A DNA stretch of 48,906 bases from Acidimicrobiales bacterium (GTDB taxonomy: Bacteria > Actinomycetota > Acidimicrobiia > Acidimicrobiales > Ilumatobacteraceae): the NCBI GenBank assembly GCA_025463415.1, contig JAOBWO010000466.1, positions 1 through 48,906 of the forward strand. The letters are read 5' to 3'. Shown here in pieces: positions 1 to 48,906 of the stretch. Numbering within the stretch: the first letter of the stretch is position 1; every line of letters starts with the position of its first letter. Position numbers and translations under genes: made by a program. The notes under the pieces are model-generated. The model was not told the DNA's origin. It did no database searches and saw only the letters and a program-made list of their open reading frames with translations.

Positions 1-99
1 GCCACGCCACGTCTGACCAAGACCGTCTCCCACGCCGACCGTGAGGCCGCGCTCAGCCGCTTCAGTGAGCGGACGTCCTTCGAAGCCGCGAACAACTGA
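1..99 (+). CDS. C-terminal end of a truncated upstream gene
   Basis: Frame 1 is open from the window edge to a TGA at 97-99, giving 32 residues that end RFSERTSFEAANN. The tail pattern (DREAALSRFSERTSF) resembles the last helix of crotonase-family enoyl-CoA hydratases, which often end in a D..E...F..KR..F pattern, but 32 residues are too few to assign a family. It lies 20 bp upstream of the DUF35 gene on the same strand, so it is probably the preceding gene of that operon. Confidence 0.5.
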   Translation, partial: ATPRLTKTVSHADREAALSRFSERTSFEAANN

Positions 100-119
100 T
101 CATCGACCCGAGGACCTCC

Positions 120-554
120 ATGTCGGACACCATCCCATATCCAGCGCCGCTTCCGGACGCCCTGACGCAGGGCTTCTGGGATGCGATCGCCGCACGACGG
201 CTCGCAATCCAGCGTTGCAGGGAGTGTGGCAAGTTCGTCCACACGCCCAAAGCGTCATGCCCGTTCTGCTTGTCGTTGGACCTGTTCTACGACGAGGTGT
301 CCGGGCAGGCCACGCTCTACACGTACGCGATCGCGGTGCATCAATACCACCCAGCGCTCGCCCATCGGGGCGAGTACGTGATCGCGTTGGTGGAACTGCC
401 CGAGCAGGACGGCCTGCGGTTCCTCAGCAACGTCGTCGATTGTCCCGAGGACGAGTTGGAGATCGGCATGCCACTGGAGCTCGTGTTCGAAGAAATCACG
501 CCCGGCATGCTGTTGCCGATGTTTCGGCGCCCGCTCGGTGGCGCTCATGCGTAG
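120..554 (+). CDS. DUF35 OB-fold/zinc-ribbon acyl-CoA-associated protein
   Basis: This 144-residue protein has an N-terminal helix (ending about residue 30), a rubredoxin-like zinc ribbon with C33-x2-C36 and C47-x2-C50, and a C-terminal OB-fold of about 90 residues. That is the full DUF35 layout. In steroid side-chain degradation the DUF35 domain of ChsH2 forms a complex with the thiolase-like aldolase Ltp2 (known). Here the DUF35 gene overlaps the start of a thiolase-like gene by about 8 bp, so the two products probably form the same kind of complex (inference). Unlike ChsH2 there is no fused MaoC domain. The ATG at 120 follows a GAGG sequence. A paralogue lies at 40777-41232, also next to a thiolase. 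Confidence 0.88.
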   Translation: MSDTIPYPAPLPDALTQGFWDAIAARRLAIQRCRECGKFVHTPKASCPFCLSLDLFYDEVSGQATLYTYAIAVHQYHPALAHRGEYVIALVELPEQDGLRFLSNVVDCPEDELEIGMPLELVFEEITPGMLLPMFRRPLGGAHA

Positions 555-1710
555 GGCCGGCCGCCGAGTCGCTGTTGTCGGCGTCGGGTTCTCACCAACC
601 GGACGCAACCTGGGCCTCTCGAACGAACAGATGACCGCGATGGCCGCCAAGGAGGCCATGGCCGACGCCGGGCTCACACCTGCCGACATCGACGGCGTCG
701 GCATGTACACGATGCCGAACGGCGCCTTGCGCTCGAACCAGTACACCTCGACCGTCCGAGTGGCAGCGATGCTCGGCATGTCGAACAACACCTGGTTCAT
801 GAGTGCGGTTGAGGGACCGGCCTACCTCGCGGGCGCGATCCCGGCGATCGACGCGGTCGCCTCGGGCAGCTGCGAGACGGTGCTCACGACCCGCACGCTC
901 GTCCATCCGGGCTCCTCGCAATCGACCAACAAGCAGATCCATGAGTACGAGGGCGACGCGCAGTTCCAAGCTCCGTTCGGCGCGCTCGCAGGCGCGCACT
1001 GGGCTTCCCTCGTCTGGCGCCGACACATGGCCAAGTACGGGTCGACGGCCGATCAGCTCGGCTACCAGCCGGTCTACCAGCGCGAGTTCGCCGCGCTGAA
1101 CCCGAAGGCGCTGATGCGGGAGCCCCTTTCGATGGAGGACTACCTCAACGCGCGCTACATCTCCAAGCCCCTCCGGCTGTACGACTGCGAGTACCCGATC
1201 AGCGGCAGCGGGGCAGTGATCTACACCACCGAGGAACGGGCACGAGACCTGGCGAAGAAGCCGGTGTTCATCGAGAGCCAGTCACTGGCCATCGGCAGCA
1301 ACCCCGACTTCTACGTCCACGATGACCTGTTGGGATCGTCGCAGAAGCCGGCCGCGAAGGCGATGTGGGACCGCACGGACCTGAAGCCGGAGGACATCGA
1401 TGTGGGCGGCATCTACGATGGCTTCACCGTGATCACGTTGATGTGGCTGGAATCCCTCGGCCTGTGCGGCGAGGGTGAGGCAGGCGCTTTCGTCCAGGCA
1501 GGACACACGCGGTTGGGCGGCAAGATCCCGATCAACTGCGATGGCGGCACGCTCAACATGGGTCGTCTGCATGCCGTGAACCACGTCATCGAAGTCACCC
1601 GCCAACTACGCGGTGAGAGCGGGGCACGTCAGACGCCGGGAGCAGAAGTCGGCGTGGTGACGGCCGCGATCGGTGCCTACGCAGGTTGCATGCTGTTGAC
1701 CGGAAGCTGA
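547..1710 (+). CDS. Thiolase-like (SCP2/Ltp-type) protein lacking nucleophilic cysteine
   Basis: A 387-residue thiolase-fold protein of the lipid-transfer/SCP2 type. It starts MRRAGRRVAVVGVGFS, and residues near 330-350 (GGTLNMGRLHAVNHV) correspond to the GGA..GHP loop of thiolases. The normal nucleophile region (CSSG) reads VEGPAYLAG, with no cysteine. The C-terminal catalytic Cys motif is replaced by GAYAGCMLLTG. By analogy with Ltp2, this points to an aldolase or other C-C lyase rather than a thiolytic enzyme (inference). ATG 547 is chosen over GTG 538 because it gives the same N-terminal length as the paralogue at 41225. The gene is translationally coupled to the DUF35 gene upstream and overlaps the Mo-hydroxylase start. 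Confidence 0.85.
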   Translation: MRRAGRRVAVVGVGFSPTGRNLGLSNEQMTAMAAKEAMADAGLTPADIDGVGMYTMPNGALRSNQYTSTVRVAAMLGMSNNTWFMSAVEGPAYLAGAIPAIDAVASGSCETVLTTRTLVHPGSSQSTNKQIHEYEGDAQFQAPFGALAGAHWASLVWRRHMAKYGSTADQLGYQPVYQREFAALNPKALMREPLSMEDYLNARYISKPLRLYDCEYPISGSGAVIYTTEERARDLAKKPVFIESQSLAIGSNPDFYVHDDLLGSSQKPAAKAMWDRTDLKPEDIDVGGIYDGFTVITLMWLESLGLCGEGEAGAFVQAGHTRLGGKIPINCDGGTLNMGRLHAVNHVIEVTRQLRGESGARQTPGAEVGVVTAAIGAYAGCMLLTGS

Positions 1711-4037
1711 CCACGGTGGACGGCCACTCCACGCCGATCCTGGCCGGCCGATACGTCGGCGCACCGGTGCCGAGACGCGAGGATGCGCGGTTGCTGGTTG
1801 GCCAAGGCCGCTACGTCGACGACGTGCAACTGCCGGGCATGCTCCACGCTGCGTTCGTGCGCAGCGATGTAGCGAAGGGTCGCATCGTGAGCATCGACTC
1901 GACTGCGGCCGTGGCGCTCGAGGGTGTGGTTGCGGTCTTCGCCGGCGATGACGTCAATGCTCTGGTCAGTCCGAACTGGCACGGAATGCTCGGTGGCCGC
2001 AAAGGTCCGCCGGCGGCGTTGCCGCTGGCAGACGGAGCTGTTCGTTTTGTCGGCGATTGCCTCGCGATGGTGATCGCTCAGAGTCGCGCCGTGGCCGAAG
2101 ACGGCTGTGAGCGCGTGGCGGTCGAGATCGAATCGGAAACGGCGATCGTCGACTACATGACCCCGGGCGAGCACGACTCGGACCCGGGCAACGCCCGTCT
2201 GTTCGGATCGACTCGGTCGTTCGCGACGGCCGGTTATGAGCAGGCGGAGGCAACATCCGCACACGTTGCCGACGTCTTCGTCGAGCAGAACCGGTACCTC
2301 GCAGTGCCGATGGAATGCCGTGGCGTCGTCGCACAGTACGACCCCTTCGAACGGGCATTGGACGTCTTCATCTCCGGCCAGTCTGCGCATGGCGCACGCG
2401 AGTACTTCGCTCGATTGCTGAAGCTGCCCGAAGCCAGTGTGAGGACGAGGACCCGCGATGTCGGCGGTGCCTTCGGGCAGAAGATGTTCGTGCTGCGCGA
2501 GGAGTCGGCGGTCGTGGTCGCCGCCAAGCTCCTCGGCAAGCCCATCAAATGGATCGAGGACCGGCGCGAGAACCTCGTTGCCGCACCACACAGCCGCAAC
2601 GAATGCGGCACCGTTCGAGTGTCGATGTCCGCCGACGGCATCTACAACGCGATTTCCATCGATCACCGCACCGACATCGGCGCGTATCCGATCGTGCCGT
2701 CAGGCATGGATGCCGGTCTGCTGACAGGGCCGTACAGGTTTGCCGAGCTCGCATACAACTCACGCGCCGTCCCGACGAACACCGCGGGTCGGGGCGCCTA
2801 TCGAGCGCCCTGGATGTTCGAGGCGTTCTCGCGCGAGGTCGCGCTGGACGTTGCTGCCCGGCGTGCCGGTCTCGACCCGATCGAGCTGCGTCGCCGGAAC
2901 ATCCTCTTCTCCTCGGAGATGCCCCACACATCGCCGTTCGGCTACGAGTTCGACGAGGTCACGCCTGGCGAGACTCTCGAGCGGGTCCTGGGCGCGATCG
3001 GCTACGACTCGTTCCGACAGCGACAGCTCGATGCTCGTGCCGCCGGCCGCTGGATCGGTCTCGGCCTCAGTTCGTACATCGAGCACTCCTCCAAGGGTGC
3101 TGCCGATCTCGGAACGGAGGGGGCACTGGTGCGGATCGAGTCGAGCGGAGCCGTCACGGCCTACGTCGGCACCAGCGCTCACGGTCAAGGCATCGAGACC
3201 ACCATGGCCCAACTGCTCGCCGACACGTTGGGAGTCGACATCGACGACATCACGATCGTGCAAGGTGACACGCTGTCGACCCCATTCGGTCCGGGCACCG
3301 GCGGCAGTCGGACGGCTGTCGTCACCGGTGGGGCGATCGCCACCGCGGGCGCGAACGTCCGCAACAAGGCGTTCGCGATCGCCGCCCACGTGCTGGAAGC
3401 AGCGGTCGAGGACATCGAAGCGCTGGGTGGTGTCGTGTCCGTCAAGGGCACGCCGTCGAAGGGCCTCACCTATTCAGAGATCGCCGAGCTGGCCTACAGC
3501 GCGTCGACCGGCATGCCCGCCGAACTCGAGATGGGCCTCGAGTCGAACGTGAGGTTCCGGCCCACTCGCTACCCGACATGGTCCAACGCCACCCACGGAT
3601 GCATCGTGGAGGTCGATCGCAAGACCTGCCAGCCGACCATTGAGAGGTTCGTCGTGTGCGAGGACTGCGGCCCGATGATCAACCCCACCATCGTCAACGG
3701 TCAGACCGCCGGCGGAGTCGTTCAGGGAATCGGCGGAGTGCTCTTCGAGAACTTCGCCTACGACGACTCCGGCAACCCACTGACCACCACGTTCATGGAC
3801 TACCTCCTGCCTACGACCGACAACGTTCCGCAGATCGAGATACACCATCTGCAGACGCTCTCGACCACGAACCCGGGCGGCTTCAAGGGAATGGGTGAGG
3901 GTGGGGCCATCGGCGCCCCCGCCGCTGTCGTCAACGCAATCGGGGATGCGCTGGCTCACCTCGGCGTCGAGGTGACGCGAACGCCGCTCGGACCGAACGA
4001 CATCTACGCCCTGATCCACCCAGGTGAGCAGAGGTGA
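1686..4037 (+). CDS. Xanthine dehydrogenase-family molybdopterin-binding large subunit
   Basis: 783 residues, the usual length for CoxL/XdhB-type large subunits. Visible landmarks are the N-terminal R.ED.RLL.G.G.YVDD segment, VGGAFGQK near residue 258 (Mo-cofactor loop), AYRAPW near 370, GTGGSRTAV near 538 and KGMGEGGAIGAP near 737, whose glutamate is the catalytic base in this family. The reaction is hydroxylation with water-derived oxygen; the substrate is unknown. No FAD or 2Fe-2S subunit gene accompanies it. Instead its stop overlaps a 3Fe-4S ferredoxin start by 4 bp. GTG 1716 is an alternative start that removes the 25-bp overlap with the thiolase gene. AYRAPW differs from the AYRGAGR loop of the copy at 15048. 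Confidence 0.9.
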   Translation: MHAVDRKLTTVDGHSTPILAGRYVGAPVPRREDARLLVGQGRYVDDVQLPGMLHAAFVRSDVAKGRIVSIDSTAAVALEGVVAVFAGDDVNALVSPNWHGMLGGRKGPPAALPLADGAVRFVGDCLAMVIAQSRAVAEDGCERVAVEIESETAIVDYMTPGEHDSDPGNARLFGSTRSFATAGYEQAEATSAHVADVFVEQNRYLAVPMECRGVVAQYDPFERALDVFISGQSAHGAREYFARLLKLPEASVRTRTRDVGGAFGQKMFVLREESAVVVAAKLLGKPIKWIEDRRENLVAAPHSRNECGTVRVSMSADGIYNAISIDHRTDIGAYPIVPSGMDAGLLTGPYRFAELAYNSRAVPTNTAGRGAYRAPWMFEAFSREVALDVAARRAGLDPIELRRRNILFSSEMPHTSPFGYEFDEVTPGETLERVLGAIGYDSFRQRQLDARAAGRWIGLGLSSYIEHSSKGAADLGTEGALVRIESSGAVTAYVGTSAHGQGIETTMAQLLADTLGVDIDDITIVQGDTLSTPFGPGTGGSRTAVVTGGAIATAGANVRNKAFAIAAHVLEAAVEDIEALGGVVSVKGTPSKGLTYSEIAELAYSASTGMPAELEMGLESNVRFRPTRYPTWSNATHGCIVEVDRKTCQPTIERFVVCEDCGPMINPTIVNGQTAGGVVQGIGGVLFENFAYDDSGNPLTTTFMDYLLPTTDNVPQIEIHHLQTLSTTNPGGFKGMGEGGAIGAPAAVVNAIGDALAHLGVEVTRTPLGPNDIYALIHPGEQR

Positions 4038-4261
4038 GGATCATCGTCGACGCCGACCGATGTTCGGGTCACGCGCGCTGCGCAGCTGCCGCGCCGGAGC
4101 TCTTCACCGTCGACGACGATGGGTATTCGAACATCGGAGCTTGCGACGTTCCGCCGGGGCTCGAACATCGGGCCCGGCTCGGCATCGCGAGTTGCCCGGA
4201 GGGTGCGTTGGCCGTGGTCACGGACGAGCCGATGTCGAGCGCGGAGCGAACTTGTAGCTGA
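4034..4261 (+). CDS. 3Fe-4S ferredoxin, P450-partner type
   Basis: A 75-residue ferredoxin with C10-x5-C16 and C54-Pro. This spacing lacks the fourth ligand (AR takes its place) and is typical of 3Fe-4S ferredoxins that feed actinobacterial P450s. The GTG start overlaps the stop of the Mo-hydroxylase gene (GTGA), so the two are translationally coupled. A P450 gene begins 138 bp downstream. It could serve either enzyme; the family precedent favours the P450 and the gene arrangement favours the Mo protein. No ferredoxin reductase is present in the window. Confidence 0.9.
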   Translation: MRIIVDADRCSGHARCAAAAPELFTVDDDGYSNIGACDVPPGLEHRARLGIASCPEGALAVVTDEPMSSAERTCS

Positions 4262-4399
4262 GCAGACGATGATCAAGGAGCTCTGCGATGAGGATCCGCG
4301 TCACGTTGCTCGTGCTGGGCAGCGTGGGTGGTGGCGCAATCCGTGGCTTCTATTGATCTCAACTGTTAATCTTCTTTCGGGGTTCGAGAGGAGAACGGC

Positions 4400-5650
4400 G
4401 TGGCGTATGAAGCGCACATGGAGGTGCATCCGGCGGTGTTGGTCGGAGCGATCAACTCCGGCGCACCGCACGAACGCTTCCAACAGCTCGCCGCCACATG
4501 TCCGGTGATCCACAACGTCGACGGTTCGGTCACGCTGACCCGCCTCGCCGACATGCAGGAGCTGCACAGGATGCGCGGCATCTGCGCGCAAGGGCTTGTG
4601 GCTGCCGGCGTCGGCGCGTCGCACGGCCGGCTCATACCACTCGACCTCGATGGTCCCGAGCACACGCGTTACCGCAAGGTCCTCGACCCGCTCTTCTCGC
4701 CGAAACGCATGCTCGCACGCGAAGCGGAGTTCTTCGCACTGTCGAACGAAGTGATCGATCGCTTCATCGACGACGGCGAGGCCGAGCTCTACGCCGCGTA
4801 CTGCAAGTACGCACCGGGCATCATGTTCCTGCGCCTGATGGGCCTTCCCGAGACCGATGTCGAAGAACTTCTCGTCTTCAACGATGCACAGCTGCGCACC
4901 GACCCAGCGCTGAGTGCCGCGGAGGCGACGGATCACCGCAACTCAGTGACCGCCCGCTTCTACGAGTATCTCAATGCGGTCCTCGACGAGAAGGCGCGTC
5001 TGGCGGCGCCGCCGGATGACGTGCTCGGTCACCTGCTCCACGTCGAGATCGAAGGTGCGCGCCTGACGAGGAGCGACATCGTCGACATCACCTTCTTGTT
5101 GATGATCGCAGGGCTCGACACAGTGGCGTCGAACCTCGCGAACGCACTTGTGCGGCTCGCTGATCGACCGGACCTTCGCAGACAGCTGATGGACGACCCG
5201 ACGATCTGGACGAGCGCGGCCGAGGAGTTGATCCGTTTCGAATCAGTGGTCTCGTTCAGCAAGCGCGCCTCGAGAGATGCGATCGAGATCGCCGGTGAGG
5301 TCATCCCGGCAATGACGACGATGTACATGTTGTGGCCCGCAAGCAACCTCGACGAATCCACCTTCCACGAGCCGCTCGAGATCGATCTGCTCCGCAGCCC
5401 CAACCCGCACATCGCCTTCGGGCTCGGCAAGCATCGTTGCCTCGGTTCGCACCTGGCCCGAATGGAGCTGCGCTCCGGCCTGCGCGCATTGCTCGAACGC
5501 ATTCCCGACTACCGCCTCACGGAGGACCCGGACTTTCGCACGGGCGGCAACCCCAGATCTCCCAAGATGGTCTCGATCGCTTGGGACACCGCCACCGACA
5601 ACAACAGGGATCGCACCGTCGCATCTCTCAGCAAAGGACACTTGGAATGA
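4400..5650 (+). CDS. Cytochrome P450
   Basis: A 416-residue soluble bacterial P450. Landmarks: the C-helix region DGPEHTRYRKVLDPLFS near 84-100; the I-helix AGLDT at 237-241 with the acid/threonine pair D240-T241; ExxR at 276-279 (ELIR); and the haem loop FGLGKHRCLG with C347 as ligand. It would hydroxylate a hydrophobic substrate with electrons from a ferredoxin, probably the one encoded at 4034. GTG 4400 is chosen because GAGAGGAG sits 6 nt upstream; ATG 4418 is a weaker alternative. The stop overlaps the ATG of the following SDR (ATGA), so hydroxylation and alcohol oxidation may be coupled. The CYP family cannot be assigned by eye. Confidence 0.93.
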   Translation: MAYEAHMEVHPAVLVGAINSGAPHERFQQLAATCPVIHNVDGSVTLTRLADMQELHRMRGICAQGLVAAGVGASHGRLIPLDLDGPEHTRYRKVLDPLFSPKRMLAREAEFFALSNEVIDRFIDDGEAELYAAYCKYAPGIMFLRLMGLPETDVEELLVFNDAQLRTDPALSAAEATDHRNSVTARFYEYLNAVLDEKARLAAPPDDVLGHLLHVEIEGARLTRSDIVDITFLLMIAGLDTVASNLANALVRLADRPDLRRQLMDDPTIWTSAAEELIRFESVVSFSKRASRDAIEIAGEVIPAMTTMYMLWPASNLDESTFHEPLEIDLLRSPNPHIAFGLGKHRCLGSHLARMELRSGLRALLERIPDYRLTEDPDFRTGGNPRSPKMVSIAWDTATDNNRDRTVASLSKGHLE

Positions 5651-6501
5651 CAGATCAGTTGTGGAGATACGACGGCAAGCACGTTGTCGTCACGGGTGTT
5701 GCCTCCGGCATCGGCGAAGCCGCTGCCCAGGAGTTGGCATCGCTCGGGGCCAGGGTCACTGGGCTCGACATGAAGGAGCCGACCGTCGACGTCGACAAGT
5801 TCATCAGCTTCAACATGTCGGACAAGGATTCCATCGAGCACGCGGTGACCCAGATCGAGGGTCCCGTCGATGCCCTGTTCAACATCGCCGGCATCTCCAA
5901 CGGGGCGGGGCCGTGGCTGCCGGTGTTCACCGTGAACTTCATCGGCTTCCGACACTTCACCGAGCGAGTGGTGCCGCTGATGTCGGCCGGAGGAGCCATC
6001 GCCAGCGTCTCTTCGCTGGCTGCGATCGACTACTACGACAACCTGGACGCGGTCGAGCAGGTCTTGGACATCGACGACTGGGACGAGTTGATCTCGTGGT
6101 GCCACGACCACCCGGACCAGTTCGCGGGCGGCGGCTACGGGCTCGCCAAGCAAGCTGTCATCGGCTACTCGATGCGCAAGTGCATCGAGTGGGCTCCCGG
6201 GATCCGCCTCAACTGCATCGGTCCGGCACCGACGGAAACGCCATTGCTGCTCGACACCGTGAAGGGCAGTGGCAAGGATTGGCTCGATGCCTTCCCGCGT
6301 CCGGCCGGTCGAAATGCAACGGCGCTCGAGCAAGCGAGTGTGTTGATCTTCCTGAACAGCCCCGCTGCCTCGTACGTGAGCGGGCAGATGATCTACACCG
6401 ACGGCGGGTACACCGCCGGCGTCACCGCGAAGCTCGTCGAGTGTGTGGTCGGGCGACACGCCAGCCGCCCCGCGCCTGGGCTGCCGGTGGCCGCGAAGTA
6501 G
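5647..6501 (+). CDS. 3-alpha-HSD-like short-chain dehydrogenase
   Basis: A 284-residue SDR. It has TGVASGIG at 16-23, NIAG at 79-82, catalytic Ser122 or Ser123, and Y164-x3-K168. About 40 residues separate the serine from the tyrosine (YYDNLDAVEQVLDI to the GGGYGLAK stretch). That insertion, and the segments TETPLL and SPAASYVSGQ, resemble 3-alpha-hydroxysteroid dehydrogenase/carbonyl reductase of Comamonas testosteroni as I recall it. The ATG overlaps the P450 stop. Oxidation of a hydroxyl group made by the P450 is a reasonable role (inference). Whether the substrate is truly a steroid cannot be told. Confidence 0.88.
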   Translation: MTDQLWRYDGKHVVVTGVASGIGEAAAQELASLGARVTGLDMKEPTVDVDKFISFNMSDKDSIEHAVTQIEGPVDALFNIAGISNGAGPWLPVFTVNFIGFRHFTERVVPLMSAGGAIASVSSLAAIDYYDNLDAVEQVLDIDDWDELISWCHDHPDQFAGGGYGLAKQAVIGYSMRKCIEWAPGIRLNCIGPAPTETPLLLDTVKGSGKDWLDAFPRPAGRNATALEQASVLIFLNSPAASYVSGQMIYTDGGYTAGVTAKLVECVVGRHASRPAPGLPVAAK

Positions 6502-6522
6502 TGAAGGGCATCGCGGGTGCAG

Positions 6523-6543
6523 GCGCGACGTCAGCCGTCGCGC
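6523..6543. terminator. Hairpin between convergent genes (bidirectional terminator candidate)
   Basis: A perfect 8-bp stem (GCGCGACG/CGTCGCGC) with a 5-nt loop lies between the SDR stop at 6501 and the 3-prime end of the convergent CMD gene, which it overlaps by about 13 bp. There is no strong T-run, as is common in high-GC actinobacteria. Confidence 0.45.
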
Positions 6544-6941
6544 TTGCGCTCGTCGATGCCGCTCTCTTTGAAGACGCGCCCGGCGATGTTCACCGCAGTG
6601 TGCCCCATCGCCTGACCGCCATAGACTGTGGTCTGGAGGATGACCTCCATCAGTTCGTCCGGCGTGATGCCGTTCTTGAGGCCCAGCTTCATGTGGATCT
6701 CCAGCTCTTCCCACTGCCGCATGGCCATCAGACCGGCGATCTGAGCGATGCTCCGAGCCCGAAGGTCGAGCTGTGGGCGATCCCACAGATCCAGCATGCA
6801 GTGCGAGAACGTGAGCTCCGAGAAGTCACGAAGGCCTTGCGTGCGGTAGCCGCGAGCGGCGATGTCGCGCATCCCCGTGCCGCCATAGATGCGTTCGCTG
6901 ACCTCCAGGGCCCTCTCGAACCGTTGCTGCTGCTCGTCCAT
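6531..6941 (-). CDS. Carboxymuconolactone decarboxylase-family protein
   Basis: A 136-residue protein matching the single-domain gamma-CMD type. It has LDLRARSIAQIAGLMAM, then WEELEIHMKLGLKNGITPDELMEVILQTTVYGGQAMG, with the conserved His in the EIHMK stretch. True gamma-carboxymuconolactone decarboxylases act in the beta-ketoadipate pathway. Many homologues near CoA-transferases have no proven reaction, so I do not assign that activity. It sits 32 bp behind a CaiB-type CoA-transferase on the same strand, presumably in one transcript. A different CMD-family protein lies at 10556. Confidence 0.85.
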   Translation of the reverse strand: MDEQQQRFERALEVSERIYGGTGMRDIAARGYRTQGLRDFSELTFSHCMLDLWDRPQLDLRARSIAQIAGLMAMRQWEELEIHMKLGLKNGITPDELMEVILQTTVYGGQAMGHTAVNIAGRVFKESGIDERKRDG

Positions 6942-6973
6942 GTCGATCTCCTTCAGAGTGTCGTTGATGTGGA

Positions 6974-8173
6974 TCAGTTGTCGGCGATCTTGACGGTGCC
7001 CGCTGCGGCCAGCCGCGCGATGTCGCCGTCGGTGTAGTGCAGAGAACGAAGGATGTCGGCCGTGTCGGCGCCCAGGGCTGGTGCGAACCGGAAGTCGCCG
7101 AGGACCTCTTCGCCGTCGACCCGGACCGGGAAACCCAGTTGACTCACGAGGCCCTCTTCAGGATGGCTGCGCTCGCGGCGCATGCCGACGTGCACCATCT
7201 GCGGATCGTTGAACGCCTCAGCCGGGGAGTTCACGGCACCGACGCACGTGTCGAACCCGACGAGCAGTTCCAACCATTCATCGCGCGGCTTCGAGGCGAA
7301 GAGAGCGTGCAACTCGGTGGCCATGGCCTCGACCTGGTCGTCCGGTCCATCGCGCAGAGGAATCCAGTCGGGACGGCCGAGCGCGTTGCAGAACCGTTCC
7401 CAGTAGTAGGTCTCCAGGTTGCCCGTGCTGATCCACTTGCCATCGCTGCACTGCAGGAACCCGACGGCACGTGGGCCGGATGGCGCCTGAGGCTGCGCAT
7501 CCCGATTGTGCAACCGCGACGTGTGCATCACCAACAGGGCCAGTGCGGACGCACTCATCGACACGTCGATGTGACAGCCCTTGCCCGTTTGCTGGAACTC
7601 GATCAAGGCAGCCAGGATGCTTGCCACCGCGAAGAAGGCACCAGAGGTGTCGGCGACCGGAACGGGAAATCGGATGGGCTGTCCGGTGGAGTCCATGATG
7701 GTGACGCCGCTGATGGACTCCATCTGGCCACCATGGGCGGGGCGGCCGGCGTAGGGTCCGTCCTGTCCGAACGCGGACATGCTGCAGTAGATGATCGACG
7801 GGTTGTGGGCGCGCAGAGCGTCGTAGTCAGCACCTCGAGATGCGACGACTCCGGGGCGGTAGGCCTCGATGACCACATGTGATTCGCGCACGAGCCGATG
7901 CAGGACCTCACGAGCGGCGTCGCGATGCTCGGGCGCGACGAGATCGAGCGCCAAGCTCTTCTTGTTGCGGGCGAGCGCGTTGTGGGCCGCATGGCGGCGA
8001 TCCTGCTCCTTGGTTGCGCCGGCGGGAGTGAGCGGATCGCGCCCGACGCCACCACGCGGTGAGACCTCCTCGATCTTGATCACCTCCATCCCCATGTCGG
8101 CGAGGATGTGGGTTGCGAACGGTCCAGGGAAGTTGCGCGTCAGATCGAGCAATCGGAAACCCTTCAGCGACAC
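6974..8173 (-). CDS. CaiB/BaiF type III CoA-transferase, catalytic Asp replaced
   Basis: A 399-residue type III CoA-transferase. Residues 1-60 (GFRLLDLTRNFPGPFATHILADMGMEVIKIEE) are the standard N-terminus, and VIEAYRPGVVASRG and YCSMSAFGQDGPYAGRP follow. The start is set at GTG 8173; the open frame runs far upstream but family homology begins there. In active family members an Asp follows the GP...RPG(F/Y) stretch and forms the acyl anhydride. Here that stretch reads RPAHGGQMESISG, with Gly at the Asp position by my alignment. The CMD gene follows. The promoter region at 8201-8215 carries the shared AT-rich element and faces an F420-type gene on the other strand. Confidence 0.88.
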   Translation of the reverse strand: MSLKGFRLLDLTRNFPGPFATHILADMGMEVIKIEEVSPRGGVGRDPLTPAGATKEQDRRHAAHNALARNKKSLALDLVAPEHRDAAREVLHRLVRESHVVIEAYRPGVVASRGADYDALRAHNPSIIYCSMSAFGQDGPYAGRPAHGGQMESISGVTIMDSTGQPIRFPVPVADTSGAFFAVASILAALIEFQQTGKGCHIDVSMSASALALLVMHTSRLHNRDAQPQAPSGPRAVGFLQCSDGKWISTGNLETYYWERFCNALGRPDWIPLRDGPDDQVEAMATELHALFASKPRDEWLELLVGFDTCVGAVNSPAEAFNDPQMVHVGMRRERSHPEEGLVSQLGFPVRVDGEEVLGDFRFAPALGADTADILRSLHYTDGDIARLAAAGTVKIADN

Positions 8174-8200
8174 ATCAACACCGGCCCCTCTCGATGGCGT

Positions 8201-8215
8201 TTCATCTAAACTAAT
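8201..8215 (-). promoter_or_regulatory. Shared AT-rich element, site A, with -10 box of the CoA-transferase gene
   Basis: Read on the minus strand this is ATTAGTTTAGATGAA, 9 of 15 matches to the best form AACTATCTAGATGAT. It contains a TAGTTT -10 box (8213-8208). TTCGAC at 8235-8230 lies 16 bp upstream as a possible -35. One of the weaker copies of the motif. Confidence 0.4.
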
Positions 8216-8269
8216 GCACTCATCGGTCCGTCGAACAACCCGATGGCAGCATCTTCGGAAGGAGATCCC

Positions 8270-9145
8270 ATGCGGTTCGGAATCCTTCCGTTCCCGCTCC
8301 GTGCGGCACAAGTCGCCGACGTCGCCGTAGCGGCCGAGGAGCTCGGCTTCGACTCGGTGTGGCTGGGCGAGCACGTCATCGCGCCTCTGCACTTCGAGAG
8401 TCGTTATCCGATCCGCTCGCTGTCCGGCGCGGATGGCTTCAGCGCCGCGCTCCCGTTCTTCGATCCGTACGTTGCGCTCGCGTTCATCGCGGCGCGCACA
8501 TCGACGCTGTTGCTGTCGCTGTCCGTGTCGGTCGTCCCTCTGCACGAGCCGTACCACCTCGCCCGCTCGATCGCGTCGATCGACCAGTTCAGCCAAGGGC
8601 GATTCATGCTCGGAATCGGGGCCGGTTGGCTCCGCGAGGAGTTCGAGCTCGTGGGACGGCCGTGGGCCGATCGAGGTCGTCGACTCGAGGAGACGCTGTC
8701 GCTGCTCGACGCCTTGTTCAACGACCAGGAGCCCTCCTTCGATGGTGAGTACCACTCGCTCCCTCCCGCCGCCATGGAACCGAAGCCGTTCACGCTTCCG
8801 CATCCGCCCTACATCTTCGGAGGGGTGTCGGACGTGGCGCTCCGTCGCGCCGCTCGCTACGGCGACGGCTGGTGTGGCGTCAACATCCGGCCTGACGAAG
8901 TGGCCTCGGTGCTGGCTCGGCTCCGTGGCCATCGTCAGCTCTGCGGGCGCTCGGAGCTGCCCTTCGAGGTGACGGTGACGATGCCGGAAGACAGCGACCA
9001 GGTCGATGATGCGCTCGTCGGGGCGTTCACTGCCGCAGGTGTGCATCGGATCGTGATCCGGCCATGGCGGCGTGGCCGAGAGGCAGTGGGTGGGGTTCAG
9101 GCGTTCGCGGACCGCTTCGGCATCACAGCTCGGGCGAACTCGTGA
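8270..9145 (+). CDS. LLM-class, probably F420-dependent oxidoreductase
   Basis: A 291-residue luciferase-like monooxygenase-fold protein. The N-terminus MRFGILPFPLRAAQVADVA leads into AAEELGFDSVWLGEHV; further on are the PVV-type segment SVSVVPLHEPYHLARSIASID and GRFMLGIGAGWLREEFE near residue 115. The pattern is that of F420-dependent families in actinobacteria rather than FMN luciferases (family knowledge). ATG 8270 is chosen because GGAAGGAG lies 6 nt upstream; an in-frame ATG at 8243 has no ribosome binding site. It is divergent from the CoA-transferase at 8173 and precedes an amidohydrolase. Substrate unknown. Confidence 0.88.
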   Translation: MRFGILPFPLRAAQVADVAVAAEELGFDSVWLGEHVIAPLHFESRYPIRSLSGADGFSAALPFFDPYVALAFIAARTSTLLLSLSVSVVPLHEPYHLARSIASIDQFSQGRFMLGIGAGWLREEFELVGRPWADRGRRLEETLSLLDALFNDQEPSFDGEYHSLPPAAMEPKPFTLPHPPYIFGGVSDVALRRAARYGDGWCGVNIRPDEVASVLARLRGHRQLCGRSELPFEVTVTMPEDSDQVDDALVGAFTAAGVHRIVIRPWRRGREAVGGVQAFADRFGITARANS

Positions 9146-9171
9146 CGCATCGAGACGCAGCATCTGCTGCC

Positions 9172-9220
9172 TCGACCGTGCCAGCGGCGGTGGCTATACT
9201 GGTGCAACTGTAGAGATGAT
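9172..9220 (+). promoter_or_regulatory. Promoter with shared element (site B) for the amidohydrolase gene
   Basis: TCGACC at 9172-9177 and TATACT at 9195-9200 are separated by exactly 17 bp and form a good -35/-10 pair. The element AACTGTAGAGATGAT (9206-9220; 12 of 15 matches to AACTATCTAGATGAT) begins at the predicted transcription start, where a bound repressor would block initiation. GAGGAAGG and the ATG at 9238 follow. Confidence 0.6.
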
Positions 9221-9237
9221 TCGAGGAAGGTGTCTTG

Positions 9238-10416
9238 ATGGACCTGGTTGATGATCTCAAGATCAAAGTGATCGATTGCGATACGCACGTCGTGGAGGCC
9301 TACGACCTGTGGACGTCGCGCATGTCCACTGCGAAGTATGGCGACAGGGTGCCGCACGTCGTCCGCAACGACAAGGGCGTCGACATCTGGATGACGGGCG
9401 GGCAAGCGCTGAACAAGGCGGCATGGGCAGCTGCGGCCGGTTGGAAGGACTCCCCGCCGCACAACCCGGAGCGGCTCGAAGAGGTCGACCCTCGTGTCTG
9501 GGATCCCGCCGAGCGCTTGAAGCTCATGGATGACTACGGCATCTACGCCCAGATCCTGTACCCCAATGTGTCGGGGTTCGGCGCCGGCCGGTTCGCCGAC
9601 CTCGGGGATCCGGAGTTCAGCTACCTGTTGCTCAAGGCGTACAACGATTACCTCACCGACTTCGCCACCGTTGGACCCGGGCGGTACATCCCGGTGGCTG
9701 CCGTGCCGTTCTGGGACCTCGACCTGACGATCCGCGAGATGGAGCGCTGCCGGAGCAACGGCCACAAGGGCATCATCTTCTCGCAGGCACCGCAGGCGTT
9801 CGGTCAGCCGACGTTGAGCGATCCCTATTGGGATCGTTTGTGGGCAGCTGCTCAAGACATGGAACTCGTCGTCAACTTCCACATCGGTGGCGGTGACACG
9901 GCGGGTGCTGAGCTCCTTCACGAGTCAGCGGGTGCGGCGGCGAACTACGCCGCGATGCCCGTGACGTTCTTCACGAGCAACTGCGCCACGATCGCGACGC
10001 TCATCGCCGGTGGCATCTGCCACCGGTTCCCACGGCTCAAGTTCGTCTCGGTGGAGAGCGGCATCGGCTGGATCCCGTTCGCACTTCAGGCACTCGACTG
10101 GATGTGGGCTGCGTGCGAGGTGAGACGCGAGCATCCCGAGTACGACCTGACGCCGACGGAGTACTTCAAGCGGCAGATCTATGGCTGCTTCTGGTTCGAG
10201 CACTCGACGGCGCTGAAGGCGTCGATCGAGCTGCTTGGTGCCGACAACATCCTGTACGAGACCGATTTTCCCCACTCGTGCAGCATGGCGCCGGGGCCGG
10301 CAAGCTCGGCGCAGATGCCGCGCACGTTCATCACCGAGAAGCTCGGTGAGCTGCCTCACGAGGTGTTGCAGAAGCTGTTGCACGACAACGCGGCCTCGAT
10401 CTACCACCTCGACTGA
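9238..10416 (+). CDS. ACMSD-like amidohydrolase (amidohydrolase_2 family)
   Basis: A 392-residue TIM-barrel metal hydrolase or decarboxylase. The opening metal motif is D-x-D-x-H in VIDCDTHVVE (residues about 12-21). Later landmarks are AAVPFWDLDLTIREMERC, VVNFHIGGGD near 220, VSVESGIGWIPF near 270 and ETDFPHS near 340, giving the remaining His and Asp ligands. Family members hydrolyse C-N or C-C bonds or decarboxylate ring acids. A close paralogue at 42555 shares VDP, LYPN, VPFWD and NF-H segments in the same order. ATG 9238 has GAGGAAGG 7 nt upstream. A CMD-family gene follows after 139 bp. Confidence 0.9.
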   Translation: MDLVDDLKIKVIDCDTHVVEAYDLWTSRMSTAKYGDRVPHVVRNDKGVDIWMTGGQALNKAAWAAAAGWKDSPPHNPERLEEVDPRVWDPAERLKLMDDYGIYAQILYPNVSGFGAGRFADLGDPEFSYLLLKAYNDYLTDFATVGPGRYIPVAAVPFWDLDLTIREMERCRSNGHKGIIFSQAPQAFGQPTLSDPYWDRLWAAAQDMELVVNFHIGGGDTAGAELLHESAGAAANYAAMPVTFFTSNCATIATLIAGGICHRFPRLKFVSVESGIGWIPFALQALDWMWAACEVRREHPEYDLTPTEYFKRQIYGCFWFEHSTALKASIELLGADNILYETDFPHSCSMAPGPASSAQMPRTFITEKLGELPHEVLQKLLHDNAASIYHLD

Positions 10417-10555
10417 CGTCGGGGTCTGCTCGCTGTCCCGTGGTCCTTCACCCCCTTGGACTCGGTGAGCAGCACAGGCTGTGGTGACTGCAGGCGCCAC
10501 AGCCATCTTCTCCCGCCGGTCGCCTGGGCCGGCGTCTGCCACTGAATGGATGGAC

Positions 10556-11152
10556 ATGCGCCTCACAGCACCACGTATCGAACCCGCCGACGAGTCGCAG
10601 TGGGACGAGGACTCGCGTCCTGTCCTCGAGAACCTCCGCAACCTCGGGCTCGTCGGCTTCAACATCATGAAGACACTGGCCAACCACCCGAAGCTGATGA
10701 AGCGATTCCTCGTGTTCGGGAACCACGTCCTGTACCGGAACTCCTTGCCGCCGCGCGAACGTGAGCTGCTGATCCTTCGCACGGGCTTCGTCTGCGCGAG
10801 TGGCTATGAATGGGCCCAACACGTCGTGGTCGGCCGCGCCGCCGGTCTCACCGACGACGAGATCAAGCGCATCCCCGACGGGCCAGGTGCGCCTGGATGG
10901 TCCGCCACCGACCGTGCCTTGCTGCGCGCCGCCGACGAGCAGGTGGAGACGAAGTTCATCTCTGATGCCGTCTGGGCCGAGTTGGCCGGGACGTGGAACG
11001 TGCACCAGCTGATGGACCTGGTCTTCACGGTCGGCCAGTACACGGTCGTGTCGATGGCTCTGAACATCTTCGGCGTGCAGCTCGAGCCCACGACCGAGAG
11101 GTTTCCGGCCGAGCTGTTCGCCGCCGACGGGACGTTCCCCGCCGGCGGCTGA
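10556..11152 (+). CDS. Carboxymuconolactone decarboxylase/AhpD-like protein
   Basis: About 198 residues, beginning MRLTAPRIEPADES (ATG 10556; ATG 10550 gives two more residues, and neither has a clear ribosome binding site). The CMD core reads RERELLILRTGFVCASGYEWAQH, with Cys then His eight positions later and a Tyr where AhpD has its second Cys. It therefore lacks the CxxC pair of AhpD peroxidases. Members with YEW..H are common in actinobacterial degradation clusters, with no settled reaction. It is distinct from the shorter CMD protein at 6531. The open frame extends upstream to 10481 but that stretch does not look conserved. Confidence 0.82.
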   Translation: MRLTAPRIEPADESQWDEDSRPVLENLRNLGLVGFNIMKTLANHPKLMKRFLVFGNHVLYRNSLPPRERELLILRTGFVCASGYEWAQHVVVGRAAGLTDDEIKRIPDGPGAPGWSATDRALLRAADEQVETKFISDAVWAELAGTWNVHQLMDLVFTVGQYTVVSMALNIFGVQLEPTTERFPAELFAADGTFPAGG

Positions 11153-11158
11153 GCCGGT

Positions 11159-13498
11159 TCAGCTGGTGGGTGCCCGATTCACCATCGCGAAGAGCAATGA
11201 CGGTGAGAGCGGCTGCGACGGTAGGTCCATTCCCAGCGCATCCGCGACAGCGTTGACGATCGCCGGGGGAGAGGCGATGGCCCCGCCTTCGCCCACCCCC
11301 TTGTAACCGCCTGGGCCCTTGGCCGGCGTTTCGAGGTGGGCGTACTCGATGGTGGGAACGTCTGCGGCCGTGGGGAGCAAGTAGTCCATGAAGGTCGTGG
11401 TCAGTGGGTTGCCATTCTCGTCGTAGGCGAAGTGCTCGAAGAGCACCCCTCCGATCCCCTGGATCACCCCTCCCGCGATCTGCCCCTCCACCACCGCCGG
11501 GTTGATGACCACCCCGCAATCGCTGCTCACCAGGTAGCGCAGGACCTTGACCCGGTACGTCTTGGGGTCCACTTCGACGATGCACGCATGGGTGGCGTTC
11601 GCGAACGTGATCCCGTCGGCCGCGTGACGTGCGGTCGCTTCGAGTCCGGGCGACATCCCGGGCGGCAGGCTCGGTGAGTCGTTGTACGCCTTGAACGCGA
11701 CCTCGGTCATCTCGAGGAAGTGCGTGGGCGTGCCGCGAACAGAGATCTTGCCTGAGTTGATCTCGAGATCCTCGGGTGCTGCCTCGAGGTAGTGCGCGGC
11801 GAGCTGGACGATCTTGCCACGCAGCTCCGCTCCGGCAGCGTGACATGCTGCGCCCGCGAGGACGGCGGTTCGGCTCGCGCCGGAACCGCCTCCGAACGGC
11901 ACCATGTCGGTGTCACCATCGTGCACGAAGACCTTCTCGTACTCGATTCCCAACGTGTCGGCGACGATCTGGGCCATCGTTGTCTCAGTGCCTTGACCGT
12001 GGTTGCCGGTACCGACGTACACGTCGACGTAGCCGCTCGGCTGCATGCGGATGTTGGCGACTTCGATCCCGAACGATCCGCCCGCTGCGGCCGTCGGCTC
12101 GACGAGGTGGGACAACCCGATCCCGATCAGACGGCCCGCAGCGCGTGCCTCGCCTTGCTCGATCCGGAACGCTTCGAAGTCGATCCCGGCGGCGACCTTC
12201 TCGAGGGTGCGATCGATGGACAGGCGGTCGTACGACATGCCGGTCGCGCTGGTGTAGGGCATGTCTGCTTCGGTGATCGTGTTGCGCCTGCGAAGTTCGA
12301 GCGCGTCGATACCGAGTCGACGGGCGGCTATGTCGATCATGATCTCGCGTGCGACCGTCTCCATCATCCATGGCCCGCGATAGGGAAGTCGCCCGCAGGT
12401 GTTGGTCCAGATCATCTTGGTGCTGTAGCCGGCGTGCGGGATCTTGTATGGCCCAGGGAACATCATCCCGACCATCTGTCCCGTCGTGAGTGAGGTGCCG
12501 CTCGCCGGGAGTGCGCCGATGTCTTCCTCGTGATCGCAGAACACTGCGGTGATGCGGTAGTCCGCATCGAAGGCAATCCGAACGTGCACGAGTTCCTCGC
12601 GCGCATGGTTCGCCGACACGAGGTTCTCCCAGCGATCCTCGATCCACTTCAGCGGGCGCCCGATGCGCTTCGCGGCGAGGAGCACCGCTGCTTCTTCCCG
12701 TCCCACGAACGCCTTCTGACCGAAGCCACCACCGACGTCGCGCGCGATGACCCGTATCTTGTTCTCCGGGATCGCGAGCAGGCGGGTGGTGAAGGTGCGG
12801 AACTCGTTCGGCAGCTGCGTCGCCGAGTAGAACGTCATCTCCCCACGCCCACTGTGCCAGGAGGCGATGAGGCCGCGCGTCTCCATCGGCACGTTGATGT
12901 ATCGGTGCTGGCGGATCGTCTCCTGCACGATGTGGACGGCGTTCGCGAAGGCTCGATCAAGCGCCGGATCGGGTTCGGACGTGAGCACGCTGGCGAGATT
13001 GGTCTTCATCTCCGGATGCACCAAGGTCTCGTTCGCGAGCGATGTCTCGTAGCCGATCACCGGGGTTTGAGGGTCATACTCGATCTCGAGCAGTTCGATC
13101 GCGTCCTCGGCGATCGCACGGCTCTCGGCGATCACCATCACCACCGGATCGCCGACGTACTTGACTCGGGCGCTCGCGAGGGGTTCGAGGACCGGCCCCA
13201 CGGAGCCGATCAGGACTTCGTAGGAGCTCTTCATCTCGTGTGCATCGCCGTTGAGATCGGCACCCGTCAGCACAGCGCGAACGCCCTCGAGCTCCTTCGC
13301 CGCGGAGGCGTCGATCGAGCGGATGAGTGCTGATGCGTGAGGACTCCGGGCGAACGCGACGTGCAGCATGCCTTGCAACGACAGGTCGTCGACGTACTCG
13401 CCCTGGCCGGTCAACAGGCGTGGGTCTTCCTTTCGCGCGACGGCCTGGCCGATGTACCGAGGCGTTGCACCGGCTGGTGGAGAGGTTGTCGCGCTCAT
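11159..13498 (-). CDS. Xanthine dehydrogenase-family molybdopterin-binding large subunit
   Basis: 779 residues. It starts MSATTSPPAGATPRYIGQ, and the ATG overlaps the stop of the 2Fe-2S subunit gene (ATGA). Landmarks: RKEDPRLLTGQGEYVDDL, VGGGFGQKAF near 245, the active-site loop PYRGPW near 355, GGGSGASRTAV near 518 and KGVGEGGAIASPP with the catalytic Glu near 722. It is the last gene of a complete three-subunit operon (FAD, 2Fe-2S, Mo), so it should assemble an L2M2S2 hydroxylase. It is a closer relative of the 1686 and 36255 genes (same YVDD and MDYLLPT segments) than of the 15048 gene. Substrate unknown. Confidence 0.92.
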   Translation of the reverse strand: MSATTSPPAGATPRYIGQAVARKEDPRLLTGQGEYVDDLSLQGMLHVAFARSPHASALIRSIDASAAKELEGVRAVLTGADLNGDAHEMKSSYEVLIGSVGPVLEPLASARVKYVGDPVVMVIAESRAIAEDAIELLEIEYDPQTPVIGYETSLANETLVHPEMKTNLASVLTSEPDPALDRAFANAVHIVQETIRQHRYINVPMETRGLIASWHSGRGEMTFYSATQLPNEFRTFTTRLLAIPENKIRVIARDVGGGFGQKAFVGREEAAVLLAAKRIGRPLKWIEDRWENLVSANHAREELVHVRIAFDADYRITAVFCDHEEDIGALPASGTSLTTGQMVGMMFPGPYKIPHAGYSTKMIWTNTCGRLPYRGPWMMETVAREIMIDIAARRLGIDALELRRRNTITEADMPYTSATGMSYDRLSIDRTLEKVAAGIDFEAFRIEQGEARAAGRLIGIGLSHLVEPTAAAGGSFGIEVANIRMQPSGYVDVYVGTGNHGQGTETTMAQIVADTLGIEYEKVFVHDGDTDMVPFGGGSGASRTAVLAGAACHAAGAELRGKIVQLAAHYLEAAPEDLEINSGKISVRGTPTHFLEMTEVAFKAYNDSPSLPPGMSPGLEATARHAADGITFANATHACIVEVDPKTYRVKVLRYLVSSDCGVVINPAVVEGQIAGGVIQGIGGVLFEHFAYDENGNPLTTTFMDYLLPTAADVPTIEYAHLETPAKGPGGYKGVGEGGAIASPPAIVNAVADALGMDLPSQPLSPSLLFAMVNRAPTS

Positions 13499-13995
13499 CG
13501 GGTGGCCTCGAGCGATGTCGCTCGGAGGGTGGCGGCAGCGATGTCGACCGCCTCGAGAATGGTCTGGTATCCGGTGCATCGGCACAGGTTTCCGGACAAG
13601 CCTTCGCGTACTTCCTGCGGCGTGGGTGCACCGTTCTCATCGAGCAGTGCGACGATGCTCATCACGAAGCCTGGCGTGCAGAACCCGCACTGCAGTCCAT
13701 GTGCCTCACGAAAGGCAGCCTGCACGGGGTGCAGGGTGCCGTCGGCGTCAGCGAGCCCTTCGATGGTTCTGATCGACGTGCCCTCCGCCTGATAGGCGAA
13801 CATCAGGCACGAGCGCACCGCTCGATCATCGACCAGCACCGTGCATGCGCCACACACGCCGTGCTCGCAGCCGATGTGTGTGCCGGTCAGGTTGCAGTCC
13901 TCGCGCAACGCGTCCACGAGTGTCTTGCGCGGCTCGACCCGCACGCGGTAGCCGTCGCCGTTGACGGTCAATCGGACTTCGACGTCTTCAGACAT
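13495..13995 (-). CDS. Molybdenum hydroxylase [2Fe-2S] small subunit
   Basis: 166 residues with both iron-sulphur clusters: C43, C48, C51 and C63 (plant-type, GCEHGVCGAC) and C103, C106, C138 and C140 (CGFC and CRC, alpha-helical cluster). The protein carries electrons from the Mo site to FAD. ATG 13995 is preceded by AGGAGG with 6-nt spacing, and the start overlaps the end of the FAD subunit gene by 8 bp. This is the only intact small-subunit gene in the window, although there are three intact large-subunit genes. Confidence 0.95.
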   Translation of the reverse strand: MSEDVEVRLTVNGDGYRVRVEPRKTLVDALREDCNLTGTHIGCEHGVCGACTVLVDDRAVRSCLMFAYQAEGTSIRTIEGLADADGTLHPVQAAFREAHGLQCGFCTPGFVMSIVALLDENGAPTPQEVREGLSGNLCRCTGYQTILEAVDIAAATLRATSLEATR

Positions 13996-14872
13996 TGGTT
14001 GCCTCCTGGGCGCGCGTGATGGCTTCTGCGGCGACATCCGCGATCAGATGTCGGAAGAGGTGTCGGCGGAAGTCGGCGGAACCGTGCAGGTCGTCTCCGG
14101 GAGCCAGGCCGGCGGCAGCTGCGGCGGACAGCGCCGGGATGTCGAGGCTGTCGGGTGAGTGCCCGGTGAGCGCAGCTTCCATCTCCGTGAGCCGCAGCGG
14201 CTGATCGGCGGCTGAGAACAGCGCGATGGCCGTCTCGACGATCGCTCCGGATGGATCGAGCCCGATCGATGCGACAGCTCCGGCAAGTGCGAAGTCGCCG
14301 TGGCGGCGGGCGACCTCCTTCACGGTCATGCCGACCCGCTTGCCCTCCGGGATGGGGAAGTGGATCGCCACGAGCACCTCGTCGTCGGTCAGCGCCGTCG
14401 TCCAGTAGCCGAGGAAGAAGTCGGCCGCAGGGATCACGCGGGTGCCGGCCGGGCCGGTCACCTCGAAGGTCGCGCCGAGCGCCAGGGCCACGGCTGGGTA
14501 CTCGGCCGCTGGGTCGGCGTGGACGAGCGACCCGCCGATCGTGCCCCTGTTGCGGATCTGGAAGTGTCCGATCAACGCCGTTGCCTCGGCCAGGACCGGC
14601 AGGTGACGCTTGATCACGTCGCTGCGCTCGATCTCGGACTGGCGGACGCGAGAACCGATACGGATCGTGTTCTGGTCGAGTTGGATCGATGCCAAGCCAT
14701 CGACGTGGTGCACGTCGATCAGCACGTCGAAGCGGGCGAGCCGCATCGCCAGCATGGGGATCAGGCTCTGCCCGCCGGCCAGGATCTTGGCGTCCTCGCC
14801 ATGTTCGACGAGGGCGGCGACGACCTCGTCGACCGTCGACGGAAGCTCAACACGGAAGGGTGCGCATTTCAT
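13988..14872 (-). CDS. Molybdenum hydroxylase FAD-binding medium subunit
   Basis: 294 residues of the CoxM/XdhA-FAD type. AGGQS at 32-36 and TIGGSLVHADPAAEYP at 111-126 are the two FAD-binding signatures. It starts MKCAPFRVELPST at 14872; the frame stays open upstream but family similarity begins here, and GAAAGG lies 9 nt before the ATG. It is the first gene of the FAD-2Fe-2S-Mo operon and the only FAD subunit in the window. Its promoter (TAATTT, 14928-14923) faces the large-subunit gene at 15048 across the shared element at 14933. Confidence 0.94.
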   Translation of the reverse strand: MKCAPFRVELPSTVDEVVAALVEHGEDAKILAGGQSLIPMLAMRLARFDVLIDVHHVDGLASIQLDQNTIRIGSRVRQSEIERSDVIKRHLPVLAEATALIGHFQIRNRGTIGGSLVHADPAAEYPAVALALGATFEVTGPAGTRVIPAADFFLGYWTTALTDDEVLVAIHFPIPEGKRVGMTVKEVARRHGDFALAGAVASIGLDPSGAIVETAIALFSAADQPLRLTEMEAALTGHSPDSLDIPALSAAAAAGLAPGDDLHGSADFRRHLFRHLIADVAAEAITRAQEATNV

Positions 14873-14922
14873 GGTCGAACGCCTTTCTGGCAGGAGCCCC
14901 CACGGCAAGAACTGCGAACGAC

Positions 14923-14952
14923 AAATTACCACAACTATCTAGATGATACTGT
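14923..14952. promoter_or_regulatory. Divergent promoters around the best copy of the shared element (site C)
   Basis: AACTATCTAGATGAT at 14933-14947 is the reference form; its centre ATCTAGAT is a perfect palindrome. On the plus strand an extended -10 (TGA then TACTGT, 14944-14952) overlaps it. On the minus strand another extended -10 (TGG then TAATTT) ends at 14923. One bound protein here could control both Mo-hydroxylase transcripts. Together with its left flank (from ATTACCA) it matches the site at 34486 at 20 of 25 positions. Confidence 0.6.
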
Positions 14953-15047
14953 CGTCGAAGCATGGGCCGGGCCGCGACCGGACTCGTGAGGAGCGATACC
15001 GTCGCTCCACGAGAGAGGCACCAGCGGTTGTCGAGACAGGGGAAGAT

Positions 15048-17474
15048 GTGGCCGGTTTCATACGCGGCATGCGCGTGTTGCGCACGGAAGATCCTGAGTT
15101 GCTCACAGGGGCGGCGCGGTACGGCGACGACCTCGATCTTCCCGGCGCACTTCGTCTGGTGTTCGTGCGGTCTGAGCTGGCGCACGCACGATTGGTCGGG
15201 ATCGACACGGCGGAGGCGCTCGCCGCGCCGGGCGTCGTCGCGGTCTACACGGCAGCGGATCTCGGCCTTGCGCCCTACCAGGGAATGGCCAAGGTCCACA
15301 ACGACTTCGCACGGCCCCCGCTCGCCGTGGACAAGGTGCGGTTCGTGGGCGAACCCATCGCGGTGGTGATCGCAACGACCACGGCCGAAGCTCGTGATGC
15401 GGCCGACCTGGTGGTGGTGGACTACGAGCCGCTCCCGGCGGTCACCGACCCCGAGCTGGCGCTCGCGCTCGACGCACCAGCGCTGTTCGAGGCACACACC
15501 GACAACCTCGCAGTGGCCTTGACCGATCCTCCACTGCCGGGCATCTTTGCCGCGGCGGACCACGTGGTGCGCGGCCGTTACGTCAACCAGAAGATCGGCA
15601 TCGCTGCCATGGAGCCTCACTGCGTTGCCGCCGTTCCCGAGGCCGACGGGCGGCTGACGGTGTACGGGTCGACGCAGATGCCGCACCTGTTGCACAACCT
15701 CCTGGCGCGAGCCCTGCGCCTGCCCAAGGAGCAGTTGCACGTGATCGCGCCGCACGTGGGTGGGGGCTTCGGAGGCAAGGCGGGCATCTATGCCGAGCAG
15801 GTCGTCGTGGCGGGAGCTGCGCTTCTCCTCGGCCGGCCGATCATGTGGGCTGCGACGCGCAGTGAAGACATGCTGACCATGACCCACAGCCGGGCGCAGG
15901 TGCAGTACGTGGAGCTCGGGTGCAGATCTGACGGCACATTCACAGGGCTGCGCGTTCGACTCGTCGGCGATGGTGGTGCGTACCCCGGTCTCGGCGCGTA
16001 CCTGCCGGCCGGCACGAAGCGGATGTCGAACGGCACGTATGACATCCCCGCCATCCAGTTCGACGTGGCTGTTGCGGCCACCAACACCACACCCACAGGC
16101 GCGTATCGCGGGGCAGGACGGCCCGAAGCCACCGCCCTGCTCGAGCGACTCGTCGACCAGGCGGCGCTGGAGTTGAACATCGATCCGATCGAACTGCGGC
16201 GCAAGAACTTGATTCGGTCCGACGCGTTCCCATTCGCCACCCTCAGCGGACTGTCGTACGACTCGGGCGCGTACGCATCGACCCTCGACGCCGCCGCTGC
16301 CCACGCCGGTTATGCCGGTCTCCGTGCCGAACAGGCCGAACGTCGCGCGAACGGTGATCGGGTGGCGCTCGGCATCGGCGTGGCCGTGTACGTCGAGATC
16401 ACAGCAGGCGGCTCCACGAGCGAGTACGCCAGCGTGCGGGTCAACGAGGACGGGACGGCGACGGTGATGGCCGGTACGTCGGCGCATGGTCAAGGCCACC
16501 AGACTGCGTTCGCGATGATCGTGAGCGAGCAGACGGGGATACCCGTGGGCGCGATCCGCCTGGTGCAGAGCGACACGGATCTGATCCGTTCCGGAGGCGG
16601 AACCGGTGGATCACGGTCATTGCAGATCGGAGGTTCTGCTGTACATCGCGCGACCGAGGTCGTCGTCGACAAGGCCCGTTGCATTGCCGCCCAGTTGCTG
16701 GAGGCCGATGTGTCCGACGTGATCGTCGATGTGCGTGCCGGCACGATCGGTGTCGTCGGGGTTCCCTCGTCGGCGCTGACGTGGGCTGAGCTGGCGAGCG
16801 CTGCGGTGGGGCGGAGCATCGACCGTTTCGCCGATGATCTCGATCCTGATCTGGACGATCCGGATGCCATCGACGGCCTGGCCGCTCAGCTCGACTTCAC
16901 CCAGGCCGACGCGACGTTTCCCTTCGGCGCACACATCGCTGTCGTCGAGGTCGATCTCGACACGGGTCATGTCATCCTGCGGCGGCACGTCGCGGTGGAC
17001 GACTGCGGCACCGTGTTGAACCCGTTGTTGGTGGAGGGTCAACAGCACGGCGGTGTCGCAGCCGGGATCGGCCAGGCACTCTTCGAACACATCCAGTACG
17101 ACGACGCCGGCAACCCGTTGACCACCAACTTCATGGACTACGCCGTGCCCTCGGCGGCCGACCTGCCCGGTTTCGAGGTTTTCAGCACGGAGACTCCGAC
17201 ACCGTTGAATCCGTTGGGCGCGAAGGGCATCGGTGAAGCCAGCACGATCGGAAGCACGCCGGCCGTGCAGAACGCAGTCATCGATGCGCTCAGCCACCGC
17301 GGGGTCCGTCACATCGACCTGCCATGCACGAGCGAGGTCGTGTGGCGCGCCCTCCGTGCCGCCGAGGCCGGTCACCCGTTCGATCCGTGGAGGGAGCCGC
17401 CAGGGGTGTTCGCCAGACTTGCCAAAGGTCAAGAAGCTGATGCGGACAGCTTGCGCGCCGCAGAAGGAGTGTGA
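15048..17474 (+). CDS. CoxL-like (form II type) molybdopterin-binding large subunit
   Basis: About 808 residues from GTG 15048, which has GGGGAAG just upstream. The frame is open from ATG 14943, but that codon lies upstream of the predicted transcription start and adds unconserved sequence, so I reject it. Landmarks: VGGGFGGKAGIYAEQ near 245, AYRGAGRPEA near 350, GGGTGGSRSLQIG near 505 and KGIGEASTIGSTPA with the catalytic Glu near 730. AYRGAGR is the active-site loop of form II (CoxL-like) enzymes; form I CO dehydrogenases carry AYxCSFR. So this is not a CO dehydrogenase; the substrate is unknown. It has no subunit genes of its own and probably shares those at 13495-14872 (inference). Confidence 0.9.
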   Translation: MAGFIRGMRVLRTEDPELLTGAARYGDDLDLPGALRLVFVRSELAHARLVGIDTAEALAAPGVVAVYTAADLGLAPYQGMAKVHNDFARPPLAVDKVRFVGEPIAVVIATTTAEARDAADLVVVDYEPLPAVTDPELALALDAPALFEAHTDNLAVALTDPPLPGIFAAADHVVRGRYVNQKIGIAAMEPHCVAAVPEADGRLTVYGSTQMPHLLHNLLARALRLPKEQLHVIAPHVGGGFGGKAGIYAEQVVVAGAALLLGRPIMWAATRSEDMLTMTHSRAQVQYVELGCRSDGTFTGLRVRLVGDGGAYPGLGAYLPAGTKRMSNGTYDIPAIQFDVAVAATNTTPTGAYRGAGRPEATALLERLVDQAALELNIDPIELRRKNLIRSDAFPFATLSGLSYDSGAYASTLDAAAAHAGYAGLRAEQAERRANGDRVALGIGVAVYVEITAGGSTSEYASVRVNEDGTATVMAGTSAHGQGHQTAFAMIVSEQTGIPVGAIRLVQSDTDLIRSGGGTGGSRSLQIGGSAVHRATEVVVDKARCIAAQLLEADVSDVIVDVRAGTIGVVGVPSSALTWAELASAAVGRSIDRFADDLDPDLDDPDAIDGLAAQLDFTQADATFPFGAHIAVVEVDLDTGHVILRRHVAVDDCGTVLNPLLVEGQQHGGVAAGIGQALFEHIQYDDAGNPLTTNFMDYAVPSAADLPGFEVFSTETPTPLNPLGAKGIGEASTIGSTPAVQNAVIDALSHRGVRHIDLPCTSEVVWRALRAAEAGHPFDPWREPPGVFARLAKGQEADADSLRAAEGV

Positions 17475-17478
17475 CTCG

Positions 17479-18372
17479 ATGAACCATTCCGGGGCCCTCA
17501 TGGGCAAGGTTGCCGTCATCACCGGAGGCGCGAGCGGTATCGGCAGGGCGACTGCACTTCGATTCTTGAGTGAGGGGGCCGAGGTGGTCGTTGGTGACCT
17601 CAACGCGTCCAGCGGAGCGTCGTTCCTGGAGGCCGCATCGGCCGTGGCCGGCACCGATGTGGTGCGCTTCGTACACACCGATGTCGGCGACGAGACGCAG
17701 ATCGAGCGGCTGATCCTCACGGCCATGGACGAGTTCGGCGGGCTGGATGTGGTCTTCAACAACGCGGGGGTCGGTGGTGCCTTCGGGCCCGTGAGCGAGA
17801 TCGAAGCCGAAGATTGGGACTACACGTTCGCGATCCTCACCCGTGCTGTCTTCCTCGGCGTCAAGCACGCGGCCCGCATCATGCAGCGGCATGGACGGGG
17901 CGGCTCGATCATCAACACAGCATCGGTCGCTGCGTTCAGTGGCGGAGCCTCGCCGCTGGCGTACAGCGCTGCGAAGGCGGCCGTCGTGAACCTCACCCAG
18001 GGGGCAGCCGTGGAGCTCGCGCGCCACCGGATCCGCGTGAACGCGATCTGCCCGGGGCTGATTCTCACCCCGCTGGCGGCCGGTCGGGCGCCGATCGACG
18101 TCGCGGCTCCACAGTTCGACACGATGCAGCCCTGGCCCGATCACGGCGTCGGTGACGACATCGCGAAGGCCGCGCTGTTCCTGGCGAGCGATGAGTCGCG
18201 GTTCATGACCGGTTCGGCCATGGTGGTCGACGGTGGCATGCACGCTGCGGGCCCCGGCCTGCTGACGCGTGTCGAGACGACATCACCCACGGGTGCAGTC
18301 GGCGTCAACCGCGGCACGACGGGCCAGGCGACGACGATCCGCTCCCGCGGCAGCGTTATCCCGACGAGCTGA
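17479..18372 (+). CDS. Short-chain dehydrogenase/reductase
   Basis: A 297-residue classical SDR. TGGASGIG at 15-22, NNAG at 94-97, catalytic S149 and Y162-x3-K166 are all present. Asp40 at the end of strand 2 (VVVGDLN) suggests NAD(H) rather than NADP(H). ATG 17479 has AGAAGGAG upstream and follows the large-subunit stop after 4 bp, so the two are cotranscribed. The C-terminal 40 residues (after VVDGGMH) are longer than usual and unconserved in appearance. It probably oxidises the alcohol formed by the Mo hydroxylase or another alcohol of the pathway (inference). Confidence 0.9.
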   Translation: MNHSGALMGKVAVITGGASGIGRATALRFLSEGAEVVVGDLNASSGASFLEAASAVAGTDVVRFVHTDVGDETQIERLILTAMDEFGGLDVVFNNAGVGGAFGPVSEIEAEDWDYTFAILTRAVFLGVKHAARIMQRHGRGGSIINTASVAAFSGGASPLAYSAAKAAVVNLTQGAAVELARHRIRVNAICPGLILTPLAAGRAPIDVAAPQFDTMQPWPDHGVGDDIAKAALFLASDESRFMTGSAMVVDGGMHAAGPGLLTRVETTSPTGAVGVNRGTTGQATTIRSRGSVIPTS

Positions 18373-18391
18373 GGCGGTCGGGTTCATCCGA

Positions 18392-18420
18392 TTGCCCCTC
18401 CGTGGAACTAGTGCAATAAT
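18392..18420 (+). promoter_or_regulatory. Leaderless promoter with shared element (site D)
   Basis: TTGCCC at 18392-18397 and AATAAT at 18415-18420 are 17 bp apart. The predicted start of transcription falls on or next to the ATG at 18427, and no ribosome binding site is visible, so the transcript is probably leaderless. AACTAGTGCAATAAT (18406-18420) is a weak copy (9 of 15) of the shared element. Confidence 0.5.
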
Positions 18421-18426
18421 TACAAC

Positions 18427-19662
18427 ATGGTCCGTGTCTTGGAGGGTGTCAGAGTCATCGAGGTGTCGTTGTGGGGTTTCGTTGCATCGACTGGTGGGAT
18501 CCTCGCTGACTGGGGTGCGACCGTGAGCAAGATCGAGCACCCGGATCAGGGGGATCCGATGCGCGGGCTGCGGATGAAGGCCTTCGACGGTTCCGGCGAA
18601 GAACCGATCCAGTTCATGTGGGAGATCCCGAACCGCGGCAAACGTGGTCTGGCGATCGATCTTGCCCATCCGTCAGGTCGCGAGGCGCTGTACAAGTTGG
18701 TGGCGGAGAGCGACGTCTTCTTGACGAGCTTCCTCCCCGGCGCCCGACGACGGCTGGGGATCGACGTCGCCGACATCCAGGCGGTGAATCCCAAGATCAT
18801 CTACGTGCGTGGGACGGGCCAGGGGCCGAAGGGGCCGGAGAACGAGAAGGGCGGGTTCGACAGCGCGATGTTCTGGACCCGTAGCGGTGCGTCGTTGGCG
18901 ACGACGCTCGACGGCGCGAGCGTTCCGAAAGGCTCTCCGGGCCCGGCTTTCGGCGACTTCACAGCGGGCGCCTTGCTCGCAGGGGGAGTTGCTGCGGCGC
19001 TCTTCCACCGTGAGCGCACAGGTGAGGCCAAGGTGGTCGACCTCTCCCTGCTCGGTGCCGGCACGTGGGCGATGTCACCCGGGATCGTTTCGGCCGGCCT
19101 GTTCGGACCGCAGCCGCCACGACAGTTCATCGCCCGCCAAGAACCGCTGCCGAACCCGAACCCGGTGGCGGCCAGCGCGTATCGCACTGCCGATGATCGG
19201 TTCATCTTCTTCGCCTTCCTGCAGTCCGACCGGTATTGGCCGCAGCTGTGCGAGCTGATCGAACGACCGGATCTGATCACCGATCCCCGCTTTGCGGATG
19301 CCGAAGCTCGGGCCGACAACAGCGTCGAGTGCCAGACGGTGCTCGGAGACATCTTCGAGACCAAGCCGCTCGAGCAGTGGCGCAAGATCCTCGATCAGTG
19401 CGAGGGAGTGTGGACCGTGGCCCAGGACGTGTCGGAGCTCCTCGATGATCCGCAGATGATCGCCAACGGCTACATCCGCGAGATCGCGATGGACAACGGA
19501 CGGGTGGTGCGCCTGGTGGCGTCGCCGGTTCAGTTCGACGAATCGCAGCCCGATCTCACTCGCGCGCCGGATCACGGCGAGCACACGGATGACGAGCTGC
19601 TCGCCTTGGGCTACACGTGGGATGAGTTGATCGAGATGAAGATGGGTGGCGCCATACTCTGA
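18427..19662 (+). CDS. CaiB/BaiF type III CoA-transferase (catalytic Asp present)
   Basis: A 411-residue type III CoA-transferase. The N-terminal VLEGVRVIEVSLWGFVASTGGILADWGATVSKIE, the SDVFLTSFLPGARRRLGID segment and the KPLEQWRKIL C-terminal region are typical. Unlike the other family members in this window it keeps the expected Asp in GGFDSAMFWTRSG near residue 145, so it should form the acyl-enzyme anhydride and transfer CoA between acids. It is monocistronic, starts leaderless at ATG 18427 and converges on the ACAD gene at 19679. Confidence 0.9.
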   Translation: MVRVLEGVRVIEVSLWGFVASTGGILADWGATVSKIEHPDQGDPMRGLRMKAFDGSGEEPIQFMWEIPNRGKRGLAIDLAHPSGREALYKLVAESDVFLTSFLPGARRRLGIDVADIQAVNPKIIYVRGTGQGPKGPENEKGGFDSAMFWTRSGASLATTLDGASVPKGSPGPAFGDFTAGALLAGGVAAALFHRERTGEAKVVDLSLLGAGTWAMSPGIVSAGLFGPQPPRQFIARQEPLPNPNPVAASAYRTADDRFIFFAFLQSDRYWPQLCELIERPDLITDPRFADAEARADNSVECQTVLGDIFETKPLEQWRKILDQCEGVWTVAQDVSELLDDPQMIANGYIREIAMDNGRVVRLVASPVQFDESQPDLTRAPDHGEHTDDELLALGYTWDELIEMKMGGAIL

Positions 19663-19684
19663 GACGGGCTGAGCTCGATCAGAG
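19657..19684. terminator. Weak inverted repeat between convergent genes
   Basis: A 6-bp stem (CTCTGA/TCAGAG) with a 16-nt loop spans the end of the CoA-transferase gene and the end of the convergent ACAD gene. It could act as a bidirectional terminator, but the loop is long and there is no T-run. Confidence 0.25.
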
Positions 19685-20977
19685 GTCGGCCACCTCGGCC
19701 TCGAGCATTTCAGCCAACACAGCCCGCGCTGCTTCACGTCGGGTTGGTAGGTGCTCGGTAGGCCACAGGCCAGCTGCTGGTCGGTGATCCTTCAGCAACT
19801 GCCGGGCGAGCGTCACCTTGTGGACCTCGGTCGGGCCATCGGCGATGCCCATGATCGGCGCCGACAGCCACATCTGTGCGAACGGCATCTCATTGGACAC
19901 TCCGAGCGCGCCGTGGAGGTGCATCGCGCGGTAGATCGCATCGATCAACACCTTCGGCATGGCGGCCTTCACCGCGGCGATGTCCTTGCGCACCTTGAGA
20001 TAGTCCTTGTGCCTGTCTATCAACCAAGCGGTGTGGAGGACCAGGAGGCGGAACTGCTGCAACTCGATCCACGCGTCGGCGATCTGCTCCTGCACGATCT
20101 GCTTCTGCCCGAGCAGCTCGCCCTGAGTGCGACGTGAGAGGGCTCGCTCGCAGATCATGTCGAAGCACTTGCGCATCTCGGCGACGCTGCGCATCGCGTG
20201 ATGTATCCGGCCCCCGGCGAGGCGTGTCTGCGCAATGGCGAAGGCGCCCCCCTCGTTCCCGAGCAGCGCGTCGAGGGGCAGGCGGACATCGTCGAAGCGG
20301 AGGTACGCGTGGGTGCCTTCAGCCTCGGTCTCGAACACCGTACCGACGTTGCGGACGGTCACGATGCCTGGCGTGTCGGTTGGTACCAGGAACATGGACA
20401 TCCCGCGGTAGGGACTCACGTCCGGGTCCGTGACTGCCATCACGATCAGGAACTCGGCGAAGCGGGCGTGCGAGGAGAACCACTTCTCGCCGTGCAACAC
20501 CCACTCGTCGCCCGAGCGTCGGCAGCGAGTGGTGAACATCGTCGGATCCGCGCCGGCCTGTGGCTCGGTCATCGAGAAGCACGAGGAGATCTCGCCGGCC
20601 AGCAGCGGAGCGAGATAGCGCAGCTTCTGTTCCTCGGTCGCGTAGTGAGCCAGGATCTCGGCGTTGCCCGAGTCTGGCGCCTGGCACCCGAACACGTTCG
20701 GCGCCAGTCGTGACCGCCCCAGGATCTCGTTGAGCAACGCCAACTTGACCTGCCCGTACCCGCTGCCACCGAGCTCGGGCCCGAGGTGGCAGGCCCACAG
20801 GTTGCGCTCCTTGACCTGGGCCTTGAGCGGCGCGAGTGCCGCCTCGGTGTGTGCGTCTGTCTTGTCGAACGGATTGCCGAGCACGAGGTCCAGCGGTTCG
20901 ATGACGTTCCGCACGAACTCGTCCGCCCAATCGAGCTGCGCCTGGAACGCTGGATCGGTCTCGAAATCCCATGCCAC
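19679..20977 (-). CDS. ACAD10/ACAD11-like acyl-CoA dehydrogenase
   Basis: A 432-residue acyl-CoA dehydrogenase. FAD/substrate loops appear as SCFSMTEPQAGADPTMF and EWVLHGEKWFSSHA near 140-175. The C-terminal signature HGALGVSNEMPFAQMW followed by ADGPTEVHK is that of the ACAD10/ACAD11 branch rather than ordinary fatty-acyl dehydrogenases. In that branch ACADs act with a phosphotransferase domain on 4-hydroxyacyl-CoAs (known for human ACAD10/11 and the bacterial LvaC system). A free-standing kinase of that type is encoded at 33056, so this may be its partner (inference). It is monocistronic and divergent from the SDR at 21073. Confidence 0.9.
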   Translation of the reverse strand: MAWDFETDPAFQAQLDWADEFVRNVIEPLDLVLGNPFDKTDAHTEAALAPLKAQVKERNLWACHLGPELGGSGYGQVKLALLNEILGRSRLAPNVFGCQAPDSGNAEILAHYATEEQKLRYLAPLLAGEISSCFSMTEPQAGADPTMFTTRCRRSGDEWVLHGEKWFSSHARFAEFLIVMAVTDPDVSPYRGMSMFLVPTDTPGIVTVRNVGTVFETEAEGTHAYLRFDDVRLPLDALLGNEGGAFAIAQTRLAGGRIHHAMRSVAEMRKCFDMICERALSRRTQGELLGQKQIVQEQIADAWIELQQFRLLVLHTAWLIDRHKDYLKVRKDIAAVKAAMPKVLIDAIYRAMHLHGALGVSNEMPFAQMWLSAPIMGIADGPTEVHKVTLARQLLKDHRPAAGLWPTEHLPTRREAARAVLAEMLEAEVADL

Positions 20978-21019
20978 GACGACCCCCGGCCTGCGTCGAA
21001 CTCGGGACGGATCGACGTC

Positions 21020-21045
21020 ATATGTTAGAATGATTGAGATAAAAT
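21020..21045. promoter_or_regulatory. Divergent promoter region with shared element (site E)
   Basis: ATATGTTAGAATGAT (21020-21034) matches the 34487 copy at 11 of 15 positions. TAAAAT at 21040-21045 is a -10 candidate for the SDR at 21073, and TAACAT (21027-21022, minus) for the ACAD at 20977. No convincing -35 boxes are seen. Confidence 0.4.
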
Positions 21046-21072
21046 GTACTCGACCTCGGGGGTGATCGCAAG

Positions 21073-21858
21073 ATGGCGGAAGTATCGCAACCCGCGGTGT
21101 CGTTCGATCTGGCCGGGAAGGTCGCGGTCGTCACCGGTGGTAGTCGTGGCCTCGGCAGGGCGATCTGCGAGGCCTATGCCGCGCACGGCGCGAACGTCGT
21201 CGTCGCGAGCCGGAAGGAGCAGGCGTGTGTCGAGCTGGCCGAACAGATCAGCACCGACACCGGTCATCGCGCCATCGGCGTTGGTTGCCACGTCGGGCGT
21301 TGGGACGATTGCCAGCGGCTCGCCGATCGAGCGTACGATGAGTTCGGCCACGTGGACGTACTGGTCAACAACGCAGGGATGTCGCCGCTCTACCCCTCCC
21401 TCGGCGATGTCACCGAGGACCTGTTCGACAAGGTGATCGCGGTGAACCTCAAAGGCGCCTTCCGGCTCTCGGTGTTGATCGGCGAGCGGATGGCAGCGGG
21501 CAGCGGCGGATCCATCATCAGCGTCAGCAGCATTGCGTCCATCCTCGCAGCCACAGCAGAACTACCGTACGCCGCGGCCAAGGCCGGCCTGAACGCTGTC
21601 AGCCTCGGCCTGTCCGAGGCGTTCGGCCGGACCGTGCGCTCCAACGTCATCATGCCCGGAGCGTTCATGACGGACATCTCCACCGCGTGGGACATGGAGG
21701 CGTTCGAGAAGCGGGCGGCCATGGACATACCTCTCCGGCGCGGCGGGCAGCCTCACGAGATCGTCGGAGCCGCGCTCTACCTCGCCAGCGACCTCTCCAG
21801 CTACACCACCGGCTCGATCATCAAGGTCGACGGCGGCGCGGCGCACACCAACGCATGA
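21073..21858 (+). CDS. Short-chain dehydrogenase/reductase
   Basis: A 261-residue classical SDR with TGGSRGLG at 21-28, NNAG at 99-102, S152 and Y166-x3-K170. Arg47 after strand 2 (VVVASRKE) suggests NADP(H) preference. It is the first gene of a three-gene operon with an Rv3520c-like oxidoreductase (40 bp downstream) and another SDR. The set of two dehydrogenases and one F420 enzyme would carry out successive alcohol/ketone/alkene redox steps (inference). ATG 21073 has only a weak ribosome binding site (GGGGGTGA). Confidence 0.9.
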   Translation: MAEVSQPAVSFDLAGKVAVVTGGSRGLGRAICEAYAAHGANVVVASRKEQACVELAEQISTDTGHRAIGVGCHVGRWDDCQRLADRAYDEFGHVDVLVNNAGMSPLYPSLGDVTEDLFDKVIAVNLKGAFRLSVLIGERMAAGSGGSIISVSSIASILAATAELPYAAAKAGLNAVSLGLSEAFGRTVRSNVIMPGAFMTDISTAWDMEAFEKRAAMDIPLRRGGQPHEIVGAALYLASDLSSYTTGSIIKVDGGAAHTNA

Positions 21859-21898
21859 CACCGCGCGAACGACAACGAGAGTTGCGAAAGGATCACCG

Positions 21899-22954
21899 GT
21901 GAAGATCTCCATGGCACTGAACCTCGCGTCCGGGTTCAAGGACGGCGCCCGCATGATCGTCGACCTCGAGGCAGCCGGTCTCGACCAGGTGTGGGTCGCC
22001 GAAGCGTACAGCTTCGACGCGATCAGCCAGGTCGGGTACCTCGCCGCAATCACGAAGCGGATCGAGATCGGCACAGGGATCGTGAACGTGTACACGCGCA
22101 CTGCTGCCCTGATGGCGATGACCGCCGCCGGGTGCGACGACGTCAGTGAGGGCCGGTTCATCCTCGGTCTCGGCGCCAGCGGGCCGCAGGTCATCGAAGG
22201 CTTTCACGGAGTCAAGTACGAGCAGCCGATGCAGCGCATCAAGGAGTACATCGAGGCCTGCCGCTTGGTGTGGAAGCGCGAGGAGAAGTTCGAATACCAC
22301 GGCAAGACCTTCGATGTCCCCCTGCCGGCGGGTGAAGGCACCGGGCTCGGCAAGCCCTTGAAGATCATCAATCACCCGGTCCGGCCGGAGATCCCGATCT
22401 GGTGGGCGAGTCTGAAGAACCGCAGTGTCGAGGCGACGGCCGAGATCGCCGACGGATGGTTGCCGATGATGTTCGTACCAGAGCGGTATCAAAACGTGTG
22501 GGGTGCGCCGCTGAAGGCGGGCCTCGCCAAGAGGGAACCATCCCGAGGACCCCTGGAGATCTCGGCGGGAGGGCTGCTGGCAATCGGCGAGGATCTCGTC
22601 GGCGACGCGCGTGACCGGGTCCTCGACCGAGGGCGGGCGCAAGCTGCCCTCTACGTGGGAGGGATGGGTGCCCGCGGCAAGAACTTCTACAACGACATCT
22701 GCCGCGACTACGGCTGGGAGCAGGAGGCGATGGACATCCAGGACCTGTACCTGGACGGCCGCAAGGATGAGGCCGCTGCACGAGTGCCGTCCGAATGGCT
22801 GCAACTGTCGAACCTCGTCGGGCCGGAGAGCTACCTGCGCGAGCGGGTCGCTGCATTCAAGGAGGCAGGTGTGACGTCGCTGCGGGTCAACCCGACGGGT
22901 GGCGATCCCGTCCGTCTCGTCGAGCAGTTCCGGGACATCGTGGACAATGCTTGA
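21899..22954 (+). CDS. F420-dependent oxidoreductase, Rv3520c-like LLM family
   Basis: A 351-residue luciferase-like protein. MKISMALNLASGFKDG, the VWVAEAYSFDAIS segment, RIEIGTGIVNVYTRTAALMAM, GRFILGLGASGPQVIEGFHG and GEGTGLGKPLKIINHPVRPEIPIWW fit the family named after M. tuberculosis Rv3520c as I recall it, a probable coenzyme F420-dependent oxidoreductase. GTG 21899 is preceded by GAAAGGA. Its last 8 bases overlap the ATG of the next SDR, showing translational coupling. It is a different subfamily from the LLM protein at 8270. Together they imply that the host makes F420. Substrate unknown. Confidence 0.9.
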   Translation: MKISMALNLASGFKDGARMIVDLEAAGLDQVWVAEAYSFDAISQVGYLAAITKRIEIGTGIVNVYTRTAALMAMTAAGCDDVSEGRFILGLGASGPQVIEGFHGVKYEQPMQRIKEYIEACRLVWKREEKFEYHGKTFDVPLPAGEGTGLGKPLKIINHPVRPEIPIWWASLKNRSVEATAEIADGWLPMMFVPERYQNVWGAPLKAGLAKREPSRGPLEISAGGLLAIGEDLVGDARDRVLDRGRAQAALYVGGMGARGKNFYNDICRDYGWEQEAMDIQDLYLDGRKDEAAARVPSEWLQLSNLVGPESYLRERVAAFKEAGVTSLRVNPTGGDPVRLVEQFRDIVDNA

Positions 22955-23729
22955 GCCACCGTTCCCGCTCCCGTACAGCTCCACCGATCTGACCGGTCGT
23001 GTCGCGCTCGTCACGGGTGCTTCGTCGGGCCTCGGGTGGCGCTTCGCGCGCACGCTCGCGTCGGCGGGGGCAAGCGTGGTCGCAACCGCGCGACGGGGGG
23101 ACAAGTTGAACGAACTGGCGGCCGTGATCACTGCAACGGGTGGGACATGCCTGCCGCTGACCATGGACGTCACCCGGGCCGACCAGCTGATCGAGACGGT
23201 GGGCCGAGCGGAGGACGCACTCGGCCTGGTGGACATCCTGGTCAACAATGCAGGGATCCCCGACGCGCAACGTGCTCACAAGATGTCGATCGAACTGATC
23301 GACAGCGTCCTCGACACCAATGTGCGCGCACCGTTCATCCTGTGTTGCGAGGTGGCGCGACGGTTGATCGGCGCCAAGCGACCCGGGCGGATCGTCAACA
23401 TCTCGTCCATCGGCGCCTTCAACTACGACGGCAACGGCGCCGCGTTGTACTCGACGAGCAAGGCCTCGATCAATCGGATGACGGAAACGCTGGCGATGGA
23501 GTGGGCCCGCTTCGGCATCAACGTCAACGCCATCGCCCCGGGATCGTTCTCGTCGGAGATGATGGACGGGATGATCGAGCGCATCGGTGACGTGACGACT
23601 CAGTTCCCACGGCGCCGTCTCGGTGACCCCGCTCAGCTGGACAGCACACTGCTGTACCTGGTCGCACCGTCGTCAGAGTTCGTCACGGGCACCATCATCA
23701 AGGTCGACGACGGACAGGCTCCCCGCTGA
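22947..23729 (+). CDS. Short-chain dehydrogenase/reductase
   Basis: A 260-residue classical SDR. TGASSGLG lies at 23-30, NNAG at 100-103, serine at 153-154 and Y168-x3-K172. Arg49-Arg50 after strand 2 suggests NADP(H). ATG 22947 overlaps the end of the LLM gene; a longer frame upstream from 22899 lies inside that gene and is rejected. The 3-prime end overlaps the end of the convergent acyl-CoA ligase gene by 32 bp. Confidence 0.9.
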   Translation: MLEPPFPLPYSSTDLTGRVALVTGASSGLGWRFARTLASAGASVVATARRGDKLNELAAVITATGGTCLPLTMDVTRADQLIETVGRAEDALGLVDILVNNAGIPDAQRAHKMSIELIDSVLDTNVRAPFILCCEVARRLIGAKRPGRIVNISSIGAFNYDGNGAALYSTSKASINRMTETLAMEWARFGINVNAIAPGSFSSEMMDGMIERIGDVTTQFPRRRLGDPAQLDSTLLYLVAPSSEFVTGTIIKVDDGQAPR

Positions 23730-25329
23730 CCAGAGCCGCTGCGAGTCGCTCGGCGAGTTGCTGGCGGTCGACCTTTCCGCTGCCGAGCTGAGGAACGTCC
23801 GCCGGGTGGAGGGCGAGCATGACGCGTGGGACCTTGTAGGTCGACAGCTCGGCAGACGCCATCGCGCGGATCGCGTCCAGGTCGAGGTCGTCCGGTTGCT
23901 CGCCGACAAGACATGCCGCGACGATCTGACCCCTTCGATCGTCGGCCAGACCGATCACGATGGCTTGGTCTACTCCCGCCCAGACCTCCAAGACCATCTG
24001 CACCTCGATCGGCGACACGTTCGAGCCCGCTGTCTTGATCATCTCGTTCAGGCGCCCGACGAAGAAGAAGCAGCCGTCCGTCTCGTGGCCGAGGTCACCG
24101 GTGCGATACCAGCCATCGCTGGTGAACACGTCCTCGCGCTCGCGTCTGTGCAGACCCAACATCAGGTTCGGGCCGCGAACCCACAGTTCGCCGACCACCC
24201 CGTCGTCTACCGGCAGCTCCGTGTTGGGGTCGGTCACCCGACGCTCGATCCCGGGGACGGCTGGGCCGCAGGAGCCGGACATGCCGCTCGGCAACGCCTC
24301 GTCCCACGCCACGCTGAAGGAATGCGACGCCACCGTCTCCGTCATCCCCAGGGAACCGTGGCGGACCGCGCCGTCTGCGCGCTCGCCGGGCCATTCGAGT
24401 CCCGTGCGGATGGACGACAGGTCGGCAATCGCGAATGCGGGCTGCTCGCGCATCGATCGCAACGCTGCTGGCCACGCGATCACGTACGTGGCTCGTTCGC
24501 GCTCGAGCAACTCGACCGCCGTTGCCGGATCGAATCGGGATTGGGTGAGCACCGTCGCTCCTGCCGCGTAGACACTGCACAGCACGGCACCGAAACCGCC
24601 GATCCAGAAGAAGGGCATCGTCGTGAAGAGCCGATCGGATTCGCTGAGGCCGTAGAGCGCCGTCTCGTCTGCGGCCTGGCGCAGCACCGCACCGTGAGAA
24701 TGGATCACGCCCTTCGGCTCGCCACTCGAGCCCGATGTGTAGATCATCATCATCGGGTCGCTCGCGACCACGTGATCCTCGATGGCCTCGACCAGTGTCC
24801 CGACGACCGTCGGCGGGCTCAGCCTCTCGACGACGACGATGCCTCGAAGCGAGGGGAGCGCGTGAATGTGAAACGGCCCGTCGAACGTCGGCAGAGCCTC
24901 TGGCACCGAGTCATGCAACCGACCGACGAGACCGAGCGGGGAGGTCTCGTCGGTGATCACGAGGTGCAGATCTGAGTGGGCGATGACTCGCCGCACTTCG
25001 GTCGGTTTGGCGAACGGGCTGAGCGGAACACAAACGGCGCCGATCCGAGTTACCGCGAGCCAGCTGATGATCCAGCGGGGATCGTTCGCGTGCATGATCC
25101 CGATGCGGGAACCCTTCGCGACCCCGAGGTCGATCAGTGACCGCGCCAGTTCCCGAGAGCTGAAGTGGGCGTCGGCGTAGGACAGCACGCCTGCATCACC
25201 CGCCAGCAGCAACTTGTCCCCGTGGCGCGCCGATTGCGCACGGGCGAGATGGGAAGTCGTGGGTTCGAAGCCGAGCTCGACCCGCTCGAGGAGTTGGCCC
25301 CACTTGCCGACAACGATGCGCTCCGTCAC
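23698..25329 (-). CDS. AMP-dependent acyl-CoA synthetase (ligase)
   Basis: About 543 residues from GTG 25329. Landmarks are the P-loop YTSGSSGEPKGVIHSHG near 180, GELWVRGPNLMLG near 370, WYRTGDLG near 400, the hinge GRLNEMIKTAGSNVSP near 420 and the C-terminal catalytic lysine region LGSGKVDRQQL near 525. It activates a carboxylic acid with ATP and CoA. The start is uncertain: the frame is open to an ATG at 25425, but that would run into the divergent SDR gene. It is monocistronic, and its 3-prime end overlaps the convergent SDR. It is the only ATP-dependent acyl activator in the window. Confidence 0.9.
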   Translation of the reverse strand: MTERIVVGKWGQLLERVELGFEPTTSHLARAQSARHGDKLLLAGDAGVLSYADAHFSSRELARSLIDLGVAKGSRIGIMHANDPRWIISWLAVTRIGAVCVPLSPFAKPTEVRRVIAHSDLHLVITDETSPLGLVGRLHDSVPEALPTFDGPFHIHALPSLRGIVVVERLSPPTVVGTLVEAIEDHVVASDPMMMIYTSGSSGEPKGVIHSHGAVLRQAADETALYGLSESDRLFTTMPFFWIGGFGAVLCSVYAAGATVLTQSRFDPATAVELLERERATYVIAWPAALRSMREQPAFAIADLSSIRTGLEWPGERADGAVRHGSLGMTETVASHSFSVAWDEALPSGMSGSCGPAVPGIERRVTDPNTELPVDDGVVGELWVRGPNLMLGLHRREREDVFTSDGWYRTGDLGHETDGCFFFVGRLNEMIKTAGSNVSPIEVQMVLEVWAGVDQAIVIGLADDRRGQIVAACLVGEQPDDLDLDAIRAMASAELSTYKVPRVMLALHPADVPQLGSGKVDRQQLAERLAAALVSGEPVRRRP

Positions 25330-25388
25330 GCGCAGACCATATCGGCAGCGGGTTCGCCGCTCTTGCGCGAATGCTGTTGACTGTCGCA

Positions 25389-26174
25389 ATGGTTGATGTC
25401 GTGCAGAGCAACTCGATCGATCCACTGGCCCTGTTCGGACTGGCCGGAAAGGTGGCAGTCGTGACGGGTGCCAGCTCAGGGATCGGTGAACGCGCAGCCC
25501 GCGTGCTCAGCGCGCTGGGTGCCCGTGTCGCCCTTGCGGCGCGACGTACGGATCGTTTGCGGGTCCTTGCCGACCAGTTGGGTGACGCCGCCGGGTTCAC
25601 ATGTGACGTCGGTGTCAGCGGCTCGTCCGACCAGCTCGTCGCGGACGTCATCGAGCGCTTCGGTCACGTCGACATCGTGTTTGCCGCGGCGGGCGTCACC
25701 ACCCGGGCCACCGCGTTGAAGGAGACGCCGGAGCAGTTCCGGGACGTCAATGCTGTCAACCTCTTCGGCCCCTTCGAGCTCGCTCGGGCAGTGGCCGTGC
25801 ACCTGCGCACGCGCGGTGCTCCAGGCAGCATCATCTTCGTGTCGTCGTGTGCCGCGTTTCGATCGTTCAGTGATGGACCAGCGGCCGGGTACGTTGCTTC
25901 GAAGTCGGGACTGGTCGGGCTCACGCACGAGTTGGCCTTGCAGTGGGCCCGCTATGGAATCCGCGTCAACGCGTTGGTGCCAGGCTTCTACCCGAGCGAG
26001 ATGACCCCGGCGCCGCCCACGAACGAGATGGCGGACTGGTATCGGTCGCGCGTACCCCTTGGCCGCCTCGCCCACCGCGACGAGCTCGATGGCGCGATCG
26101 CGTACCTGGCGAGCGATGCCAGCAGCTACATGACCGGGCATTCGTTGGCGGTGGACGGCAGAGTGGCCCTGTGA
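25389..26174 (+). CDS. Short-chain dehydrogenase/reductase
   Basis: A 261-residue SDR from ATG 25389 (ATG 25371 is an in-frame alternative; neither has a ribosome binding site). TGASSGIG at 26-33, S152 and Y168-x3-K172 are intact. The NNAG motif reads AAAG at 99-102, a tolerated variant. Arg52-Arg53 suggests NADP(H). The gene is divergent from the acyl-CoA ligase and precedes the aldehyde dehydrogenase, from which it is separated by 73 bp containing a palindromic shared element. Confidence 0.87.
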   Translation: MVDVVQSNSIDPLALFGLAGKVAVVTGASSGIGERAARVLSALGARVALAARRTDRLRVLADQLGDAAGFTCDVGVSGSSDQLVADVIERFGHVDIVFAAAGVTTRATALKETPEQFRDVNAVNLFGPFELARAVAVHLRTRGAPGSIIFVSSCAAFRSFSDGPAAGYVASKSGLVGLTHELALQWARYGIRVNALVPGFYPSEMTPAPPTNEMADWYRSRVPLGRLAHRDELDGAIAYLASDASSYMTGHSLAVDGRVAL

Positions 26175-26193
26175 CTATCTGAATAGTTAGACT
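26173..26193 (+). promoter_or_regulatory. Palindromic shared element (site F) upstream of ALDH
   Basis: GACTATCTGAATAGT (26173-26187) matches the reference element at 10 of 15 positions and contains the dyad ACTAT-N4-ATAGT (26174-26187). A TAGACT -10 candidate overlaps its right edge at 26188-26193. The element begins within the SDR stop codon. Confidence 0.5.
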
Positions 26194-26247
26194 TGTTCCT
26201 CGAGCTGCCGCGGCCCTCGCCACGGCTTCGCGAAAGAGGACGCAGAG

Positions 26248-27765
26248 ATGACGATGACCGAACCCCACCGGGTCCCGCTCCGATCCACGGATCACTTCTT
26301 CATCGGAGGCGAGTGGACGGAGCCCTCCACGTCCGCCGTGTTCGACGTCGTCCAACCGGCCACCGAGGATGTGTACTTCCAGGTCGCTGAGGCTCGCAGC
26401 GACGACATGGCTCGCGCCGTCGGCGCGGCCCGGACTGCGTTCGACGATGGACCTTGGCCGCGCATGACCCATCTCGATCGGGCCGAGTACCTGCGCGCGA
26501 TCGCCGTGGCGCTTCGCGCCCGCAGCGCCGACATCGGACAGATCTGGGCCTCACAGGTCGGGGTGTTGCATTCTGTAGCCGTTGCATCAGCGCCACAGAT
26601 GGGTGGTGTCTTCAACTACTACGCAGCTCTGGCGTCCGAGTATCCGTTCTTCGAGCGGCTCAAGCCTCGCGGCGGGGGAGCGGTGGGGGTGCTCGCTCAC
26701 GAGCCGGTGGGTGTCGTCGGAGCGATCGTGCCCTGGAACGGCCCACTGTGGACCATTGCGTACAAGACTGCACCAGCGTTGCTCGCCGGGTGCACCGTGG
26801 TCCTCAAGGCTTCGCCGGAGGCACCTGGCGAGGCCTACCTGCTCGCCGAGGTGGCGGAGTCGGTCGGCCTGCCGCCTGGCGTGCTCAACGTGGTGACAGC
26901 CGATCGCGAGGTGTCCGAGCTGCTCGTCCGCGATCCGCGCGTCGACAAGATCACCTTCACGGGTTCCACGGCAGCCGGCCGGCGGATCGGCGCGATCTGC
27001 GCCGACCGCGTTGCTCGGGTCACCCTCGAGCTCGGCGGCAAGTCCGCAGCGGTGATCCTGGACGACTACGACATCGGGGCGGCAGCAACCGCTCTGGCCT
27101 CTGCGGAGTGCTTCCTCTCCGGTCAGGTCTGCGCCTCGCTGACGCGGATCATCGTGACGCGGGCGCGTCACGACGAGTTCGTCGAGGTGCTCAGCGCAGC
27201 GTTCTCGAAAGTTCGGGTGGGAGACCACTTCGACGCGCAGACCGAGATGGGGCCGCTCGCGATGCGTCGCCAGCGCGATCGCGTCGAGCACTACATCGCC
27301 GCTGGGGCTGCCGAAGGTGCGACGCTTGCGACCGGCGGCGGTCGCCCGGCACACCTCGAGCGAGGGTTCTTCATCGAGCCCACCGTCTTTGCAAACGTCG
27401 ACAACGATTCCACGATCGCGCGTGAGGAGATCTTCGGACCGGTGCTCAGCGTCATTCCAGCTGATGACGAGGCACACGCAGTCCGGATCGCGAACGACAC
27501 CATCTACGGGCTGAATGCCAGCGTGTTCACCAACGATGGGGACCGCGCGTTCGAGGTTGCTCGGCAGTTGCGTTCCGGTACGGTCGGGCACAACGCGATG
27601 AGGACCGACTTCAGCATGGGCTTCGGCGGATACAAGCAGTCAGGCATCGGTCGCGAAGGCGGCCGCGAGGGTCTCCTGCCATTCCTCGAGTCGAAGGCGA
27701 TCGTCCTCGATGCCGAACCGACGTCGCTGGGCGTGCTCATGGGCGAGGCGGCAGCACACGGCTGA
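26248..27765 (+). CDS. NAD(P)-dependent aldehyde dehydrogenase
   Basis: A 505-residue ALDH-superfamily enzyme with a complete active site: N164 in PWNGP, K187 in VLKAS, GS at 239-240 in FTGS, general base E261 in LELGGKS and nucleophile C295 in SGQVCAS. It oxidises an aldehyde to an acid. The C-terminal GFGGYKQSGIGREGG is the usual oligomerisation/NAD region. ATG 26248 follows AAAGAGGACG. The promoter carries the palindromic element at 26173. Its 3-prime end converges on the GntR gene with an 11-bp gap. Confidence 0.94.
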   Translation: MTMTEPHRVPLRSTDHFFIGGEWTEPSTSAVFDVVQPATEDVYFQVAEARSDDMARAVGAARTAFDDGPWPRMTHLDRAEYLRAIAVALRARSADIGQIWASQVGVLHSVAVASAPQMGGVFNYYAALASEYPFFERLKPRGGGAVGVLAHEPVGVVGAIVPWNGPLWTIAYKTAPALLAGCTVVLKASPEAPGEAYLLAEVAESVGLPPGVLNVVTADREVSELLVRDPRVDKITFTGSTAAGRRIGAICADRVARVTLELGGKSAAVILDDYDIGAAATALASAECFLSGQVCASLTRIIVTRARHDEFVEVLSAAFSKVRVGDHFDAQTEMGPLAMRRQRDRVEHYIAAGAAEGATLATGGGRPAHLERGFFIEPTVFANVDNDSTIAREEIFGPVLSVIPADDEAHAVRIANDTIYGLNASVFTNDGDRAFEVARQLRSGTVGHNAMRTDFSMGFGGYKQSGIGREGGREGLLPFLESKAIVLDAEPTSLGVLMGEAAAHG

Positions 27766-27776
27766 CGCCGAACGCG

Positions 27777-28589
27777 CTAGAGGGAATGGATGATCTCGGT
27801 GGCGCCGAGGTAGCGCCGCATGTGCGGACGCCACAGGCGGAGCTGCTTGGTCCAGAACAGTTCAGCGGCGTCGCCGTCACCGGCTTCGATCAGACGAACC
27901 AGCTTCTTCTGAGCCTTGTTGGCCAAGATGTTCCGATCGTTGATCCCCGGCTCGACGCTCTGCTTGGCCATCACCGGACCCTCGACGATGTTGATGCGAT
28001 GCAGGATGCCGCCCAGCACGAGGAAGGTGGGATTGCCTGACTGCGACATCAGTTCGGCAGCGAACTGTGCGGTCTGGGAGGCGAACGCGTAAGCATCACC
28101 GGTGACCGCCCCGAGGCTGACCGTCAACGCCTTGAGCCGGCCGATGCCCTCCGGCGTCGGTGCGCTGGCGACCATCCTGGCGGCCGTGGGCTCCATGCAG
28201 GCCTGGAGATCCCAGACGTCGAGCACCTTGGCGCCCTGCAACTGCAACAGGATGGCAATGTGATGGGCGGCGATGTCGACCGACGGCAGGCGCATGAAGG
28301 CCCCACCGCGGGCGCCCACCCGGAAGTCCACCAGCCCGTCGACCTCGAGGATGCGCATGGCTTCTCTCATCGTCGGACGGGCGACGCGGAAGCGCAGGAT
28401 CAGATCCTTCTCGGACGGCAGCATGTCTCCAGGTTTGGACCTGCCTTCGGCGATGGCGTCAAGTATCTCTCGGCGAAGGATCGACGCGATCAGCTCTGAG
28501 CGCTTCGGCGCACGAGTCGCCTCGTAATCGTCACCGTCGCGGCTCACGTTGCCGACGAGTGCGACCGAGTGGTCGGGCGACGGCGTCAC
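27777..28589 (-). CDS. GntR-family (FadR/FCD subfamily) transcriptional regulator
   Basis: About 270 residues from GTG 28589. The N-terminal winged helix-turn-helix reads PGDMLPSEKDLILRFRVARPTMREAMRILEVDGLVDFRVGARGGAF; the rest is a helical FCD effector domain. The frame is open to ATG 28661, but the stretch 28606-28629 holds an inverted repeat that looks like its own operator, so I prefer the start downstream of it. Members of this subfamily often sense acyl-CoAs or organic acids. It follows the TauD-type gene on the same strand. It is one of two GntR regulators here and a candidate controller of the local catabolic genes. Confidence 0.87.
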   Translation of the reverse strand: MTPSPDHSVALVGNVSRDGDDYEATRAPKRSELIASILRREILDAIAEGRSKPGDMLPSEKDLILRFRVARPTMREAMRILEVDGLVDFRVGARGGAFMRLPSVDIAAHHIAILLQLQGAKVLDVWDLQACMEPTAARMVASAPTPEGIGRLKALTVSLGAVTGDAYAFASQTAQFAAELMSQSGNPTFLVLGGILHRINIVEGPVMAKQSVEPGINDRNILANKAQKKLVRLIEAGDGDAAELFWTKQLRLWRPHMRRYLGATEIIHSL

Positions 28590-28605
28590 CGCAGTTCCGC
28601 GCTGT

Positions 28606-28629
28606 TGTACATACGGGCGCCATGGTACA
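28606..28629 (-). promoter_or_regulatory. Inverted repeat upstream of gntR (autoregulatory operator candidate)
   Basis: TGTAC and GTACA arms are separated by 14 bp, with a GGCGCC palindrome near the centre. A wider GTTGT/ACAAC pair flanks them. It sits 17 bp upstream of the GTG at 28589 and just behind the TauD-type stop codon. Confidence 0.4.
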
Positions 28630-28657
28630 GACAACGTTGCGGCCGCTGCGCAATGCT

Positions 28658-29524
28658 TCACACCCTTTCGAGCGAAGGGTACATCTGGAGCGCTGGATCC
28701 TCTCGGAGGCGAGCGGCGTCGGATGCGATGAACGCGTCGTACCGTTCGTTGAAGGTGAGGTGATCGATGATCACCCGTTGCAGCACCCGCTTCCGCATGT
28801 GCATCTGACTGTTACGGGCGTGCTGCAGCGCCCGGTTGTCCCACAGCACGACGTCGCCCGTTCGCCATTGGTGCGAGTACCGCGTCGCTTGGTTGTAGAG
28901 CACGTCGAAGAGCTCCTGGAGCAATGCGTCGCTCTCGTCGCTCGCGAGGCCGACGATGGAGGCGGTCGCCTGGGTGTTGACGTACAGGGCGCGCTTGCCG
29001 GTGGCGTGATGCGCCCAGGCCACCGGATGCACGGCGCGCGGGTAGTGCTCCGGGCGCGTCGTCGAGATTCGTTGCGTCGTCGAGCCGGGGAAGACATGGA
29101 GTGCGTACAGTCCGTCGACACGTGCACGGAGGTCGGGCGAGAGGCGCTCATATGCGTCGACACAGTCGAGGAAGTCGGTACTGGTCCCACCCGCCGGCTC
29201 GATCTCGAGCGCGTGCAAGGATGCCGCCAGATGCGGGTGCGGATCGAAGGCCAGGTCGGAGTGAAAGACCAACTCGCCGTCGCCGAGCTGACCATCGGTC
29301 GCGAGCACCGATGTCGGGACGGCGCGTGGCACGGGTCCGATGCTCTTCGACATCGCCACCTGCTGCTCGTGGGTCAAGTGCTGGTCGCGGAAGATCAGCA
29401 GCTTGTGCTCGTAGAAGAGGTCGCGCAACGACGTGTCCGCGGATGCGGGATCGATGCTGCTCAGCGGCCCGTCCACTTCGATGCCGATCGGTAGTTCGGC
29501 GGTGATCTTCCATTCAGCGGTCAT
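28658..29524 (-). CDS. TauD/TfdA-family alpha-ketoglutarate-dependent dioxygenase
   Basis: A 288-residue Fe(II)/2-oxoglutarate dioxygenase. The iron ligands are H88-x-D90 (FHSDLAF) and H235 (LWDNRALQHAR); the arginines of MRKRVLQR near 245-251 would bind 2-oxoglutarate. The family hydroxylates or oxidatively cleaves sulphonates, alkyl sulphates, phenoxyacetates and other acids, and the substrate cannot be predicted here. It is preceded by a shared AT-rich element at 29559 and followed by the GntR gene. Confidence 0.92.
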   Translation of the reverse strand: MTAEWKITAELPIGIEVDGPLSSIDPASADTSLRDLFYEHKLLIFRDQHLTHEQQVAMSKSIGPVPRAVPTSVLATDGQLGDGELVFHSDLAFDPHPHLAASLHALEIEPAGGTSTDFLDCVDAYERLSPDLRARVDGLYALHVFPGSTTQRISTTRPEHYPRAVHPVAWAHHATGKRALYVNTQATASIVGLASDESDALLQELFDVLYNQATRYSHQWRTGDVVLWDNRALQHARNSQMHMRKRVLQRVIIDHLTFNERYDAFIASDAARLREDPALQMYPSLERV

Positions 29525-29558
29525 GACTTCCCCTCGTTGGCTCGCCGCTCCAGGCGTA

Positions 29559-29573
29559 ATGCTGTAGACAGTT
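29559..29573 (-). promoter_or_regulatory. Shared AT-rich element (site L) upstream of the dioxygenase gene
   Basis: On the minus strand this reads AACTGTCTACAGCAT, 11 of 15 matches to the reference. A TAAACT -10 candidate overlaps its upstream edge. It starts 35 bp before the dioxygenase ATG. Confidence 0.45.
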
Positions 29574-29592
29574 TATACTGACAGTACCTCGG

Positions 29593-31881
29593 TCACGCTG
29601 TCGACGCAGCCGGGCCGGTTCCCGTGATGAGCGGCCACACTCCATCGGCACCGGCTTGGGCGACCAGTGTCGCGACCCTGATCGACCACGCCCTTTCGGA
29701 ACCGTAGTCTCGGGACCACGAAGCCAGGCGACGCGTGTGGAGCTGGAGGTCGTATTCGCGGGTGACGCCGATCGCGCCGTGCACCTGGTGGGCAGTTGCT
29801 GCGACGACACGCGCGGCTCGCCGTGCCGCGACCGTGGCAGCGGCCACCGCGAGCCCGTGCGGATCGGTCGCGACGGATCGCATCGCGACCATCGCAGCGG
29901 TCCCAGCGAGCGCTGTCTCGCCGGCGGCCCGCGCCAATTGCTGCTGCACGGCCTGGAAGCGCCCGATGGGCTGTCCGAACTGGCGCCGTTCGGCGGTGTG
30001 GGCGACGCTGAGATCGAGCGCTGCTTGGCAGGCCCCCGAGATCAGCGCTGCTCGACAGACAGCGCCCCGGGCCGAGACCACAGATGCGGTCAGCCCCACC
30101 GGTGCTCTGCCGAACTCGCGCACCTCGACGGTGACGTGGTCGAACGTCAGCGTGTCACGTGGCTCGCCGGCGATGTTGCAACCCCGTTCGATGGTGCTGA
30201 GACCGATCGGAACCGAGATGACGATCATCTCGCCCTCGAGATCATCAGGCTGATCCTCATTGCCGCGGTCGACCGCACAGAGCACCACGAGCCGCTCCGC
30301 CACCCGGCCCCACGGAACGCGCTCGAATCGTCCCGTCAGCTGGAGGCTTCCGTTCACCAGACGAGTCGCTTGGACATGGTCGTTCTTGGCGCCCGGCGCG
30401 ATCGTGATCGGACCACCCGGCAGTTCGAGTCCAGCCTCTTGGAGCATCCATCCTGCGAGAACGGCTGTTTCGGCGATGGGTACCGGTGCGCCGGCGTAGC
30501 CAGCCATGCGGAGGATGGCGAAGACATCGTCCATCGACCCCCCCGAGCCACCGATGTCTGCATCCAAGCCCACCCACGGGACCCCCGCTGCCGCCAACGC
30601 CGACCACAGCGTCGGAATCCAGCCCTCCTCTTCCGACTGACGAACGATGGAAGGCGTGGCTTCGTTGGAGAGCAGGCGTTCCAGCGACTCCTGCAACAGC
30701 GGCTCGCCGATTGGGCTCCGGCCACCCTCGGCGCGCAGAGACTTGGCCACGAGCCCGCGGAGGACCTCGTTGGTGCCGCCGCGCAGGGTGAACGACGGCG
30801 CGGTCGTCACAGCCTCAGCGAGCAAGCGGATGACCGACGAGGGCGATGATGGATCGAGGTCGTCGTCCGTCAGCGTCGACAGCACCTCCACCGCCTCCTG
30901 CTCGAACGACGTGCCGAGGTCCTTGACGAGCGCGGCGTGGACGGCTGGCTCTTGGCCCTGATCGATGAGCCGGTTGACCGAAAGCGAGAGTTGACGGATC
31001 GCCCACATTCGCGCAACCAGCCCGCCGAGTGCGGCGCCGTCGGCTGCCCCCAAGGGATCAACATCGAGCTCGCGGAGGACCGCCTCGAGGACCGGCTGGA
31101 CAGTGAGGAAGCGGTCGGGTCCGGCGCGCTCGAAGGCAAGCTCGGACGTCACCTGAGTCCATCCCATGCCCACCCCGCCGAGGACGTTCTCGTCGCCGAC
31201 GAAGACATCGGTGAAGACCACCTCGTTGAGGTGGTGACTCCCGTCCATCAGGATGATCGGACGAACCACGACGCCCGGACTCCGCAGGTCGACGACGAGC
31301 ATGGTCAGTCCCTGATGTCGCTCGGCGGTCGGATCGGTGCGGCAGAGCACCGAGACGTAGTCGTTGACGTGCGCTCCGCTCGTCCAAACCTTGACGCCGT
31401 TCAGCAACCAACCACCGTCGGCGCGGGTTGCAGCCGTGCGCACCGCGGCGAGGTCGGAACCGGCGTCTGGCTCACTGAACCCGAGCGAGAACGAGATCTC
31501 TCCGGACACGATCCCCGGCAGGAAGCGCTGTTGGAGATCGGCCGTTCCGTAGCGCGCGAACGCTGTGCCGGTTTGTCGGTCCGCGACCCAGTGCGACATC
31601 ACTGGGGCGCCCGCGGCCAACAGCTCCTCGGCGACGACGTAGCGCTCGACGGCCGTACGGCCGCCGCCGCCGAGATGACGCGGTATCGACATGCCCAGCC
31701 AACCGCGTTCTCCCACCTTGCGGCTGAACTCGCGGTCCGCGCTGGCGGCGATGCCGAGGCCGGGGCGGTATGAGCCACGCGGCAGCACTTCCGCGAGGAA
31801 CGCGCGGACGTCACGACGGAGCGCATCTTCGGCCGCAGTCGGAGTGCTCGGTGGCAGCAGCATCGGCGCGGATCGTATCAT
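29593..31881 (-). CDS. Double-domain acyl-CoA dehydrogenase
   Basis: 762 residues, about twice the normal ACAD length, with two complete ACAD units in tandem. Unit 1 (1-380) has FSLGFSEPDAGSDLAAVRT, GGWLLNGVKVWTSGA and RGGTNEVLRGL. Unit 2 (385-762) has LLQESLERLLSNE, an RQFGQPIGRFQAVQQQLA stretch and VHGAIGVTREYDL. In unit 1 the position of the MCAD-type catalytic Glu (YEGT) reads RGGT; unit 2 is more degenerate. It resembles a fusion of the alpha and beta chains of the heteromeric FadE pairs used in steroid degradation (inference). The start could also be ATG 31863. Its promoter region faces the gene at 31908. Confidence 0.9.
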   Translation of the reverse strand: MIRSAPMLLPPSTPTAAEDALRRDVRAFLAEVLPRGSYRPGLGIAASADREFSRKVGERGWLGMSIPRHLGGGGRTAVERYVVAEELLAAGAPVMSHWVADRQTGTAFARYGTADLQQRFLPGIVSGEISFSLGFSEPDAGSDLAAVRTAATRADGGWLLNGVKVWTSGAHVNDYVSVLCRTDPTAERHQGLTMLVVDLRSPGVVVRPIILMDGSHHLNEVVFTDVFVGDENVLGGVGMGWTQVTSELAFERAGPDRFLTVQPVLEAVLRELDVDPLGAADGAALGGLVARMWAIRQLSLSVNRLIDQGQEPAVHAALVKDLGTSFEQEAVEVLSTLTDDDLDPSSPSSVIRLLAEAVTTAPSFTLRGGTNEVLRGLVAKSLRAEGGRSPIGEPLLQESLERLLSNEATPSIVRQSEEEGWIPTLWSALAAAGVPWVGLDADIGGSGGSMDDVFAILRMAGYAGAPVPIAETAVLAGWMLQEAGLELPGGPITIAPGAKNDHVQATRLVNGSLQLTGRFERVPWGRVAERLVVLCAVDRGNEDQPDDLEGEMIVISVPIGLSTIERGCNIAGEPRDTLTFDHVTVEVREFGRAPVGLTASVVSARGAVCRAALISGACQAALDLSVAHTAERRQFGQPIGRFQAVQQQLARAAGETALAGTAAMVAMRSVATDPHGLAVAAATVAARRAARVVAATAHQVHGAIGVTREYDLQLHTRRLASWSRDYGSERAWSIRVATLVAQAGADGVWPLITGTGPAASTA

Positions 31882-31890
31882 TGAGAGTAA

Positions 31891-31905
31891 ATGATTAAGA
31901 TAGTT
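31891..31905. promoter_or_regulatory. Shared element (site G) and leaderless -10 box between divergent genes
   Basis: On the minus strand AACTATCTTAATCAT matches the reference at 12 of 15 positions. On the plus strand TAAGAT (31896-31901) is a -10 box only 6 bp from the ATG at 31908, so that gene should give a leaderless transcript. Both divergent genes could be controlled by one site. Confidence 0.55.
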
Positions 31906-31907
31906 CG

Positions 31908-33059
31908 ATGGAAAGAGCAGAGGAGGCCATCGAGCTGATCAACAGCGACGCGCACTTCGCGGAGCAGTTCCCATTGGCGGCGATCGACGACTACATGATC
32001 CACCAGACGCCCGACCCGATCAGGGTCGCTGCGTCGAGTGATCCGCGTGTCTACGAGCGCTACTGGATGGTGTGCCACGACCTCGACGCCGATCTGGTGA
32101 TCGCGACGGGCTCCACGTTCTACCCCAACCTCGACCTCGCCGAGGCCTACGCGATCGTGAACCGTGGTGGACGGCACACGACCGTGCGAGCGTTCCGTCG
32201 ACTGGGTGTGGACCGTATGGACATGCGACTCGGGCCGATCGCTCCCAAGATCGTGCAGGGCATGCGTCATTGGAACTTCGTACTGGATGAGAACGAGTGG
32301 GGAACGAGCTTCGATCTCCACTTCCGCGACACCACGCGGCAGGTCTTCCGCGAACCGTCCGGAGGCATCACCGACGGCTTTCCGGTGGGTCGCCGCCCGG
32401 ACGCATCCACCGGTTTCGAGAGCTTCGGCGACGTCGAGGGCACTGTCGTGGTCGGCGACACGACACTGCACCTCGGGCGCAGGTCGTGTCGCGGAACTCG
32501 TGATCGTCACTGGGGCATCGGTCGCAGTGTCGGCGGGCCGGCGATGTCTCTCGGGGGACCCGCCCGTGCGGGAGTCTCCGGCAACACGTTCGTCTCGTTC
32601 GAGACGTTCGGCATCTGGGGTGATCGGGTCTTCTACCGGTACGGCGACCCTCGTCCGGGCGCCGGCCGAGTCGTGAGCGTTCACCGACGCTTGCGGTTCG
32701 AGCCCGACACCCACATCTTCACCGAAGGGGTCATCGACTACCACCTCGATTCGGGGGAGACGAAGCAGCTGCACTTCGAGCGCGTGGGGCTGCTGACCGC
32801 ATTCATGCGCTGTGGGATGTACGGCGGTACGCCGGACAAGGAGATCTTCCAGGGCGCCTACATCGGTGACGACCTCGTCGAGGGAGAGACCTACGACGTC
32901 AGCGATCCGACGGTCCGCACCATGATCGCCGGCCTCGACGAGCACGTGTGCCGGGTCACGTGTGACGGCGAAGCGACCACGGGGATCTATCAACCCATCG
33001 ACCCGAACGCCTACCTCGCCTGCAGTGCCGGTCGGCGCGGGTGGGAGTTCCTGGCGTGA
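31908..33059 (+). CDS. Uncharacterised protein, DUF7064/DUF7065-like
   Basis: 383 residues, no signal peptide or membrane segment. The N-terminal third contains SDPRVYERYWMVCHDLDADL, TGSTFYPNLDLAEAYAIV and TTVRAFRRLG; the rest is rich in beta-strand-like segments (WGIGRSVGG, VSFETFGIWGDRVFYRYGD). I recall this layout from actinobacterial proteins annotated DUF7065 plus DUF7064, possibly a lipocalin/AttH-like beta barrel; I could not check. No enzymatic motif is evident. Its stop overlaps the start of the kinase gene (GTGA), so it is made in step with the kinase and the DUF6285-like protein. Start: ATG 31908, leaderless. Confidence 0.8.
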   Translation: MERAEEAIELINSDAHFAEQFPLAAIDDYMIHQTPDPIRVAASSDPRVYERYWMVCHDLDADLVIATGSTFYPNLDLAEAYAIVNRGGRHTTVRAFRRLGVDRMDMRLGPIAPKIVQGMRHWNFVLDENEWGTSFDLHFRDTTRQVFREPSGGITDGFPVGRRPDASTGFESFGDVEGTVVVGDTTLHLGRRSCRGTRDRHWGIGRSVGGPAMSLGGPARAGVSGNTFVSFETFGIWGDRVFYRYGDPRPGAGRVVSVHRRLRFEPDTHIFTEGVIDYHLDSGETKQLHFERVGLLTAFMRCGMYGGTPDKEIFQGAYIGDDLVEGETYDVSDPTVRTMIAGLDEHVCRVTCDGEATTGIYQPIDPNAYLACSAGRRGWEFLA

Positions 33060-34066
33060 CTGCCGAGTCGTCGGACGGCGACAGCCCGGCCGGTGGTGTG
33101 CTGAGGTTCCTCGTCGACGAGATCGGGGAACGTGCCGGGGTGGCGATCCGTGACGTTCGAAGGCTGTCGGGCGCAGGCAACGCCCGCGATGCCTGGTCCC
33201 TGGATGTCTCGTGGATCGACGGTCACGATCGGACCGAGCAGGCGTGCGTCATGCTGGTCAAGGCCGATGGTGGTCAGCTGGAGACGGGTCTCGCCCTCGA
33301 GTTCCGCACATTGCAGGCGTTGCAGGACACCGAGGTGCCCGTCCCGAAGCCGCTGTGGCTCGATGAGTCCGGGCGGTGGATCGGGCGGCCGTTCTTCATC
33401 ACCGCGCTGGTGCCCGGCACGGCGGACGAGCGAGCCTTGCGTTCGAACACCGGCGCGGCTGAACGTGTGATGTTGGATCTCGCCACAGCGGTCGCTCGGC
33501 TCCACCGGCTCGTGCCGCCGCTCCTGGAGGGCTCGGAGGGAAGTTATCCGGTGACCGCCGAGACCGCTGCTGCCCGCCAGCTCGAGGAGTGGAAGGACGT
33601 CTTTCATCGCAATCAACTCGGGCCGCAGCCCGCGGTGTCGTTCGCGTTCGCCTGGCTCGAAGCGCACGCTCCCGTCGCTGAGGCTGTGTCCCTCGTTCAC
33701 GGAGACCTCCGGCTCGGCAACGTCCTGCACGACAAGGGCCGGCTCACCTGCCTCCTGGATTGGGAGATGGCCCATCTCGGAGATCCCATCGAAGACCTCG
33801 CCTGGCTGTACAGGCGCCTGTGGAACGCTGCGCCCTTGCTCGATCCCAGCCAGTTCCTCGACCGATATCGCGCCGAGAGCGGATTCGAGGTGAGCTCCCG
33901 GCATCTCGCCTACTACGCGTTGTTCAGTGAGGTGAAACACGCGGTCATCTCGATGACCGCAGCCCGATCCTTCCACGACGGTCGCACCTGCAACCTGCGG
34001 ATGGCGGACCGCCACGCCTCGGTGGCCACGGTGATGTCCGAGTTCTACAGGTTGGTGTCGCTGTGA
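33056..34066 (+). CDS. ACAD10/LvaA-like aminoglycoside-phosphotransferase-fold kinase
   Basis: 336 residues of the APH kinase fold. VSLVHGDLRLGNVL near 220 is the catalytic HGDxxxxN loop, and CLLDWEMAHLGDPIEDLAW provides the metal-binding Asp of the DxE/DFG position. The N-lobe has VPVPKPLWLD and PFFITALVPG. In levulinate catabolism LvaA phosphorylates 4-hydroxyacyl-CoA together with the small protein LvaB, before an ACAD-like enzyme moves the hydroxyl group (known). GTG 33056 overlaps the preceding stop, and its 3-prime end overlaps a DUF6285-like gene, the expected LvaB partner. Antibiotic resistance is unlikely given this context. Confidence 0.88.
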   Translation: MTAESSDGDSPAGGVLRFLVDEIGERAGVAIRDVRRLSGAGNARDAWSLDVSWIDGHDRTEQACVMLVKADGGQLETGLALEFRTLQALQDTEVPVPKPLWLDESGRWIGRPFFITALVPGTADERALRSNTGAAERVMLDLATAVARLHRLVPPLLEGSEGSYPVTAETAAARQLEEWKDVFHRNQLGPQPAVSFAFAWLEAHAPVAEAVSLVHGDLRLGNVLHDKGRLTCLLDWEMAHLGDPIEDLAWLYRRLWNAAPLLDPSQFLDRYRAESGFEVSSRHLAYYALFSEVKHAVISMTAARSFHDGRTCNLRMADRHASVATVMSEFYRLVSL

Positions 34067-34479
34067 TGCGCCCACTTCCGCATGAACTGCTGGGCATGGT
34101 GGCTGCGGCACTGACGGACACCGTGCTGCCGGCGCTCACCGATGGACCTGCGAGGCGGCAGCTCAAAGCCGCGATCAGCATCATCGCACGGTCAGCGGCT
34201 GCCATCCCTCTGATGGACCAGTACCTGCGCGAGGACATCGATGACGTCGCTTCCACGCTCGATGGGCTCGGCGCTGACGTTGGTCGTACCCGCCTGCCCG
34301 GGGTGGCGCGCGGCCCGACCGTGCCCGACCTGATCGTCGAGCACGATGCCGTTCACGCCGAGCTGGAGTCGTTCTGCGAGGCCGTCGACGCAGCGATGGG
34401 TGGGGACCTCGCGGCGTTGCTCGTCAGGGTGTTGGACCGAGAGCTCGCCCTCGGACTCTCGCCGTGGCGCTTGAGTTGA
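34063..34479 (+). CDS. Small DUF6285/LvaB-like partner of the kinase
   Basis: 138 residues, mostly helical. The N-terminal part (PHELLGMVAAALTDTVLPALTDGPARRQLKAAISIIARS) resembles DUF6285 proteins that accompany ACAD10-type kinases; LvaB of Pseudomonas putida is such a small essential partner (recalled, not checked). The start GTG 34063 (or ATG 34066) overlaps the kinase stop, so the two are coupled. The C-terminal half diverges from what I remember of the family, hence the moderate confidence in the family call; the gene itself is secure. Confidence 0.7.
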   Translation: MMRPLPHELLGMVAAALTDTVLPALTDGPARRQLKAAISIIARSAAAIPLMDQYLREDIDDVASTLDGLGADVGRTRLPGVARGPTVPDLIVEHDAVHAELESFCEAVDAAMGGDLAALLVRVLDRELALGLSPWRLS

Positions 34480-34485
34480 TTACCA

Positions 34486-34503
34486 TAACTATTAGGATGA
34501 TTC
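34486..34503 (+). promoter_or_regulatory. Shared element (site H) upstream of the crotonase gene
   Basis: AACTATTAGGATGAT (34487-34501) matches the reference at 12 of 15; with the left flank beginning ATTACCA it matches the site at 14933 at 20 of 25 positions. TACCAT (34481-34486) just before it is a -10 candidate, placing the element over the transcription start. It begins 8 bp after the DUF6285-like stop. Confidence 0.55.
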
Positions 34504-34533
34504 CATCCGACGTGGGAAACCGAGGGGTACGAC

Positions 34534-35325
34534 ATGGCTGATGACTATTCGACGATCACGTATGAGGTGGGCGACGACCTCGTGGGAGTCATCACCATCG
34601 ATCGCCCGGAGGTGATGAACGCGTTCGACACGACAATGTGTGAGGAGTTCGCTCACGTGTGGAACCGGATCCGCCTCGACGACGGAGTCAACGCGGTGGT
34701 GCTCCAGGCCAATGGCGATCGGGCCTTCTGCTCCGGGGTGGATCAGAAGAACCTGATCAAGGCCGCACCGAACCCGTGGTCCAGGATCGATCCCGGTCGC
34801 TATCTCGGACCGAAGCACAATGACGTCTGGAAGCCGGTACTGGTAGCATGTCATGGGATCACCGCGGGCGGCGCCATGTACTGGCTGAACGAGGCCGACA
34901 TCATCATCTGCGCCGACGACACCATGTTCTTCGACCCGCACGTCAGCTTCGCGATGACGTCTTCGATGGAACCGATCGGCATGGCGCGTCGCGTTCCCCT
35001 CGGAGAGGTGATGCGTTGGACCTTGCTCGGTCTCGACGAGCGGATGTCCGCGACCCGCGCCCATCAGATCGGGCTCGTGAGTGAGATCGTTCCTCGGGAG
35101 CACCTGCGTGCGCGGGCACGCTCCTTGGCTGCGAAGATCGCGGCGAAATCGCCGGTTGCCGTGCAGGGGACCGTCAAGGGTGTGTGGCACAGCCTCGAGA
35201 GCGGTTGGTTGGCCAGCCAGAGGATCGGTCTCGACTACAACCAGTACGGCAACGCGGAGGTCGCCGCTGCCGGCCAGAACGTCGACTTCGCGACCAGGAG
35301 CCGAGTGGACTGGGAGCTGCGCTGA
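34534..35325 (+). CDS. Crotonase-fold (enoyl-CoA hydratase/isomerase family) protein
   Basis: A 263-residue crotonase. The oxyanion-hole segments are RAFCSGVD near 64-70 and CHGITAGGAMYW near 106-116, and ITIDRPEVMNAFD is the usual start of the fold. The two catalytic glutamates of classical hydratases are not in their usual place: DPHVSFAM stands where PE..LG is expected, and MEPIGMAR where the second Glu loop lies. It may therefore catalyse another crotonase reaction (isomerisation, hydrolysis or C-C cleavage). ATG 34534 has GAGGGG 6 nt upstream. Its stop overlaps the start of the following amidohydrolase. Confidence 0.88.
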   Translation: MADDYSTITYEVGDDLVGVITIDRPEVMNAFDTTMCEEFAHVWNRIRLDDGVNAVVLQANGDRAFCSGVDQKNLIKAAPNPWSRIDPGRYLGPKHNDVWKPVLVACHGITAGGAMYWLNEADIIICADDTMFFDPHVSFAMTSSMEPIGMARRVPLGEVMRWTLLGLDERMSATRAHQIGLVSEIVPREHLRARARSLAAKIAAKSPVAVQGTVKGVWHSLESGWLASQRIGLDYNQYGNAEVAAAGQNVDFATRSRVDWELR

Positions 35326-36242
35326 TGGGAACTCGGTCGGCTGTGACCGAGTCTGATCGACCGGTCATCCGCTTCGTGGATGCTCACACCCACGTGCAGC
35401 CGTCCAGCGCGGCCACCATCCAGTTCTTCGAGCGCATCGGAATGCCACGGCCTCACCGCGAGGGCACTGTTGCCGAGCTGATCGATCTGATGGATGCCTG
35501 CGGGATAGACCGCATCACGATCGTTCCCTGGCTGCCCGCACAGGACCTCGTGGTAGCTGCTGTCGACCAGGGTGCGGATCGCGAGGATGCCGAGCAGCAG
35601 GTGATCAACGAGTGGCGCGAGCTCAACGGCTGGGCCACGGCCATGGTTCGCGAGCACCCGGGACGTCTGACGTGTCTGGTCGGCATCGATCCCGTCCTGA
35701 TGTCGCGAGAAGTCGTCGCGGAGGAAGTGCGCCGAAGAATCGGTGAGGGTGCGACGGGTTTGAAGATCTCGCCGATGTTCTTCGACGCACGGCCTGACGA
35801 CGACGTGGTCGAGATCGTGTGGCAGCTCGCTGACGAACTCGGCGTGTACGTGCTCAGCGCATGCGGAGGGTCGCATGTCGGCCACCATGAGCCAGCCGCC
35901 AAACCGGAGTACTTCGATGCGGTGCTCCGCTCGTATCCGAACGTGCGTGTGCAACTGGCCCAGCTCGGTCAGATCGCGTCGGCCGACGTCGCTGTGCTGA
36001 CCGCCAAGTACGCCAACGTGGTGACCGACACGGCGATGCAGCTCGGGCCGGACACCTCTCCGTCTGCGATGGCCGAGCTCATCCGCCGGATCGGTGTCGA
36101 TCGGGTCCTGTTCGGCACCAACTACCCGTTGGTCGACCCTCGTGACTACGTGGAGGTGCTCTCGGCGCTTCCGCTCAGCAACGACGAACTGCAGCAGGTC
36201 GCCCATCGGAACGCTGACATCCTCCACGCATCGTCATCGTGA
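35325..36242 (+). CDS. Amidohydrolase_2-family metal-dependent hydrolase
   Basis: A 305-residue TIM-barrel protein. The metal motif H-x-H is in VDAHTHVQP near 20-28; further landmarks are ITIVPWLPAQDL, GLKISPMFFDA near 145, SACGGSHVG near 175 and VLFGTNYPLVDP near 265 with the last Asp. It is smaller than the paralogues at 9238 and 42555 and keeps HxH instead of DxDxH, so it belongs to another branch. ATG 35325 overlaps the crotonase stop (TGATG). Coupling to a crotonase suggests hydrolysis or decarboxylation of the crotonase product (inference). Confidence 0.88.
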   Translation: MGTRSAVTESDRPVIRFVDAHTHVQPSSAATIQFFERIGMPRPHREGTVAELIDLMDACGIDRITIVPWLPAQDLVVAAVDQGADREDAEQQVINEWRELNGWATAMVREHPGRLTCLVGIDPVLMSREVVAEEVRRRIGEGATGLKISPMFFDARPDDDVVEIVWQLADELGVYVLSACGGSHVGHHEPAAKPEYFDAVLRSYPNVRVQLAQLGQIASADVAVLTAKYANVVTDTAMQLGPDTSPSAMAELIRRIGVDRVLFGTNYPLVDPRDYVEVLSALPLSNDELQQVAHRNADILHASSS

Positions 36243-36254
36243 CCTCGGATCAGA

Positions 36255-38072
36255 TCATGCACGGGACGGGGCTTGCGCCGCCTGTCGCCGTTGGTCGATG
36301 AGACGCAGGATGTCCTTGGGTCCGAGGGGTTGGTGCGTGATCGCCATCCCGAGAGCGTCGGCGATCGCGTTGATCAATGCTGCAGGCGAGGCAACAGTGC
36401 CGCCCTCTCCCGCGCCTTTGTGGCCGCCGGGAGTGTTCGAAGGCGTCTCGATGTGGCGGAACTCGATCACGGGCGCGTCCACGGCGGTCGGTAGGAGGTA
36501 GTCCATGAAGGTGGTCGCCACGGGGTTGCCTGATTCGTCGTATGCGGCATTCTCCAGCAGCACGCCGGACAGGCCCTGGAGCACCGCTCCGGTGATCTGG
36601 CCTTCGACGATCTGTGGGTTGATCACCACGCCACAATCCTCACTCACCACATAGCGGAGGATCTCGACCATCCCGCTTGCGGGGTCGATCTCGACGACGC
36701 ACGCATGGCTGGCGTTCGCCATGGTCGGGCCCTTGGCCGAGTAGCGCGACGTCCACTCGAGCCCGGCTTCCATACCGGGGGCAAGGTCGCCGGAGCGACG
36801 TGCGCGCTCCAAGCGATCTCAGCGAGGGTGAGGGACCGGGCAGGGACCCCCACGACGCCGACCCGGCCCTCCACCATGCTCAGGTCCTCGACGGCTGCCT
36901 CCAAGATGTGGCTGGCGATGTGCAGCACCTTCTCGAGAACCTTCTCGGCGGCGAGGCGGCAGGCGGCGCCGCCGAGGACAGCGCTGCGACTGCCGCCTGT
37001 TCCTCCGCCAGCCGGTGCTGTTCGAAGGTCTCGTCGAGGACGAACGTGGCTTCGGCGAACGCATCATCGACGCGTGGATCCGGCGGAGAGCTGAGCGTTG
37101 CGGCGATGTTCGTGCCGAGTTCCGCTTGGACGATGTGCTCGTCCCGGAGTGCGGCATCCAAGCCGATCACGGGCGGCAGCTCCGCGTAGGTGATGTCGAC
37201 GAGCTCAGCGGCATCCTCGGCGATGTATCGGCTGTCGGCGACGATCATGACGACTGGGTCGCCGACGTAACGAACCTGCGCGGAGGCCAGAAGTTCCCTG
37301 AACGGCGGAGCCGTTGACGTGGCGAAGATCTCGATCGTGCTTCGCATGTCTCGAGCGAGGTGGTTCAGATCCGCGGGGGTATATGCAGCCCGCACGCCGG
37401 GGAAGCGCTCGGCTGCGCTGACGTCGATGTCGACGATGTCCGCTCGTGGAAACGGGCTGCGAACGAATGCGACCTGCAGGGTGCCCGGCAGGCGAACATC
37501 GTCGACGTACTGGCCGTGACCGGTGAGCAGCCGGCGGTCTTCTGTGCGGCGCACCACATGACCGAGTGCAACGGCGGGTCGCCCCTGTTCCGCGTTCGTC
37601 ACGCCGTTCGAACGGACCGCGATGCGGACCGCGTCGACTATTCCCTGGTAACCGGTGCATCTGCACAGGTTCCCGGACAGGCCCTCGCGGATCTCCCGGT
37701 CATCGGGATCCGGGTTGCGCTCCAAGAGGGCGATGATCGACATGACCATGCCGGGGGTGCAGAAACCACACTGCAATCCATGAGCGCGCGACATGGCATC
37801 TTGCACCGGGTGCGAACCGCCATCTTCGTCGGCAACGCCCTCGATCGTGGTGATCACGCACGAATTCGCCTGCACCGCAAACACCAGGCATGCGCGGACG
37901 ACCACACCATCGAGCAGAACCGTGCATGCTCCACACACGTCATGCTCGCAGCCCAGGTGAGTCCCCGTCAGACCGCAGTCCTCGCGCAGCGCGTCTGCCA
38001 GTGTCTTGCGTGCCTCGAGCCGCAGAGAGTGTGCACGCCGTTGACCACCACTTGAACGTCGAGCTCAGACAT
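36255..38072 (-). pseudogene. Broken fused [2Fe-2S]/molybdopterin hydroxylase gene
   Basis: Remains of a single-chain gene with an N-terminal 2Fe-2S domain ([27 protein letters not shown]) fused to a Mo large subunit. Four lesions are visible. After ATG 38072 (MSELDVQVVVNG) the frame shifts near 38031-38040. At about 37008-37014 the text jumps from DETFEQHR to GGGTGGSRSAVLGG, omitting about 336 codons compared with the 11159 gene, including the GGGFGQK and YRGPW loops. The junction also changes frame. A G run at 36777-36781 (C run in the coding strand) holds another one-base shift before MEAGLEWTSRY. The end (KGAGEGGTVASPAAL) is normal. It cannot encode a working enzyme. Confidence 0.88.
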
Positions 38073-38191
38073 CGCGGGGGCCCTTCATTCGTGTGAGGTT
38101 TGGGTGATCATCGAGGACTTCGTACCCATCGCCGTCCACCGGTCAAGTTAAGCCGACGGGAGGGGCTTGTCACGCACGATCAAGCTAATTG

Positions 38192-38238
38192 AGCTATCTG
38201 ATTGAACAGTTGACACCGATTCGCGTTGACCCTACGAT
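38192..38238 (+). promoter_or_regulatory. Near-consensus promoter with shared element (site I) for the double CoA-transferase operon
   Basis: TTGACA (38210-38215) and TACGAT (38233-38238) are exactly 17 bp apart, the best sigma-70-type promoter I see in the window. AGCTATCTGATTGAA (38192-38206; 10 of 15 matches) ends 3 bp before the -35 box. The rest of the 208-bp gap between 38072 and 38281 shows no gene. Confidence 0.65.
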
Positions 38239-38280
38239 GCGTGGCGCACGGGACATGTCGGCAGTCCGATCGGTCGAGGC

Positions 38281-40752
38281 GTGTCGAGAATGCCGGGGGT
38301 GGCAGTGTCGAAGGGCGCGTTGAGTGGCATCACCGTGATCGATCTGTCCACAACGATCGCCAGCGCGTACACCAGCCTTCTCTTCGCGGACTTCGGAGCC
38401 GAGGTGATCCAGATCGAGCCTCCGGGTGGGAGTCTGCTCCGTGACCAGGCCGGCTGGCCGTTCTGGTCACGTGGGAAGCGCAGCGTCGTCCTCGACTTGA
38501 AGTGCGACAAGGATCAGCGCATTGCCAGAGATCTGCTGCTGAGCGCGGACGTCGTCTGCGAATCGTTCCGTCCGGGCGTCGCGGAGGAGTTGGGCCTCGG
38601 CTACGAATCTCTCAGCCGGTCGAACCCTGGACTGATCTGGACGTCTGTCACTGGCTTCGGACCAACGTCGCCACTTGCGCAGTTGCGCGGATACGAGGCG
38701 ATCGTGCTCGCCAAGCTCGGCGCGTTGAGCGGGCGTTCACCGACGGGTCGTTCCGGTCCGGTGATGCCGTCGGCATTGACTGCGACGTTCTCGGCTGCGT
38801 TGCTCGCAACTCACGGGACACTGATCGCGTTGTACGAGCGCGAGTCGAGCGGGCTGGGGCAGCGAGTGTCGTCCACGCTCCTCCAGGGCTTTCTTTCCCA
38901 CGATTCGTGGTCGTGGATGTTGAGGACTCTGTCGCAGCGATATCCCGAGGCGTTCACGGAGCACCAATCGTTCGACCCTCCGGGCGGCGTTCCGCCCAAC
39001 GTGATGATGTTCGGACTCATGGCCGGCCTGTCCAAGGACGGTCGATGGATGCAGTTCGCGCATGCTCAGCCGAAGCAGTTCGACGTGTTCCTCCGAGCTG
39101 CGGGTCTGGGATGGACCAGGTCCGACCCGAGGTGGATGGGGGCCGAGAACAGCCCCGACATATCGACTCGAGAGCGATTCTGGGAGATGATCCTCACAGC
39201 CGTTCGCGAGCTGACGTTCGAGGAGTGGCAGCAGAGGTTCGACGCAGATCCGACGATCTTCGCCGAGCTCTTCCGGCGAGGAGCCGAGATCCTCGATCAC
39301 CCGCAGATGATCCACAACGGCCACACGCTCGTCGTCGACGACCCTGAACTCGGCACGATCCGCGAGCCGGGAGTGTTGGTGACCATGTCTGGATCACCGG
39401 GTTGTGGAGCCGGTCCCATCCCTTCGCTCGATGAGCACGGACCGGAGGTCCGGGCTCGGGCGCACGTCGAGCCCCCAGCAGCCGCTCTTGCTGCAACCGA
39501 CTTCCCGACATCCGCTGCGCTCGCGAACGTGACTGTGATCGAGCTGGGCACGTTCTTCGCTGGTCCCTTCTCGACTGCACTGCTCGCGGATCTCGGGGCG
39601 CGAGTCATCAAGATCGAGCCCCTCGAGGGCGACCCGATGCGCAACATCATGGGCTTCCCGGAACTGTCCGCGGTGCGGGTCACGCAGGGCAAGGAGAGCA
39701 TTGCGGTCGACATACAAACGGTCGATGGACGAGCGATCGTCGAACGACTCGTCCGTGACGCGGACATGGTTCTGCAGACGTTTCGGGGTGGTGTGGCACG
39801 CAAGCTCGGGTTGGACCACGAGCGTCTGATGGAGATCAACCCGGACCTGATCTACCACTATGCGCAGGGCTACGGAATCGACGGTCCCTACGCCGGGCGC
39901 CCTGCATACGCTCCGGTGATCGCAGCGGGATCGGGATTCGTCTACCGCAACATCGGGAGCATGCCAGACGGTACCGACTTGACCCTGGATCAAGTCAAGC
40001 ACTGGGGGATCCGAGCCCATGGCATGGGCGTGGTGGTCGGCGTCAGCGTCGATCACTTCGCAGGTCTGGGGGTTGCGGTCGCGTTGTCTCTGGGCCTGCT
40101 CGCCAGGGCCCGCGGCTTCGGCGGTCAGCACACGATGACCTCGATGCTTCAAACGACCGCGCACATGATGTCCGACGACGTGATCGAGTACGCAGGGCGA
40201 CCGCCTGCGCCGGTCACGGACCCCGAGTTCATGGGGATGAACGCGCTGTATCGGCTCTACGCCACCGCAGACTCATGGGTGGTGCTGTGCGGGGTGTCGA
40301 ATGCCGAGTGGGTGTCACTCTGCACGGTGCTGGCCGCGACCGGCGTCCATCTCGTGGATCATCCGTCCTTCCGCACACGCGAGAGTCGGTTGGAACACGA
40401 CGCTGAGCTCGTCCGAGTGCTCGAGAGTTCCATGCTGAAGAAATCAGCCGCAGAGTGGGAGGAGCTCTTCACGGCAGCGGACGTCGCCTGCGTCGAAGTT
40501 GATCCGGGACCTCCTCATGCGGCGATGGACGAGGGCGGCCTGGCTCATCAGTTGGGCATGGTCGCGACAGTGGAGCACCCCATGTTCGAGAGGCACTATC
40601 GCACGACCGCGCTCGTCAATCTGTCGAGGTCCCTCGAGGTGCTCAAGCCCGGTTGCCTCAACGGCCAGCACACCGACGCCGTTCTTCGTGGCATCGGCTT
40701 TGCCGAGGCGGAGATCGCTCGACTCCACGCGTCCCACGTCGTTGGTCGCTGA
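38281..40752 (+). CDS. Tandem-fused CaiB/BaiF CoA-transferase, both catalytic Asp positions altered
   Basis: 823 residues made of two complete type III CoA-transferase domains. Domain 1 spans about 10-380 (SGITVIDLSTTIASAYTSLLFADFGAEVIQIE) and domain 2 about 410-823 (ANVTVIELGTFFAGPFSTALLADLGARVIKIE). In the position of the catalytic Asp domain 1 has Glu (RGYEAIVLAKLG) and domain 2 Ala (RPAYAPVIAAGSG) by my alignment. Fused pairs are known in actinobacteria, but the reaction of such proteins is not settled. GTG 38281 has GAGG 4 nt upstream; ATG 38290 is an alternative. It leads the six-gene operon ending with the DUF2889 pair. Confidence 0.88.
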   Translation: MSRMPGVAVSKGALSGITVIDLSTTIASAYTSLLFADFGAEVIQIEPPGGSLLRDQAGWPFWSRGKRSVVLDLKCDKDQRIARDLLLSADVVCESFRPGVAEELGLGYESLSRSNPGLIWTSVTGFGPTSPLAQLRGYEAIVLAKLGALSGRSPTGRSGPVMPSALTATFSAALLATHGTLIALYERESSGLGQRVSSTLLQGFLSHDSWSWMLRTLSQRYPEAFTEHQSFDPPGGVPPNVMMFGLMAGLSKDGRWMQFAHAQPKQFDVFLRAAGLGWTRSDPRWMGAENSPDISTRERFWEMILTAVRELTFEEWQQRFDADPTIFAELFRRGAEILDHPQMIHNGHTLVVDDPELGTIREPGVLVTMSGSPGCGAGPIPSLDEHGPEVRARAHVEPPAAALAATDFPTSAALANVTVIELGTFFAGPFSTALLADLGARVIKIEPLEGDPMRNIMGFPELSAVRVTQGKESIAVDIQTVDGRAIVERLVRDADMVLQTFRGGVARKLGLDHERLMEINPDLIYHYAQGYGIDGPYAGRPAYAPVIAAGSGFVYRNIGSMPDGTDLTLDQVKHWGIRAHGMGVVVGVSVDHFAGLGVAVALSLGLLARARGFGGQHTMTSMLQTTAHMMSDDVIEYAGRPPAPVTDPEFMGMNALYRLYATADSWVVLCGVSNAEWVSLCTVLAATGVHLVDHPSFRTRESRLEHDAELVRVLESSMLKKSAAEWEELFTAADVACVEVDPGPPHAAMDEGGLAHQLGMVATVEHPMFERHYRTTALVNLSRSLEVLKPGCLNGQHTDAVLRGIGFAEAEIARLHASHVVGR

Positions 40753-40776
40753 AACTTGCCCACAGAAAGGCAAACC

Positions 40777-41232
40777 ATGTCCAACACGATCGAGAGCGCG
40801 GCGAGACCGATTCCGGTCCCGAGCGACCTCACCCGTCCGTACTGGGATGCGGCGAAGGAGCACCGCCTCGACATACAGCGATGCCAGGAATGCAGCTACT
40901 TCATCCACGTGCCGTTGCTCCGATGCCCCCGCTGCGACTCCGCGGCACTCGCATACGAACCGGTGAGCGGCAACGGGACCATCTACAGCTACACGTCTGT
41001 GCATGACACCCGAGTGAAGTCGTTCCAGGCCATCGGGCCGTTCATCGTGGCGCATGTTGAACTCGTCGAGCAGCTCGGCCTGAAGATCACCTGCAACCTG
41101 TCTGGCACGGATCCTGCCGACGTGAAGATCGGCGCTCCGGTCGAAGTGATCTTCCTGCCGATCGGCGAGGGCATGGTTCTGCCCGATTTCAAGCTCGCGA
41201 CGCTCGCCGAGACAGGCGGGACGCATGACTGA
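40777..41232 (+). CDS. DUF35 OB-fold/zinc-ribbon protein
   Basis: 151 residues with zinc ribbon C36-x2-C39 and C50-x2-C53 and an OB-fold tail. It is a paralogue of the protein at 120 (shared FW/YW-D-A, IQRC.EC and the NGTIYSYT-type strand). ATG 40777 has AGAAAGG upstream; an in-frame TTG at 40756 is rejected. Its end overlaps the start of the thiolase-like gene by 8 bp, the same coupling as in the first pair, so a DUF35/thiolase complex is expected (inference). Confidence 0.9.
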   Translation: MSNTIESAARPIPVPSDLTRPYWDAAKEHRLDIQRCQECSYFIHVPLLRCPRCDSAALAYEPVSGNGTIYSYTSVHDTRVKSFQAIGPFIVAHVELVEQLGLKITCNLSGTDPADVKIGAPVEVIFLPIGEGMVLPDFKLATLAETGGTHD

Positions 41233-42484
41233 CAAGAAGGCGAAGGTCGCCGTTCTCGGGATCGGATACTCCAAGATCTCGAGGGGCAACTCAACGCAGA
41301 GCCTGGGAGCGGACGCTGTCGAGGCGTGCCGTGCCGCGATCTCAGATGCAGGCATCGGAGTCGAGGAGGTCGACGGGATCACCACCTACAAGTACCGTCC
41401 CGATTACTACGGTGGGTCCACCGCTGCACCGGACGAGTCGGTCGATGGTGTGCTGGTCGCTTCCCCGCAGTACATCTGGAAGCACCTCGGCTTCCCGAAC
41501 CTCCGCTGGGGAGAGTGGAACGACAAGTTCGTCGGCTCATCCCTGATCGAAGCTCACAACGCCATCGCAGGTGGTGCCTGCCGTTACGCATTGGTGTGGC
41601 GCGCGTGCGGCTTCGAGCAGGGCATCCGGTACGGCAACATCGATCCGGATCGAGTCACCGGGAACGACGAGTTCACGTTGCCGTACGGCGCGTACGGCGG
41701 ACCGCCCCTGTTGGCACTGCTCGCTCAGCGATACTTCGATGGCTACGGGGCAACGCGAGCGCACATGGCCACGTTCATCTCGATGACCCGGAAAAACGCT
41801 CTCCTCTCGGGTCGCGGCTATTGGGCGGAGAATCGTCCGGAGCAACTGTCTGTCGCGGACTACATGGCGGCCCGGATGATCTCCAGTCCGCTGTGCCTGT
41901 ACGACTGCGACATCCCGGTCCAGGGGTGCGCGGCCTACCTGCTCGGGCCCGCCGAAGCTGCCCAAGACGTACCGCACGGTTCGGCGTTCATCAAGGGTTT
42001 CGCGCAGGGCTACCTCGGGCCGGGTGGAGTGCAGACGTTTCTGCACTCCGGCGGCCGAGCTCGGCCGCCACTGGACGATGGGTACGCCTGGGAACCCAAC
42101 CTGGAGTTGGGCCGCAGGATCGCCAGCAATCTCTGGGCTGCGACGGGTTTGACCCCCAAGGACATCTCCACGGCAAACCTCTACGACGGATTCAGCATCA
42201 TCGCCTGGAGCTGGCTGGAGGGCCTCGGGTTCTGCGGCGAAGGTGAGGCGTTCGAGTTCGTCCAGGACGGCCGGGTCGAGATCGGCGGCGAGCTGCCGAT
42301 CAACACCAGCGGGGGCAACCTCGGCGAGGGACGGATGCACGGCGCGCCGCACGTCAGTGAGGCGATCTATCAGGCGATGGGTCGCGCCGGCGAGCGTCAG
42401 GTCAAAGACGCTCGATACACCCTCGCGGCGCCGGATCGACTCGCAGTCGGTCAGGCGATCGTCTTCAGCTCTGAACCAGATTGA
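41225..42484 (+). CDS. Thiolase-like (SCP2/Ltp-type) protein lacking nucleophilic cysteine
   Basis: 419 residues, paralogous to the protein at 547: KVAVLGIGYSK start, ISSPLCLYDCDIPVQG, STANLYDGFSIIAWSWLEGLGFCGEGEAFEF and GELPINTSGGNLGEGRMHG. The nucleophile region reads VGSSLIEAHNAIAGG, with no Cys; the C-terminal Cys motif is also absent. An aldolase-type C-C cleavage or formation is more likely than thiolysis (inference from Ltp2). The gene contains two adjacent perfect inverted repeats at 42026-42069, which encode GVQTFLHSGGRARP. It is followed after 70 bp by the amidohydrolase gene. Confidence 0.86.
   Translation: MTDKKAKVAVLGIGYSKISRGNSTQSLGADAVEACRAAISDAGIGVEEVDGITTYKYRPDYYGGSTAAPDESVDGVLVASPQYIWKHLGFPNLRWGEWNDKFVGSSLIEAHNAIAGGACRYALVWRACGFEQGIRYGNIDPDRVTGNDEFTLPYGAYGGPPLLALLAQRYFDGYGATRAHMATFISMTRKNALLSGRGYWAENRPEQLSVADYMAARMISSPLCLYDCDIPVQGCAAYLLGPAEAAQDVPHGSAFIKGFAQGYLGPGGVQTFLHSGGRARPPLDDGYAWEPNLELGRRIASNLWAATGLTPKDISTANLYDGFSIIAWSWLEGLGFCGEGEAFEFVQDGRVEIGGELPINTSGGNLGEGRMHGAPHVSEAIYQAMGRAGERQVKDARYTLAAPDRLAVGQAIVFSSEPD
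42026..42069. repeat. Two adjacent perfect inverted repeats inside the thiolase-like gene
   Basis: The first has a 9-bp stem GGAGTGCAG/CTGCACTCC with a 6-nt loop (42026-42049). Directly abutting is a 20-bp perfect palindrome with arms GGCGGCCGAG/CTCGGCCGCC (42050-42069). Both lie wholly in coding sequence. They could fold as two strong consecutive RNA hairpins or mark the scar of an insertion. Confidence 0.8.
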
Positions 42485-42554
42485 CCTCGTCGCCCGAACC
42501 TCGTTCGCTGAACGAGGTCGGCGTCGATCGGGGCACGACCAGAAGGAATCAACC

Positions 42555-43727
42555 ATGTCAAGCATCAGCATCCCAGTCATCGACGCTGACTCGCATCTCA
42601 CAGAGACTCCCGACCTCTTCACCTCACGGCTGCCGCAGAAGTGGCAAGCGGAAGCGCCGAAGGTCGTCCTGGACGATCAAGGGATCGAACGGTGGCGGAT
42701 CGCCGGCCGCTGGCTGAGCCCGGTCGGTGCAGCGTCACCAGCTGGTGAGGTGTTCGGGCCGAGCCATTGGGACGAGGTGGATCCAGCGACGTACGACCCG
42801 TCGTCGCGCGCCACCTGGATGGATGAGCACGGCATCCAGATGCAGGTTCTGTACCCGAACATCGTGGCGCTCGAGGGTCATGCGATCATGTCGCTGTCGG
42901 ATCCGGAGTTGAAGCTTGCGTGCGTCCGTGCCAGCAACGATCACATGACTGATTTCTGCAATGCCGTACCGAATCGGTTCGTGCCTCTCGCGTGCGTGCC
43001 CTTCTGGGACATCGAGGAATCGATCAAGGAGATGGAGCGTTGTGCGGGCCTCGGGCACAAGGGCGTCGTCTGGGCAGCGACCCTGACGAAGCACGGCCTG
43101 CCCGGAACAACGAGCAAGTACTGGGATCGCTTCTACGGTGCAGCGCAGGATCTCGGCATGTCGATCAACTTCCACGTTGGCGTCGGTTACACCGAAGAAG
43201 AGATCGGCATCGCGTCGCAGCGGATCGCCAAGGTCGATCCGCTCGATCAGGCCACCGATCAGGTTCGTCGTACCGCGATGAGCTTCATGGCGAATGGTCG
43301 CACGGTTGCAGGAATCATCATGAGCGGGCTCTGCGATCGGTTTCCCGATCTCGACTTCGTGTCGGTCGAGAGTGGCTTTGGATACTTCCCATACCTCATC
43401 GAAGCGCTCGATTGGCAGTGGAGGAACACCGGCGACTACCACAACATCTTCAAGGAGCGACTCCTGCCGAGCGAGTACTTCCGGCGGCAGGTCTACACGA
43501 TGTTCTGGTTCGAGGAGACCACGCTTCCCCTCCTCCAGGTGTTCCCGGACAACGTGATGTTCGAGACGGACTTCCCGCATCCGACGAGTCTGACGCCAGG
43601 CCCGGGCACCGTGTCACCGAATCCGGCGGACCTGGTGCAGCGTCACATCGGCACATATGGCGCAGAGCTGATGAAGAAGGTGCTCTGGGACAACGCCGCT
43701 CGTGTCTACCATGTCGATGCCGTCTGA
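42555..43727 (+). CDS. ACMSD-like amidohydrolase (amidohydrolase_2 family)
   Basis: 390 residues, a paralogue of the 9238 protein. The metal motif D-x-D-x-H is in VIDADSHLTE (residues 8-17). Shared segments are HWDEVDPATYDP, QVLYPNIVALEG, CVPFWDIEESIKEMERC, INFHVGVGY, VSVESGFGYFPYLIEALDW and FETDFPHP in the same order. ATG 42555 has AGAAGGAA upstream. It sits between the thiolase-like gene and the DUF2889 pair, and its end overlaps the first DUF2889 gene. The repeated association of this subfamily with DUF35/thiolase pairs suggests it acts on their product or substrate (inference). Confidence 0.92.
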   Translation: MSSISIPVIDADSHLTETPDLFTSRLPQKWQAEAPKVVLDDQGIERWRIAGRWLSPVGAASPAGEVFGPSHWDEVDPATYDPSSRATWMDEHGIQMQVLYPNIVALEGHAIMSLSDPELKLACVRASNDHMTDFCNAVPNRFVPLACVPFWDIEESIKEMERCAGLGHKGVVWAATLTKHGLPGTTSKYWDRFYGAAQDLGMSINFHVGVGYTEEEIGIASQRIAKVDPLDQATDQVRRTAMSFMANGRTVAGIIMSGLCDRFPDLDFVSVESGFGYFPYLIEALDWQWRNTGDYHNIFKERLLPSEYFRRQVYTMFWFEETTLPLLQVFPDNVMFETDFPHPTSLTPGPGTVSPNPADLVQRHIGTYGAELMKKVLWDNAARVYHVDAV

Positions 43728-44748
43728 CGATCCCCGTACAGACAGCGCCTCGGACATGTGCGACATCCGCGACCGTCGGCCCCCGAGCAATCCGACATCA
43801 GGTACACCGCCTCGCCGCCCGAATTCGGTCAGACGTACCAGCAATCTCGATGTGACGTGGCCAGACGGCCCGGAGGGGCAGTTGCGGATCGCCGGTCTGG
43901 CACGTGACCTGCACAGTACGAGTACCGGGCGAGCAGAGGTCCTGGACAGTGCGATGTTGAACGTCACGATGGCCGCCGACCGCACCGTGGTCAGCGTCGA
44001 TGCACAGCCGGGCGACCCGAACCTCGCTCGGTTGATCGGCGCGCGCGCCGGCAGCGGGTTTCGGCGGGCGGTCATCGCCGCGGCGCCGGCCGCTTCCAGC
44101 CGCTGGTCAGCGGGATACCTGCTTCTGGATGATCTCGCCGGCGTCAGCCTCATCGGCAGCTTCGCGTGGACCCGGCAGCCCGGCTTCGTCGACTCACCGA
44201 GGCGGTCGATCGACCCCGAGGGGATCTGTTCGGCGTACCGCGACGGTGGGCAGGCGCTCATCCGCCATCGCAACAACCTTCCGAGGGCTCAGAACGCCGC
44301 TCTCGCACCCTCGCTGCTCGACCCGACCGACATCGTTGCGTGGCACCACATCGACACGCCGAAGTCGGTGTGCATGCGTCGACGTCGCCGCATCGACGTG
44401 TGGTTCGACTCGATGATCCACATGGATGCAATTTTTCGGGACAACACCTGGGACGAAGATGGCAGAGAGATCGTGGTCCACGAATACGAGCTGACCGCAA
44501 CGGCGGACCTCGACGCGGCTCGTGTCACCGCAGTTCGAGCAACAGCACGCGTGCTGCCGTATCGGGAGTGCCCTTTGGCGGCCGGCGAGTTGCATCGACT
44601 GCTGGGGTCCTCGTTGAAGGGACTCCGCACCCATGTGATCGAGACACTTCGAGGCATCGAGAGCTGTACCCACCTGAACGACATGCTCCGGGCGATGGCC
44701 GACGTGCCGATGCTCATCGAGGGACTCGCTCGTTCCGGGGACATCTGA
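43702..44748 (+). CDS. DUF2889 protein (first of tandem pair)
   Basis: 348 residues (GTG 43702; ATG 43711 or 43717 are alternatives, all overlapping the amidohydrolase end). The DUF2889 pattern is clear: VRRTSNLDVTW, LRIAGLARDLH, GSGFRRAVI, YLLLDDLAG near 135, then HMDAIFRDNTWDEDGREIVVHEYELTA and VLPYRECPLAAGELHRLLG and the ending GIESCTHLNDMLRAMADVPML. The invariant-looking HEY, REC and CTHLND residues hint at a catalytic or metal site, but no function is known to me. It is in one operon with DUF35, thiolase-like and amidohydrolase genes. Confidence 0.85.
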   Translation: MSTMSMPSDDPRTDSASDMCDIRDRRPPSNPTSGTPPRRPNSVRRTSNLDVTWPDGPEGQLRIAGLARDLHSTSTGRAEVLDSAMLNVTMAADRTVVSVDAQPGDPNLARLIGARAGSGFRRAVIAAAPAASSRWSAGYLLLDDLAGVSLIGSFAWTRQPGFVDSPRRSIDPEGICSAYRDGGQALIRHRNNLPRAQNAALAPSLLDPTDIVAWHHIDTPKSVCMRRRRRIDVWFDSMIHMDAIFRDNTWDEDGREIVVHEYELTATADLDAARVTAVRATARVLPYRECPLAAGELHRLLGSSLKGLRTHVIETLRGIESCTHLNDMLRAMADVPMLIEGLARSGDI

Positions 44749-44749
44749 C

Positions 44750-45862
44750 GTGCGCGAGGAACCATGGCTGCTGCCATCGCCGGAGAGCAACGCGCCTGGG
44801 GTGACGGAGTCACCTCAGGCGTCGGAAGGCGCCGCAGGAATGTCTCGCCACCTCGATCCCCGCCACGGCCCTCACGAGCCGACGACGGGTAGTCCGACTC
44901 GGCGTCCGGGATCGGTCCGTCGCACGTCCACCGTTGACGGCCTACGCCCGAACGGCTTGGTGGCTGGTCTGACGCTCGTGGGCCTTGCTCGTGATGTCGT
45001 GACGGAGCTCGATGGCACGACTCGCATCGTTGACGAGGCGTCGATGCATGTGGTGCTCGTGTTCGACGGTGGCGCAGTGGTCACCGAGATCTCGACCACA
45101 CCGCCACTGCACGGCGTCGAGCAGCTCATCGGCAAGCGTGCGACCACCGGCTTCCGAGCCGAGATCGACAGCTCGACTGATGCCCGTCCGGGCGAGCTGC
45201 GGTACCTGTTGCTCGACGAGATCCCGGTCGCGACTTTGGTCGCAGGATATTCGGTCCTGCACGCAACGTCCCGGGGAGACGTCGATCTGGACGCCCTCGC
45301 GAACCTGAGGCCGGCCGGCCCCTTGCTGCACGGGCCCGGCATGTGCGCTGGGTATCGGGTCGGCGGAACCGTGATGACGAGGTTGGCGATCGGCAAGCGC
45401 GCGGTTGTGACGGGTCCGGATGCGACTTCGATCATTGATCCGGCAGATGTTCTCGGGTGGCACGACATGCCGCCTGATCTGCCGAGTGACTGCACCCGAC
45501 GCTGGCGTCGCCACGATCTTTGGCGAGATGAGTCGGGTGTGCTGCGCATAGATGCCTTCTTCCGTGACAGTCACATGGCGCCAGATGGCACCGAAACCAT
45601 CGTCCACGAGTACACCGTCGACGCGGCCATCGATCCAGCCACGATGACAGTCGTCGCCTGCACCGCCACACCGCGAGTTCTGCCCTTCGTCGAATGCCCG
45701 GAGGCTGCGGCGAGCGCTCGACGGATCGTCGGCAGAACCGTCATCGGCTTGCGCCCGAGTGTTCGAGCGGATCTCACGGGCGCGAGCACGTGCACCCATT
45801 TGAACGACATGCTGCGTGAGCTCGAAGACGCCGTGACGCTCGCTGCGCTTCTGCCGCTCTGA
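44750..45862 (+). CDS. DUF2889 protein (second of tandem pair)
   Basis: 370 residues, starting at GTG 44750, one base after the stop of the first DUF2889 gene. It shares the same blocks: VRRTSTVDGLRPNG, LVGLARDVV, TTGFRAEID, YLLLDEIP, RIDAFFRDSHMAPDGTETIVHEYTVDA, VLPFVECPEAAASARRIVG and GASTCTHLNDMLRELEDAV. The first 60 residues are a low-complexity, probably disordered extension. The two proteins are clearly paralogous but well diverged, which suits a heteromer or two separate steps. It is the last gene of the operon from 38281. Confidence 0.85.
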   Translation: MREEPWLLPSPESNAPGVTESPQASEGAAGMSRHLDPRHGPHEPTTGSPTRRPGSVRRTSTVDGLRPNGLVAGLTLVGLARDVVTELDGTTRIVDEASMHVVLVFDGGAVVTEISTTPPLHGVEQLIGKRATTGFRAEIDSSTDARPGELRYLLLDEIPVATLVAGYSVLHATSRGDVDLDALANLRPAGPLLHGPGMCAGYRVGGTVMTRLAIGKRAVVTGPDATSIIDPADVLGWHDMPPDLPSDCTRRWRRHDLWRDESGVLRIDAFFRDSHMAPDGTETIVHEYTVDAAIDPATMTVVACTATPRVLPFVECPEAAASARRIVGRTVIGLRPSVRADLTGASTCTHLNDMLRELEDAVTLAALLPL

Positions 45863-45871
45863 GCCGGCCCC

Positions 45872-45888
45872 AGCGGAGACCTTCCGCT
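45872..45888. terminator. Short hairpin between convergent DUF2889 and gntR genes
   Basis: A 6-bp stem AGCGGA/TCCGCT with a 5-nt loop fills most of the 29-bp gap between the operon end (45862) and the convergent regulator end (45892). A bidirectional terminator is plausible; no T-run is present. Confidence 0.4.
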
Positions 45889-45891
45889 CGA

Positions 45892-46656
45892 TCAGATCGC
45901 GAGCCATTCCGGCTCGTGCTTGTTCGCCTCCGACATGATCCACGTCTGTTGCTCGGCGAAGAAGATCGTCGTCAGCCGGCGCGCCTCCTCGGGATTGCCG
46001 GCGGCGACCGACTCTGCCGCTTCTCTGTAGAAGCGGATGCTGCGCCGTCGTCTCGCGGAGGACAGCTGCAGCGGTTGCCGAACAGACGCGGTCAACGCGT
46101 TCACGATGCCGAAGTAGAGGCTCAGCACCGGGTTCGGCGTCAGCGCAGCGACGTGACCGAAGTACTGGTTCCGTAGGCGTGCCAGCTGGCGACCGCCGGC
46201 GGGGTCTTTGACTCGCTGCATCTCGTGAACGATCGACAGCAACTCGCACCGCAGGGCGACATCTTCGTGCTGTGCGGCCCCGGCCATGCAACTGGGCGCG
46301 ATCGACACAGCCACTTCGGACAGGTCGATGAGCCGGGTCTTCTTGATCCGGAGGTACACGGCCGCGGAATGCAGGACACCGTCGGGAGAAGGAACGCGAG
46401 ACCAGACGCCTCCGCGCTGGCCTCGACGTACTTCGATGAGGTCCTCGGCTTCCAGCAGTCGGATCGCCTGCAACGCCGTTGGTCGGCTCACTCCCAACCA
46501 GGAGAGCACCTCCTGCTCCGAGCCGAGCAGCTCACCGGAACTCTCGGAGTGGAGAAGGCGCTCCAGAACTTCCTCGCGCAATGAATGTGCAGCTGCTTGG
46601 ACAGCCGACACGGTGCCGGGGCGACGAACGGCCGCTGAATCGCTGAGAGAGCTCAT
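45892..46656 (-). CDS. GntR-family (FadR/FCD subfamily) transcriptional regulator
   Basis: 254 residues. The winged HTH is at about 40-95 (LLGSEQEVLSWLGVSRPTALQAIRLLEAEDLIEVRRGQRGG), followed by a helical FCD-like effector domain. The second half lacks an obvious run of metal-binding His residues. ATG 46656 follows GAAGGCGAC, and a TACCAT -10 candidate lies at 46694-46689. It is the second regulator of this subfamily in the window and lies beside the large DUF2889 operon and downstream of the MFS gene. Either regulator could recognise the shared element; the sequence alone does not say. Confidence 0.9.
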   Translation of the reverse strand: MSSLSDSAAVRRPGTVSAVQAAAHSLREEVLERLLHSESSGELLGSEQEVLSWLGVSRPTALQAIRLLEAEDLIEVRRGQRGGVWSRVPSPDGVLHSAAVYLRIKKTRLIDLSEVAVSIAPSCMAGAAQHEDVALRCELLSIVHEMQRVKDPAGGRQLARLRNQYFGHVAALTPNPVLSLYFGIVNALTASVRQPLQLSSARRRRSIRFYREAAESVAAGNPEEARRLTTIFFAEQQTWIMSEANKHEPEWLAI

Positions 46657-46756
46657 GTGTCGCCTTCGCAGGTGTCAATCATTGCGGCATGGTAGTGGCA
46701 GGACTTCGGGCTGGTTCCGACGGCGGCGCGAGCGCAACACGGATTCGGAGGTCGCA

Positions 46757-48454
46757 TCATGCGAGGTGGTCCGCCCGCAACTGTGCACTGCGGCGGCGAC
46801 GCGAGCGATCGGGAGTCGGCCGCACAGTGGGCAGACGTGCGCTGATCAGCAGACCGATGATCAGGACCGCGCCACCGAAGAGCAAGGCCGCTCGCGATCC
46901 GGAGACCAACGCATCGACGTACAGCCGCCCCAATCGGGTTGCCTCCCTCGACGTCACGTCCGGTGGCACGCCGGAAGCAACCCCAACCGTTCGAACCGCT
47001 TGCAGCGCCTCGGATTGCGCTTGGACGCTGAGACCGTCATCGGCGTGGATCGCTGAGGTCGCTGCTGCCGCGAATCGCGATGTCAGCAGTGCACTGATGA
47101 GAGCGATGCCAATTGCCTGGCCGATTTGCTTCGACGTGTTGCTGATGCCGCTCGCTGCTCCTGACTTCTCTCGATCCACCTCTGCAAGGATCACGTTCGT
47201 CAGCTGTGTGAGGCAACAGGCCAAACCCAGGCCGCACAGGATCAGTCCGGGCAACAGTTGCAGGAAGGAGAGCTCGTCGTTCAGCACCCATGCGATGTAC
47301 ACGAATCCGATCGATCCTCCCGCCAGACCCAGTCGCACGACGGCCACCGGGCCGAGTCGGATCGCCAGCCGGCTGCCCAGCTGCGAACCGATGATCACGG
47401 AGACGCCACTCGGTAGCTGCCAGAGTCCGTTGATCTGAGGCGACAGATGGCGGCCGTCCTGGAGCAGGATCGGCAGGATGAATGACACCGCGAGCTGGCC
47501 GATGGAGATGGCCAACATCATTCCCAGACCGACTCGAAACGCCGGTCGCATGAACTGGCTGAACTCGACCAGAGGACCGGCGGCTCGGTTCTCCATCGAC
47601 ATCTCGTGGACGACGAAGCAGGCAAGGGTGCCGACGGAGATGGCGGCCGCCGCGGCAGCGACCGACAACGGCATGGACGTCGGCCAGAGCAAGACGTGGC
47701 CGATGCTGAGGTTCCGAACCGGAACCAACCACCCATACGTGGCGCCCTCGCTGAGTGCGAACACGAGCAGGAACATCCCTGTACCGATCATCGCTGCACC
47801 GCGCAGGTCGAGAGGGTGACGGGTCTTCGCGGAGACCATCGATGGGCTGCTGCCGGAGAAGGAACGTCCCCCGGCCGCAGCCCGAGGCACCGGTGGTTCC
47901 ATGAACCTCATCGCCCCGACGATGGCGAATGGCACGACGATGACGTTCAGCCCGAACGACCACCGCCAGGACGCATTCGAGGTCAGCAACCCACCAACGA
48001 CTGGCCCCAGCGCTGCGCTGGCTCCGCTCACTGCACCCCAGAGACCGAACGCCTTGACGCGATCGTCTCCTTCGAACGTTGTGGTGATGGTCGCGAGCGT
48101 GCACGGCAACATGAGCGATGCACCGATCCCCTCGATGACCGCCTCCCCAAGAACCAGTTGCGCCACGTTCTGGGACAGACCTGCAATGAGCGAGCCGAGA
48201 CCGAACAAGGATGCACCCACGATGAAGATCCGTCGCAGACCGAACATGTCTCCCAGACGTCCGCCGATGATCAGCAGCGCTGCAAACGTCAGCGAATAGC
48301 CGGTGATGACCCATTGAAGACTCGGCAAGCTGGTGTGAAAGTCCCGGATGATGGTCGGAATGGACACATTGAGGATCGTCGTATCGAGCGCAACGATGGC
48401 AACTCCGGCGCATGCCACCGCCAGCGCAAGCCATTGATCTCGGCGAGCGGTCAC
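46757..48454 (-). CDS. MFS transporter, DHA2 (14-TM, EmrB/QacA-like) family
   Basis: 565 residues with about 14 hydrophobic segments. The first helix carries the DHA2 signature VALDTTILNVSIPTI, followed by GYSLTFAALLIIGGRLGDMFGLRRIF (motif A between helices 2 and 3) and LWGAVSGASAALGPVVGGLL (motif C of antiporters). It is a proton-driven exporter, probably for toxic substrates or intermediates; import cannot be excluded. The start is GTG 48454. The C-terminal 30 residues are basic and cytoplasmic. It is encoded upstream of the GntR gene (100-bp gap) and divergent from an ACAD, with a shared element between them. Confidence 0.9.
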   Translation of the reverse strand: MTARRDQWLALAVACAGVAIVALDTTILNVSIPTIIRDFHTSLPSLQWVITGYSLTFAALLIIGGRLGDMFGLRRIFIVGASLFGLGSLIAGLSQNVAQLVLGEAVIEGIGASLMLPCTLATITTTFEGDDRVKAFGLWGAVSGASAALGPVVGGLLTSNASWRWSFGLNVIVVPFAIVGAMRFMEPPVPRAAAGGRSFSGSSPSMVSAKTRHPLDLRGAAMIGTGMFLLVFALSEGATYGWLVPVRNLSIGHVLLWPTSMPLSVAAAAAAISVGTLACFVVHEMSMENRAAGPLVEFSQFMRPAFRVGLGMMLAISIGQLAVSFILPILLQDGRHLSPQINGLWQLPSGVSVIIGSQLGSRLAIRLGPVAVVRLGLAGGSIGFVYIAWVLNDELSFLQLLPGLILCGLGLACCLTQLTNVILAEVDREKSGAASGISNTSKQIGQAIGIALISALLTSRFAAAATSAIHADDGLSVQAQSEALQAVRTVGVASGVPPDVTSREATRLGRLYVDALVSGSRAALLFGGAVLIIGLLISARLPTVRPTPDRSRRRRSAQLRADHLA

Positions 48455-48487
48455 AGAGCCGAACGTACTCCACTCAGCTAGCGCAAA

Positions 48488-48505
48488 ACAGTATCAATTA
48501 TTAAG
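48488..48505. promoter_or_regulatory. Extended -10 and shared element (site J) between MFS and ACAD genes
   Basis: On the minus strand CTTAATAATTGATACTG (48505-48489) contains TGA-TACTGT, the same extended -10 as the plus-strand promoter at 14944. Upstream it is a weak copy of the shared element (8 of 15). The predicted start lies about 27 bp before the MFS GTG. On the plus strand TATGGT (48554-48559) is a -10 candidate for the ACAD at 48612. Confidence 0.45.
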
Positions 48506-48611
48506 CACATCAAGTGATGTCGCGAGCGGCCCAATGCCAATTAGGACACTGAATATGGTTATCGTGTCGATCGTCGAGGCCCCGCAGCCATCTACCACGA
48601 GGACGTGTCAC

Positions 48612-48906
48612 ATGTCGATTGCCATTTCCGAAGATCACCGCTCCTTGGCGGAGACGGTGTCGAGCTTTGCCGTGAAGCGCGACGCGCGTGGTGCGGCGCG
48701 CGCATTGCTGCAATCACGCGACGAGCCCTTGCCCGATTTGTGGGCCGAGATCGTCGGCCTCGGGTGGCTCGGTCTGCACCTTCCGGAGGAGTTCGGTGGT
48801 TCGGGCTACACGCTCGAGGAGCTTGTCATCGTGGTCGAGGAGCTGGGCCGGGCGGTGACACCTGGACCGTTCGTGCCAACCGTCATCGCCAGTGCCGTGC
48901 TGGCTG
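48612..48906 (+). CDS. Acyl-CoA dehydrogenase, N-terminal part (cut by window end)
   Basis: 98 complete codons are visible from ATG 48612. The text MSIAISEDHRSLAETVSSF, the LWAEIVGLGWLGLHLPEEFGGSG stretch and TLEELVIVVEELGRAVTPGPFVPT is the helical N-terminal domain of ACADs. The closest resemblance in the window is to the second unit of the double ACAD at 29593 (VGLD..IGGSGGS...ILRMAGYAGAPVPIAET), which suggests a FadE-pair type enzyme. Whether it too is a double-domain protein cannot be seen. Confidence 0.9.
   Translation, partial: MSIAISEDHRSLAETVSSFAVKRDARGAARALLQSRDEPLPDLWAEIVGLGWLGLHLPEEFGGSGYTLEELVIVVEELGRAVTPGPFVPTVIASAVLA

Follow-up and report, generated by a model that had tools for sequence, protein, structure and literature searches.

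The DUF2889 family is probably an IscU/SufU-fold family with a remodelled metal site, and the two tandem DUF2889 proteins analyzed here, P1 and P2, would be two-domain members whose metal centre has been recruited for a step in acyl-CoA catabolism, a reading that we hold with somewhat better than even confidence. The accessible literature contains almost nothing on DUF2889 and gives no function for the family. With a probable fold, a set of four candidate ligands, a split into subfamilies and two genome contexts (the suf operon and CoA catabolism), this unstudied family becomes simple to test, and the IscU-like site within an acyl-CoA operon provides its first testable chemistry. If the reading is true, a fold of Fe-S assembly has been re-used in catabolism. 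The IscU/SufU-like fold, the internal duplication and the connection of the single-domain form with suf operons are new with respect to the initial annotation of this DNA.

The window, by which we designate the whole stretch of 48,906 nucleotides analyzed, contains an apparent operon that runs from a CaiB gene through DUF35, thiolase-like and amidohydrolase genes to two diverged DUF2889 genes at its end:

38281..40752, + strand: CoA-transferase family III (CaiB), 823 aa, first gene of the apparent operon (PF02515, 480 bits, two matched stretches)
40756..41232, + strand: DUF35/ChsH2-type OB-fold protein (PF01796 and PF12172)
41225..42484, + strand: SCP2-thiolase-like protein whose motif position reads YDGF; the DUF35 protein is its probable partner (PF22691)
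42552..43727, + strand: Amidohydro_2 protein (PF04909, residues 113-490 of a long frame)
43702..44748, + strand: DUF2889 protein P1, two-domain form, clade A (PF11136, 94.6 bits; tree)
44750..45862, + strand: DUF2889 protein P2, two-domain form, outside clade A (PF11136, 101.9 bits; tree); its start may be ATG 44840

This operon seems to break down acyl-CoA compounds. CaiB-type ORFs of about 830 aa also lie near DUF2889 in six other loci (L005, L006, L008, L010, L084 and L086), and molybdenum-hydroxylase genes also occur in the window, one set of which includes a 2Fe-2S subunit. A promoter scan yielded a single sigma-70-like site upstream of CaiB, which is no more than the chance level. Although the open frame of the amidohydrolase extends back to 42243, its conservation sets in only near 42552 (MSSISIPVIDADSHLTE), so that an overlap with the thiolase-like gene is unlikely; P1 overlaps the end of the amidohydrolase gene (stop at 43727) by 11-26 bp, depending on the P1 start chosen. 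The description of the thiolase-like protein as a cysteine-less thiolase proved loose, since the protein carries seven Cys in total; it is correct for the motif position (residue 320), which reads YDGF.

Both DUF2889 ORFs score above the curated PF11136 cut-off of 25 bits, in agreement with the tandem pair initially annotated, and no NCBIfam family covers either protein. The reported spacing of one base holds for the listed GTG start of P2 at 44750, the P1 stop ending at 44748. In the close homologues of loci L006 and L007, frames open just a few codons upstream of the equivalent of P2 Met31; the true start of P2 may thus be ATG 44840, with a gap of about 91 bp. P1 and P2 share 37% identity over 326 aa. 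In a quick tree of 31 rows, computed without bootstrap and excluding L089, whose frame is split in two, along with two weak matches of single-domain type, P1 falls within a seven-row clade (SH-aLRT 100). The other members are a further copy from P1's own genome, sequences of G018 and G010, and those of three plasmids from sphingomonads. P2 lies outside this clade and forms no small group with good support. A recent tandem duplication as the origin of the pair is therefore unsupported, because P1 and P2 occupy different parts of the tree.

P1 and P2 each consist of two related domains, of which only the C-terminal one has kept the site. The domains were delimited as follows:

44314..44745, + strand: C-terminal IscU-like domain of P1, modelled alone (model m66a8939f4226, VIA-align), with His 44479-44481, Cys 44569-44571, Cys 44665-44667 and His 44671-44673
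44912..45271, + strand: N-terminal domain of P2, residues 55-174, a DUF2889-domain duplicate without the site residues (hhalign), with strands and helices in the model
45494..45844, + strand: C-terminal DUF2889 domain of P2, residues 249-365, with His286 45605-45607, Cys316 45695-45697, Cys348 45791-45793 and His350 45797-45799

Comparison of N-terminal and C-terminal halves with hhalign gave an E-value of 1.9e-8 (best of 100 shuffles, 0.051), and the same profile comparison with nine proteins gave 0.00035 (best of 30 shuffles, 0.033). An HMM of the C-terminal domain alone placed 10 of 23 N-terminal halves below E 0.01; an HMM of single-domain proteins detected no N-terminal copies (best E 0.065).

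The HEY, EC and CTHLND blocks are present in both P1 and P2, as noted initially, and their reading as active-site or metal-site residues can be retained in part. Across 81 DUF2889 domains, detected with the key columns masked and hence without selection on the motif, H286 (81/81), C316 (81/81), C348 (80/80), H350 (80/80) and D273 (80/80; all in P2 numbering) are invariant where covered, and the E and Y of HEY, the E of EC and the N and D of CTHLND vary. The 81 domains are distinct stretches, at least one of which (L124, truncated where its locus stops) duplicates a gene present elsewhere; they supersede a count of 63/63 in a short set picked partly by its CTH/CSH/CVH motif. H286, C316, C348 and H350 would lie together in space, and it is fairly likely that these residues bind a metal, as Zn2+ or a [2Fe-2S] cluster.

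An IscU/SufU fold for the C-terminal domain is moderately supported. A guess at IscU, SufE or NifU had been recorded ahead of any structure search. In VIA-align, the AlphaFold2 model of the P1 C-terminal domain (pLDDT 78.7) matched IscU 1wfz first (Z 8.2; 102 residues, 3.6 Å) and human ISCU2 6w1d_D next (Z 8.1; 95 residues, 2.7 Å); a top Z of 7 to 8 is common for models that lack a clear match. Among the first 26 rows, 23 are IscU/ISCU/SufU chains (Z 8.2-6.0), with 8rmc_D so assigned by chain length, and the other three are of lipoate-ligase type. Foldseek returned no significant match for this domain (best E 0.1) and no IscU among the best 50 rows; with the full-length P2 model it placed M. 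tuberculosis SufU at rank 47 (E 0.7). The best rows for that model, the MHC class I platform in VIA-align (Z 8.3) and BPI-like proteins in Foldseek, were not accepted as evidence of homology, since a pair of four-stranded domains with their helices on one face produces such a shape.

Among profile comparisons, a long C-domain profile scored 26.0 against 30 SufU sequences, with 200 column shuffles all at or below 20.6 and the reversed profile at 9.0, and its alignment puts Cys316 on the second SufU Cys. A wider profile of 63 sequences (E 0.044) did not rise above its shuffles (best of 60, 0.0082), the single-domain profile alone gave E 0.12 against SufU, and Pfam NifU_N matched none of nine C-terminal domains even at E 10. 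The only match of the C-domain profile among solved structures, a cysteine desulfurase at E 0.76, was dismissed as chance. PMC4520260 assigned DUF2889 to a SCOP superfamily that its accessible text leaves unnamed, and the same fold may have been predicted there earlier.

The two forms of DUF2889 occur in different genome contexts. The two-domain form is linked to CoA-catabolic genes: DUF35/thiolase genes lie nearby in 11-12 of 28 two-domain loci, as against 0/21 single-domain loci and 0/20 control regions, the latter set at round coordinates and not randomly drawn. An amidohydrolase gene is found at 12/28 and DUF35 at 11/28 of these loci, and four of them (L012, L094-L096) have no CaiB, amidohydrolase, DUF35, thiolase or ACAD gene in reach. 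Flanks measured mostly 7-10 kb, shorter near contig ends, and among the loci counted are some that resemble each other closely (L005, L008) and several from a single genome (L086-L088); L009, a copy of L008, and the plasmid matches H4 and H9, apparent copies of H3 and H8, were excluded, so that 8 of the 10 plasmid matches were used. The Pfam neighbourhood scan covered 138 called ORFs near 19 two-domain loci, each trimmed to at most 360 aa, and listed the 25 commonest of 99 families. The initial annotation had stated that an absence of linkage between DUF2889 and DUF35, thiolase or amidohydrolase genes elsewhere would speak against its reading; such linkage was found for the two-domain genes, and it extends to CaiB.

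The single-domain form is linked to sufS-sufU. Independently of the structure comparison, 22 of the 93 related genomes in which both families occur, spanning five genera, have a DUF2889 gene at most 2 kb downstream of a sufU gene and in the same orientation, by a count made by eye from tables and with a denominator that keeps genomes having only a two-domain or weak DUF2889 match (e.g. G003, G005, G520). In G241, Pfam assigns consecutive genes to a class-V aminotransferase of sufS type, to NifU_N, to a nucleoside hydrolase and to DUF2889. The window's own genus contributes no genome to the 22.

In the reading we favor, an IscU/SufU-type site would have been rebuilt with an invariant His in place of the SufU Asp ligand and two further Cys retained, gaining a new invariant His two residues past the last Cys, with an invariant Asp nearby, and losing the sulfur-accepting Cys. 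The C-terminal domain of P1 and P2 would bear this 2-His/2-Cys site, and the degenerate N-terminal copy would complete a pseudo-dimer. The metal centre of the two-domain form may then have been recruited as a metalloenzyme for an acyl-CoA step of the operon, with P1 and P2 handling successive or different intermediates or forming a heteromer. That the two-domain form acts as an enzyme we advance tentatively, at somewhat less than even confidence; as partners differ between loci, no single substrate follows, the ring-opened or decarboxylated acyl-CoA of the initial annotation being a conjectural one. It is distinctly unlikely that the centre is a 2-His/2-Cys [2Fe-2S] cluster with Rieske-like ligands in an IscU fold, by which a cluster-building scaffold would have turned into a redox or catalytic enzyme and its two-domain version spread among the Actinomycetota and sphingomonads within operons of acyl-CoA catabolism.

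Both forms could instead be iron-sulfur or sulfur-trafficking accessories like SufU, which in the operon would mature an Fe-S or molybdenum enzyme and take no part in the acyl-CoA step. The IscU/SufU-like model, the single-domain genes in suf operons, the window's molybdenum-hydroxylase genes and the ferredoxin or Rieske genes at some two-domain loci are consistent with such a role, which we nevertheless deem somewhat unlikely: the sulfur-acceptor Cys of SufU is missing, and the proteins usually encoded nearby (CaiB, ACAD, thiolase, ligase) are not known to need an Fe-S cluster. An XDH-type gene occurs in none of the 28 two-domain neighbourhoods, which do not include the window, and a role devoted to maturing the molybdenum hydroxylases of the window is accordingly not favored. 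The invariant Cys and His might also form a structural zinc knot in an adaptor joining the DUF35-aldolase to other enzymes. Its linkage to DUF35/thiolase genes would suit the two-domain protein to this task, and DUF35 proteins themselves scaffold thiolase complexes according to the accessible text of PMC12329534, but a DUF35 gene is in reach at only 11 of 28 two-domain loci and at none of 21 single-domain loci, and an adaptor is unlikely. A metal-free Cys-His enzyme, such as a thioesterase or acyltransferase with C316 or C348 as nucleophile, could finally account for the invariant pairs of Cys and His beside CoA-thioester enzymes. This appears very unlikely, given that two Cys and two His placed much like the residues of a known metal site are better suited as ligands, and such an enzyme is not known in an IscU/SufU-type fold.

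Compared with known systems, the DUF35 and SCP2-thiolase-like pair of the window has the architecture of the Ltp2-ChsH2 and Sal-Shy steroid side-chain aldolases, but lacks the catalytic YDHF motif of Ltp2, having YDGF where PMC12329534, in its accessible part, gives YDHF for Ltp2 and YDCY for Sal; that text does not describe DUF2889 as a component of either system. P1 and P2 match nearly the whole length of PF11136, far above its cut-off, yet this match comprises their C-terminal domain only, and the second, degenerate copy is unreported by Pfam.

The modelled C-terminal domain appears to share the fold of SufU/IscU/NifU_N (PF01592). Lipoate-ligase-type chains (8crj, 4tvw, 2e5a) are among its top VIA-align rows, and the C-terminal domain of lipoate-protein ligase belongs to the same SCOP superfamily as SufE/NifU. 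The profile alignment pairs Cys316 with the second Cys of SufU, and C348, at the start of the last helix, is matched to the third ligand Cys only by topology and the ends of the aligned range. His286 would replace the Asp ligand of SufU, in a register taken from a weak profile match. The acceptor Cys stands in P-x-C-G-D in all 30 SufU sequences, whereas 80 of 81 DUF2889 domains have no Cys from 14 residues before to 8 after the invariant His, where the first hairpin of SufU/IscU would carry its C-x-D motif. The extra invariant His350 is a DUF2889 feature. SufU is a genomic neighbour of single-domain DUF2889, and P1 and P2 differ from SufU by their two-domain build and their place in CoA-catabolic operons.

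The two DUF2889 (Pfam PF11136) proteins of the window, P1 and P2, close a run of forward-strand genes that constitutes an apparent operon on this contig (C81), whose 4.70 Mb parent genome is 76% complete:

38281-40752, + strand, two-domain CaiB-type (family III) CoA-transferase
40756-41232, + strand, DUF35/ChsH2-type protein
41225-42484, + strand, SCP2-thiolase-like protein with YDGF at the motif position
~42552 to 43727 (conserved part), + strand, Amidohydro_2 protein
43702-44748, + strand, DUF2889 protein P1
44750-45862, + strand, DUF2889 protein P2

Downstream of P2, the opposite strand encodes a GntR/FCD regulator and an MFS transporter. Elsewhere in the window, a molybdenum-hydroxylase-type gene (36258-38064, - strand) is broken up: its Fer2_2 and hammerhead domains share one frame and the MoCoBD_2 end lies in another; the frames scanned gave no match to MoCoBD_1, and the gene is likely a decayed or deleted copy. 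A further pair of DUF35 and SCP2-thiolase-like genes (69-1707, + strand), with YDGF here too, is directly followed by another molybdenum-hydroxylase large subunit, and a 762-aa acyl-CoA dehydrogenase frame (29593-31881, - strand), extended at its C terminus by a second, IpdE2-like portion, is apparently a fused double dehydrogenase.

The parent genome contains four DUF2889 matches: P1, P2, another two-domain copy (contig C278) and a single-domain copy (C345) adjoining acyl-CoA dehydrogenase genes. Single-domain open frames often span 170-250 aa, some being longer; two-domain proteins span approximately 320-390 aa, and their Pfam match is confined to the C-terminal third. The N-terminal half of the two-domain form is a second DUF2889 copy: profile-profile comparison of the two halves across 23 two-domain proteins yields an E-value of 1.9e-8 (probability 95.4), the best of 100 column shuffles reaching 0.051. 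A single HMM of the C-terminal domain, weaker than the profile-profile comparison, scores 10 of the 23 N-terminal halves at E < 0.01, and an HMM of single-domain proteins places none of the 23 under E 0.01 (best 0.065). The P2 model, built from 9 sequences (pLDDT 75.7, pTM 0.78), displays four strands and then helices twice, at residues 55-174 and 249-365. The N-terminal copy keeps R57, R58, T59, R81, D82, L126 and G128 in 23/23 proteins and has no HEY, EC or CTHL blocks. At locus L089 (14903-16005), a second two-domain protein is spread across two overlapping frames, through a frameshift or an assembly error.

P1 and P2 are 37% identical and appear to be old paralogues. In a quick tree built from 31 two-domain sequences, P1 falls in a seven-row clade (SH-aLRT 100) together with the C278 copy, proteins from genomes G018 and G010, and three sphingomonad plasmid proteins; P2 lies outside it on a long end branch, its nearest rows being actinobacterial. 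G010 encodes one protein inside and one outside this clade, ~2.1 kb apart and with adjoining DUF35/thiolase genes. Such a pairing therefore occurs at least once more, making a heteromer worth considering without being evidence of one.

The initial annotation had read the HEY, EC and CTHLND blocks as conserved active-site or metal-site residues. In an alignment of 81 distinct domains gathered across the loci, detected with the key columns masked and none picked by motif, His286, Pro312, Cys316 and Gly328 (P2 numbering) are invariant in 81/81, and Cys348, His350 and Asp273 in 80/80, one row ending at a locus edge before Cys348 and His350 and another being gapped at Asp273. Other block positions vary. 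At position 287, 32 domains have E and 33 have H; at 288, 32 have Y and 43 have M. E occupies position 315 in 47 domains, N position 352 in 31 and D position 353 in 32. The family-wide core is therefore one His, two Cys, a second His and an Asp; the rest of the blocks is not shared across the family, though kept in 22-23/23 two-domain proteins.

Using the window proteins as queries, gene neighborhoods were counted for both forms and for 20 other 20-kb regions from seven genomes carrying the two-domain form.

Loci with each family in reach (two-domain, n=28; single-domain, n=21; control, n=20)
DUF35: 11; 0; 0
SCP2-thiolase: 12; 0; 0
Amidohydro_2: 12; 1; 1
CaiB: 12; 4; 2
Acyl-CoA dehydrogenase: 19; 6; 4
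AMP ligase: 13; 2; 5
Short-chain dehydrogenase: 18; 4; 5
XDH: 0; 0; 0

The first five families are all absent from 4 of the 28 two-domain loci (L012, L094-L096). Across 138 neighboring ORFs of 19 loci, the commonest Pfam families are CoA_transf_3 (10), AMP-binding (8), acyl-CoA dehydrogenase (8) and enoyl-CoA hydratase (6). Annotated plasmids of Mycobacterium, Rhodococcus, Streptomyces, Sphingomonas, Sphingopyxis and Sphingobium also carry DUF2889, mostly with similar neighbors (acyl-CoA dehydrogenases, ligases, thiolase/OB-fold pairs, thioesterases or CoA-transferases). Three scaffolds of Actinomadura physcomitrii (L005, L008, L009) hold closely similar CaiB-DUF2889-amidohydrolase clusters.

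A likeness of the residue pattern to IscU was noted ahead of any structure search. For the P1 C-terminal domain modeled alone (pLDDT 78.7), Foldseek by itself returned no significant match and no IscU among its best 50. When its best 1000 chains were rescored with VIA-align, IscU 1wfz ranked at the top (Z 8.2), human ISCU2 (6w1d_D) scored Z 8.1 over 95 residues at 2.7 Å, and of the leading 26 rows, which extend to Z 6.0, IscU, ISCU or SufU chains made up 23 and lipoate-ligase-type proteins three; best Z values of 7 to 8 are typical for models with no clear match. The two-domain C-terminal profile scores 26.0 against 30 SufU sequences (maximum of 200 shuffles, 20.6; reversed profile, 9.0), aligning Cys316 on the second SufU Cys. 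In a wider profile (63 sequences) the invariant His aligns with the Asp of SufU C-G-D, at a score not above its own shuffles; the single-domain profile by itself gives no match to SufU. With Foldseek not significant and Z values of this size common, moderate support for an IscU/SufU fold comes from three things together: the one-sided structural list, the expectation formed beforehand and the sequence register.

Adjacency to SufU is a second line of evidence, independent of the fold comparison. In 121 genomes from the window's family, DUF2889 occurs in 102, SufU in 110 and both in 93. In 22/93, from five genera, DUF2889 follows SufU on the same strand at less than 2 kb, a count made by comparing tables by eye over mutually non-independent genomes with many short contigs, and including one weak match split over two frames (G487). 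Distances in these 22 are 120-212 bp or 1.08-1.27 kb; a further 8 genomes have the two genes on a single contig, 4-6 kb from each other and variously oriented. By Pfam, consecutive genes of G241 (L075) encode an ABC ATPase, a sufS-type class-V aminotransferase, NifU_N, an inosine-uridine nucleoside hydrolase and DUF2889; G018 (L064) encodes the aminotransferase, NifU_N and the hydrolase, and in G009 and G022 the aminotransferase adjoins sufU. In some genomes the nucleoside hydrolase gene separates sufU from DUF2889 (L075 10340-11347, L064 8693-9709), and the 1.08-1.27 kb gaps elsewhere would fit the same gene. In the window's own genus DUF2889 is not at sufU, and in the four loci viewed (L071, L072, L073, L083) it stands beside acyl-CoA dehydrogenases.

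Around the observed two-domain build, invariant core and genomic linkages, we propose that the core would bind a metal or a [2Fe-2S] center and that the N-terminal copy would complete a platform, the full-length P2 model being MHC platform-like in shape, whose groove could accommodate an acyl-CoA. Within the operon, P1 and P2 would serve a step near the CoA-transferase and the DUF35-aldolase pair, and a role in the SUF pathway is possible for the single-domain form. For the two-domain form we lean towards a putative enzyme over an accessory protein, because it tracks catabolic clusters, plasmid-borne ones included, in Actinomycetota and Pseudomonadota, and its usual partners are not known to require an Fe-S cluster.

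The passages naming DUF2889 in two papers report a superfamily assignment (PMC4520260) and a listing under positive selection (PMC7253759), and give no function. Mycobacterium tuberculosis SufU counts Cys40, Asp42 and Cys67 among its zinc ligands, with Cys40 as the sulfur acceptor (PMC10216065). P-x-C-G-D is present in 30/30 SufU sequences, whereas the corresponding hairpin is free of Cys in 80 of the 81 DUF2889 domains; the acceptor has therefore been lost from DUF2889. The SufU Asp is apparently replaced by His, in a profile register not above shuffles, and DUF2889 possesses a new His two residues after its last Cys.
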